45,748 bases of DNA from contig NZ_SJEE01000041.1 of the NCBI RefSeq assembly GCF_006937785.1, positions 1 through 45,748 of the forward strand. The letters run 5' to 3'. How positions within the stretch are numbered: position 1 is the first letter of the stretch; each line of letters begins with the position of its first letter. A program made the position numbers and the translations under genes. Shown here piece after piece: positions 1 through 45,748 of the stretch. Origin of the DNA: Pseudanabaena sp. UWO311 (GTDB taxonomy: Bacteria > Cyanobacteriota > Cyanobacteriia > Pseudanabaenales > Pseudanabaenaceae). Under the pieces are notes generated by a model, which saw only the letters and a program-made list of their open reading frames with translations, was not told where the DNA came from and did not search any database.

Positions 1-489
1 TTTGTCAAAATCAAGAATAGGAATTGGGGCAAGTGCTTGAATTTACAAAGCAATGCGACTCAGAACGGTGGATTGCCTAATGTTTGGGATTGTGTGTCAC
101 ATCCTGACCAAGAATGGAAAATTGAAGCTGTTGAAGGAAGCGTCTCTTCACAGCAAGTTGAAGGAAGCGTCTCTCCACAGCAAGTAGATTCAATGAAATC
201 GAACTTTGAAGCGTTTGCGACTCATTATTTTGCTCAAGGAAATCGTGGGACAGCAACCGTTGAAAGATTTGACTTTGATGGGACTAATCTTAACTATAGA
301 GTTAAGCTTCGTCACTACCATGTCACTAAAAACTTTTTGTACTCAGCTACAGTTTATGACGTGACTTCGTACGTTGAGGGTTCATTCAAACCATCAGATA
401 TTATGGCAAATAGGGCTTACCCGAATATATGTGTAGATTTACCAAGGATTGTAGGAGGAGACAAAATCTGCCAGCAGTACAAGTTCTAG
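1..489 (+). CDS. Partial protein with a ricin-type beta-trefoil lectin-like segment
   Basis: The reading frame is open to the left edge, so the true start lies outside the window; the TTG at 37 is only an internal codon. The first 40 residues contain KNRNWGKCLNL, then NVWDC and DQEWKIE. This is the spacing of one ricin B / QxW beta-trefoil repeat (NxxSGKCLDV, LWxC, QxW), a carbohydrate-binding fold. The remaining roughly 110 residues (after the nine-residue duplication VEGSVSxQQ) match nothing I recognise; two cysteines lie near the C-terminus, which suggests an exported protein. It precedes other exported-type genes on the same strand. The lectin call rests on a single repeat, so it is moderate; the function of the C-terminal part is unknown. 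Confidence 0.6.
   Translation, partial: FVKIKNRNWGKCLNLQSNATQNGGLPNVWDCVSHPDQEWKIEAVEGSVSSQQVEGSVSPQQVDSMKSNFEAFATHYFAQGNRGTATVERFDFDGTNLNYRVKLRHYHVTKNFLYSATVYDVTSYVEGSFKPSDIMANRAYPNICVDLPRIVGGDKICQQYKF
130..183 (+). repeat. 27-bp in-frame tandem duplication inside the lectin-like gene
   Basis: Two adjacent 27-bp units, 130-156 and 157-183, differ at one base (TCTTCA versus TCTCCA). They encode VEGSVSSQQ and VEGSVSPQQ. The duplication lies just after the beta-trefoil-like segment and so lengthens the linker to the C-terminal domain. Confidence 0.9.
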
Positions 490-567
490 AACCGCTAACT
501 AACTGATTAATTCGATCACTCCTCATTATAAGGTTTCTGGTGCAATACTATCAGCGACGATACAAGA

Positions 568-591
568 GTGCGTTAATAAAATGTAACGCAC
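568..591. repeat. Small dispersed palindrome, copy 1 (gtgcgtta ... taacgcac)
   Basis: The arms GTGCGTTA (568-575) and TAACGCAC (584-591) enclose the loop ATAAAATG. A related copy with the same central GCGTTAATAAAATG lies at 1224-1257. I recall such short palindromes as very common between cyanobacterial genes. The rest of the 490-706 interval shows nothing else I can support. Confidence 0.6.
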
Positions 592-706
592 CTTTTCAAG
601 ATTATCAAGTATTAACCGCATTCTGATAGTCCCCCACATAGATGTAGCAGATCTCGTTCAGATCATTAGCGAACAAGCTATTTTTACCATCACATCAGCA
701 TTTGCA

Positions 707-1177
707 ATGAAAAAATTAGCCATTTCTTGTTTCTTTATCTTATCTATTCCATCTCCTGCTTTTGCTGGAATACAAGACATAAGGTCTATGAATCAGAATT
801 CTAATGGTTCCTTCAACATAACTTGTTTAAACGGAGTCTCAGAAACGGCTAACGCTGAATCAATAGCTAGTAACTTAGTCTGTAGGACAAGTAACTCAGC
901 TTCATCTCAACGTAACTCAGTTGTTTGTACTGGCAATGAGTTTCAAAACTGGTTCTACGTTACAAGGATTGCCGATAACAAACAGTTTGGCGATTTTAGC
1001 GAGAAGTTATCGCTAACTGTGTGCCAGCAAGCAGTAAGCGCTTCAAGTTCTGAAGTGGTTTGTACTGGGAATGAGTTTCAAGATTGGTTCTACTTGACTC
1101 GTATATCTGATGGCAAGAAATTTGGTGACAGACTTTCTTTTAAAACTTGCTTACGGCTTAGCAATACAAGGCAATAA
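707..1177 (+). CDS. Secreted hypothetical protein with two copies of a CTGNEFQxWFY module
   Basis: The 156-residue product starts with a clear signal peptide: MKK, a hydrophobic core, and probable cleavage after SPAFA. The mature part carries two nearly identical modules, VVCTGNEFQNWFYVTRI near residues 67-92 and VVCTGNEFQDWFYLTRI near 112-137. Each ends in a KxFGD motif and is followed by a cysteine, so a disulfide per module is plausible. An upstream degenerate stretch (ITCLNGVSETANAES) may be another cysteine-framed unit. I do not recognise the family. It is probably periplasmic or extracellular and lies between the lectin-like gene and the WD40 gene. The ATG at 707 is chosen because it gives the signal peptide directly. 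Confidence 0.7.
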   Translation: MKKLAISCFFILSIPSPAFAGIQDIRSMNQNSNGSFNITCLNGVSETANAESIASNLVCRTSNSASSQRNSVVCTGNEFQNWFYVTRIADNKQFGDFSEKLSLTVCQQAVSASSSEVVCTGNEFQDWFYLTRISDGKKFGDRLSFKTCLRLSNTRQ

Positions 1178-1223
1178 ATATTCTGTTTGCCATTTCGTGT
1201 TGACACAGTGCGATCGCCGATCT

Positions 1224-1257
1224 TGTAGGAGCGTTAATAAAATGCGACGCACCCTAC
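1224..1257. repeat. Small dispersed palindrome, copy 2
   Basis: TGTAGGAGCGTT is mirrored imperfectly by ACGCACCCTACA around AATAAAATG. It is related to the element at 568-591 and in the same orientation. It lies between the stop of the two-module secreted protein (1177) and the WD40 start (1284), so it may act as a weak transcript-end hairpin. Confidence 0.55.
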
Positions 1258-1283
1258 AATTATCAATAATCTATAAAATTTTA

Positions 1284-2549
1284 ATGAAAAAATATTTTAA
1301 AACCATCCTGCTTACCAGTAGCCTCATTGCTACTAGCCTCACTCTTGCCGTACAAGATACATTTTCTCAAGCAGCCCCTTCACCAACTGTCCAGAAATCC
1401 ACTCAACCTAAACAAAAAAGTCTGAGTTTTTTACGCAGCCTCGAAGCCCAATCAGAAATTGTGGCAAGTGATATCAGTCAAGATGGCAAAACCCTTGTCA
1501 CCGCTAGTGACGGCGATGTGCAAGTCTGGAACCTTGAAACTGGCGATGTCAAAAAACTCTCACTCTTGGACAGTCAATATGCAAACATCAAAGCGATCGC
1601 GATTAGTCCCGATCGTCAAACCTTTATTACTGGGAGTTCTGGATTAGATATAACTACTCAAAGCAATTCATCAGGTTGCACCTCAAACAGTGGAACTGGT
1701 AGCTTCAGTTGGAGTTGTAACCTTGGCGGTTCGTCAACACAGACTATTAGAAGTACGAGTGGCAGCGCAATTCAAGTCTGGGAGCTATCCACAGGCAAAA
1801 ATCAAGGTACATTAGAATCTTCAGAGTCATCTGGTTTCGGCTTTGGTCGCTTTGGTGGTGGTTTTGATCACCTTCGTTTTAATGCTGATGGCAATACACT
1901 AATCACCAGCCAAAGAGTTTTTAACACATGCCAAACAAAGTTCCGTGACCTCAAAACAGGAAAAGTAATCAGCCAACTAGACAGCAAAGCCAGTTTAAGC
2001 TCTAAAACTGGTACAACCTGCAACCAAACTTTCGCAATTAATCCCCGTGAAAGTAGGCAAGTTGTCTATGCGTCCAGTCTTTCAATTCACAATATCGGTT
2101 CTAACGACAATCCCAAGTTTTTGTCTTTACAATCAAAAGGGAATAAGTTAGAGCAAGATGAATTTATCTTTGAGAGCGCTAAATTTACCTTGGAGAGCCT
2201 TGGTGGTTATATAGCTTTTAGCCCTGATAGCAAGAATATTGCGATCATCGCCCTAAACAATATATTTATTTGGCAACCAGAAGTAAATAGTTTGCCCCAG
2301 TATAAGTTCGTAGATGAAAGATCTGAAGATTCAATAAATATTCTATCTTTCAGCCCTGATAGTCAATATCTAGCCTTTGGCGATGAAAAGGGAACAATTA
2401 GGCTTTGGGATTTTAAAAATAGCAAGCAACCGAACCGAACTATTGCTCATAGCAACCAGACAATCCAGTTTATAAGCTTTAGTCCTAATGGCAAAATTCT
2501 AGTCAGTGTTGGCAGCGATCGCACAATCAAAATCTGGGAAGTGAACTAG
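1284..2549 (+). CDS. Exported WD40-repeat (beta-propeller) protein
   Basis: The open frame begins at 1110 but would overlap the preceding gene. ATG 1284 is chosen because it starts a signal peptide (MKKYFKTILLTSSLIATSL, then a probable cleavage site before QAAPSP), giving 421 residues. WD40 signatures are visible at the start (DGDVQVWNLETG), in the middle (GSAIQVWELSTGK) and at the end (KGTIRLWDF, SDRTIKIWEVN). SPDxK/SPNGK beta-strand starts recur before them. Between the first two blades is a Ser/Gly/Thr-rich insertion with several cysteines. Such propellers are protein-interaction scaffolds; the partner is unknown. The gene ends only a few bases before the collagen-like gene, so co-transcription is likely. 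Confidence 0.8.
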   Translation: MKKYFKTILLTSSLIATSLTLAVQDTFSQAAPSPTVQKSTQPKQKSLSFLRSLEAQSEIVASDISQDGKTLVTASDGDVQVWNLETGDVKKLSLLDSQYANIKAIAISPDRQTFITGSSGLDITTQSNSSGCTSNSGTGSFSWSCNLGGSSTQTIRSTSGSAIQVWELSTGKNQGTLESSESSGFGFGRFGGGFDHLRFNADGNTLITSQRVFNTCQTKFRDLKTGKVISQLDSKASLSSKTGTTCNQTFAINPRESRQVVYASSLSIHNIGSNDNPKFLSLQSKGNKLEQDEFIFESAKFTLESLGGYIAFSPDSKNIAIIALNNIFIWQPEVNSLPQYKFVDERSEDSINILSFSPDSQYLAFGDEKGTIRLWDFKNSKQPNRTIAHSNQTIQFISFSPNGKILVSVGSDRTIKIWEVN

Positions 2550-2555
2550 GTTTTG

Positions 2556-4181
2556 ATGTCTCACTTTTTAAGATACTTTTATTTTGCAAGATCGACTATG
2601 AAACTTCAAAAATTCATGCTTTTGTTTGGACTGAGTACAACAGGGGCAATTGTTGGGAAAATATTACTCAAGTTTTCTCTACTTACATTAATCCTTAGTA
2701 TCTTTGCTGTCACAAGCATATCTGCTCAGTCAAATTCTTTTGGTGTTTCTGGTCGTAGCGGCACAGATGGTCGAGATGGACGCAGTGGTCTAAGTGGAAA
2801 AGAACAAATAATCAGAGCAAGCAATCAAGCGATCGCCTATGACTTGTCTGGGAGTGACGGTGATGATGGCGAAAATGCTTTGTTAGGCGAAAATGCTTCT
2901 CAATGCCAGCAACCTGATGTGAGGGATATTGAGTTTAACCTCAAAGGCGCAAGAGGTGGAGATGGAGGTAATGGCGGAAATGGAGGCAACGGTGGAAATG
3001 GTGGCAATGCTACCATCTATTTTGACGAACTCTCGCAATTGAAAAATATTCTCCTTAAAAACAATGGCGGTCGCCCCAGCCGTGGAGGCATAGGCAGGCA
3101 GGGCGGATCGGGTTGCACTTGTCAACAACCAGCATGGAAGATTAGTTACTGTACATGGGAATTGCGATCGCAACTTCTTAAAAATGAAAAACAACCTTGG
3201 CAAGCTGTCCAACAGAAAACTTTTCGCTGTTCTAGCAATCATGATTTCAACAGAGAGGAAGCCAGACCGAAACCCGTAAGATCGGATGAAAATTATCGTT
3301 ATAGTTGGAACTATATTGGCATTGCTCGACAGAATCGGTACATCTGTGAAAATGGCGATCAAGGTCAGAATGGCAGAAATGGTAATGATGGTTCCCTCGG
3401 TGCTTACGGTCGTGTTTGGCTAGTGCAGGGAAGCACCATTCCTACAGAGAAAATCAGCCATACTGAAAAAATATCTACGTTATCAGCCAAACCCATTCAA
3501 TTTGTTAAAAATAATTGGTTGGATAAGAATGGACTGAGGCAATTATTATCACAAGGCTCAAATGTTCCAGATTCGTATACACTTCTCGATACTAAACGGC
3601 AATCTCTAAGTGTCATTTGGGCTACAGAAAAGAGTTTTACAGATCTTGGCGATCCAGCGATGAAGGCTACCATTACAGATTCAGGAACACTAGACATAGC
3701 TATTCCTGGTACTTTGGAATCGACTGTGGATAACCAAAAAGATACAACCGTTGTAAAAATAATAAATGGGATTCATCCAAATCGCCTGCAACAATTTCAA
3801 TTTAAGGGATTCTATCTATTTAGAGACCCCACCAAAATCTACTTAGAAGATCGAGGTAACCTCTTAAATGAATTAAGACAAGTTAATATTACAGTTAGTC
3901 TCTACGAACGTAACAGTAACGAAATTGGGGATAATCTCAAAAAATTGACTTATGCGATCACGCCCAGAATCCAGCCTCCTTCTGGAGTTGCCATAGCCAA
4001 TAATTCCTACACCCTCGACTTTGGTGAAGCTTTTAACCCTTGGCTTAAACCAGACACATCACTGGCTTACATCATCTCTATCGATCAGATCACAAAAGCT
4101 GGAGCCACCTATAATACTGGAATGCAAGTGAAATTTGTAGCTGGGAAGATTAACACAAATCCAGAAGTCGAGCGAAACTAA
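2556..4181 (+). CDS. Collagen-like, glycine-rich surface protein
   Basis: The N-terminus is hydrophobic and ends in TSISAQS, a plausible signal-peptidase site. Starts at TTG 2553, ATG 2556 and ATG 2598 (MKLQKFMLLFG) are all possible. Three short collagen-like Gly-X-Y tracts follow: GRSGTDGRDGRSG, a GGNGGN run preceded by GARGGDG, and GDQGQNGRNGNDG. A cysteine-containing segment (CTCQQP) lies between the last two. The C-terminal 250 residues are non-repetitive, perhaps a beta-rich extracellular domain. Bacterial collagen-like tracts usually form stalks or fibres at the cell surface. Its position directly behind the WD40 gene suggests a shared transcript. The exact function is unknown. Confidence 0.7.
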   Translation: MSHFLRYFYFARSTMKLQKFMLLFGLSTTGAIVGKILLKFSLLTLILSIFAVTSISAQSNSFGVSGRSGTDGRDGRSGLSGKEQIIRASNQAIAYDLSGSDGDDGENALLGENASQCQQPDVRDIEFNLKGARGGDGGNGGNGGNGGNGGNATIYFDELSQLKNILLKNNGGRPSRGGIGRQGGSGCTCQQPAWKISYCTWELRSQLLKNEKQPWQAVQQKTFRCSSNHDFNREEARPKPVRSDENYRYSWNYIGIARQNRYICENGDQGQNGRNGNDGSLGAYGRVWLVQGSTIPTEKISHTEKISTLSAKPIQFVKNNWLDKNGLRQLLSQGSNVPDSYTLLDTKRQSLSVIWATEKSFTDLGDPAMKATITDSGTLDIAIPGTLESTVDNQKDTTVVKIINGIHPNRLQQFQFKGFYLFRDPTKIYLEDRGNLLNELRQVNITVSLYERNSNEIGDNLKKLTYAITPRIQPPSGVAIANNSYTLDFGEAFNPWLKPDTSLAYIISIDQITKAGATYNTGMQVKFVAGKINTNPEVERN

Positions 4182-4422
4182 TGAGTTTGTAATCAACTCG
4201 CGCTTTGTGCTTCAAAATGACAAGATTGTTGAACAAATAGATACATTCGGTCATATCTCGGATTTTAAGTTTTTTGAGATGGCTTTGGGGTTTCCCTCGC
4301 TATTCCTTACCTTATTACCCATAACTTCGCGAATTCTTCGTGCTTTCGTCCAGAAAATAGCTATCGAGAAGCTCAATCAATTTATGAAAGATCACGAATA
4401 TGGAACTATTCTGATTCATTGA
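4180..4422 (+). pseudogene. C-terminal relic of an NTF2-like (SnoaL-type) protein
   Basis: The frame reads NSRFVLQNDKIVEQIDTF, then FKFFEMALGFPSLFLTLLP and a basic tail before the stop at 4420. This resembles the C-terminal half of NTF2/SnoaL-like proteins, which have a DGRIVEHxDxFD strand followed by WSRxALGxPGLLLGW-type sequence. No N-terminal half and no convincing start exist: the frame runs back into the end of the collagen-like gene, and GTG 4207 cuts through the motif. I read it as a truncated gene left by a deletion or recombination. A short functional protein is the alternative. Confidence 0.5.
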
Positions 4423-4723
4423 GGTGAGCGACTCGTGACTTAGGTACTCTCGTCAGTTTTGGCTTGGAAATAACCTTTTAATTTTTGATTTTGATTTTCA
4501 TACAATTCATTAAGTAGTAAATGATATGTCATGTAAACTCGCGATCGCAATCAGTGGTTTGTCTCCTTGGGTAGTTATGAAGGTGGTGTAATGTATGAGG
4601 TACTAGAGGCGATCGCAGGGCATAACAATAATTTTTAAAATTATGTTCACAAGTAGAAAGTCCTACTAAATCCTAGACAATTCCGTTCTTACAAAATTCT
4701 TTGCATTTATAAGGAGAGTCAAA
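4423..4723. other. Gene-free interval with HIP1 sites
   Basis: No coding frame is supportable here. It holds GCGATCGC-type sites near 4542 and 4608, an AT-only perfect palindrome at 4628-4644 (ATAATTTT T AAAATTAT), and at its right end the ribosome binding site AAGGAG (4711-4716), seven bases before the next start codon. Confidence 0.6.
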
Positions 4724-5668
4724 ATGTCTACAGACTATATTGTATTTATTCATGGCGTTAATGTTCGCAATGAAGCGGCTTATAATAAACAGGCTAATGA
4801 AATGTTCCAGAACATCAAAGCCTCTATTAAAGATTCCTCTCGAACCTTAAAGCCTGTCATTTTATATTGGGGCAATGTTGGACAGTCTTCAACCAACACT
4901 CTGCTTAAGGGATTGGAGTCATCTCCCCAATGGAAAGAATTCTGGTTTCAAGATCTCCGAACTACTCAATTCCTGCCATTTGTGGGCGATGCGGCTCTAT
5001 ACCTTAGCCGAACTGTCAGTAAAGCAATTGTCGAACAACTTACTGAGCAAGCTGTTAACCAAATTGGACTATCACTCGAACAACTCAAGAACCCACCTGA
5101 TGGTGATCGCCTCCATCTTGTAACTCATAGCTGGGGTACTGTTGTTCTATTTGATATTTTATTTTCCTCTCGCTGGGAGGAAGATGCTGTAGCTATCGAA
5201 ATACGTCAATTGATTGAGAATATGCGCCGAGGATTTTTTGGTGTCGGAACTGATTCAGAGCAAGAGTTTGGTATTCCATTGGCGAGTATTCATACTATGG
5301 GCTCTCCTATCGCTTTATTCAACTTGGTAAATATTCAGGGTGGAAACTCCTTTAACCTTACTCCAAAACTTAAAGAATTTCTAGAAAAACTTCAGGAAAA
5401 GCTTCATAAGCCTCTACCGTGGAAAAACTATGCTCATCCTGGCGACCCAATTGCATATCCTTTAAAGGGCGTTATTCCACTCTTCTTGGACTTAGACAAA
5501 GACCAAAATATTGTCAGTGTTGAAGATGTCATGAGTCCAAGTAGTTGGATCGGTGGGCTACTTGGAAAGTCTATTTTACCAGTCATTAATGGTGGTAAAG
5601 CTCACGGAAGCTATTGGACAGAGCGTAAAGTTGCTCAGATGATTGGCAATGTTATTCAATCAACTTAA
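4724..5668 (+). CDS. Alpha/beta-hydrolase fold protein (lipase/esterase-like)
   Basis: The 314 residues begin with IVFIHGVNVRNE, the oxyanion-hole strand typical of alpha/beta hydrolases. The nucleophile elbow is LHLVTHSWGTVVL near residues 134-146: the serine is in place, with T-H before it instead of the classical G-x. HGSYW near residue 298 is a good candidate for the catalytic histidine; the acid is less certain (GDPIAYP is one option). There is no signal peptide, so it is probably cytosolic. The strong AAGGAG site supports the ATG at 4724. It appears to be a single-gene unit. The substrate cannot be predicted. Confidence 0.7.
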   Translation: MSTDYIVFIHGVNVRNEAAYNKQANEMFQNIKASIKDSSRTLKPVILYWGNVGQSSTNTLLKGLESSPQWKEFWFQDLRTTQFLPFVGDAALYLSRTVSKAIVEQLTEQAVNQIGLSLEQLKNPPDGDRLHLVTHSWGTVVLFDILFSSRWEEDAVAIEIRQLIENMRRGFFGVGTDSEQEFGIPLASIHTMGSPIALFNLVNIQGGNSFNLTPKLKEFLEKLQEKLHKPLPWKNYAHPGDPIAYPLKGVIPLFLDLDKDQNIVSVEDVMSPSSWIGGLLGKSILPVINGGKAHGSYWTERKVAQMIGNVIQST

Positions 5669-5922
5669 AAACACCCTAATCAGTCGTACGGTATCACCCT
5701 ATTTCTTTTAATTGAAGTGCGATCGCATATCTTGTAGCCCTACATTAACCCTATTGATGTGGTTTATGAGATAGGCGATTGATCGTTACTACAGCATAAT
5801 TGGAATGGTATTGAAGATAATGCAAATCAAGTTCTTGAAAGAATTATTAAGATTTGTTGAGTCTAGCCTAAAGGCTCCTGTATCATAGCCAAACTGGTTA
5901 ATTAACTAAATAACGGCGACAA

Positions 5923-6678
5923 ATGCAGACAAGAATCCCTGTAAAACTTCCGATCGCCAATATTATCAATGGGGCAACGCGGGGCTTGGCCGTTACCGCC
6001 ATTAGTGGCTATCAAAAGTTTATTTCACCTCATAAAGGTTTTTCTTGCGCTCATCGCGTATTGTATGGATGCGAGTCCTGTTCGCAATATTTTAAGCAAG
6101 TGATTGCGGAAGAGGGGATCTTGACAGCGATCGCCAATGCAAAGGGGCGATTTCATGAATGTCGAGAAGCTAATGAGATTTTAAAAAAACGCAGAGAAAA
6201 ATCTAAGGCGCGTTGCCAGTATTATGCTAGTCGGTTACCCATCACAACCGCAGCCATTGAATCAGGCGATCCAGAAAATCCTGATGTGTCTGAAGATCCT
6301 GAAGATATGGGTAAATCAAGTAAACAGAAACTTGGTGGCTCACAATGGGGACGAAATCAACAAAAGCAAGCCAACAATAACAACAATTCTGGTGTGGGAG
6401 ATAATAACTGTAATAACTGCGATTATATTGATTGTTCTGACTGTGGCTATGGACTTGATGTATTTCCCAACAATTGTGGAAGCGATCGCGATTGTGAAAA
6501 TCCCTGCGAGGCGATTGAGTGTCCCAATTTAAGTTGTCCTAATCTAAGTTGTCCTGATTTAAGCTGTCCTGATTTAAACTGTGGCAATGCTGACTGTTTA
6601 TTAGGAATGGATTGCAGTGGGTTAGACTGTGGAGGGCTAGATTGTGGTGGTGCGGGTGACTGTGGTAGTTGTGGTTAA
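5923..6678 (+). CDS. YidD-like membrane-insertion-efficiency factor with a cysteine-rich C-terminal tail
   Basis: Residues about 25-80 match the YidD family: GYQKFISPHKGFSCAHRVLYG, then CESCSQYFKQVIAEEG and a GRFHEC motif, in place of the usual YQxxISP, CRFxPTCSxY and RxxRC elements. YidD proteins are small (about 70-90 residues) membrane-associated helpers of YidC/Sec insertion. This one has 251 residues. After a charged and Asn-rich linker, the last 90 residues hold about 18 cysteines, many spaced by five (CPNLS CPNLS CPDLS CPDLN), ending in Gly/Asp/Cys-rich sequence. The tail resembles a pentapeptide-repeat coil with cysteine on one face, or a metal-binding region. It lies upstream of sdhA on the same strand, with a 33-bp gap. 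Confidence 0.75.
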   Translation: MQTRIPVKLPIANIINGATRGLAVTAISGYQKFISPHKGFSCAHRVLYGCESCSQYFKQVIAEEGILTAIANAKGRFHECREANEILKKRREKSKARCQYYASRLPITTAAIESGDPENPDVSEDPEDMGKSSKQKLGGSQWGRNQQKQANNNNNSGVGDNNCNNCDYIDCSDCGYGLDVFPNNCGSDRDCENPCEAIECPNLSCPNLSCPDLSCPDLNCGNADCLLGMDCSGLDCGGLDCGGAGDCGSCG

Positions 6679-6711
6679 GCGGATAATTTAAAAAATCTTC
6701 AAAAAAATTAT

Positions 6712-8463
6712 ATGATCGAACATGATGTATTAATTATCGGTGGTGGATTAGCTGGCTCTAGGGCTGCCTTAGCGATCGCCCAAAACTATCCCAACCATAG
6801 CGTAGGGCTCATTTCTAAAGTACATCCGATTCGATCTCATTCCGTCGCCGCACAGGGAGGAATCGCAGCTTCACTCAAAAATGTTGATAATGACGACTGG
6901 CTCACCCATGCCTTTGATACTGTCAAAGGTTCCGATTATCTTGCCGATCAGAATGCCGTTCAAGTTCTGACAGAATCTGCTCCCGAAGTAATTATTGATT
7001 TAGAACATTTAGGAGTTCTCTTCTCACGGGCTGAAAATGGCAAGATTTCGCAAAGAGCATTTGGCGGACATACTAATAGCCGCGCTTGCTATGCAGCGGA
7101 CAAAACTGGTCATGCAATTTTGCACGAATTAGTGATGAATCTGCGGCGATTGGGCGGCAAGATTTATGAAGAATGGTATGTAATGGAATTGATTTATGAA
7201 GATGCCACAAATGGAACGGAAGTAAAGGGAGTTGTAGCTTATTGTTTGGAAACTTCGCAGATAGAAGTATTTCGAGCAAAGGCGGTATTAATGGCTACGG
7301 GCGGCTATGGCAGAGTCTTTAATACGACTTCCAACGATTTTGCGTCAACAGGGGATGGTTTATGTCTGACCGCAAATATTGGCTTACCACTGCAAGATAT
7401 GGAATTTGTGCAATTCCATCCCACGGGTTTATATCCTGCTGGAGTATTAATTTCTGAAGCTGTGCGCGGTGAAGGAGCTTATTTGATTAATGATCTAGGC
7501 GATCGCTTTATGGCAAATTATCCGATCAGCAAAAATCGGATGGAACTATCACCCCGCGATATCACTTCACGTAATATTGCCTGTGAAATTATGGCAGGAC
7601 GAGGTATTAATGGCGGTAACTATGTGCATTTAGATGTGCGTCATTTAGGTCGAGAGAAAATCTTAAGTCGGATTCCCTTTGCTCGTGAAGAGGGTTTGCG
7701 CTTGGCAGGTGTGGACTGCATCGATCATCCTTTGCCTGTGCGTCCAACTGCACATTACTCCATGGGGGGGATTCCCACTAATATCGATTGTCAAGTAATT
7801 GGGGTTGATAGCAAGGCGATCGCAGGCTTTTTTGCAGCAGGAGAATGTGCTTGCCTATCTGTACATGGCGCAAATCGCTTGGGCGCAAATTCATTACTAG
7901 AATGCGTGGTTTTTGGTAAACGCTCAGGCGAAAAAATTGGTGCTTATGTCAGCGATCGCCCCATGCCCAAACTCGATCCGCGCCCATATCTTGCTGACGC
8001 TGAAGCTAAGCTCAAAGGCGTGTTGTCAAAGCAAGGTAATTCGCGCATTGCCGATATTCGTCAACAACTTCAAGACACAATGACCGAGCATTGCGGCATT
8101 TTTCGAGATGATCAACGATTGAGAGACGGCTTAGCGAAATTGCAAATTATTCGCGATCGCTACGATCATGATTTACTCGTTGACGATCGTAGTTCCGTAT
8201 TTAATATGGAATTAATGCAAGCGATCGAATTAAAAAGTTTGCTTACAGTGGGCGAGATTATCATGTCCAGTGCCTTGTCCCGCCAAGAAAGTCGCGGTGC
8301 ACATTCCCGTGAAGATTATCCCCAACGGGATGATGCGAATTATCTCAAACATACACTCGGCTATCTGGAAAGTGGTAAGGTAAACACTAGTGATCGTTCA
8401 GTTGATATGAGCTTGCAATTGCTTGATCGTGATCGCTTTACACCTCAAGAACGAAAATATTAA
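6712..8463 (+). CDS. sdhA: Succinate dehydrogenase / fumarate reductase flavoprotein subunit
   Basis: This 583-residue flavoprotein has the N-terminal FAD-binding motif [27 protein letters not shown] contains the histidine that carries covalent FAD in this family. Substrate-site blocks include [20 protein letters not shown] and [14 protein letters not shown]. The C-terminal helical domain ends in [17 protein letters not shown], typical of SdhA/FrdA. The enzyme oxidises succinate to fumarate and in cyanobacteria feeds electrons to plastoquinone in the thylakoid membrane. The iron-sulfur subunit is not adjacent, which is common in cyanobacteria where sdhA and sdhB are separated. ATG 6712 gives the standard N-terminus. 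Confidence 0.95.
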
Positions 8464-8529
8464 AATTTATAAGGTAAAACTTAGCTTTATAAAATCTGAA
8501 ACTGTACTAGCTGTCCGAGTAAATTAATT

Positions 8530-9390
8530 GTGGCAAAAGACGAATTTATAAAACTGCTTAATCAAGGTGCAAATATTTGGAACAAATGGAGAGAATCCCA
8601 TCCCGATATTCGTGGCGTTGATCTTAGTGAAATTCAGCTTGAAGAAATCGATCTGACGGGGATCGACCTGAGCATGGTTAATTTGCGTGGTGCGAAATTG
8701 CATAACGTAAATCTGTCTTCTGCTAACTTGCGCGGTGCGGACTTGAGTATGGCAAATCTAAGAGGAGTAGATCTTAAGAATGCAAATCTTGGAGCAGCCC
8801 ATCTAAGTATGGTTTGCTTAAGTGAAGCTAATCTTAGCCATGCAAATCTAAGTGGAGCAGACTTGCGAGGCTCGAATCTGCGTTTAGCTAAGCTTGATCA
8901 TGCTGATTTATCAACAACAAAACTCAATATGTCTAGCTTAAGTGGAGCTAGCATGATTGGTGCAATTCTCATTGGTGCAAATTTAAGCCGAGCCGAATTA
9001 AGAGAATCTAACCTTGCAGGAACTGATTTTAGTCGAGCAAACTTGAGTGAAGCTGATTTATCTCACAGTAATCTCAATGTCTCGACTTTGGTTGGTACAG
9101 ATTTAATTGGTGCGACCTTGGTAGATATTGATCTTAGTGAGTCAAATTTGACGCGGGCAAATTTAATCGGTGCAAATCTCTATCGTGCTAACCTCTGTGG
9201 CTGCGATCTGATTGGAGCTGATCTTCGCGGTGCAAACTGTAGTGAAGCCTATTTTATTGGAGCCGATTTAAGTCGTGCTGATCTTAATCGGGCTGAGTTT
9301 ACCAGTGCTAATCTGAGCAAAGCTAATTTTAGTGGAGCAAATACCGAAACCACTGATTTCCAAGGTGCAATTTTGCCCGATGTTTGGTAA
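8530..9390 (+). CDS. Pentapeptide-repeat protein
   Basis: After a short leader of about 35 residues (NIWNKWRESHPDIRGVDLS), almost the whole 286-residue product consists of A(D/N)LXX pentapeptides, for example SSANLRGADLSMANLRGVDL. They predict a right-handed quadrilateral beta-helix of roughly 12 turns. The start is GTG at 8530. There is no signal peptide or membrane segment, so it is probably cytosolic. Such proteins are abundant in cyanobacteria and mostly of unknown role; some mimic DNA and bind gyrase, but nothing here shows that. It ends just before a perfect 34-bp palindrome that separates it from the convergent peptidase gene. Confidence 0.9.
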   Translation: MAKDEFIKLLNQGANIWNKWRESHPDIRGVDLSEIQLEEIDLTGIDLSMVNLRGAKLHNVNLSSANLRGADLSMANLRGVDLKNANLGAAHLSMVCLSEANLSHANLSGADLRGSNLRLAKLDHADLSTTKLNMSSLSGASMIGAILIGANLSRAELRESNLAGTDFSRANLSEADLSHSNLNVSTLVGTDLIGATLVDIDLSESNLTRANLIGANLYRANLCGCDLIGADLRGANCSEAYFIGADLSRADLNRAEFTSANLSKANFSGANTETTDFQGAILPDVW

Positions 9391-9395
9391 TTAGT

Positions 9396-9429
9396 AACGT
9401 AGTGGCAATTCATGAATTGCCACTACGTT
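9396..9429. terminator. Perfect 34-bp palindrome between convergent genes
   Basis: AACGTAGTGGCAATTCA (9396-9412) is followed immediately by its exact complement, TGAATTGCCACTACGTT (9413-9429). It fills almost all of the 39-bp gap between the pentapeptide-repeat stop (9390) and the M23 peptidase stop (9430). A bidirectional transcript-end hairpin is the simplest reading, though it has no clear T-run. Confidence 0.75.
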
Positions 9430-10665
9430 CTAGAGATAAGCGGCGGGATCGATAGGCTCGCCATTTGCACGCAACTCAAAGTGCAAATGTGGCCCCGTCG
9501 AAAAGCCCGTCGAACCAACTGCCGCAATTGGTTGACCTTTAACGACAACATCGCCATCTTTGACATATAGGTCACTACAATGTCCGTAAAGCGTGGTCAT
9601 GCCGTTGCCATGATCAATAATCACAGCATTACCATAGCCGCCATACCAATCCGCATAAATTACTCGACCATGTTCACTCGCATAAATCAAACTGCCATAA
9701 TCTGCTCCAAAATCGATGCCAGAGTGAAAGCGCTCAGTTCCCAAAATTGGATGTGTACGCCAACCAAAGTTGCTAGTCACTGGCCCAATCGTTGGATACA
9801 TTAATTGTCCAGTCCCTGGGGGGAGAATTAGTCCATCATAGGGCTGCACTTTTGCCAGAATAATTTGCGATAGACGACGCGAGTCTTCAGCGAGGCGATC
9901 TTCCGCTTGAGATAAGGCTTGACGATCGCTCTTTAGGCGATCGATTGTATTTTGTTGAGCAACAGCTTCAGATTCAATATTAGATTTTTGATATTTCAGC
10001 TTTTGGGTCAATAACTCAATTTCATTTTTTTGAGCAACTATCTGGTTGCGTTGCTTTTCGACTTGATTGGATCTCTGAGACAAGTCGGCAAGGAGCTTGC
10101 GATCGCGGTCATAAATACGCTCAATTTGGCGACGGCGATCGGCAAATTGATTCAGATCTTGACTGCTGAGGAGGGTTACCCACCAACGCTGTAGTTGTTG
10201 CCTTTGCAAATATTGCAATCGCGCCGTAGTTGCACCGCGTCTTTTATTGAGGTCATACTCTAGTTCTTGGAGCTTTGTATTGAGTGTTTGGAGTTGTTCT
10301 CTTGCTTGCCGAATTTTTTTCTCGTTGTCTTTAATCTGAGCATCTGTAACGCGTACATTTCGTTTCAATGCATCCAGCCGAGATTGAGCAGGCTTAGTGA
10401 GAGCGTTAATCTGCTCTTGTTGTTTCTGGATGATTTGACGTTGTTGATCGACAAAGTTTTGATAATTTTTTAGCTCATCCACAGACTGAGCTTTGGCAGG
10501 AGCCACCTGACTTAGCGCTAAGCCGCAGCATATCGCGATCGCCACGATTACTAATCTCAGCCCAAAAAATTGCCGCGCAATTAACTTCCCAATTTGTTGA
10601 ATTTTTGGGTAATTAACCAACCAAGGCTTGCTAATTATTTCTTGCCAATAATGGCGATCGCGCAT
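9430..10665 (-). CDS. M23 (LytM/EnvC-type) murein endopeptidase with coiled coil
   Basis: Of 411 residues, 1-60 contain a basic stretch then a hydrophobic export segment (LVIVAIAICCGLALSQVAPAKAQS). Residues about 65-270 form a long Gln/Lys/Arg-rich coiled coil. Residues about 295-411 are the LytM domain, with HSGIDFGADYG (the HxxxD zinc site) and TGPHLHFEL (HxH). All zinc ligands are present, so the domain should be catalytically active, unlike degenerate activators. The architecture matches EnvC-like factors that act on septal peptidoglycan during cell separation in the periplasm. The ATG at 10665 overlaps a HIP1-like sequence. Its convergent neighbour is the pentapeptide gene. Confidence 0.88.
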   Translation of the reverse strand: MRDRHYWQEIISKPWLVNYPKIQQIGKLIARQFFGLRLVIVAIAICCGLALSQVAPAKAQSVDELKNYQNFVDQQRQIIQKQQEQINALTKPAQSRLDALKRNVRVTDAQIKDNEKKIRQAREQLQTLNTKLQELEYDLNKRRGATTARLQYLQRQQLQRWWVTLLSSQDLNQFADRRRQIERIYDRDRKLLADLSQRSNQVEKQRNQIVAQKNEIELLTQKLKYQKSNIESEAVAQQNTIDRLKSDRQALSQAEDRLAEDSRRLSQIILAKVQPYDGLILPPGTGQLMYPTIGPVTSNFGWRTHPILGTERFHSGIDFGADYGSLIYASEHGRVIYADWYGGYGNAVIIDHGNGMTTLYGHCSDLYVKDGDVVVKGQPIAAVGSTGFSTGPHLHFELRANGEPIDPAAYL

Positions 10666-11050
10666 TCAGGTCACCAGATATCCACAAACTATAGCGATTT
10701 AGAGTTTTTTTAAATCAAACTCTAAACTCAAAAGCCTTACTGGGCTTGATTTTTTTGTATTTAAATGAGCGTACACTCAATTAAAAACAGCTATAGGGCA
10801 AGATTCTAACCGCATTTTGTCACTTATTAAACCCGATTTTTTTATTAAAAGAATTGCTGGCAATTAATGCAATTTGTAAACGAAATTAAAATTTCAACTT
10901 TTAGTAGCATTTCTGTATCTTTTAATACTAAAAATCGTGTATATAATAGTTCCATGACATATTCTGTTCTTGCAATCTAAAATTAGCACTTAAGAAATTG
11001 CTTTACAAGTTGATAAATAAAGTTACTTGATAAATTGTAGAAATAAAGCT
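10666..11050. promoter_or_regulatory. Divergent intergenic region
   Basis: This 385-bp AT-rich interval separates the divergent M23 peptidase gene and a small hypothetical gene, so it should contain promoters for both. I see a small inverted repeat (TTTAGAGTTT at 10698-10707, AAACTCTAAA at 10717-10726). TATAAT at 10942-10947 lies about 100 bp before the ATG at 11051 and is a possible -10 element without a good -35. No coding frame is supportable. Confidence 0.4.
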
Positions 11051-11290
11051 ATGAAAACCACCACACGTCAACAACCAACCAAAACCACTAGGAATATTCG
11101 GCAAAACTCTTCTCCTCAGTGCCTAATTCCCTTGCCTTCTACATGGGTAACTTTGTTAGAACCACCGATTTATAGTTGTTACGATGAAGCATTGTTGATG
11201 TGTCAATATCCCGATGGTCATTGGGCAGCATGGATTCCTGATTTTGGGGAAATTAAATTACATTCAGGTCAATTTTGTCGGATGACTTAA
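11051..11290 (+). CDS. Small hypothetical protein
   Basis: ATG 11051 begins a 79-residue protein. The open frame extends to TTG 11027, but ATG is preferred, although no strong ribosome binding site is visible. The N-terminus is Thr/Gln/Arg-rich (KTTTRQQPTKTTRN). The C-terminal half is hydrophobic and aromatic (YSCYDEALLMCQYPDGHWAAWIPDFGEIKLH), looking like a compact beta-rich domain. I do not recognise a named family. A strong hairpin follows seven bases after the stop, which supports a real transcript. Confidence 0.55.
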   Translation: MKTTTRQQPTKTTRNIRQNSSPQCLIPLPSTWVTLLEPPIYSCYDEALLMCQYPDGHWAAWIPDFGEIKLHSGQFCRMT

Positions 11291-11297
11291 ATCCAAA

Positions 11298-11340
11298 ACA
11301 GCCGATAAAAGCCATGCTTAGCATGGCTTTTATCGGCTGT
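11298..11340 (+). terminator. 20-bp inverted repeat downstream of the small hypothetical gene
   Basis: The arm ACAGCCGATAAAAGCCATGC (11298-11317) and its exact complement (11321-11340) enclose TTA. It starts seven bases after the stop at 11290, so it is the likely transcript-end hairpin. Confidence 0.75.
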
Positions 11341-11404
11341 CTAATTGCTAGTTTGTTCTCAATTTTCTGTAGAACTATAGCAATGTAAGCTTTGCTTAGG
11401 ACAT

Positions 11405-11459
11405 AAAACCCAAAAGATGAGTGGCAGAGCTTCGCGCTGCCACTCATCTTTTGGGTTTT
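11405..11459 (-). terminator. 23-bp inverted repeat downstream of the polyphosphate kinase gene
   Basis: The arms 11405-11427 (starting AAAACCCAAAAGATGAG) and 11437-11459 are exact complements around the loop AGCTTCGCG. It sits 19 bp past the stop of the minus-strand kinase gene, with flanking A/T tracts, so it is a good transcript-end candidate. Confidence 0.75.
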
Positions 11460-11478
11460 GAATTGTCCTATCTATCTC

Positions 11479-12495
11479 TTATGTTGCTATATCTGTATTT
11501 TTAGAAAGAGAGATATTAGGTACAAAATTCTGAAGTCGCATTGGTGGTCTTACATAATCCATCTCATGTTGGCGAGGAGGAAGTTCAATCTTCACAGGGG
11601 TTAAATCCTCATAAGGAACTTGACTCAACAGATGAGAAATACAATTGATATGAGCTCGCCGTTTATCATCAGAACTGACCACATACCAAGGAGATTGCTT
11701 TATATCCGTAGCATTGAACATGTCATCCTTCGCCTTAGAATATTCTACCCACTTAGCTCTTGCTTCCAAATCCATCGGACTGATCTTCCAACGCTTGAGA
11801 GGATTCTTAATACGTTCTTGAAATCTCTTTTCCTGTTCTTCATCGCTTACAGAAAACCAATACTTAATCAAGATGATTCCTGCTCGTTGAAGCATACATT
11901 CAAATTCTGGGCAGGAACGCAAGAACTCAACGTACTCTTCATGGGTGCAAAAATTCATCACTCGCTCTACTCCAGCACGGTTGTACCAACTGCGATCGAA
12001 CAATACCATCTCACCAGCCGCAGGTAAATGCGCAGCATAGCGCTGAAAATACCACTGAGTTTTTTCGCGATCAGAAGGTGTTCCCAAAGCAACGACTTTG
12101 CAAACACGAGGATTCAGGCATTCGGTAATTCTTTTGATTGTACCGCCCTTACCAGCTGCGTCGCGACCTTCAAACAAAACAACAACTTTAAGCTTTTTAT
12201 ATTTTACCCATTCCTGCAATTTGACTAGTTCGATGTGTAGCCGATTGAGTTCCTTCTCATAAATTTGCTTTGGAAGCTTCTCAGTCAAATCTGAGGTTTT
12301 AGACTTCCTTTTGCGCTTCGATGATTCTAGCAACAAATGATCTTGCGCATTATTTCTATCATTACTACCTTGCCCTAGTAGCTGCTCAGACAAATCAGCT
12401 TTCGATTTATCCTTTTTTTTACTAGTTTGTGTGGCTTTTGTAGAATCCATCACAAGGTGATTTTGAGTGCTTTTACTACTATCTTTCTTAGCCAT
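11479..12495 (-). CDS. ppk2: Polyphosphate kinase 2 family protein
   Basis: The 338-residue product contains the PPK2 core: Walker A FEGRDAAGKGG near residue 109, then TPSDREKTQWYFQRY, and Walker B FDRSWYNRAGVERVM. The RIKNPLKRWKISPMD segment is also typical. These enzymes transfer phosphate between polyphosphate and nucleotides, usually making GTP or ATP from the diphosphates or the reverse. The first 75 residues are a Lys/Ser-rich extension with an internal duplication (QNHLVMDSTK and QDHLLLESSK), outside the catalytic domain. ATG 12495 is preferred to the GTG three codons upstream. The reaction direction cannot be read from the sequence. Confidence 0.92.
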   Translation of the reverse strand: MAKKDSSKSTQNHLVMDSTKATQTSKKKDKSKADLSEQLLGQGSNDRNNAQDHLLLESSKRKRKSKTSDLTEKLPKQIYEKELNRLHIELVKLQEWVKYKKLKVVVLFEGRDAAGKGGTIKRITECLNPRVCKVVALGTPSDREKTQWYFQRYAAHLPAAGEMVLFDRSWYNRAGVERVMNFCTHEEYVEFLRSCPEFECMLQRAGIILIKYWFSVSDEEQEKRFQERIKNPLKRWKISPMDLEARAKWVEYSKAKDDMFNATDIKQSPWYVVSSDDKRRAHINCISHLLSQVPYEDLTPVKIELPPRQHEMDYVRPPMRLQNFVPNISLSKNTDIAT

Positions 12496-12615
12496 GTCTA
12501 TCACTGTTTTATAGTTAGGGCTTAAGCAGTAATCCTACAATCAATTGCGGAGTAAAAACTCAATCCCATTTTAAGGAGTTACTTAGAAGCGTTTTTTAGT
12601 ATCTTGCTTGATTCA

Positions 12616-12667
12616 GTATTGAGTAACTAAACCAAAAGCTTAATTTCTTGGTTTAGTTACTCAATAC
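12616..12667. repeat. 20-bp perfect inverted repeat upstream of the polyphosphate kinase gene
   Basis: GTATTGAGTAACTAAACCAA (12616-12635) and its exact complement (12648-12667) flank a 12-base spacer. It lies 121 bp upstream of the kinase start and 90 bp beyond the dehydrogenase transcript-end hairpin. It could be a second terminator or an operator-like element. Confidence 0.7.
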
Positions 12668-12757
12668 CTAGTGATTGTAGTCTGAAGGTACAACTATTTA
12701 TATTAAGACTCAGCATCAAACGATACATGCAGCTTTATAGACGCTACAGAGAAAAAA

Positions 12758-12798
12758 CAAAAGAGAGTTGTGGTGCTTTGCACCACAACTCTCTTTTG
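12758..12798 (-). terminator. 18-bp inverted repeat downstream of the UDP-glucose dehydrogenase gene
   Basis: CAAAAGAGAGTTGTGGTG (12758-12775) pairs exactly with 12781-12798 around CTTTG. The hairpin ends 13 bp beyond the minus-strand stop codon at 12812 and is followed, in the direction of transcription, by TTTTTTC. This is a good intrinsic terminator for the exopolysaccharide block. Confidence 0.8.
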
Positions 12799-12811
12799 GA
12801 ACGATTTATTA

Positions 12812-14158
12812 CTATCGTCCAATGCCAATATATTGATATCCAAGGGCTTTAAGAGCTTTACCATCAAGGAAGTTACGCGCATCGATAATTACAGGATGTG
12901 CCATCAGAGTCAGCATCTTAGCATAGTCGATCGCTAAAAACTCTTTCCAATCAGTCACCAATACCACCGCATCGCAGCCATCGGCTAAACGCTCTAGATC
13001 GGTTTCAACTATCACATTCGAGAAACCTTGACGTAATCCTGATTGAGAAACTAGAGGATCATAGGCTTTCACTCTTGCTCCCAAACGATTGAGCTGATCG
13101 ATTAAGGTCAAGGCAGGTGCATCACGCATATCATCAGTATCTGGTTTAAAGGTCATTCCCAATAAACCAATGGTTTTTCCCTTCAGGATTTTCAAAGCTT
13201 GTTGCAGCTTCTCTACGACTAAAGTGCGCTGCAATTCATTCACCTTTACACAAGCTTTTAAAATCTCGGTGGAATAGCCATAGTCCTCAGCCGTATAGAT
13301 TAGAGCTGAGACATCCTTCCCAAAGCATGAACCGCCCCAGCCAATACCTGCTTGCAAGAACTTCGAGCCAATACGCGAATCTAAACCAATTCCCTTGGCA
13401 ACTTCTTTAACATCAGCACCAACGCGATCGCAAATGTTTGCTACTTCATTGACAAAGCTGATCTTGGTGGCAAGAAATGCATTCGCCGCATACTTAATCA
13501 TTTCGGCTGAGTTCAAATCGGTAATTACTACAGGTACTGGTGGCAGAGTTTTGTCTTCAGCAAAAGAGCGATCAATAATTGGCGTATACAGCTCTTGCAT
13601 TAGCTTAAGAGCACGATCGCTGCCACTGCCAACCACAATGCGATCAGGATTAAATGTATCGAAAACGGCTACACCCTCGCGCAGAAATTCTGGATTACTG
13701 ACCACATCAAACTGAATCTGATCGATATTACTTTTGCCTGCCATTCCATCTAGTACAATCATGCGTACCCAGTCGCCAGACCCAATTGGCACTGTAGACT
13801 TGTTGACGATCACACGATATCCTTCAGTAAGACTTTCCCCAATACTCCTTGCGACAGCTTCAACATAGCGCATATCGCTACGACCATCAGCTAGAGATGG
13901 AGTACCCACAGCAATGAAGAGAATCTCACCATGATTCACACCTGCCGCAATATCTGTTGTAAATTCGATCTTCCCTTTACGGATTGACTCAGCTATAACT
14001 TCTGGTAATCCTGGCTCATGAATTGGCGATTGCCCTGATTTCATCAGCTTGACTTTTTCCTCATTATTATCGACACAAATCACGTCATGACCAATGTAAG
14101 CCAGACAAGCTCCTGTGACTAAACCCACATAACCAGTTCCGATTACACAAACACGCAT
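12812..14158 (-). CDS. ugd: UDP-glucose 6-dehydrogenase
   Basis: The 448-residue enzyme has the N-terminal Rossmann motif VIGTGYVGLVTG with the NAD-ribose acidic residue in VICVDNNEEKV. The catalytic-cysteine motif is GIGWGGSCFGKDV. The C-terminal UDP-binding domain begins near KTIGLLGMTFKPDTDDMRDAP. It oxidises UDP-glucose to UDP-glucuronate using two NAD+. Length and motifs are standard. Immediately upstream on the same strand is the decarboxylase that uses UDP-glucuronate, so the pair makes UDP-xylose or related precursors for extracellular polysaccharide. A hairpin separates the two genes, so relative expression may be tuned. Confidence 0.95.
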   Translation of the reverse strand: MRVCVIGTGYVGLVTGACLAYIGHDVICVDNNEEKVKLMKSGQSPIHEPGLPEVIAESIRKGKIEFTTDIAAGVNHGEILFIAVGTPSLADGRSDMRYVEAVARSIGESLTEGYRVIVNKSTVPIGSGDWVRMIVLDGMAGKSNIDQIQFDVVSNPEFLREGVAVFDTFNPDRIVVGSGSDRALKLMQELYTPIIDRSFAEDKTLPPVPVVITDLNSAEMIKYAANAFLATKISFVNEVANICDRVGADVKEVAKGIGLDSRIGSKFLQAGIGWGGSCFGKDVSALIYTAEDYGYSTEILKACVKVNELQRTLVVEKLQQALKILKGKTIGLLGMTFKPDTDDMRDAPALTLIDQLNRLGARVKAYDPLVSQSGLRQGFSNVIVETDLERLADGCDAVVLVTDWKEFLAIDYAKMLTLMAHPVIIDARNFLDGKALKALGYQYIGIGR

Positions 14159-14201
14159 GTTCTATTACCTAATATTTAATAATTTTTTGCTGCTCAGAAA
14201 G

Positions 14202-14252
14202 AAATCAGTTTCAGATCGATAGGCTTTTTGTCTATCGATCTGAAACTGATTT
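14202..14252 (-). terminator. 21-bp inverted repeat between the decarboxylase and dehydrogenase genes
   Basis: The arms 14202-14222 (starting AAATCAGTTTCAGATC) and 14232-14252 are exact complements around a nine-base loop. The stem ends one base from the decarboxylase stop codon. On the minus strand it lies between two functionally linked genes, so it may be a partial terminator or an mRNA-stabilising structure. Confidence 0.7.
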
Positions 14253-15194
14253 TTATAAGTCTTGGTTTTTGAGACGATCGCGGAAATAAGCGATCGTCTT
14301 CGAGAGTCCCTCTTTTAACTGAACGGTTGGTTCCCACCCTAAATGCAATTTAGCTTGTGAAATATCAGGTTGGCGGCGTTGGGGATCATCTTGTGGCAAT
14401 GGCTTAAAGATTAGTTCTGTTGTAGGATCAACCATATTTTGAATAGTTTGAGCCAATTGTAAAATTGTATATTCTCCAGGATTCCCCAAATTTACAGGCC
14501 CAATATAACTTCCATTCATTAAACGCATCAATCCTTCCACAAGATCTGATACATAGCAAAAGCTACGCGTTTGAGAGCCATCCCCATAAATAGTGAGTGG
14601 AATCCCTTTAAGAGCTTGAACCACAAAATTACTAACGACACGCCCATCGTTCTCTAGCATTCGCTCCCCATGGGTATTGAAAATCCGTGCAACGCGAATC
14701 TCAACACCAAACTGACGATGATAATCAAAAGTAATAGTCTCTGCAACGCGTTTACCTTCGTCATAGCAGCTACGAATGCCTGTGCAATTGACGTTACCCC
14801 AGTAGCTTTCGACCTGGGGATGCATCAATGGATCACCGTAAACTTCCGAAGTCGATGCTAACAAAATTCTTGCTTTGGATTGTTTCGCCAATTCCAACAT
14901 ATTTAGGGTTCCTAAGAAGTTGGTTTTAGCAGTTTGAATTGGGTCAGATTGATAATGTACGGGTGAAGCTGGACAAGCAAGGTGATAGATTTGATCGACA
15001 TTGTCAATCATGATCGAATCGACTACATCATGCTCGATGAATTGAAAATCAGGATGTTTGCTCCATTGAGCATTATTAGATTTTCTGCCTGTATAAAGGT
15101 TGTCAACACAAATAACTTCATGTTCAGATTCCATCAAGCGATCAACTAGATGCGAGCCAATGAAGCCAGCACCACCAGTAACTAAAATTTTCAT
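14253..15194 (-). CDS. UDP-glucuronate decarboxylase / NAD-dependent sugar epimerase (extended SDR)
   Basis: The 313 residues begin with [16 protein letters not shown], the NAD-binding glycine motif of extended short-chain dehydrogenases. The catalytic set is TSEVYG, then YDEGKRVAE (YxxxK), with [10 protein letters not shown] following. [13 protein letters not shown] is characteristic of UDP-xylose synthase (UXS)-type decarboxylases rather than GalE epimerases. The predicted reaction is UDP-glucuronate to UDP-xylose. It follows the export protein gene with a 2-bp gap and precedes the UDP-glucose dehydrogenase, which supplies the substrate. The decarboxylase assignment is strong from motif and context, though a dTDP-glucose dehydratase-like activity cannot be excluded. 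Confidence 0.88.
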
Positions 15195-15196
15195 GT

Positions 15197-16699
15197 TTAT
15201 CTAAAAAGGTTGTTCACTAAAGAGAACGGCGTGACGATATTACCAAGAAATCTCGTAGCCGAGTTAAGTAGGCTTGATCCAAATGATGGACGCACTACAA
15301 TCACATCGCGATCGCGTAAGCCTGGGTTAGATTCTTCATTTAAAGGAAGATTCAAATCAGCAATTAGATTGCGCCGCATAATCGAGCCATCGGGATTGAC
15401 TCGATAAAGCTCAACCGATCGCCAATCAGCGTCATTGGTTAGTCCACCCGCAAAAGAAATTGCTTCGGTAAACGAACTATTCGGTCTCATTTGGATCGGA
15501 CCCGGACGAACAGCTTCGCCAACTACTTGTACAGTAATTACTGTAGGAGAAAAAGTAGCTTTAGCAACTTGTAGATACTCAGTGGGATTTGTTTTCTCTA
15601 GACGAGGGACAGTAATCAAATCACCATCTGTAAGAGTGATATCTTGACTTAGATCAGCCTTGGTAATTAAATCAAGCAAATTCGCTTTAACAATTGTGCG
15701 CTGACCCTTATCGTTTAAGCGTGAAATCTGCACATTGCGAATATCAGCAATTTCAGTTACTCCATTTGCTGACTGTAAGGCTCGACTGAGTGTAACTGGC
15801 CCCCCACCCGATGCAGTTCCAGCCGCTGTGGTTGCACCTGTCAGCCCAGTGGGAACAACACCATTCCTTGAGTAAACTAAAGTTTGTGGACCTACCCGAT
15901 TAACCTCACCAACGATCGCTACTTGAATAGTAAAAGTGTCAGGGGAAAAAGTGGAATTACTGACGGTGCGAGGCTGGGATGCACTTGCTTGAGATAGTGG
16001 TGGTACGAGAATTGAATCTCCATCAAGGATGCGAACATCTTGACTAATATCGCCCTTCTCTAAAAGGTTTTGGAGGTTAACCTTTATGATGCGGCGACCG
16101 AGAGTCCCATCACGACGTGAAATTTGAATATTACTAATATCGGCTCGTGAGGTGATCCCTGCGGCTGATTCCAATGCTCTTGTTAATGTTGCAGCATTGC
16201 TACCTAATCCCGTTGTTCCTACATAAGTTAAAAAACGTGGACCTGGTCGATTAACTTCTCCGACGATCGCAATATTTAATGGGCGAGGAGAAATTAAAGA
16301 GATATTGACAATATTCCTTACTAAAAAAGGGTTTAGTTTTTCTCGCAGTAAAGCATTTGCTTCATCTAGCCCTAATCCTTCTAGCTTGACAGCACCAATT
16401 AAGGAAACATTGATTGTTCCATCAGGGGCAATAGTTTGAGTTCCTGATAGTTCTGGCACGTTAAACACTTCGATCTTGATATTGTCTCCTGCACCAAGAG
16501 TGTAGCGAAATGTATCTTGAGACTCGCTTACATTTAAAGTCTGAGTGCCACCATTAAGATTGACTAAAGGCTTTAGGTTAGAATTTGACGGTGCTGGGGC
16601 AGAAGGTTTGTCAATTGTGGTAGTCTGTGCCCAAGCAGGTAATGGAGTACAGGCAATTAATGTCAATAGAATTAACCTATTAAACTGAGATATATGCAT
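15197..16699 (-). CDS. Wza-type polysaccharide export protein with SLBB domains
   Basis: ATG 16699 ([12 protein letters not shown]) starts a signal peptide with probable cleavage after PAWA; the frame extends eight codons upstream but without benefit. A polysaccharide-export domain ([20 protein letters not shown], then [12 protein letters not shown]) begins about residue 65 of 500. Three related SLBB-type segments follow, recognisable by [13 protein letters not shown]-like openings ([27 protein letters not shown]) and closing DGDSILVPP or RDVIVVRP motifs. It is a periplasmic/outer-membrane channel component for capsule or exopolysaccharide. It heads the minus-strand unit with the UDP-xylose synthase and UDP-glucose dehydrogenase genes. 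Confidence 0.88.
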
Positions 16700-16858
16700 A
16701 AAAGTGCTCCTTACTCTAACCATCTCATCATTAGAAACTGAACATCTGTCATAATGGAATGTAGTTTTAATACAATATTAGAGGCAGTTTTTACAAGATT
16801 TGGCAGCCATTGTATCAGTATGACTAATAGTTTATCTCAGTAATTTTCCCTAAATATA

Positions 16859-17581
16859 ATGCGATCGCCTCAGGTTATTTATGTAGATGCAGTTGGCACC
16901 TTGTTTGGGGTTAGAGGTAGTGTGGGTGAACAATATGCCAAAATCGCGGCAGATTTTAATGTTAGCCTTGACCCTCGGTTAATTAATCGCGCTTTTTACG
17001 AAGTTTTTCAAATTGCTCCAAGGATTGCTTTTCCTAATTTGCCCCAGTCTGACATTCCGAACGCTGAGTATGAATGGTGGCGATCGCTTGCCGAAAAAAC
17101 TTTTAGTCAAACATTTGATTTGGCTAAATTTCTAGATTTTGAAGGTTTCTTTAAGAGTCTTTATGCTTATTTTGCAACGGCTGAACCTTGGTTTATTTAC
17201 GAAGATACTCGATTAGCGCTGGATGAATGGCATCAGCAAGGAATTACTTTGGGCGTGCTATCAAATTTTGATAGTCGGATCTATGCAGTTATGGAGAATT
17301 TAGGGCTAAAGGATTACTTTAGTTCAGTTACAATCTCTACGGAGACTGGTGCAGCTAAGCCAGATCCCTTAATTTTTGAAGTAGCATTAGCCAAACATCA
17401 AATTGAAAAATCACCTGATTTGGCATGGCATATTGGCGATAGTTTTGGCGAAGATTATATGGGGGCAAGTGCTGCGGGAATTTCAGCATTTTGGCTAAAT
17501 CGCGATCGCCAACCAATTACAAATCCAGCTAAGCAGTCAGCACGTACCATTGATAAGTTGACCTCGTTAGCAATACGTTAA
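16859..17581 (+). CDS. HAD-superfamily hydrolase (HDHD3/REG-2-like)
   Basis: The 240-residue protein contains all four haloacid dehalogenase motifs. Motif I is IYVDAVGTLFG, with the nucleophile Asp and the V-G-T form seen in the REG-2/HDHD3 group. Motif II is LSNFDSR, motif III the lysine in GAAKPDPLIF, and motif IV WHIGDSFGEDYMGA. The cap insertion lies between motifs I and II. It is probably a small-molecule phosphatase of unknown substrate. The start codon forms part of a HIP1 site (ATGCGATCGC). It is divergent from the polysaccharide export gene, and the stop codon lies inside the stem of a downstream hairpin. Confidence 0.85.
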   Translation: MRSPQVIYVDAVGTLFGVRGSVGEQYAKIAADFNVSLDPRLINRAFYEVFQIAPRIAFPNLPQSDIPNAEYEWWRSLAEKTFSQTFDLAKFLDFEGFFKSLYAYFATAEPWFIYEDTRLALDEWHQQGITLGVLSNFDSRIYAVMENLGLKDYFSSVTISTETGAAKPDPLIFEVALAKHQIEKSPDLAWHIGDSFGEDYMGASAAGISAFWLNRDRQPITNPAKQSARTIDKLTSLAIR

Positions 17582-17619
17582 GGATAGGCAGCGCTTTGCA
17601 CCGACTATCCTTAACGTAT
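17573..17619 (+). terminator. 15-bp inverted repeat that includes the HAD gene stop codon
   Basis: ATACGTTAAGGATAG (17573-17587) pairs exactly with 17605-17619. The stop TAA (17579-17581) and the last two sense codons lie inside the left arm. The loop contains GCGCTTTGCACC, similar to the centres of other hairpins in this window. Confidence 0.75.
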
Positions 17620-17695
17620 TTGAAGTGTTGTAAAGTGAAACTTAGTGGTGTGAGACTTTGCCGTGCCACCACTAATTAATGACTGGGAAGGGAGT

Positions 17696-18352
17696 ATGTT
17701 TACAGGACTCGTTCAAACTATCGGAATTATTGAGCAACGTGATCGAGATCGCCTTGTGATTCATTGTCCTGATCTCGTGGCAAATATTGCGATCGGTGAT
17801 AGCGTTGCTGTCAACGGGGTATGTCTTACTGCAACTTATATTTCTGATACTAATTTTGTAGCTGATGTGTCACCTGAAACTCTAGGACGTACTAATTTTG
17901 GCGATCGCAAATTAAAGTATGTAAATCTCGAAACCGCTCTAGCCGTCGGTGATAAAATCGGCGGTCATTTTGTCTCAGGACATATTGATGGCATGGGCAA
18001 ATTATGCGATCGCGCCCTTATTGGTAATTCTTGGGAGTTAGGGTTTGACGCTATTCCTGACGTTGCTCGTTACATAGTATTTAAAGGTAGCATTGCGATT
18101 AATGGCATTAGCCTAACAATTTCCTATTGCAATGACTCAGGCACAAATTTTCGAGTTGCCGTAATTCCGCATACATATGAAAACACTACTTTAAAAGATC
18201 TAGATATTGGTAGCTCAGTTCATCTAGAAGGTGATTTGCTGGGTAAATATGTCGAAAAGTTTTTAAGATTAGGCAATCCACAGCAAAACAATCCTTCTTA
18301 TCCGCCTAAAACTTTAGTAACGCCAGCATTTTTAGCAGAACATGGTTGGTAA
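17696..18352 (+). CDS. ribE: Riboflavin synthase alpha subunit
   Basis: ATG 17696 gives MFTGLVQTIGIIEQ, the conserved riboflavin synthase N-terminus that inserts into the active site. It is preceded by GGGAAGGGAG, a good ribosome binding site. A GTG 11 codons upstream is therefore rejected. Two lumazine-binding repeats are visible: NGVCLTATYI with ETLGRTNFG in the first half, and NGISLTISYC with PHTYENTTLKD in the second. GGHFVSGHIDG joins them. The enzyme converts two 6,7-dimethyl-8-ribityllumazine molecules to riboflavin and a pyrimidine. It has 218 residues, standard for the family. No other riboflavin gene is adjacent. Confidence 0.95.
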   Translation: MFTGLVQTIGIIEQRDRDRLVIHCPDLVANIAIGDSVAVNGVCLTATYISDTNFVADVSPETLGRTNFGDRKLKYVNLETALAVGDKIGGHFVSGHIDGMGKLCDRALIGNSWELGFDAIPDVARYIVFKGSIAINGISLTISYCNDSGTNFRVAVIPHTYENTTLKDLDIGSSVHLEGDLLGKYVEKFLRLGNPQQNNPSYPPKTLVTPAFLAEHGW

Positions 18353-18362
18353 CAGAAAAACC

Positions 18363-18403
18363 GAGAGTAGAGTTGTGGCGAGAATCTCCACAATTCTACT
18401 CTC
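18363..18403 (+). terminator. 16-bp near-perfect hairpin after riboflavin synthase
   Basis: GAGAGTAGAGTTGTGG (18363-18378) pairs with 18388-18403 with one mismatch. It starts 11 bp after the riboflavin synthase stop and is the first of three consecutive hairpins. Confidence 0.65.
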
Positions 18404-18409
18404 AATATG

Positions 18410-18464
18410 AAAACGATTTTGGTGTTTCTAACTCCTTTGGCGCGAGAAACACCAAAATCGTTTT
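18410..18464. repeat. 20-bp perfect inverted repeat, second hairpin
   Basis: AAAACGATTTTGGTGTTTCT (18410-18429) and its exact complement (18445-18464) enclose a 15-base loop containing CTTTGGCGCG. Its right arm overlaps the left arm of the next hairpin by four bases, so the two stems cannot both form fully. Confidence 0.75.
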
Positions 18465-18499
18465 TATGAGAGCCAGCCTTAGGCTGGCTCTCATAAAAA
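18461..18499. terminator. 19-bp perfect inverted repeat, third hairpin
   Basis: The arms 18461-18479 (TTTTTATGAGAGCCAGCCT) and 18481-18499 are exact complements around a single T. The outer stem is an A/T run that could serve as a terminator on either strand. It shares TTTT at 18461-18464 with the preceding hairpin. Confidence 0.7.
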
Positions 18500-18604
18500 G
18501 ATATGGTCTAAAATAAATAGCTAGAGCTATAATTTGCGCTCCCTAAAATGAAATAATGCTTTCTATAAACTTTTTTACAATTGCTTAACAATTTTACAGG
18601 AATC

Positions 18605-19054
18605 ATGGAACGTACTTTTTTGGCAGTCAAGCCCGATGGCGTACAACGTCACCTAGTCGGAGAAATTATTCGTCGTTACGAAACCAAAGGCTTTAAGCTC
18701 GTCGGGCTCAAATTGATCCACCCCACCCGCGAACTAGCCGAAAAGCATTATGCGGTTCACAAAGAAAGACCTTTCTTTGCTGGACTAGTTGACTTTATTA
18801 CCTCAGGCCCTGTAGTAGCAATGGTATGGGAAGGCGATGGTGTAGTTGCTTCAGCTCGTAAAATCATTGGCGCAACTAACCCTCTTACTGCGGAACCAGG
18901 GACAATTCGTGGAGACTTCGGTGTAAATATTGGACGTAATATTATTCACGGTTCTGATGCGATCGAGACTGCTCAAACCGAGATTGCACTGTGGTTTAAC
19001 TCAGAAGAACTAGTTGAATGGACTCCAAGCATTACTTCTTGGGTTTACGAATAG
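18605..19054 (+). CDS. ndk: Nucleoside diphosphate kinase
   Basis: ATG 18605 gives [20 protein letters not shown], the canonical N-terminus, and 149 residues in total; the upstream in-frame start at 18581 is rejected. The active-site histidine is in [12 protein letters not shown]. The nucleotide-binding residues are in [17 protein letters not shown]. The enzyme transfers the gamma phosphate from ATP to nucleoside diphosphates, with no obvious deviation from the family. An intrinsic terminator follows 10 bp after the stop. It lies directly upstream of psbA but is insulated from it by that terminator. Confidence 0.97.
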
Positions 19055-19064
19055 TCAAAATTCC

Positions 19065-19094
19065 AAAAAAAGAGCGCTAAGCGCTCTTTTTTTT
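19065..19094 (+). terminator. Intrinsic terminator of ndk
   Basis: The GC stem AGAGCGCT/AGCGCTCT (centre 19079) is extended by an A-run on the left and followed by eight T. This is a textbook rho-independent terminator 10 bp past the ndk stop. Confidence 0.9.
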
Positions 19095-19142
19095 GTCAAG
19101 GATGGGTTGTGGGCGGTAACCTCGACTCTACATAAAGGCACA

Positions 19143-19170
19143 TTGACAAAACTTTACAATTTGATATATT
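19143..19170 (+). promoter_or_regulatory. Probable psbA promoter
   Basis: A perfect -35 TTGACA (19143-19148) and TATATT (19165-19170) are separated by 16 bp. The predicted start is near 19177, giving a leader of about 50 bases before the ATG. This fits a strong housekeeping sigma-factor promoter as expected for psbA. No strong Shine-Dalgarno sequence precedes the start codon. Confidence 0.65.
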
Positions 19171-19227
19171 TGTTTACGTAAGCGATAAATGCTTATTAAA
19201 ACAAAAACTTAAAACTAAAACACAAAA

Positions 19228-20310
19228 ATGACAACAGCAGTACAAAGACGCGAAAGCGCCTCCCTGTGGGATCAGTTTTGCAATTGGATCACCAGCACCG
19301 ACAACCGCCTATATGTAGGTTGGTTCGGCGTAATCATGATTCCTTGCTTACTAGCAGCAACCACATGCTTCGTAATTGCCTTCGTAGGCGCACCACCCGT
19401 TGACATCGACGGCATCCGCGAGCCAGTAGCTGGCAGCTTGCTATTCGGCAACAACATGATTTCTGGCGCAGTCGTACCATCTTCAAATGCGATTGGCCTG
19501 CACTTTTACCCCATTTGGGAAGCAGACAGCCTCGACGAATGGCTATACAACGGCGGCCCATACCAACTAGTAGTATTCCACTTCCTCATCGGCATTTTCT
19601 GCTACATGGGACGTGAATGGGAACTCTCCTACCGCCTCGGTATGCGTCCTTGGATCGCAGTAGCATACTCTGCACCAGTAGCAGCAGCAACCGCAGTATT
19701 CTTGATCTACCCAATCGGACAAGGATCATTCTCTGACGGTATGCCTTTGGGAATCTCTGGTACTTTCAACTTCATGATCGTATTCCAAGCAGAACACAAC
19801 ATCCTGATGCACCCCTTCCACATGTTAGGAGTAGCAGGCGTGTTCGGCGGTTCATTGTTCAGTGCCATGCACGGTTCACTCGTAACCTCCAGCTTGATTC
19901 GTGAAACAACCGAAAATGAAAGCCAAAACTCAGGCTACAAATTCGGACAAGAAGAAGAAACCTACAACATCGTTGCAGCCCACGGCTACTTCGGACGCTT
20001 GATCTTCCAATACGCATCATTCAGCAACAGCCGTCAATTGCACTTCTTCTTGGCACTATGGCCAGTAGTCGGCATTTGGTTCACCGCATTGGGCGTAAGC
20101 ACCATGGCATTCAACTTGAATGGTTTCAACTTCAACCAATCAATCTCCGATAGCCAAGGTCGTGTAGTACCATCTTGGGCTGACGTAATCAACCGCGCAA
20201 ACTTGGGTATGGAAGTAATGCATGAGCGCAACGCTCACAACTTCCCACTCGATTTGGCTGCTGTTGATGTAGCTCCTGTAGCAATGGCTGCTCCTGCTAT
20301 CAACGGTTAA
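19228..20310 (+). CDS. psbA: Photosystem II reaction-centre protein D1
   Basis: The 360-residue D1 protein is complete. Counting from the start, the functional residues are in place: Tyr161 and His190 (YZ and partner), Asp170 and Glu189, His198 (P680), His215 and His272 (iron and QB), Ser264 (QB/herbicide site), and His332, Glu333, His337, Asp342 and Ala344 for the oxygen-evolving cluster. Sixteen residues after Ala344 would be removed by the C-terminal protease. Position 130 is Glu, the form associated with high-light D1 variants. Five membrane helices are expected in the thylakoid. Codon choice is visibly biased (GCA, GTA, TTC, AAC), unlike neighbouring genes, as expected for very high expression. 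Monocistronic, with its own promoter and terminator. Confidence 0.99.
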
Positions 20311-20334
20311 TCTTTTGACCTAGTCATCTCGAAA

Positions 20335-20370
20335 TAAAAAAGCCTCTCCGCAAGGAGGGGCTTTTTTATT
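20335..20370 (+). terminator. Intrinsic terminator of psbA
   Basis: The stem AAAAAAGCCTCTCC (20336-20349) pairs with GGAGGGGCTTTTTT (20354-20367) around GCAA, with one G-U wobble, and ends in a T-run. It lies 25 bp after the psbA stop. Confidence 0.9.
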
Positions 20371-20380
20371 TGTGCAGAAT

Positions 20381-20779
20381 TTACATCAGATAATTTTTTA
20401 GCTCAGGATATTTAGAAAATAAGTTGTCAACACTTGCAAGTTTTGCGCCATATTCTAAAGCAGTAGCGATGATTAGGCGATCAAAGGGATCTTTGTGAAT
20501 GGGCGATAGATTTACGGCTCTGACTGTAATCTCTGGAGTCAGTGGCAATAGATCGATTCCTGCGGGAGCTAACGAATCAGTAAGCCAATCTTGAACGGGT
20601 ATATGTATCGCTAATCTGCCTTTGTTATAAGCTAGCGCAACTTCGTAGCAAGACATTGCTGACACTGCAACTATTTCTGATTGCCGAATTTGCTCTAGCC
20701 ATTGTGTAAGAATTTGATCGAAGTTTTCGTTGACATACCAAATCCAGATGTGGGTATCGAGAATTATCATTTCAGGCAT
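20381..20779 (-). CDS. PIN-domain toxin (VapC-type)
   Basis: The 132-residue PIN domain keeps the acidic metal-binding set: Asp8 in MIILDTHIW, Glu in MSCYEVALAYN, Asp in KDPFDRLIIATA, and Asp in LASVDNLF. VapC-type proteins are ribonucleases, often cutting tRNA or rRNA. It is the last gene of a minus-strand unit: its start overlaps the upstream antitoxin-like gene by 13 bp, implying translational coupling. Two other plausible PIN starts exist (MPEM at 20779 or the Met three residues later). It ends close to the psbA terminator. Confidence 0.88.
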   Translation of the reverse strand: MPEMIILDTHIWIWYVNENFDQILTQWLEQIRQSEIVAVSAMSCYEVALAYNKGRLAIHIPVQDWLTDSLAPAGIDLLPLTPEITVRAVNLSPIHKDPFDRLIIATALEYGAKLASVDNLFSKYPELKNYLM

Positions 20780-21075
20780 TCCCAGTCCTCTTCATCTACG
20801 ATTGGGCTAACAATATCACCTAAAATTTCGATTTTTCCAGCTAGATGGGTTGGGGTTGTGCGCTTTGGCTTTTTGTTAGGAATTTCTTGATCGGGATTAA
20901 CGTCTTTTTGATCTGATTTTGCATTAGCTTCTTTAGGGACTATTTGCTGTGGGATAGAGATAGATTTTAAATATAGACTGACGATCGCTTGTAATGCTTG
21001 GCGATGTTCTGGGATCGCATTTTGGTATGCGTCAGCGATAGGGGCTTCGACTTCTAGGGTAATTTGTTTGATCAT
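20767..21075 (-). CDS. Putative antitoxin of the PIN toxin
   Basis: ATG 21075 (MIKQITLEVEAPIADAYQNA) gives 102 residues. A further upstream start would run into the GTPase gene and is rejected. The N-terminal 45 residues are a small alpha/beta segment. A Lys/Pro/Asp-rich linker follows. The C-terminal THLAGKIEILGDIVSPIVDE and EDWECLK resemble the toxin-wrapping tails of small antitoxins encoded upstream of PIN toxins (VapB- or DUF2281-like). It overlaps the toxin gene by 13 bp and begins seven bases after the dynamin-like GTPase stop, so all three genes are probably one transcript. The call relies mainly on context. Confidence 0.65.
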   Translation of the reverse strand: MIKQITLEVEAPIADAYQNAIPEHRQALQAIVSLYLKSISIPQQIVPKEANAKSDQKDVNPDQEIPNKKPKRTTPTHLAGKIEILGDIVSPIVDEEDWECLK

Positions 21076-21082
21076 AGTTTTA

Positions 21083-23605
21083 TTAGGATTTGAGGGTGTT
21101 TTCAAATTCTTGTTTTTTGCTAGATATTGACGATCTTAAGCGATCGCCTTCTTCCTGTTGTTTCCTCTCCTCAAGTTCTAACCGATTTTCATATTCAGAA
21201 ATAACTTGTTTGATCAGTAAGTCAACTGACTGGATACGGTTATCAAATAAAGTCGCAATGAACTCACTAATTTTTTCTTTGATACTATCTTCTAATTTCT
21301 TAAACTCTCCAAATCCAGAATCACAGACCTGTTTCCCAATCTGATAGTAAGCATCTGCCATTGAAGCCCATAAACCTCCTCCCCCAAGTAATGCGGCGGC
21401 GGCAATACCGATAATAACTGCGGGACCTAATGCTAAAGCTGGAATCATAAAGAAAGCTGCTGCTGCACCAGCACCTCCGCCAACTACACCGCCAGCAGTC
21501 CATGCTGCTACATAACTCGCATCAAAATTATTAAAAGCTGGTCTGAAATTATCGTCAAAATTTGTGCCAATTTTTTTGTCAAGACCAGAAAAACTAGAAT
21601 TAAGCGCTGTCAATTCTTCTTTGATTCCTCTATCCAGTAGATTTAATTTAGGGGAAATAATCTCATTGTTTAAGTGGAGTTGTACCCATAAGTTAATTTC
21701 ATCTTGAAGTGATTTACTGAATTGTCCTACGTAATCTTGGATTAGTGAGTCACGACTAAAAAGCGGGTTATGGTCAGTTTTCCAATCTTTGCTCCATTGT
21801 TCAATCTTTGCCTGAAATTTAGTGCTGTTTTCCTGCCAAGAGATTAGGGCTAAATCATTAGTCTGTTTTCTCAAGTAATCAACCATTTTACGGATAGTTA
21901 CGAACCTTCCAGTTGCTTCACCAATTCGTTCTAAAATTTCTTTTTTATAGGAAGCTTCCAAGTTTGTGTTAAGGCTATCAATCGCATTATTTATTTCACT
22001 GACACACTCTTGAGTAAGCTCATTCAGATCTTGAGTTGCAGATTGTAGAATTACAAATCCACGTTCATCAGTTAAGAAAGATTCTAAAGTTTGTGTAAAA
22101 TTTTGAAAACTGACTAGATACTCATTCGATGTATTGCCGAGAGTAGCTTTCAAAGCAGATTTTGCAGAAACAAAATGGATTCTATCTTTGCCTGTGATAG
22201 AGCCATCCTTGATAATGCTGTTAGCAGCGATTTGCACATCTTCCCGATCTTCATCACTATCCAAATTGTCCATAAAATTGACAACCAGAAATAGATTTTC
22301 TAATGGGCGAACCCCTTCACGTTCTTTAATTCTGGTGATAATATCCCTTTCTCCCTGAGTTAGTAATTTATTCGCATTGGTCATAAATAGAATTGCATCG
22401 GTTTCCTTCAGCAACTCCTCCGTAACCCTAGTACGATCTGGATGTTCATTAAGCCCAGGAGAATCCACAATTTCTACACCGTTACGACATAGCAACAGAT
22501 TGGGATGCTCAAAAATAATTTCGGCAATATAAGAGTTAAGTAGTTCTTCACTACGGTTATTTAGAGCCGCTTCCTTAGAAATAGCCGCTTTTTTCTGATA
22601 ATCTTCAACCGCAATTTCTTGTTCACTGCCATCACGATAACGACAAACTACCCGCTTGCGATCGCCATATTTCAAAACTGACAGAGTACCACTACAAGGA
22701 ATCGCCCTCACGGGTTGAATTTCTTCACCTAGCAAAGCATTGAGCAAAGTCGATTTACCTTGACTAAAATCACCAATCACCGCCACTCGAAAACGTTGTG
22801 ATTCCAATTTGTCTTTAATAGATTGGATTTTATCTCGAAAGGTAATAGGTATAAAGCTCTCTTTAATACCGCCATCAATCAGTTGAGATAAATGATTAAT
22901 CCGTTTGAGCAAAGATTGTTTCTGTAGTTGAAAACCTTGCAGCTTTTGATACTCCCCACTTACTGAATCTGTCGAACTGGGTACATTTTGAGGTTCTTTA
23001 ATCTCAGTTTTAACAAGCTGATTTAAAGCAGTTAGCAAATCATCTGCTGCATTCACAAACACAGTTCCCAAATCATGAAAACGAGCAGGATCGATCAGCT
23101 CACATACTTCTTGAAAATCTTGATTGTTATAAGACTTGCCGCCAAAACTATATTCTAAAACATCATGATGACGCGATTCTATTTCTAATCGTTTACCTAA
23201 ATCCCGTAAATATTTACGCTCACTCTCATCTAAACTGGAATCTGCCATTGTCATTCTGTATCCTAAGCCAAATAAGAGCAGTTTTTCTGCTTCACTTAGT
23301 GGAACAAGCAAAATCAGAAAATCATCTATTTCAGAATGCAGTTTATATTTTTGAATGCCTGAATACAAAAGCTTTGACAACTCAAATGTCTGTTTATTGC
23401 CCACATTGAGTTTGCTAAGTGTCGCCCTAAATTGAGAAACTTCATCTTCGCTAACTTTCGCATCCGCATGAATTACCCCTTTCAACAACGCGATCACGTT
23501 AGCCATAAACACCACTTGCGGCGTAATGTCATGTACCGTAAAGTCTTGACCAGTCAAATTTGACAGGAGTTTGACCGCTTGGCTACCAATAAGTTGAGTA
23601 TTCAT
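21083..23605 (-). CDS. Dynamin-like GTPase with an N-terminal TerB-like domain
   Basis: Domain order in the 840 residues: about 30-155 is a helical, acidic TerB-like region (FMANVIALLKGVIHADAKVS, then DSSLDESERKYL); about 160-270 is a helical linker; from 270 a dynamin-type G domain with P-loop GDFSQGKS (278-285), a threonine in the switch I region, G3 DSPG (381-384) and G4 NFMD (443-446). About 500-680 is helical. A glycine/alanine-rich hydrophobic hairpin follows (AGGVVGGGAGAAAAFF to AAAALLGGGGLWAS), typical of the membrane paddle of bacterial dynamin-like proteins. The C-terminus is a Glu/Lys/Gln-rich coiled coil. Predicted role: GTP-dependent membrane binding or remodelling. It is co-directional with an antitoxin/PIN pair and divergent from a coiled-coil membrane protein. 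Confidence 0.88.
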   Translation of the reverse strand: MNTQLIGSQAVKLLSNLTGQDFTVHDITPQVVFMANVIALLKGVIHADAKVSEDEVSQFRATLSKLNVGNKQTFELSKLLYSGIQKYKLHSEIDDFLILLVPLSEAEKLLLFGLGYRMTMADSSLDESERKYLRDLGKRLEIESRHHDVLEYSFGGKSYNNQDFQEVCELIDPARFHDLGTVFVNAADDLLTALNQLVKTEIKEPQNVPSSTDSVSGEYQKLQGFQLQKQSLLKRINHLSQLIDGGIKESFIPITFRDKIQSIKDKLESQRFRVAVIGDFSQGKSTLLNALLGEEIQPVRAIPCSGTLSVLKYGDRKRVVCRYRDGSEQEIAVEDYQKKAAISKEAALNNRSEELLNSYIAEIIFEHPNLLLCRNGVEIVDSPGLNEHPDRTRVTEELLKETDAILFMTNANKLLTQGERDIITRIKEREGVRPLENLFLVVNFMDNLDSDEDREDVQIAANSIIKDGSITGKDRIHFVSAKSALKATLGNTSNEYLVSFQNFTQTLESFLTDERGFVILQSATQDLNELTQECVSEINNAIDSLNTNLEASYKKEILERIGEATGRFVTIRKMVDYLRKQTNDLALISWQENSTKFQAKIEQWSKDWKTDHNPLFSRDSLIQDYVGQFSKSLQDEINLWVQLHLNNEIISPKLNLLDRGIKEELTALNSSFSGLDKKIGTNFDDNFRPAFNNFDASYVAAWTAGGVVGGGAGAAAAFFMIPALALGPAVIIGIAAAALLGGGGLWASMADAYYQIGKQVCDSGFGEFKKLEDSIKEKISEFIATLFDNRIQSVDLLIKQVISEYENRLELEERKQQEEGDRLRSSISSKKQEFENTLKS

Positions 23606-23735
23606 GCTTGCGTTTCAAATCTAGTTATCTAGAATTTATCAGAAATGAAGCCTTAAAAAATCATTTACACAATAAAATCTGATAATATTTAACGAAATAA
23701 AGCTTTTAAAGAGCTTTTTCTAGGATTTGTGTACT

Positions 23736-25139
23736 ATGAATTACATCTTTTCTACCGCAACCCAAGCACTGATGCTTTCTGGTAAAGCAGTACAAGTCGC
23801 ACATAAAACAGGAATATTGTTGCCAATCGCTAGATGTCTTGTCACAGGTAGATTTTTAGAAGTTGCAAAGCCACCTTCTTCTACAAATCCTCTGATTTTT
23901 CCTACACAGTTAATATTTGGCGCACTGCAAGGTTATCAAACTTATCAAACTCATACAGGCTTTAAAAACGTCAGGTCTGATATTCAAGGTACTCAGAACT
24001 CTATCAATACAGGTGTTGCCAATATTCGAGAAGATATTGGTGGAGTCAAAGAAGACATAAAAAATGTTCAAATTGGAGTTGATACTGTCATAGATCAAGT
24101 TGCAGGTATTAAATACAATATCAAGGGCATGAGTGATGGTATTACTGCAATTCAACATAATTTAGGAGTTTTACAAGCCACAACAGCATTAATTGGCGTG
24201 GGAACGATCGCAAACGTAGCAATTTCCGCAGCAAGCTTACATCAAATCCTGAAACTACGCGAAGACGTTCGCCAAATGCGAGTTGAGATCAGAGATGGCT
24301 TTATTGATCTCAAAAAAGCACTTAAAGATCAAGGTGCTGAAATCTTAAATCATATTGATGAAGTCGCCGCAGATATCAAATTTGAACAGCATCGAGTCGT
24401 TCTCATTCACGCCTATAGTCAATTTTTGGCAGCCACTAAGTTAATCCAACAGTCCTTACTTACTGATCCTCATATTAGAGATCAAGGTTTAGCAAGCGCT
24501 AGACACTTGCTTTCAGTTGCCCTCGCTGATTACCGAAATAATCAACTACTTTCAGAAACTTCAGCGCTAGGTAAATTAAGAAGAATGGAATGCGCTTGGG
24601 CGATTGAACAAACAATCATCATGACCTACCAAATCCAAAAGCAATCAGGCGCAGTCACCCAAGGATTAAAAAGTCTGCAAGTCAGCATTCGTCAAGATAT
24701 TGTTGATGTTAGTAATGCTGTTCAGTCCCAAGAAGAAATAGATTTACTCTATCCAGAAATCAGCCGTATTTGCACTCAAGATTTAGTAGTTTTATCATCT
24801 TGGCAAGAACAATCCGAATGGATTCAATCTTTACCCGCATCTGACTTAAAGTTATTAGAAAGTTCTGAACTAAGCCCAGTTCCTCAAGAGATGACCTCTG
24901 CACTTAGCAACTTTGAAGTTCCCGAACAAAAAATCTATGACGAGTTAAAACCAAAATCTCATTTTGAATCTCTTCGTGATCAACTTAAGTTAATGGCTTC
25001 ACCAGACTTACGCTCAAAATATGAGTATGAAGTAGTCGAAAAAGCTCAAGCTTCAGGGCATAAAGCTTTAAAAGCAGATGTAGTTAAACAATCGTCTGAT
25101 ATGGCGATCGCTAATTTATACTACTACTTCCAATTTTAA
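23736..25139 (+). CDS. Membrane-associated coiled-coil protein, divergent partner of the dynamin-like GTPase
   Basis: ATG 23736 gives 467 residues; the frame continues to TTG 23727, which is less likely. Residues about 76-147 form a regular coiled coil of I/V-x-x-x/I repeats (NVRSDIQGTQ, IREDIGGVKEDIKNV, IKYNIKGMSDGI). A hydrophobic segment follows (TTALIGVGTIANVAISAAS, 149-167), then a second coiled coil (LREDVRQMRVEIRDGFIDL) to about 215. The C-terminal 250 residues are helical with no recognisable catalytic motif. No signal peptide is evident. Divergent orientation from the GTPase across 130 bp suggests shared regulation. I know no named family; a helical scaffold or pore-forming effector is possible but unproven. 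Its stop abuts the convergent gene's stop. Confidence 0.75.
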   Translation: MNYIFSTATQALMLSGKAVQVAHKTGILLPIARCLVTGRFLEVAKPPSSTNPLIFPTQLIFGALQGYQTYQTHTGFKNVRSDIQGTQNSINTGVANIREDIGGVKEDIKNVQIGVDTVIDQVAGIKYNIKGMSDGITAIQHNLGVLQATTALIGVGTIANVAISAASLHQILKLREDVRQMRVEIRDGFIDLKKALKDQGAEILNHIDEVAADIKFEQHRVVLIHAYSQFLAATKLIQQSLLTDPHIRDQGLASARHLLSVALADYRNNQLLSETSALGKLRRMECAWAIEQTIIMTYQIQKQSGAVTQGLKSLQVSIRQDIVDVSNAVQSQEEIDLLYPEISRICTQDLVVLSSWQEQSEWIQSLPASDLKLLESSELSPVPQEMTSALSNFEVPEQKIYDELKPKSHFESLRDQLKLMASPDLRSKYEYEVVEKAQASGHKALKADVVKQSSDMAIANLYYYFQF

Positions 25140-25565
25140 CTAAGCAGAAACAAGGGTTTCTTTTACAAGTGAAATATCAACACTATGTAATCTGTTAGAT
25201 TCAGACTCAACATCGATAGATTGCGATTCGCAATCCACACCCATCAATCCCGCCATCACTAATAAACGATCCGACTGATGACGAGTATGCAAGGCTAAAA
25301 GCGATCTCGGCTCCACAGGAAAAACTTGCCACCATGCTAATAACTCCCTATGCATCATCGCTAGATCTATCAAAAACTGCTGTGGAACATTTGACACACA
25401 CCAATCAATAGCTAAAGCCGACTCACGCAGAGAAAGCTTAGTGAGTTCATCATAAGCAGGAGAATCTGCATAGCGCGATATATTAGCAAGAGTTGAAGCG
25501 ATATTGCCGATCTGCTGCTGCCAACTTAAAAGTTTAAATCTTTCATATAGACTTTGACGTTCCAT
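25140..25565 (-). CDS. Hypothetical protein paired with a DUF5674 protein
   Basis: This 141-residue predicted helical protein (MERQSLYERFKLLSWQQQIGN, then LANISRYADSPAYDEL) has no motif I recognise. LRESALAIDWC and ALAIDWCVSN suggest amphipathic helices, and the last 35 residues are less ordered. Its start overlaps the upstream DUF5674 stop by one base (TAATG on the minus strand), so the two are translationally coupled. Its stop TAG is immediately adjacent to the stop of the convergent coiled-coil gene, leaving no space for a terminator. The two-gene size pattern is like a toxin-antitoxin or adaptor pair, but no function is claimed. Confidence 0.7.
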   Translation of the reverse strand: MERQSLYERFKLLSWQQQIGNIASTLANISRYADSPAYDELTKLSLRESALAIDWCVSNVPQQFLIDLAMMHRELLAWWQVFPVEPRSLLALHTRHQSDRLLVMAGLMGVDCESQSIDVESESNRLHSVDISLVKETLVSA

Positions 25566-25900
25566 TACATCACCTCCAAAAGATAACGAACTATTTTTTC
25601 AATTCTCGCTTTGAGTTGTAAATCTCTGACTCCCATCGTCATGTTTTGTTGACGAGGACGGATGTTAATAATTGATTCAAACCCTACCTCTTTCGTTAGA
25701 GGATACCAATCCGCACCCCAGATATTTTCTTGCTGACTACCATCATCTAGCAATAACTGCTCACAATCAAAATGAAGTTCACCACCACCAGCCAGAATTT
25801 CTTTTGTTACATCAACTGCAAGTTTAATTCTCAGACCAAAGAATGGTTCCGCCATTTCTATGATTTTTCCTGAAGTAGTAGGTTCTCGAACGATAATCAT
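25565..25900 (-). CDS. DUF5674 family protein
   Basis: The 111 residues follow the DUF5674 pattern as I recall it: an MIIVREP opening, MAEPFFGLRIKLAVDV, a GGELHFDCEQLLLDDGSQQ block, NIWGADWYP, and a C-terminal INIRPRQQNMTMGVRD. These are small cytosolic proteins of unknown role that are common in cyanobacteria. The acidic-histidine motif (GGELHFD) may bind metal, but that is my inference. It is the first gene of a two-gene minus-strand unit, overlapping the 141-residue hypothetical by one base. The ATG at 25900 is the natural start. Confidence 0.75.
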   Translation of the reverse strand: MIIVREPTTSGKIIEMAEPFFGLRIKLAVDVTKEILAGGGELHFDCEQLLLDDGSQQENIWGADWYPLTKEVGFESIINIRPRQQNMTMGVRDLQLKARIEKIVRYLLEVM

Positions 25901-26014
25901 GCAAATAACATTGTCTTGGGTTGGTTGATTGAATTATTGCTTCGAGATTAAAATTATAACAAAATCTTTATGTAGGTACGCGATCGCCTGATGTTGCGAT
26001 CGCGTTCATAATTA

Positions 26015-26042
26015 TGGACAAATTGTCTATTTTGTCTATAAT
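26015..26042 (+). promoter_or_regulatory. Promoter/operator of the Phd-PIN module
   Basis: TGGACA (26015-26020), 16 bp, then TATAAT (26037-26042) make a near-consensus promoter ending 21 bp before the antitoxin ATG. A perfect palindrome GACAAATTGTC (26017-26027) overlaps the -35. TTGTCTAT is directly repeated at 26023-26030 and 26032-26039. These are likely operator sites, since Phd/YefM antitoxins normally bind and repress their own promoter. Confidence 0.6.
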
Positions 26043-26063
26043 ATAAGAAAAAGAGCTAAAGCT

Positions 26064-26315
26064 ATGCAAATTGTTTCAGCAACAGAAGCCAAACAGTCTT
26101 TTGGCGCAGTCATCGATAAAGCCCAGCGTGAACCTGTGATGATCCGCAAACAGAATCGTGATGTTGCGGTGATTATGTCCATCGAAGACTATCAACGAAT
26201 TACTCGTATCAACATTCAAGAATTTCAACAATTTAGAGATAGTATTGGCAAGAAAGCTCAAAAAAGTGGCTTAACAGAAGAAAAATTAAACGAACTGTTG
26301 AGTGATAACCAATAG
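26064..26315 (+). CDS. Phd/YefM-type antitoxin
   Basis: This 83-residue protein starts with MQIVSATEAKQSFGAVIDKA, then REPVMIRKQNRDVAVIMSIEDYQRI. That is the full Phd/YefM N-terminal DNA-binding and dimerisation fold (ATEAKxxF, and xxxVVIxSxEDYxRL). The C-terminal 30 residues are the flexible toxin-neutralising tail. The PIN toxin begins four bases downstream. Autoregulation through the operator at 26015-26042 is likely. Confidence 0.92.
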   Translation: MQIVSATEAKQSFGAVIDKAQREPVMIRKQNRDVAVIMSIEDYQRITRINIQEFQQFRDSIGKKAQKSGLTEEKLNELLSDNQ

Positions 26316-26319
26316 TTCT

Positions 26320-26730
26320 ATGCGTTTGGTTCTCGATACAAATGTTTTAATCAGCGCCATTTTATCTCCAAATTCAATTTCAGCCAAAATCCTAAATTGG
26401 GGAGAAGACAACGGCGTAATTTTATACTCTGCTGCTACTCTCAACGAAGTTTTATCTGTTTTAGGAAGCTCAAAATTTTCTAAATATATTGACCATAACG
26501 ATATTGATGGATTATCTATCTGTATCAAAACGGTATGGTTGTTTGTCGAAATTTTAAATCAAGTTCAATTATGTCGAGATCCAAAAGATGATAAATTTAT
26601 CGACTTAGCGCTAAATGGCGATGCTTCTCATCTGATTACTGGAGATAGTGATTTACTTGTATTAAATCCAGTTGAAAATACTTCAATAATCAATCCACGC
26701 ACTTTTTGGGATGAGATCATAAAGCTTTAG
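26320..26730 (+). CDS. PIN-domain toxin
   Basis: Start at ATG 26320 (MRLVLDTNVLISAILSPNS), preferred to a GTG at 26302 that would overlap the antitoxin. The 136 residues keep the PIN acidic residues: Asp in LVLDTNVL, the acidic pair in CRDPKDDKFIDLAL, and Asp in ITGDSDLLVL. It belongs to the larger PIN family whose members pair with Phd-type antitoxins in cyanobacteria and are predicted ribonucleases. It follows its antitoxin by four bases. A 31-bp relic of the coiled-coil gene end lies 34 bp after its stop. Confidence 0.9.
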   Translation: MRLVLDTNVLISAILSPNSISAKILNWGEDNGVILYSAATLNEVLSVLGSSKFSKYIDHNDIDGLSICIKTVWLFVEILNQVQLCRDPKDDKFIDLALNGDASHLITGDSDLLVLNPVENTSIINPRTFWDEIIKL

Positions 26731-26764
26731 ATTTAGGAGCTATTGCGCGATCGCTCTTAATGTA

Positions 26765-26797
26765 GCGATCGCTAATTTATATCACTACTTCCAATAA
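26765..26797 (+). pseudogene. Relic of the 3' end of the coiled-coil gene
   Basis: GCGATCGCTAATTTATA, two differing bases, then ACTACTTCCAAT match 25104-25134 at 29 of 31 positions. Translated, the relic reads AIANLYHYFQ and stop, against AIANLYYYFQF and stop in the intact gene. No other part of the gene is present between here and the PIN toxin. The octamer at the left is a HIP1 site, so part of the match is not informative, but the next 23 bases are. Confidence 0.7.
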
Positions 26798-26812
26798 GCG
26801 AAATAAAGCACT

Positions 26813-27142
26813 TTATCCACTCACAACCTGAGTACGCGCCTGAGAACGAGATTTAGGCTTATCTTTCACCACTATTTCCACATCTCGACCAAGAGAATTT
26901 AAAAATCTAAACAACCTCACAGTCGAGAAGCCTGATAACTTGCCATTGATCAAAGCAGACATCTTAGGCTGATCGATTCCCAATAGTCTAGCTGCTTCGA
27001 CTTGAGTGATTCCTAACTTAGCAATTATAGTGCTAATTTTATAAGCAAGTTCTGCTTTGACCAGCAACTCATCAGAATTCTCTAATCCCAAATCTGCAAA
27101 AACATTACCACTACTTTTTTGTACCTTAATCTCTTCAGTCAT
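26813..27142 (-). CDS. HigA-type helix-turn-helix antitoxin
   Basis: The 109 residues hold an XRE-like helix-turn-helix at about 45-80 (GITQVEAARLLGIDQPKMSAL, then NGKLSGFSTVRLFRFLNSLG), the exact pattern of HigA/HTH_37 antitoxins. The C-terminal DVEIVVKDKP strand is also typical. It follows the toxin gene by 13 bp on the minus strand, the reversed order (toxin first) expected for higBA. It likely represses the module's promoter upstream of 27536. Confidence 0.88.
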   Translation of the reverse strand: MTEEIKVQKSSGNVFADLGLENSDELLVKAELAYKISTIIAKLGITQVEAARLLGIDQPKMSALINGKLSGFSTVRLFRFLNSLGRDVEIVVKDKPKSRSQARTQVVSG

Positions 27143-27155
27143 TTTGTAGCTTCCT

Positions 27156-27536
27156 TTATTTCTTGTTGTAATGCTCAGAGTAGTGTTCTTTAGCTCGTTT
27201 TAGCCTTGCTTCAATCAAATCCATATCTTGTTTGGGAGTAGCAATGCCCTGCTTCGATTTCTTCTGAAAGGAATGCAAAACATAAACCACATTAGCAAAT
27301 TTGATCGTATAAACTGCCCTATAAGTATCTCCATCGAAATCTTCTACTACCTCCACAACGCCAGCACCTTTAAACCCTTTAAGTGGCTTAGCCGCAGGAT
27401 GTTTGTCTCCACATTGAGCGATATACAAAGCATAACCCACAACTTGCTGAACCTCGTCTGGGAAATCTTTTAAATCATTTAGCGAACTCCCAATCCACTC
27501 AACAGGCTTCAAAGATAAATCACTCACATTACGCAT
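27156..27536 (-). CDS. RelE/HigB-type toxin (Gp49-like)
   Basis: This 126-residue toxin of the phage-derived Gp49-like (DUF891) branch of the RelE/HigB superfamily reads KPVEWIGSSLNDLKDFPDEV, GYALYIAQCGDKHPAAKPLKG, then VVEVVEDFDGDTYRAVYT and YVLHSFQKKSKQG. The last two are the conserved core strands with the basic residues needed for ribosome-dependent mRNA cleavage. It is followed by its HTH antitoxin 13 bp downstream. Upstream is a HindIII-like palindrome, AGCTAAAGCTTT T AAAGCTTTAGCT (27575-27599), which may be part of the operator. Confidence 0.88.
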   Translation of the reverse strand: MRNVSDLSLKPVEWIGSSLNDLKDFPDEVQQVVGYALYIAQCGDKHPAAKPLKGFKGAGVVEVVEDFDGDTYRAVYTIKFANVVYVLHSFQKKSKQGIATPKQDMDLIEARLKRAKEHYSEHYNKK

Positions 27537-27574
27537 ATGCCAAGACTAGCATATCATGCAAAATTGATATTTTA

Positions 27575-27599
27575 AGCTAAAGCTTTTAAAGCTTTAGCT
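27575..27599. repeat. 25-bp palindrome upstream of the HigBA module
   Basis: AGCTAAAGCTTT and AAAGCTTTAGCT flank a single T. It lies 38 bp upstream of the toxin start and 69 bp upstream of the divergent NUDIX gene. It could be an operator for HigA or a hairpin. Confidence 0.6.
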
Positions 27600-27668
27600 A
27601 GTAAGGACGTGAAGCATGGCATCTCATCTTGTGACAAAATGTGCTGGAGTTAGTTAATTAAAATAGCC

Positions 27669-28226
27669 ATGTCAGAACTTATACCTTCAGAAATCTTACA
27701 AAATCGACTCAGCTATCAAGGCAGTAAATTTTCCTTTCATGTCGATCGCATTAAATTACCCCACGGTGTTACAGGCGAATATGCATATATTAAGCATCCA
27801 GGGGCAGGGATGGCGGTTCCTGTAACAGCAGATGGCAAATTTGTGTTAGTTAAGCAATATCGATTTGCGATTCAGCGCTATTTACTCGAATTTCCAGCAG
27901 GAACATTGGAAGTTGGGGAAGAGCATGATGTGACGATTAAGCGCGAAATCGAAGAAGAAACAGGCTATCGAGCTAGTCAGTGGCAGTATTTAGGCGGTTT
28001 CTATCTTTGTCCAGGTTATTCTGACGAGATTATTCATGCATATCTAGCTCAAGGACTCGAAAAGCTGGAACATCCTCCTGCTCAGGATGAAGATGAAGAG
28101 ATAGAAGTTGTATTGCTCAGTCGTGAAGAGATCGAAAAGCTATTGCGATCGCAGAGTGCGGATGCTCGTCTTGATGCTAAATCTATTACTGCATTTCACT
28201 TAGCGTTGCAAGCATTACAGATTTAA
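27669..28226 (+). CDS. NUDIX hydrolase (ADP-ribose pyrophosphatase-like)
   Basis: The 185-residue protein carries a complete Nudix box, GTLEVGEEHDVTIKREIEEE followed by TGY, with the metal-binding REIEEE. The preceding beta strands (FVLVKQYRFAIQRYLLEFPAG) with E-F-P-A-G are typical of ADP-ribose/ADP-sugar pyrophosphatases. Those enzymes cleave ADP-sugars to AMP and sugar phosphate. It is a single-gene unit; the stop codon is inside the left arm of a 53-bp palindrome shared with the convergent cyclase gene. Confidence 0.92.
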   Translation: MSELIPSEILQNRLSYQGSKFSFHVDRIKLPHGVTGEYAYIKHPGAGMAVPVTADGKFVLVKQYRFAIQRYLLEFPAGTLEVGEEHDVTIKREIEEETGYRASQWQYLGGFYLCPGYSDEIIHAYLAQGLEKLEHPPAQDEDEEIEVVLLSREEIEKLLRSQSADARLDAKSITAFHLALQALQI

Positions 28227-28270
28227 TTTTTAGTGGTGCGGCAAAGCCGCACCACTAAAAATTAAATCTG
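28218..28270. terminator. 53-bp near-perfect palindrome spanning both convergent gene ends
   Basis: The left arm 28218-28242 (starting CAGATTTAATTTTTAG, ending GGTGCGGC) and the right arm 28246-28270 are exact complements around AAA. The stem includes the last codons and stop of both the NUDIX gene and the minus-strand cyclase gene. A bidirectional transcript-end signal is likely. Confidence 0.85.
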
Positions 28271-30913
28271 CGCTTTGCGTCCTGTGAGGAAATAAGTAGT
28301 CATTTCGCCTTTACCTTTGATCTCAATTGTTCTTTGGGTATCAAATTGGAACTTATTTTTTAAAATCTGATAGGTTACATCCGTGACTTGAATGCAACCT
28401 GCAATACCATGAGACTCCATGCGGCTAGCAATATTTACCGTGTCTCCCCAAAGATCATAGATAAACTTTTTCGTGCCGATCACACCTGCAACGGCTTGTC
28501 CAGTATGCATCCCAATTCTCATCTGGAAGGGATTTCCATCGGGGCGGATAAAACTGCAAATTGACTGCTGCATATCTAGAGCCATTGACGCGATCGCTTC
28601 AGCATGATCTGGTCTTGGCACAGGCAACCCACCGACTGCCATATAAGAATCTCCAATCGTTTTGATCTTTTCTAAGCCATAATGATCAACTAAGCGATCG
28701 AATTCTGAGAATATCTCATTGAGCATATTTACTAGTTCATTTGCTGTTACCGATGACGCAAATTCTGTAAAGCTGACGATATCGCCAAATAGAACTGTTA
28801 CTTCCTCGAAAGTATCTGCAACAATCGTACCGCTTTCTGTCTTGAGTCTGGATATCGACTTAGTCAATATCGCAGAAGTTCTATTAGTAGGAATATTGAT
28901 AGGAGTATAAATTGGGGAAGACTTCAATCGCTCGGCGATCGCTTTTGGTAAAACATTGAGCAGCAGACGTTCCGATCGCATTTTCTCAACTCGCAAATCA
29001 TCCTCGGCACGTCGGCGTTCTTGAGCTTCCATCCCTAAAGACAATAATTCTGATAAAGAGCTAGCAAATCCAATTTCCTCTAGCAGCCACAAACGCTCTA
29101 TACCGACTTGTTCAAACATCAAAAAGCCTATGATTTCACCACCAATATCAAATGACGATGTCAGTAGAGATACAACACCAAGAGGATTGAGATAGTCTGG
29201 TCGTAGCTCTTTTAATATTTCTTCATCCTGTACATCTTCTATCTGCAAGTTCTGATTTTCTTGTAATGCCGCAAAAAAGCTGGGAAATCTGTCTGCTCCT
29301 AGAAAATCCACCTCGGTATGAATATTGCTGCTTTGTATATAGAGATCGAGGCAATGTAGTCTGGTTTTAGGATTGTCAAATAGCCAGACACTCACACGCT
29401 CGACATCCATTGTCTGACCAGCTGTTTCGGTAATATTCTGCACTGCCATAATAAAGTCACCTAAGTTGAGAGCCTTGTTTTTGGTGAGATCAATCAAGAT
29501 TTTTTGTTGTCTGTGCAGTTGCTGTTCGCGACGTTGCAATAAAAAATTATTTCGTTTCAGTGATAGCTCACTCTCAGCTAGTTCGCTGGTTCTTTGATGC
29601 ACTCGTGAATCTAACTCCACATTCGCTTTTTCGAGGCGATTAAATGATTCTGTAAGCATTTCTGCCATGCGATTAAATGACTCAGACAAAACTTTGACTT
29701 CGCTAGTGCCTTTTACCAAAACCCTAGAGTCTAGATCGCCATTTGCGATCGCTTGAGATGCACCACTTAATTTGATCAATGGAGCCGTAATATAACGAGC
29801 TGTCACTACTCCCAGCAAAATCGCAAAAACTAGCGCCCCAAAACTAAATAAAATCGTGACTTGGTTGCGACTATTAATTTGTTCCATAAAACTAGATTCA
29901 GGCAACACCACCACAATTAACAAATCTAGTCCATCACGATCGCGCCAAGTACGAACTTGAATAAACTGCTTGCTCCCTTCAAAATTAGGTTCTAAGTGTT
30001 CTTTTCCTTCGAGTGAATTGAAATTACCAAATTCATTAATTAGATAGCGGGCTGTAGCTCTTGACAGGGGGTCATTACTATTTAGAATATTGAGCCGTTG
30101 GGGCTTTCCATTGACAATTGAAAAAGTAGGCTCATTATTAGAAGTTCCTACGATTAATCCAGAACGCTCAATTATAAAAATACGTCCTGACGGGTCTGGT
30201 TTTAAATCAACAAGGAACCTATTCAATTGCGTGAGAATAAAGTCAACACCCATTACCCCAATCACTTTGCGATCGCGATCGTAAAGTGGATAACTATGGG
30301 AAATAGACAAAACTTCAGGACGATCAATCCATTGATAAATGCTTGACCAAGTTGGCTTGCCTGCTTTTATGGCATCCGCATACCAAGCTTCTTGTCGGAC
30401 ATCATCATCAGTTTCGACTACTCCAATCAATTTTTGGCGATTACCTTCGCTATCGGTTGAAAATCTAGCTGTTTTAGTAATTCCTCGTGCTAAGGTTGTC
30501 TCATTAATTACGATTTGTCCATCGTCTCTACGCTCAACACCAATAAATTCTTGGTTGTCAAAAGCAAAATTAATATAACCAACTTGATGCAAATTTATTT
30601 GTGTCCAAAAGAAATGTCCTGTTTTCTGAAAATCTTTTAAATTTAGCAACCCTAGCTTTACTGCATCGACATTAGTCTGATTAATTTGCGATGGGACTTG
30701 AAAGTAATTATCAAGTTTTGTACTAATGCGATCGCTGACTTCTCCACTGAACCGAGTCGCGAGATCTCCGACTGCTTGCTGTCCATTCCGAAAAGAAAAT
30801 ATGCCAACTACACCAACCGTAATACACACCTGCACTACAAAAGGCACTACCAAAATAACCATTAACGGAATATTTTGAAATGACTTAGGTGTATATGAAA
30901 TTTTCAACATCAT
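28262..30913 (-). CDS. Adenylate cyclase, class III, with full dCache sensor, HAMP and GAF domains
   Basis: Domain order in the 883 residues: TM1 about 16-40; extracellular double-Cache sensor about 60-345; TM2 about 350-372; HAMP about 372-425 (ITAPLIKLSGASQAIANGDL); coiled coil; GAF-like domain about 485-640; then the conserved LLLNVLPKAIAERLK linker and a class III catalytic domain. The catalytic part has both metal-binding Asp (LFGDIVSFTEF and IKTIGDSYM) and the adenine-recognising Lys (KIKTIGD) and Asp (YDLWGDTVN), so ATP is the expected substrate. It is the first of three tandem paralogues in coordinate order and the last transcribed. The start of the next cyclase is upstream with a 23-bp gap. 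It is likely a membrane sensor controlling cAMP. Confidence 0.93.
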   Translation of the reverse strand: MMLKISYTPKSFQNIPLMVILVVPFVVQVCITVGVVGIFSFRNGQQAVGDLATRFSGEVSDRISTKLDNYFQVPSQINQTNVDAVKLGLLNLKDFQKTGHFFWTQINLHQVGYINFAFDNQEFIGVERRDDGQIVINETTLARGITKTARFSTDSEGNRQKLIGVVETDDDVRQEAWYADAIKAGKPTWSSIYQWIDRPEVLSISHSYPLYDRDRKVIGVMGVDFILTQLNRFLVDLKPDPSGRIFIIERSGLIVGTSNNEPTFSIVNGKPQRLNILNSNDPLSRATARYLINEFGNFNSLEGKEHLEPNFEGSKQFIQVRTWRDRDGLDLLIVVVLPESSFMEQINSRNQVTILFSFGALVFAILLGVVTARYITAPLIKLSGASQAIANGDLDSRVLVKGTSEVKVLSESFNRMAEMLTESFNRLEKANVELDSRVHQRTSELAESELSLKRNNFLLQRREQQLHRQQKILIDLTKNKALNLGDFIMAVQNITETAGQTMDVERVSVWLFDNPKTRLHCLDLYIQSSNIHTEVDFLGADRFPSFFAALQENQNLQIEDVQDEEILKELRPDYLNPLGVVSLLTSSFDIGGEIIGFLMFEQVGIERLWLLEEIGFASSLSELLSLGMEAQERRRAEDDLRVEKMRSERLLLNVLPKAIAERLKSSPIYTPINIPTNRTSAILTKSISRLKTESGTIVADTFEEVTVLFGDIVSFTEFASSVTANELVNMLNEIFSEFDRLVDHYGLEKIKTIGDSYMAVGGLPVPRPDHAEAIASMALDMQQSICSFIRPDGNPFQMRIGMHTGQAVAGVIGTKKFIYDLWGDTVNIASRMESHGIAGCIQVTDVTYQILKNKFQFDTQRTIEIKGKGEMTTYFLTGRKAQI

Positions 30914-30936
30914 TTATAACCAGTTTCACTAGTTTT

Positions 30937-33162
30937 TTATGCCTCAAGCCGGTCTTGGAGTAAGTATGTGATCATTTCTCCTTTGCCTTTGATATTAATA
31001 GCATTTCTCTGTTCAAGTTGATATTTGTTTTTTAAGATCTGATAGGTTGCTTCTGTTACTTGAATGCAGCCAGCAACGCCATGGGACTCCATCCGACTTG
31101 CTACGTTAACAGTATCTCCCCATAGATCATAAATAAATTTCTTCGTGCCGATTACGCCTGCGATCGCCTGTCCAGTATGAATGCCAATTCGTAATGAAAA
31201 GGGGCTGCCATCCAAGCGTTTAAATTTTTGAATTGATATTTGCATTTCCAGCGCCATTTCTGCGATCGCCACCGCATGATCTTTACTAGGTATTGGCAGA
31301 CCACCCACTGCCATATATGAATCACCGATGGTTTTAATCTTTTCTAGATCATATAAATCAACAAGACGATCAAATTCCGAGAAAATATCGTTCAGACAGT
31401 TTACCAAGTCGCTAGCAGAAATAGCTGCTGCATACTCAGTAAAATTTACGATATCTGCAAATAAAACCGTAACTTCATCATAGGCATCGGCGACAATTGC
31501 TCCATTAGTACCATTAGTCAGATTTTCTAACATAGGATCTGAGGATATATCTGGCATTTGGTTAGCATATGTCTCAGAAATTTTATTGGCTAAAGCTTTT
31601 GACTGCGATAATTTCAAACGCTCCACAATCTCTTGTGGTAAAACATTTAGCAGTAAGCGCTCTGACTTCATCTGCTCAATTCGGAGATTTTCTTCAGCAC
31701 GGTGTCGCTCTTGAGACTCCATTCCTAAGGATAAAAGATCCGCTAAAGAACTAGCAAAACTTAGCTCCTCGGATAGCCACAAATGCTCTACTTCAATATG
31801 TTCAAAAGCAATTATGCCAGTTACTTGACCATCGACTTCAAAGGTTTTGATTAATAAAGATACGGTTCCTGCGGTCTTAAAACAGGAATCTATTAGCTCT
31901 TGTAAATATTCTTCTTCTTGAACGTCTTCAACAGCCATGCTATGTTTCACTTGGAGGGCTGCAAAAAATTTGGGATAGTTCTGAGAAGTCAAAAAATCTG
32001 CTTCTGTATGAATATTAGTACTCTTAATATATAGATCCAGACAATGTAATAGAGTTTTAGTTTTATCAAATAGCCAGATGCTAACTCGCTCAACATTTAA
32101 AGCTTGGCTACCTGTGCGAGTAATATTTTGGACAGCATCGATAAAATTCCCTTGGTTAATTGCTTTGTCTTTAGTTAAACTGAATAGAATATCTTGCTGT
32201 TTACGAAGCAGACTTTCGCGGCGACTCAACAAAAAATTGGTGCGTTGGAGTGAGGATTTTGAGGCATTCAATTCATGGGTTCTTTCTTGAACACGTAATT
32301 CTAATTCTTGATTTGACTTTTCTAGTTGCAAAAGTGAATTCGCCATCATTTCTGCTAGCGTATTAAAGGATTCAGACAGCGCTCTAATTTCACTAGTTCC
32401 TTCTATTTGAACTCTAGTGTCAATCTTCCCATGGGTAATCGCTAGGGATGCTTCACTAAGTTTGTGAAGAGGCGTGCTAATAAATCTGGCAGTGAGAATT
32501 CCGATTGAAATAGAGATCGCTAACACAGCCAAATATAACAAAATCATCGTTTGTGTTTGATTTTGCATTGAGCCTGTAAATTGGGAAGCAGGAACAACGA
32601 TCACTATTAACCAATCTAGTCCATTACCGTCCCGCCAATTTTGTGCTCGAATAAAATATTCTTCACCAGCAAAAGCAACTTCTATATGTTCGGTTCCTTT
32701 AATTGCCTCAAATTTGCCATGCTTTTGCAGTAAATATTGCGCCGTTGATCGCGATAGAGGATCTTTACTATCAAGAATATTTAGTCGCTGTGGCTTGCCA
32801 TTTACGATCTGAAAGTTTTTCTCTGCATCAGAATTACCAACTACCAAGCCCGATCGCTCAATTATAAAAACTCGTCCTTTTTCGCTATATTTTAGACCTC
32901 GAAGAAATGTACTTATATCAATATTTGCCTGATTGATATTCGGTGTCAATTGTAAATGACTATGGAGTTCTGTACTAATGCGATCGCCCATTTCACTACT
33001 CAGGCTGGAGGCGATCGCACTTACTTTTTGTTGCCCGTTGCGAAAAGTGAATAGCCCAATTACTCCTGATGCTAGACAAATCTGGATCACAAATGGAACA
33101 ATTAAAACAATTTTAAGGGGAACATTTTTGAATGGCTTAGTTATATAAGGGATTTTAAACAT
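30937..33162 (-). CDS. Adenylate cyclase, class III, with shortened sensor domain
   Basis: This 741-residue paralogue of the preceding cyclase has the same TM1, juxtamembrane RNGQQ region, HAMP, GAF and catalytic domain. Its extracellular region lacks about 147 residues: after NINQANIDIS it jumps to FLRGLKYSEKGRVFIIERSG, which in the longer paralogue comes after a complete membrane-distal Cache subdomain. The membrane-proximal subdomain remains (KPQRLNILDSKDPLSR). The catalytic metal Asp residues (LFADIVNFTEY, GDSYMAVGG) and the ATP-selective Lys and Asp are intact. The loss of the distal, normally ligand-binding subdomain should change what it senses. It is co-directional with its neighbours. 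Confidence 0.92.
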   Translation of the reverse strand: MFKIPYITKPFKNVPLKIVLIVPFVIQICLASGVIGLFTFRNGQQKVSAIASSLSSEMGDRISTELHSHLQLTPNINQANIDISTFLRGLKYSEKGRVFIIERSGLVVGNSDAEKNFQIVNGKPQRLNILDSKDPLSRSTAQYLLQKHGKFEAIKGTEHIEVAFAGEEYFIRAQNWRDGNGLDWLIVIVVPASQFTGSMQNQTQTMILLYLAVLAISISIGILTARFISTPLHKLSEASLAITHGKIDTRVQIEGTSEIRALSESFNTLAEMMANSLLQLEKSNQELELRVQERTHELNASKSSLQRTNFLLSRRESLLRKQQDILFSLTKDKAINQGNFIDAVQNITRTGSQALNVERVSIWLFDKTKTLLHCLDLYIKSTNIHTEADFLTSQNYPKFFAALQVKHSMAVEDVQEEEYLQELIDSCFKTAGTVSLLIKTFEVDGQVTGIIAFEHIEVEHLWLSEELSFASSLADLLSLGMESQERHRAEENLRIEQMKSERLLLNVLPQEIVERLKLSQSKALANKISETYANQMPDISSDPMLENLTNGTNGAIVADAYDEVTVLFADIVNFTEYAAAISASDLVNCLNDIFSEFDRLVDLYDLEKIKTIGDSYMAVGGLPIPSKDHAVAIAEMALEMQISIQKFKRLDGSPFSLRIGIHTGQAIAGVIGTKKFIYDLWGDTVNVASRMESHGVAGCIQVTEATYQILKNKYQLEQRNAINIKGKGEMITYLLQDRLEA

Positions 33163-33273
33163 GTCGCATCATCAATATTGAGAATTACTAGAAATGCCTC
33201 AGCATAATTAAAAACCCGATTAAAAACCTTTAAAGCCTTCGCAACTGACAACTATATTTTTTGAATTTTATAT

Positions 33274-34842
33274 TTATCTTCGACCTTTCAGTAAATAAGT
33301 GATCATTTCTCCTTTACCTTTAATATTAATCGCACTTCTCCGATCGAGGTGATATTTTTCTTTTAAAAGTTGATAGGTTGCTTCAGTGACTTGCGTACAG
33401 CCTGCAATACCATAGGACTCCATCCGACTTGCTACATTAACAGTATCTCCCCAAAGATCATAAATAAATTTTTTCGTGCCAATTACACCTGCGATCGCCT
33501 GTCCAGTATGAATCCCGATCCGCAACGAAAAATTAGTGCCATCAGTCCGCTTAAATTTTTGAATCACAGTTTGCATTTGTAAAGCCATTTCCGCGATCGC
33601 CTCTGCATGATCTTTGCTAGGCACTGGTAGCCCGCCCACTACCATATAAGAGTCGCCAATAGTTTTAATTTTTTCTAAGTCATACTGCTCCACAAGATGA
33701 TCAAATTCCGAAAAAATCTCATTCAGAACATTGACTAATTCGCTTGCAGAAATAGAAGCTGCATATTCTGTAAAGTTTACAATGTCGGCAAATAGAACTG
33801 TAACTTCTTCAAAGGAATCCGCAATGATTGTGCCACTAGTTTTTAAATGTAGCTTTGTTTTAGATTGTACATTTTTCAACCGCTCAGCGATCTCTTGCGG
33901 TAAAACATTCAGTAAGAGACGTTCTGACTTCTTCTGCTCAACCCGTAAACTTTCTTCGGCACGACGGCGCTCTTGGGCTTCCATTCCTAAAGCTAATAGA
34001 TCAGCTAGAGAACTAGCAAAACTGATTTCTTCCTCTAGCCATAGATGCTCAATATCTGTATGTTCAAATGCGAGTATACCAATGATTTCGCCGCCTACTT
34101 CAAATCTAGAGAGGAGAACTGAAACAATATTAAAAGGTATGCAATATGGGAAGACTAATTCGCGAAAAATATCGTCATCTTGGACATCTTCGACCGCGAT
34201 GATGCGGTTCTCTAATAAAGCATCAAAAAGGCTAGGATATTCTGCTGCGGTTAAGGCTTCTGCTTCAGTATGTAAATGCAAGCTTTTTTGATAAAGATCG
34301 AGGCAATGCAATACAGTTTTCCTTTTATCGAAGAGCCAAATACTTACTCGCTCAACATTTAAGGCATAGCTACCTGTTCTGGTAATATTTTGTACTGCGA
34401 CAATAAAGTCCCCTTGATTGATTGCCTTATCTTTGGTTAAATCAAACAAAACATTCTGCTGTTTGCGTAGTTGCTGTTCACGCCGAGACAAAATGAAGTT
34501 AGTTCTTTGTAACGATGCTTTGGAGGCATCTAACTCATAGCTTGTTTCTTTAACGAGAGATTCTAGTTCCTGATTTGATTTTTTTAAGCGTTGTAAAGAA
34601 ACAATGCTCGATCGCACCAAGATGATGCCAATAGCGAACAGGAGCGTGATTCCCCCTAAAGGTACTAGCAATATCGGATCGTTCACGTTGTCAATATTCA
34701 GCATACTTAAATATTGTGGTTTAGGATCTAATTGACTATTAATATTGCCATCAAGTAGATTTCTGCTCCACAAAACTATTGCCATCATTTGCAACCCAAC
34801 AGTGACCGCTAAAGTAACCATTAGCGGCATATTGTGAAACAT
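33274..34842 (-). CDS. Adenylate cyclase, class III, without extracellular sensor
   Basis: The 522-residue third paralogue retains two hydrophobic segments, about 5-27 and 59-80 (LLVPLGGITLLFAIGIILV), separated by only about 35 residues, and a coiled coil (SLQRLKKSNQELESLV). Cache sensor and HAMP are absent. The GAF-like region (GDFIVAVQNITRTGSYALNV) and catalytic domain (LFADIVNFTEY, KIKTIGDSYMVVGG, YDLWGDTVNVASRM) are close to its neighbours. All catalytic and ATP-selective residues are in place. It is first in transcription order. It may be constitutive, regulated through the GAF, or a dimerisation partner for the sensor-bearing paralogues. Confidence 0.92.
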   Translation of the reverse strand: MFHNMPLMVTLAVTVGLQMMAIVLWSRNLLDGNINSQLDPKPQYLSMLNIDNVNDPILLVPLGGITLLFAIGIILVRSSIVSLQRLKKSNQELESLVKETSYELDASKASLQRTNFILSRREQQLRKQQNVLFDLTKDKAINQGDFIVAVQNITRTGSYALNVERVSIWLFDKRKTVLHCLDLYQKSLHLHTEAEALTAAEYPSLFDALLENRIIAVEDVQDDDIFRELVFPYCIPFNIVSVLLSRFEVGGEIIGILAFEHTDIEHLWLEEEISFASSLADLLALGMEAQERRRAEESLRVEQKKSERLLLNVLPQEIAERLKNVQSKTKLHLKTSGTIIADSFEEVTVLFADIVNFTEYAASISASELVNVLNEIFSEFDHLVEQYDLEKIKTIGDSYMVVGGLPVPSKDHAEAIAEMALQMQTVIQKFKRTDGTNFSLRIGIHTGQAIAGVIGTKKFIYDLWGDTVNVASRMESYGIAGCTQVTEATYQLLKEKYHLDRRSAINIKGKGEMITYLLKGRR

Positions 34843-34976
34843 ATTAATAATATGGCTAGTAGTCAGAGGTTTAGAGCAACAAAATATAAAGCTGATATGG
34901 CTTTATGCTAGCCCGATCGCTAATGGTGGTCAATTCGCACAATTGCTGACTTAAACATATTGCTTTGCGATCAAAC

Positions 34977-35035
34977 CAACCCGATATTCACGAAAAAGTG
35001 CCAATGCGCGGTGCTTTTTTATGAATATCGGGTTG
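34977..35035 (-). terminator. 14-bp inverted repeat with wobble-paired inner stem
   Basis: CAACCCGATATTCA (34977-34990) pairs exactly with TGAATATCGGGTTG (35022-35035). Inside, AGTGCC and GGTGCT can pair with wobble. It lies 49 bp beyond the stop of the minus-strand S4 gene and 134 bp before the first cyclase start, so it probably ends the S4 transcript. Confidence 0.65.
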
Positions 35036-35084
35036 AGACGTTAGACCATAATTTGCCATAAAAGACAATATTTTAGACTGCCAT

Positions 35085-35309
35085 TTACTGCACCACATCG
35101 ATCACGAAACCGTAGCCACTTACAGTCTGACCAGCGCGAATTTTGCAACCTTTGCGTAATTCCATCTGACCATCGACCTCAACATCGCCGTCAATAATCA
35201 TTAACTTTGCTGCTCCACCAGTATCCGCTACCCCACAAACTTTTAATAAGTTGCACAAAGTTATGTATTCGCCCGTTAGTTCAAATTTTTCATGGATTAT
35301 TTCTGGCAT
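35085..35309 (-). CDS. Small S4-domain RNA-binding protein (YbcJ-like)
   Basis: ATG 35309 (MPEIIHEKFELTGEYITL) gives 74 residues; the frame extends upstream but the added residues look unstructured. ITLCNLLKVCGVADTGGAAK, then IIDGDVEVDGQMELRKG is a compact S4 RNA-binding fold with the GGxAK and GxVxVNGxxExRKG pattern of YbcJ-type proteins, which are thought to bind RNA or the ribosome. Divergent from release factor 3 with an 83-bp gap, so they share a promoter region and a translational theme. Confidence 0.88.
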   Translation of the reverse strand: MPEIIHEKFELTGEYITLCNLLKVCGVADTGGAAKLMIIDGDVEVDGQMELRKGCKIRAGQTVSGYGFVIDVVQ

Positions 35310-35392
35310 TTCGATTATTTGCGTTAATGCGTTAAAAAGTAAGCATAATAGATGCAGTACCAATAAATCTAAAAAAGTTCGTTAAAATTTCC

Positions 35393-37018
35393 ATGAGTCA
35401 ACTGTGGCAAGAGTTAGAGCGCGAAGTCGAACGGCGACGCACCTTTGCAATCATTTCCCACCCCGATGCGGGGAAAACGACGTTAACCGAAAAACTATTG
35501 CTATACGGAGGTGCGATCCATCTTGCGGGGGCGGTTAAGGCTAGAGCTGCGCAACGTCATGCTACTTCTGACTGGATGGAATTAGAAAAACAACGCGGCA
35601 TTTCGATTACTTCGACGGTGTTGCAATTTGACTATATGGGCTATTGCATTAATTTGCTGGATACCCCTGGGCACAAAGATTTTAGTGAAGATACCTATCG
35701 AACTCTTGCTGCTGCTGATAATGCGGTGATGTTGGTTGATGGTGCAAAGGGTTTAGAGCCTCAGACACGTAAATTGTTTGAAGTTTGTCGGTTGCGATCG
35801 CTGCCTATTTTTACGTTTATCAATAAGATGGATCGCCCGACCCGTGAGCCACTGGAACTATTGGACGAAATCGAGAAAGAATTGGGGATCACTCCCTATG
35901 TGATGAATTGGGCGATCGGTACGGGCGATCAGTTTAAAGGGGTGTACGATCGCGCTAGCAAAACGGTGCATCTATTTAAGCGAAGCTCTCATGGGCAGCG
36001 AGAAGCTGAGGTAAATATTTATCCTTTTGACGATCCGCAGGCTATCAAATTTATTGGTCAAAATCTTTATAATCAGCTTTTAGAAGATTTGGAGGTTCTT
36101 GATTCTGTTGGTGCTGAATGGAATACTCAGGATTTGCATCGCGGTAAGCTCACACCGATTTTCTTTGGTAGTGCGATGACTAATTTTGGTGTGGAACTAT
36201 TCTTAAAATCTTTCCTTGAATGTGGCTTGACTCCTACGGTTCATGACAGCTCTAGTGGCGAAGTGTCGCCAACTGATGAGGATTTCTCGGCGTTTGTATT
36301 TAAGCTGCAAGCAAATATGGACCCTCGTCACCGCGATCGCATTGCCTTTGTGCGCGTTTGCTCTGGCAAGTTTGAGAAGGACATGAGTGTTACCCATTTG
36401 CGGAGTGGCAAAAATATTCGGTTATCCCATGCTCAAAAGCTATTTGGTCAAGATCGTGAGGCGATCGATGTTGCTTATGCTGGTGATGTGATTGGGTTAA
36501 ATAATCCAGGTATGTTTGCGATCGGGGACACGATTTATATTGGTAAAAAACGCCAATATGCGGGGATTCCTTGCTTCTCGCCTGAGCTATTTTGTACTCT
36601 CCGCAATCCTAATCCTTCTAAGTTCAAGCAGTTCCGCAAAGGTATTTCTGAACTTCAAGAAGAAGGTGCTATTCAAATCATGTATTCTGTTGATGAGGCT
36701 AAGCGCGATCCGATTCTTGCGGCTGTGGGTCAGTTGCAATTTGAAGTGGCTCAATATCGTCTCCAAAGTGAATATAGTGTGGAAACGATTTTGGAATCTA
36801 TGCCCTATTCGGTGGCGCGATGGGTTGAGGATGGCTGGGATGCTTTAGAAGCTGTTGGCAGGTTGTTTAACACGATGGTGGTTAAAGATAGCTGGAATCG
36901 CCCTGTTTTGCTATTTAAGAATCAATGGAATTTAAATCAAGTTGAGGCTGACCATCCTAAGTTAAAGTTGAGGGCGATCGCGCCAATTGCCGAGCTAACC
37001 AAAGCTAACGTTAACTGA
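35393..37018 (+). CDS. prfC: Peptide chain release factor 3
   Basis: This 541-residue translational GTPase has G1 [19 protein letters not shown], the [12 protein letters not shown] switch region, G3 [16 protein letters not shown], and G4 [10 protein letters not shown]. Domain 2 and the RF3 C-terminal domain ([17 protein letters not shown]) follow. RF3 uses GTP to remove RF1 or RF2 from the ribosome after peptide release. Length and motifs are standard. Coq4 follows 21 bp downstream on the same strand, so the two are probably co-transcribed. Confidence 0.96.
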
Positions 37019-37039
37019 TTCTCAAATTTGTAATTTATT

Positions 37040-37705
37040 ATGACTGAATCACTAGAAGTAAAGCAACAGAGAGAAGAATTGCTGCTGTCGGCTTTTCTGG
37101 AAATGGTAAGATCGCCTGATGGCGATTTTGGTGTAATCGATCGCCTCGCTCAAGCTTCTAGCGATCTAGAAAGTTTGCAACTTATCATTAATTTTCTCGC
37201 CAATGAGCCTCAAGGCAAAGCTGCTTTTGCTAATTATCCTCGTCTAGGAGAAGTTGATTTAGAATTGCTTGCTCTGTTGCCAAGTCATACGCTGGGATAT
37301 GCCTATGCTAACCATATGTTGCAGAATGGACTGAAGCCGTTGCAAATTAAGCCCAGCAGCAATGATTATGAGTTTTTGGGTGCTCACATCACGGAAACTC
37401 ATGATATTTGGCATGTTGTGACGGGATTTAATACTAGTATTATTGGGGAGATTCAGTTAGAAGCTTTCTATGTTTCTCAACTTCAGGCGAGTAGATTTTG
37501 GCTGGCTTTAATTGCAAAGAATCTTCTCAAAAGTGTGGTCTATGATATTGAGCGTTCTGCTGAGTATATGGATGCGATCGCCGAAGGATGGATGATGGCA
37601 AAACATGCTAAGCCTCTATTTGGTATAGATTGGAAGTCTCTATGGTCAACGCCTCTAGATGAGGTTCGTGATGTTTTAAATATTAAGAGCAGTTTTAATC
37701 TCTAA
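37040..37705 (+). CDS. Coq4-like protein
   Basis: The 221 residues contain the Coq4 metal motif HDIWHVVTGFNTSIIGE, that is HDxxH followed by E eleven residues later. LGYAYANHMLQNGL and a final GWMMAKHAKPLFGIDW match the family. In ubiquinone-making organisms Coq4 organises the biosynthetic complex and has been linked to ring decarboxylation and hydroxylation. Cyanobacteria make plastoquinone, so the role here is uncertain; a quinone-related function is the obvious inference. It follows release factor 3 by 21 bp. The stop codon (37703-37705) lies inside a decayed CRISPR repeat. Confidence 0.85.
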   Translation: MTESLEVKQQREELLLSAFLEMVRSPDGDFGVIDRLAQASSDLESLQLIINFLANEPQGKAAFANYPRLGEVDLELLALLPSHTLGYAYANHMLQNGLKPLQIKPSSNDYEFLGAHITETHDIWHVVTGFNTSIIGEIQLEAFYVSQLQASRFWLALIAKNLLKSVVYDIERSAEYMDAIAEGWMMAKHAKPLFGIDWKSLWSTPLDEVRDVLNIKSSFNL

Positions 37706-37728
37706 AAGGGTTTTAGAGGCATAATTCG
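37692..37728 (-). repeat. Decayed trailer-end CRISPR repeat overlapping the Coq4 stop codon
   Basis: From 37692 the sequence GTTTTAATCTCTAAAAGGGT followed by TTTAGAGGC matches the array repeat at 26 of the first 29 bases. All three differences are C to T on the plus strand (repeat positions 5, 10 and 23). Beyond position 29 it no longer matches. The separation from the first intact repeat is about 21 bases, shorter than normal spacers. The Coq4 frame uses AATCTCTAA from this repeat as its final Asn-Leu-stop. Confidence 0.8.
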
Positions 37729-37749
37729 TAATTTGTAATTGTTAAAATC

Positions 37750-40700
37750 GTTTCAATCCCTAAAAGGGTTTCAGAGGCTTTGAATCAGAGATGCAACCGC
37801 ATCACTGCCCAAAAATGGTTTATATGTGTTTCAATCCCTAAAAGGGTTTCAGAGGCTTTGAATCTCCTGCTCTCTTAGCACCGCCAGCACACAGTTTTCG
37901 TTTCAATCCCTAAAAGGGTTTCAGAGGCTTTGAATCTTCTTTTTGTCAATCCTGCATAGCGCCCACCCTCACTGTTTCAATCCCTAAAAGGGTTTCAGAG
38001 GCTTTGAATCAGCAGCAGTTTGGGCGCTTAGGAAAAATGATCGCTCGGTTTCAATCCCTAAAAGGGTTTCAGAGGCTTTGAATCGATCTCACTTGCCAAA
38101 CTGCCAGATTTAAAATTTGTTTCAATCCCTAAAAGGGTTTCAGAGGCTTTGAATCTACGGTTACTTAAATCCGCCTCTATCACCTTTGGGTTTCAATCCC
38201 TAAAAGGGTTTCAGAGGCTTTGAATCGCCCAATCACGTCATTGATGAGTAATGCACCTCCAATGTTTCAATCCCTAAAAGGGTTTCAGAGGCTTTGAATC
38301 CTATATGGCTGGTTCTAGAAAGGATGTCAATTATGTGTTTCAATCCCTAAAAGGGTTTCAGAGGCTTTGAATCTACCTCAAAGGCTTTTGCTGTATACGA
38401 AACCTATGTTTCAATCCCTAAAAGGGTTTCAGAGGCTTTGAATCATTTGCTTTTTAGCCGCATCCGTACCCGTCCTTCGTTTCAATCCCTAAAAGGGTTT
38501 CAGAGGCTTTGAATCATTTACGCAATCTCTCGTAATAATTGGAATCCAGAGTTTCAATCCCTAAAAGGGTTTCAGAGGCTTTGAATCTTACTAGTTAACG
38601 ACGTTAACCAGTCAATGGGTTTGTTTCAATCCCTAAAAGGGTTTCAGAGGCTTTGAATCTTGATACGGATGTCCCGTTGCCGAAAATACGTTGCTTGTCA
38701 CATTGTTTCAATCCCTAAAAGGGTTTCAGAGGCTTTGAATCCTCTAAAGCTTAATTTAACCGATAACCTATCTATTGTTTCAATCCCTAAAAGGGTTTCA
38801 GAGGCTTTGAATCAGATTGAATCCTTGGAAATGCGGGTTTTGGCGCTGTTTCAATCCCTAAAAGGGTTTCAGAGGCTTTGAATCCGATTGCAGATAAAAG
38901 GTATATCGCTTTCACCTTCGTTTCAATCCCTAAAAGGGTTTCAGAGGCTTTGAATCTTAGGTCTGTCATCTTGCCAACCTCTCAGCATAAAGTTTCAATC
39001 CCTAAAAGGGTTTCAGAGGCTTTGAATCCTACCGATAGACCAGTAATCAAGCTAAAGATTATCGTTTCAATCCCTAAAAGGGTTTCAGAGGCTTTGAATC
39101 TTGGTATTTCATTACTAGATGAGCTATTTGACGTAGGCTGCGTTTCAATCCCTAAAAGGGTTTCAGAGGCTTTGAATCATTCTATAATATAAAATAGAGA
39201 AGCCTTTTTTAACGTTTCAATCCCTAAAAGGGTTTCAGAGGCTTTGAATCGGAGAAAACTCATGTCTGTATACACTAAAAAATCTGTTTCAATCCCTAAA
39301 AGGGTTTCAGAGGCTTTGAATCAGAAGATTAGTGGAACTCTGGTAGATCCTGTTTGCGTTTCAATCCCTAAAAGGGTTTCAGAGGCTTTGAATCAACGCC
39401 ATTAAAATTTGAGAATTTAGGAACCTCAAGTTTCAATCCCTAAAAGGGTTTCAGAGGCTTTGAATCAGTTGCAATTGGTTCTGTATTAGTCCTAATCGAT
39501 GTTTCAATCCCTAAAAGGGTTTCAGAGGCTTTGAATCTTACTGTTTCTAAGGGCATGAGTGGTTGCTTTCCGTTTCAATACCTAAAAGGGTTTCAGAGGC
39601 TTTGAATCTAACATGATTAACAAGGCAGTCACACAGTACGCACGTTTCAATCCCTAAAAGGGTTTCAGAGGCTTTGAATCTTCGTCTCTCACGCTTCTCT
39701 TCCTACAGGTACTATGTTTCAATCCCTAAAAGGGTTTCAGAGGCTTTGAATCCCACTATCAGGCTCCTGCACCACACCCGCGATCGTTAATTCGGTGTTT
39801 CAATCCCTAAAAGGGTTTCAGAGGCTTTGAATCTTGAATTAATCGTCCTCAAAAACCGATACGGTAGGTTTCAATCCCTAAAAGGGTTTCAGAGGCTTTG
39901 AATCCTCGTTTCTCAGCATCAATCCGAGATTTTACTGATGGTTTCAATCCCTAAAAGGGTTTCAGAGGCTTTGAATCCCGCACCATCCGCAAAGTAGAAG
40001 ATGTAACCAAGCTGTTTCAATCCCTAAAAGGGTTTCAGAGGCTTTGAATCAACAGTAAAAGCAGTTGTCGCAACAGTAGATATAGGTTTCAATCCCTAAA
40101 AGGGTTTCAGAGGCTTTGAATCAAAACAGAAATCGAAGCAGGGAAATGGGTAGATCCGTTTCAATCCCTAAAAGGGTTTCAGAGGCTTTGAATCAACCTA
40201 TCAGGCGATCAAACGGTGTCATCGATTTGGTTTCAATCCCTAAAAGGGTTTCAGAGGCTTTGAATCATCGCTTCTCTCGCTGCACCTATTCGTTTAGATT
40301 CATTTGTTTCAATCCCTAAAAGGGTTTCAGAGGCTTTGAATCTCAGACAATTTGGAAGATTATCGACAATATCAAAGTTTCAATCCCTAAAAGGGTTTCA
40401 GAGGCTTTGAATCTTCATTGGTTCTGGTTTATGGGTATCTGGTTTTAGGTTTCAATCCCTAAAAGGGTTTCAGAGGCTTTGAATCTGTTGGTGGTGCTTT
40501 ACTCATTAATGATGTCATTGGTTTCAATCCCTAAAAGGGTTTCAGAGGCTTTGAATCCTGAACTAACAAGCATAATGCGTATGGTGCAAGCCCTAGTTTC
40601 AATCCCTAAAAGGGTTTCAGAGGCTTTGAATCCAAAGGTTCAATTTGTATCTTTAGATGGGAATCAGTTTCAATCCCTAAAAGGGTTTCAGAGGCTTTGA

Positions 40701-43700
40701 ATCTCCTTGGTAATGCAGCTAAGCAGGGTGCGGATAGCAAGTTTCAATCCCTAAAAGGGTTTCAGAGGCTTTGAATCTCAACAGTAGCCTCATTACGAAG
40801 CATTGCCGCTTGTTTCAATCCCTAAAAGGGTTTCAGAGGCTTTGAATCTTTTTATCTCTCAATGGCGATCGCACTTTCAACTCGTTTCAATCCCTAAAAG
40901 GGTTTCAGAGGCTTTGAATCAATCCTTTCGGTGGCTATACCAATCCCACTTATGGTTTCAATCCCTAAAAGGGTTTCAGAGGCTTTGAATCGCAAAAATC
41001 GCGTAAAGAACTTTTAAGCTATACGAGTTTCAATCCCTAAAAGGGTTTCAGAGGCTTTGAATCCGAATGGCACTTAATTAATATTGAAATCGACAAGTTT
41101 CAATCCCTAAAAGGGTTTCAGAGGCTTTGAATCTAACGCTGATCCCTGTAAGGATACGCTTCGTCTCATCGTTTCAATCCCTAAAAGGGTTTCAGAGGCT
41201 TTGAATCCGAGTTCCTGTCGTCTCATCAAACTTCCAGAAAGCGTTTCAATCCCTAAAAGGGTTTCAGAGGCTTTGAATCTACCTGTCACTATTTTCAGAG
41301 GCTTGCAAAATGATTGTTTCAATCCCTAAAAGGGTTTCAGAGGCTTTGAATCTAAAACTAAAATCTCAAGAGGTCTCAAGATATTATGTTTCAATCCCTA
41401 AAAGGGTTTCAGAGGCTTTGAATCAGGAATTGTTAATTTTAACGGTGGTGGCTTTGTTGTTTCAATCCCTAAAAGGGTTTCAGAGGCTTTGAATCCTGGT
41501 TCGATCGTTCGATCGATTACTTGCAACGGGGTGTTTCAATCCCTAAAAGGGTTTCAGAGGCTTTGAATCCCTGCTGTCTGTTGCACTGGCTGAGATTGAC
41601 TGTAGTTTCAATCCCTAAAAGGGTTTCAGAGGCTTTGAATCTTTAAGCTATCTAGGCTTAGTCAAACCTTGTCTAGTGAAGTTTCAATCCCTAAAAGGGT
41701 TTCAGAGGCTTTGAATCTCATGGCTAAACCTCCGTTAGCTCTGAATGTGCGTTTCAATCCCTAAAAGGGTTTCAGAGGCTTTGAATCAATGAAATTGACA
41801 AGGTAGTAGTTAAGCCACAAATTGTTTCAATCCCTAAAAGGGTTTCAGAGGCTTTGAATCTGGGAGTGCTACCCCCAGAAGCTATAGTTGCGATTGGTTT
41901 CAATCCCTAAAAGGGTTTCAGAGGCTTTGAATCGCTTGCGCCCCGCCCATTTGCAAACGTGGTTTCAAGTTTCAATCCCTAAAAGGGTTTCAGAGGCTTT
42001 GAATCAATCTCTCTAGTGAATGGGGAAAGCCCTGTGATTTTGCAGTTTCAATCCCTAAAAGGGTTTCAGAGGCTTTGAATCCTAATTTGCGATTAGCAAC
42101 TTTTAAATTCTCGTCAGTAACAGGTTTCAATCCCTAAAAGGGTTTCAGAGGCTTTGAATCATCCGTCTTCACCAAGTAAAATCGCGCCGCTAGAATCGTT
42201 TCAATCCCTAAAAGGGTTTCAGAGGCTTTGAATCGCAAATCAGCAGTCGGCTAAACTTGCTTTCGATGTTTCAATCCCTAAAAGGGTTTCAGAGGCTTTG
42301 AATCGTGGCATTAATTAAATCTTCGTGCGCTTTATTTACTGTTTCAATCCCTAAAAGGGTTTCAGAGGCTTTGAATCTTAGGGCTTGGCTCTACGCTTAT
42401 ATCAATTTTCTCGTTTCAATCCCTAAAAGGGTTTCAGAGGCTTTGAATCAGGCTTAAATCTATACTTGAATATCGCGATACCTCGTTTCAATCCCTAAAA
42501 GGGTTTCAGAGGCTTTGAATCTCTTATGCCAGTCTCTGAGATTATTGGCAGCATGCGTTTCAATCCCTAAAAGGGTTTCAGAGGCTTTGAATCTTTATAA
42601 GTTTTGGGAGTGGTTATTTAATTTACCAGGTTTCAATCCCTAAAAGGGTTTCAGAGGCTTTGAATCTCAAGGAAAATCAAATGAATAGCACATCTTGGTT
42701 GTTTCAATCCCTAAAAGGGTTTCAGAGGCTTTGAATCAGCTAAATCCCAGTTGAGTTTAGATATCTGCTCTGTTTCAATCCCTAAAAGGGTTTCAGAGGC
42801 TTTGAATCTCCCAAGCGAAGAAATAGTAATCGGTTGAACCAGCGTTTCAATCCCTAAAAGGGTTTCAGAGGCTTTGAATCAATGGGGAGAAGATGACGAT
42901 ATTCTCTCTGTACGTATGTTTCAATCCCTAAAAGGGTTTCAGAGGCTTTGAATCAGAGGTTCCGACAAGTTGTCGGAACCTCAAAATATGTTTCAATCCC
43001 TAAAAGGGTTTCAGAGGCTTTGAATCTACACGCTAAAACTAGGATTCGCCGAAATATTCCATGTTTCAATCCCTAAAAGGGTTTCAGAGGCTTTGAATCT
43101 TGGGCTTACCTTTTGCGGATTGAATCAAAGCTCAAATGTAGTTTCAATCCCTAAAAGGGTTTCAGAGGCTTTGAATCCAAGTATTTGAGCGATCAGGCGG
43201 CGTTTGTGCGGATGTTTCAATCCCTAAAAGGGTTTCAGAGGCTTTGAATCCATTGATGATCGCTGCTCCTTCCAATGGCACATATGTTTCAATCCCTAAA
43301 AGGGTTTCAGAGGCTTTGAATCTGTAGCGATATCGTAGCCAGTCACTTCGCAGACTACGTTTCAATCCCTAAAAGGGTTTCAGAGGCTTTGAATCTTTAG
43401 TCCATGATTTACCTGATAGCAAGCTTGCCGTTTCAATCCCTAAAAGGGTTTCAGAGGCTTTGAATCGTGGTGATTTGGGCTGTGCCTCTGTAACCTAAAC
43501 CAGAGTTTCAATCCCTAAAAGGGTTTCAGAGGCTTTGAATCGATTCTAGGGCTAGCAAAAGGCATATAAACACCTTGTTTCAATCCCTAAAAGGGTTTCA
43601 GAGGCTTTGAATCGATAATTCCAATCAAGGGAATTTACATCAAGTCTTGTTTCAATCCCTAAAAGGGTTTCAGAGGCTTTGAATCCTAATCTAGCCGCTC

Positions 43701-43974
43701 ATGCTGAAATTGTCTATTATGTTTCAATCCCTAAAAGGGTTTCAGAGGCTTTGAATCACTACATATCAGTTGCTTGATTTATCGCTAGTTCCGTTTCAAT
43801 CCCTAAAAGGGTTTCAGAGGCTTTGAATCATGAGCCATCAACAGCATCAAAGCTACTTTCATCTTGTTTCAATCCCTAAAAGGGTTTCAGAGGCTTTGAA
43901 TCTGTACTTTATCATCCCACTCAGATTCGATATAGCAGTTTCAATCCCTAAAAGGGTTTCAGAGGCTTTGAATC
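37750..43974 (-). CRISPR. CRISPR array, 86 repeats and 85 spacers
   Basis: By hand I count 86 repeats of 37 bp, first at 37750-37786 and last at 43938-43974. Plus-strand sequence starts GTTTCAATCCCTAAAAGGGT and ends CAGAGGCTTTGAATC. In reverse complement it ends GGGATTGAAAC, giving the ATTGAAAC 5' handle typical of type I and III crRNAs, so transcription is leftwards on the minus strand. CCCT/AGGG around AAA can form a small hairpin. Spacers range from 33 to 45 bases, mostly 34-37. The only internal repeat variant I saw is at 39572 (CAATACC instead of CAATCCC). cas2 and cas1 lie at the right (leader) end. The length implies long-term activity. Confidence 0.98.
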
Positions 43975-44242
43975 CGCCCGCGCTTGAGAAGTATAACATA
44001 TTTGGTTTTCAAGGTACATTTGCGCGAACCATCAGAATTATAGCAGATTTTGGCATGATCACGCGATCGCAGAACTTGTAGCAAACACATGAAAGCTAGA
44101 CATACCAACACATTCAAAACTTGCGCGAAACGAAAACCCATCTCGATCGCACCCAAATATATACCAGCAAATACTTCTAACCTACCAAAACTCATAGCAC
44201 TCAAAAACACACCCGAACTCCCGCGCAACCCATGAACCAAAA
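43975..44242 (-). promoter_or_regulatory. CRISPR leader region
   Basis: This 268-bp A/T- and A-rich stretch between the cas2 stop and the first-transcribed repeat has no convincing gene. On the minus strand TGTTATACT (complement of 43990-43998) is an extended -10 motif whose predicted start would be within about ten bases of the array. It is therefore a candidate array promoter, without a good -35. A HIP1 site lies near 44063. An open frame crossing the region is judged spurious. Confidence 0.6.
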
Positions 44243-44515
44243 TCAAGCAAAAAAGATAGTCGTATCTAGAAGTTGCTCACCACCAATACGTTCTATTTTA
44301 GGCTGACAGCAACCGCAAAGAAAGTAAAAGCGAATACTATCCTCATCAGGCTTAATCAACTTACTCAAACGCGATCGCAATTTGGCATATTGAGCATCCG
44401 TAAGCTCACACTCAAACACACTAAACTGCATCCATTGCCCATAGGATTTGAGAATCTTATGGATTTTAGTACGGCGTTTATCTTCGGAGATATCGTAGGA
44501 GATGACTAGGAACAT
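44243..44515 (-). CDS. cas2: CRISPR-associated protein Cas2
   Basis: The 90 residues start MFLVISYDISEDKRRTKIHK, with the conserved Asp8 of the Cas2 ferredoxin fold. YGQWMQFSVFECELTDAQYA and the RFYFLCGCC strand follow, all standard for Cas2. The C-terminus (IERIGGEQLLDTTIFFA) is the usual swapped strand. Cas2 dimers bridge two Cas1 dimers to integrate new spacers at the leader end. It is downstream of cas1 on the same strand, but separated by 172 bp containing two heptamer tracts, so co-transcription is possible but not tight. Confidence 0.96.
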   Translation of the reverse strand: MFLVISYDISEDKRRTKIHKILKSYGQWMQFSVFECELTDAQYAKLRSRLSKLIKPDEDSIRFYFLCGCCQPKIERIGGEQLLDTTIFFA

Positions 44516-44518
44516 TGA

Positions 44519-44610
44519 TTTGGTAATTGGTGATGGGTAATTGGTAATTGATGACGGGTGATGGGTAATGGGTAATGGGTAATGGGTAATGGGTAATGGG
44601 TGATGGGTAA
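44519..44610 (+). repeat. Heptanucleotide tandem repeat tract A (GGTAATT/GGTAATG)
   Basis: About 13 consecutive seven-base units of the form GGTRATK (GGTAATT, GGTGATG, GGTAATG) begin four bases upstream of the cas2 start codon. Such short tandemly repeated repetitive sequences of period seven are known from filamentous cyanobacteria. The tract occupies the region where the cas2 ribosome binding site would be expected. Confidence 0.9.
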
Positions 44611-44635
44611 ACCTAAGTTAAAAAGAAGATATCAA

Positions 44636-44684
44636 TCCCCAATTACCAATCACCAATCCCCAATCCCCAATTACCAATTACCAA
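44636..44684 (-). repeat. Heptanucleotide tract B, inverted relative to tract A
   Basis: Seven-base units CCCCAAT, TACCAAT and CACCAAT on the plus strand are the reverse complement of the GGTAATT/GGGGATT family. It ends four bases before the cas1 stop codon (44688). Together with tract A it forms a long potential hairpin between cas1 and cas2. Confidence 0.9.
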
Positions 44685-44687
44685 AAA

Positions 44688-45692
44688 CTACTTCATCACC
44701 AACGGTGGATACTTATCCGTCTCATCCATCAAATACTTAGCCAACAAACGCGCTTGAAGCTCAAAAGCCTCCTGATAAGTACATTTACGCCCCATTACAG
44801 GATGCTTAAATTCTGACTGTTTTTTCTGCTCGTAAAGCGTTAAAAATACTTTTCTTGCCTCATTAGATAGAGAAATCGCCTTACTCAAAGGTTCAGAAGT
44901 AAAATCCTTGGGCGCGATTGCCTTGCGATTAATAGCCGACAGCACGATCGCATCGACAATCAAGGGACGAAACTCCTCCATCAGGTCAAGAGCAAGACTG
45001 GGACGACCATAGCGCTCCATATGCAAATAGCCAAGATAAGGATCGAAACCGACAATATTTAGCGCCCCCTGCACATCGTGACGTAATAGAGAATAGCCAA
45101 AACTCAACATCGCATTCACAGGATCGGTCGGTGGGCGGCGGTTGCGAGTCGTAAAGCTAAAACCATCGGCGCGAATTAATTTGGGGAAAGCTTGCCAATA
45201 GACAGCACTGCCATGCCCCTCCACACCCCGCAAACTAGCGATCGCCTGAATCGCCGCCAACGAATCAATCGCCCGTTCGAGAGCATCAATCGCCTTCTGT
45301 AAGTCATTATCAGGATAATCCCGCAGATGCCGCATTAATGACGCTCGATAATTTTTTAACTTGCCGCGCACAAAGGCTTGCACCATATGGATCGCCTTCG
45401 GTGTTTCTCCTGCGGCATCCCACTGCGATCGCCTGACAAAAATATTTTTAGTTAGCTCAGGTTCCAAACGACCGAGAAAGCGCCCCGTACCTGTCATAAA
45501 GGACATCGGGATTTTTCGCTCTAAGAGTTCGATCACTGCCGCAGGTGAAATTGTCGCACGACCGAGGATTACCAGCCCATCAATTTTGATTAGTGGAATA
45601 TCTAGGATTTGCTTTTTCTCAGCCTTTACCGTTAAGCGTTCATCGGTCTTGCCAATAAATGAATCATCGTGAGTTATGTAGAGGGTTCCCAT
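44688..45692 (-). CDS. cas1: CRISPR-associated endonuclease Cas1 (I-D-like)
   Basis: The 334-residue Cas1 begins with the beta-rich domain (MGTLYITHDDSFIGKTDERL). The catalytic helical domain has metal ligands Glu158 in RGVEGHGS, His224 in YLGYLHMERYG and Asp236 in SLALDLMEEFRP. The opening GTLYITxDD and length are like Cas1 of cyanobacterial I-D loci, and the repeat type agrees; a I-A or III context is possible. It integrates new spacers with Cas2. It is bordered on both sides by heptamer tracts in opposite orientation. Effector genes are expected further right. Confidence 0.95.
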   Translation of the reverse strand: MGTLYITHDDSFIGKTDERLTVKAEKKQILDIPLIKIDGLVILGRATISPAAVIELLERKIPMSFMTGTGRFLGRLEPELTKNIFVRRSQWDAAGETPKAIHMVQAFVRGKLKNYRASLMRHLRDYPDNDLQKAIDALERAIDSLAAIQAIASLRGVEGHGSAVYWQAFPKLIRADGFSFTTRNRRPPTDPVNAMLSFGYSLLRHDVQGALNIVGFDPYLGYLHMERYGRPSLALDLMEEFRPLIVDAIVLSAINRKAIAPKDFTSEPLSKAISLSNEARKVFLTLYEQKKQSEFKHPVMGRKCTYQEAFELQARLLAKYLMDETDKYPPLVMK

Positions 45693-45700
45693 AGTTTTTT

Positions 45701-45748
45701 GGGTAATTGGTAATTGGTAATTGGGGATTGGGGATTGGGGATTGGGGA
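45701..45748 (+). repeat. Heptanucleotide tract C at the right edge
   Basis: Units GGTAATT repeat about three times and then change to GGGGATT, continuing to the window edge. The orientation is that of tract A and opposite to tract B, so cas1 sits between inverted heptamer tracts. It lies nine bases upstream of the cas1 start, where promoter or ribosome-binding elements would be expected. Confidence 0.9.

Follow-up and report, generated by a model that had tools for sequence, protein, structure and literature searches.

The 221-residue Coq4 of Pseudanabaena sp. UWO311 (G000) ends inside the outermost repeat of a neighboring CRISPR array, and the repeat provides the last residues of the protein together with its stop codon. 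Within contig NZ_SJEE01000041.1 (the window, 45,748 nucleotides), the coq4-family gene spans 37040-37705 on the plus strand with a TAA stop codon at 37703-37705, and the leader-distal, or terminal, repeat lies at 37692-37720 on the minus strand; the two overlap at 37692-37705, a stretch that takes in the second and third bases of codon 218, all of codons 219-221 (Phe, Asn, Leu), and the stop. We consider it likely that one rearrangement joined the leader-distal end of the array to the 3' end of coq4, a neutral capture of the gene end, and that the repeat decayed later.

The terminal repeat, GTTTTAATCTCTAAAAGGGTTTTAGAGGC, matches bases 1-29 of the array repeat at 26 of 29 positions, and all three differences are C-to-T changes, at repeat positions 5, 10, and 23. 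A full repeat measures 37 bases (GTTTCAATCCCTAAAAGGGTTTCAGAGGCTTTGAATC in the printed orientation), of which the final eight, TTTGAATC, are unrecognizable in the terminal copy (1/8 matches, 27/37 overall), leaving 29 of 37 bases that can still be recognized. When 100 dinucleotide shuffles of the window were searched at a threshold of at most three mismatches, no match to the repeat was returned, so that the homology exceeds chance; in the orthologous copy of Pseudanabaena sp. lw0831 (G019), 36 of 37 bases agree. The distance from the start of the terminal repeat to that of the next is 58 bases, compared with 70-82 elsewhere in the array. The sequence-only reading had described the 26/29 match with its three C-to-T changes, an interval of about 21 bases to the next repeat, and a coq4 frame that closes within the repeat as Asn-Leu-stop; all of these observations hold, the interval when a 37-base footprint is assumed.

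The 29 bases between the terminal repeat and the first intact repeat (37721-37749) are unlike a normal spacer and hold a member of a dispersed heptamer repeat. In place of the repeat tail and a normal spacer, a heptamer tandem, ATTCGTAATTTGTAATT, is found at 37724-37740, and searching the genome for this ATTCGTA-type heptamer at up to one mismatch gave 119 matches (61 + 58, with overlapping matches counted separately) compared with 0 for a control pattern. Short tandem heptamer repeats of cyanobacteria go by the name STRR, and a 1997 paper by Vioque, cited in PMC4748335, is reportedly, to judge by its title, devoted to them. The window heptamer resembles these in type, as a dispersed 7-base tandem, and no named family was matched. 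Short heptamer tandems of the GGTAATT/GGTAATG types also lie beside cas1 and cas2, at 44519-44684 and 45699-45748.

The array proper (37750-43974, minus strand) comprises 86 repeats of 37 bases, 85 of them identical and one with a single change, and 85 spacers of 33-45 bases. Past its last repeat lies the leader side (43975-44242, minus strand), with similar sequence at this place in several genomes of the genus, followed by cas2 (44243-44515, minus strand; PF09827, E 1.8e-29) and cas1 (44688-45692, minus strand; PF01867, E 2.2e-100), after which the contig stops. Given that leader, cas2, and cas1 (43975-45692) all sit at the far side, the site at 37692 is the leader-distal end of the array, and coq4 and the array are convergent. 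The reverse complement of the repeat terminates in ATTGAAAC, which we take to be the usual 5' handle of crRNAs; this repeat end and the position of the leader place the crRNA sense, in all likelihood, on the minus strand. In PADLOC searches, the best model for Cas2 is Cas2d and that for Cas1 is Cas1c (356 bits), with Cas1d at 320 bits, and the Cas1 homologue on plasmid ABRG53e carries the annotation cas1d. The locus of G019 matches the models Cas3d, Cas10d, Cas7d, Cas5d, Cas6d, and Cas4d, and the leader-cas2-cas1 block recurs on two complete plasmids, pPg_01 of P. galeata CCNP1313 and ABRG53e of Pseudanabaena sp. ABRG5-3, where it is annotated as type I-D. On the basis of the G019 effector models and these plasmid annotations, the CRISPR system is probably of type I-D. 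The window shares the arrangement of leader, cas2, and cas1 with cyanobacterial systems of this type but differs in that its neighbors are the chromosomal prfC and coq4 rather than a plasmid, its effector genes fall beyond the contig end, and its Cas1 scores highest with the Cas1c model. In both plasmid strains coq4 is carried on a separate, chromosome-sized contig, C1 (as a remnant in P. galeata), and other strains likewise have coq4 on a contig different from that of the array or the cas1-cas2 block.

The match of Coq4 to PF05019 (E 3.7e-26) covers residues 14-216 and profile positions 16-218 of 221, which is near full length, and the protein ends in Ser-Ser-Phe-Asn-Leu-stop. Because repeat base 1 is the second base of codon 218, Phe219, Asn220, Leu221, and the TAA are repeat-derived. 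An intact repeat placed in the coq4 frame reads TTC AAT CCC TAA, or Phe-Asn-Pro-stop, and of the three changes in the window one is synonymous (TTC to TTT), one replaces Pro with Leu, and the third lies 3' of the stop. The stop therefore predates the decay and is not its product, as the G019 copy also shows, which qualifies the earlier description of a decayed repeat that supplies it. The same reading had proposed that the repeat rewrote the Coq4 C-terminus; this stands insofar as the end is derived from the array, but the extent is small, since only residues 217-221 are affected and these fall just beyond the end of the Pfam match. The window protein is three residues longer than the 218-residue orthologues of G020 and G021. 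Between G000 and G019, Coq4 is 97% identical with a dN of 0.0176 and a dS of 0.273, and this low dN relative to dS argues that the protein remained under selection with its new end, the consequences of which for Coq4 are probably slight.

A protein search for Coq4 across 58 genomes found it in part of the genus: among the 25 other Pseudanabaena genomes, 9 gave no match and 6 gave only a match of 28-32% identity. The junction between coq4 and the repeat is shared with G019, whose Coq4 ends in NLRSSFNP where that of the window ends in NIKSSFNL, each followed directly by the stop. In G019, the terminal repeat carries 1 change in 37 bases and is followed by a 35-base spacer and 55 further repeats, and in both genomes the bases GAGCA immediately precede repeat base 1, so that the boundary is identical. 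Near its leader-distal end the G019 array (L072, reverse complement 277-1194, G019:C81) contains a variant repeat, GGGCTTC...GAAGC, in 13 of 56 repeats before the standard form resumes. Neither the SSFN[L/P] residues nor the repeat DNA was found in any of the seven array-free Pseudanabaena orthologues with a readable 3' end. Six of these are intact and end, each before its stop, in NIKIL (G020 and G021), NIRIL (G002), NIKVQQ (G008), NIQIT (G017), and NIVTI (G005); the seventh, a pseudogene in G022, stops after DVL. The same Coq4 ending was also absent from 17 more distant loci (the 21 loci from named genomes minus those of G019 and G011 and the bacterial L070 and L071). A recurring 24-base word within 3.5 kb 3' of coq4 was found in none of 16 of these 17, the exception being L066 with a short tandem repeat; L059, L066, and L068 provided less than 1.2 kb of sequence for this search. 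The alignment of C-termini from strains with and without the array, which the sequence-only reading had put forward as its check, thus supports a derived overlap in which the last Coq4 residues come from the array.

In near relatives, the coq4 copy is broken in three different ways (L010 in G018, L011 in G022, and L003 in G011). In G018 the frame stops prematurely at codon 47 and homology is lost near codon 82, and in G011 the gene is cut past codon 191, where a repeated element takes over. This element (L003:2074-2172) is an abundant repeat that fragments these assemblies; it recurs at many contig ends of G011 and, at 98% identity, in G000, at contig ends such as C8, C28, and C55. As G018 and G011 lack the 3' end of coq4 and G022 retains a 3' fragment, the state that preceded the join is absent from these relatives. 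The remnant in G022 (L011) ends in a perfect inverted repeat, GATGTTTTATAGCAAA...TTTGCTATAAAACATC, and G022 diverges from G000 about 13 bases ahead of the start of the G000 array.

Gene trees give conflicting accounts of how these genomes are related. In trees that were all drawn with midpoint roots, prfC, the gene before coq4, groups G000 with G019 (100/100), whereas two longer loci, one of 3.9 kb from a different part of the window and one of 1.9 kb from another contig, group G000 with G018 and place G019 outside (100/99 and 97/96, respectively). A 300-base locus joins G019 with G018 (90/91), and two more stretches and most of a third were left out because they hold too little shared sequence. 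We dropped the view of G000 and G019 as simple sister species, as the two longer loci contradict the prfC tree. Over coq4 bases 1-237, there are 5 differences between G000 and G011 and 18 between G000 and G019, and trees of the prfC-coq4 region (35393-37705) and of other loci name different closest relatives, with the start of coq4 nearest to G011. The discordant trees and the start of coq4 show signs of what may be recombination between species. G018 holds no repeat of this kind and no good match to the leader-cas2-cas1 block; either the junction predates the split of G018, which would then have lost the coq4 end and the array, or the prfC-coq4-array segment was exchanged.

The spacers do not connect the two arrays. 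None is common to G000 (85 spacers) and G019 (55), and none is shared between any two of six arrays compared over the portions retrieved, so that shared spacers fail as proof of array orthology. Within the window, no spacer matches sequence outside the array at up to four mismatches over its first 32 bases. Given that G000 and G019 share no spacer, the repeat that anchors the array in coq4 has outlived every one of them, and repeat-to-repeat recombination would account for this turnover without any special function.

Terminal repeats across the genus provide a background for the decay seen in the window. The repeat pattern was found in 17 of 26 Pseudanabaena genomes, and we inspected 15 leader-distal ends, one per genome; additional arrays in G014, G020, and G022, like the single copies of G025 and G012, are outside this set. 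Exclusion of the end G005:C249, which starts 5 bases from a contig end, left 14 ends, of which only those of G000 and G019, with their same junction, have a plus-strand frame of at least 60 residues that ends within the terminal repeat. On the opposite strand of G001 (L145:6155-6715), a 186-residue frame with a TTG start inside the array crosses the terminal repeat and a spacer; it matches an IS1595-type transposase at residues 64-167 and resembles the remains of a transposase gene whose frame extends back into the array. After exclusion of G008:C181, a single repeat, 13 ends could be compared with their own array consensus, and the terminal repeat differs from it in 10, the unchanged copies being those of G023, G015 (three repeats seen), and G014:C144. 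The expectation that leader-distal repeats commonly degenerate, as stated in the sequence-only reading, is therefore upheld in this genus. The window fits this pattern, with its last repeat off consensus and the others nearly identical, but the copy doubles as the end of a protein-coding gene, and in the crRNA sense its coq4-facing 3' part is better kept and the 8 bases of its leader-facing 5' part are gone. Degeneration of terminal repeats at the 3' side is reported for Escherichia and Salmonella (PMC2886076), as a pattern rather than a strict definition, and G020, G021, and G022, where changes or replacement affect the outer part of the repeat, fit this description. The degeneration in G000 is not on the crRNA-sense 3' side, as the 8 lost bases belong to the 5' side; the substitution at position 5 is on the 3' side.

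The deamination signature with which the three C-to-T changes had been called compatible is not established. Given three G:C-to-A:T changes, the chance that all are C-to-T on this strand is 0.07, and that all fall on either one strand is 0.19. T at position 23 is the usual base in arrays of G014 (C58), G021, G023, and G001, and changes in other terminal repeats are mixed, comprising G>A in each of G019, G010, and G001, T>C in G011, G>T and A>G in G024, and T>C, G>A, C>T, and G>T in G006. G:C to A:T changes account for 8 of 13 changes across seven terminal repeats and 5 of 10 without the window, in a tally that leaves out the block changes of G020, G021, and G022. A general lean toward G:C to A:T in terminal repeats, with no special pattern, is possible.

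Taken with the orthologue comparison, these patterns point to the following sequence of events. A DNA rearrangement, occurring once in a lineage leading to G000 and G019, would have fused the 3' end of coq4, a few bases at most from its native stop codon, to the leader-distal end of a probable type I-D array. The intact repeat, read as Phe-Asn-Pro-stop, would have replaced the lost stop at once and kept the gene functional, and both species would have received the junction either by inheritance or through exchange of this chromosome segment. In the window lineage, the anchor repeat would then have gained its three C-to-T changes and lost the 8 bases on its leader side, next to a copy of the dispersed heptamer, and the spacers would have turned over completely. 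From the junction observed in both species and the low dN/dS of coq4, we infer the single event and its order: the same boundary and flank in both species make one common join the simplest account, and the nearly intact copy in G019 suggests that the intact repeat came first and decayed later in G000. The earlier proposal that the array had reached or eroded into coq4 is partly borne out, in that array DNA is joined to the gene. Terminal repeats are usually changed (10 of the 13 informative ends), and those of G020, G021, and G022 have an altered or replaced outer part; this would suit an array that first ended in intergenic DNA and was brought into coq4 by small deletions that rewrote its C-terminus. 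However, G000 and G019 both have the boundary exactly at repeat base 1 and retain the part of the repeat that faces coq4, and what G000 has lost lies on the opposite, leader side, all of which makes gradual erosion unlikely, and less likely than one join. The absence of shared spacers (85 versus 55), the different first inter-repeat stretches, and the two loci that place the array-free G018 nearer to G000 than G019 is could reflect separate joins of array and gene in the two genomes, yet the identical boundary and preceding GAGCA and the prfC tree make two such events very improbable. That coq4 has a repeat-like 3' end of its own by chance can practically be dismissed, and was already refuted, as 0 of 100 shuffles gave a match, the repeat is absent from array-free orthologues, and the near-intact copy of G019 is followed by a normal 35-base spacer and 55 repeats.

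A different kind of explanation would make the changed repeat a functional gene-end element, for example a hairpin protecting or terminating the transcript of coq4 or of the array. With two of the three changes, the imperfect stem of the repeat becomes a perfect palindrome of 8 pairs, CTCTAAAA-GGG-TTTTAGAG, and the Watson-Crick stem grows from 3 to 8 pairs. In the crRNA sense, the 37-base footprint folds at -6.2 kcal/mol with a z of -4.37, and in the coq4 sense z is -2.11 over 37 bases and -1.04 over 58 bases. Such a stem arises in 2 of 20 possible C-to-T triples, although among transition triples no more than 52 of 3654 produce it. Even without the changes, the canonical repeat folds with G-U pairs in the crRNA sense, and T at position 23 is the standard base in the arrays of G014 (C58), G021, G023, and G001. 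A functional hairpin is thus improbable, and we rejected the palindrome as a selected terminator, given that 2 of 20 C-to-T triples suffice, that 37500-37850 contains no terminator-like site, and that no Rfam family matches in 37000-38000. Most likely, the overlap serves no purpose in itself, and the array functions as any CRISPR array would.

With a single join as the preferred account, the overlap probably represents a small evolutionary accident, a neat rearrangement that changed little for the protein. It is a clear example of a chromosomal gene that has co-opted a CRISPR repeat for coding sequence and stop codon, and the relative G019 preserves the earlier, nearly intact repeat. Among the papers listed in a search that lay mostly outside subscription journals, titles and abstract openings gave no description of a CRISPR repeat that supplies the stop of a neighboring gene. 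The outermost repeat can outlast every spacer and offers a fixed landmark for measuring array turnover. A more speculative and rather doubtful extension is that the coq4 frame holds the distal end of the array, such that the outermost repeat cannot be lost and decay is confined to its leader-facing side. If this were true, loss of the coq4-facing half of the anchor repeat, which carries the coq4 stop, would damage the gene, and all spacers could turn over with the outermost repeat staying in place. G000 has lost the inner part of its repeat and retained the part that faces coq4, as would be expected if coq4 protects its own stop codon; this is one case.

The second boundary of the rearranged segment was not located. 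Insertion of a plasmid was considered as the source of the join, as the cas locus is plasmid-borne in G021 and G022, but the flank of G019 is mostly free of plasmid matches: over the 37.4 kb beyond its cas genes (C81:20000-57399), plasmid records match at most 14% and 4% of two pieces, in near mode only. By these comparisons, the far side in G019 appears to be a rearranged chromosome segment rather than clear plasmid DNA. A stretch beyond the CRISPR-Cas locus of this genome (G019:C81:13881-18317) is also present in G011 and partly in G008, where it is located upstream of the cyclase-prfC-coq4 block, a placement that suggests an inversion. Elsewhere in the window, 28262-34842 holds three similar tandem minus-strand ORFs, which we take to be nucleotide cyclases with sensor parts and whose number seems to vary among relatives.
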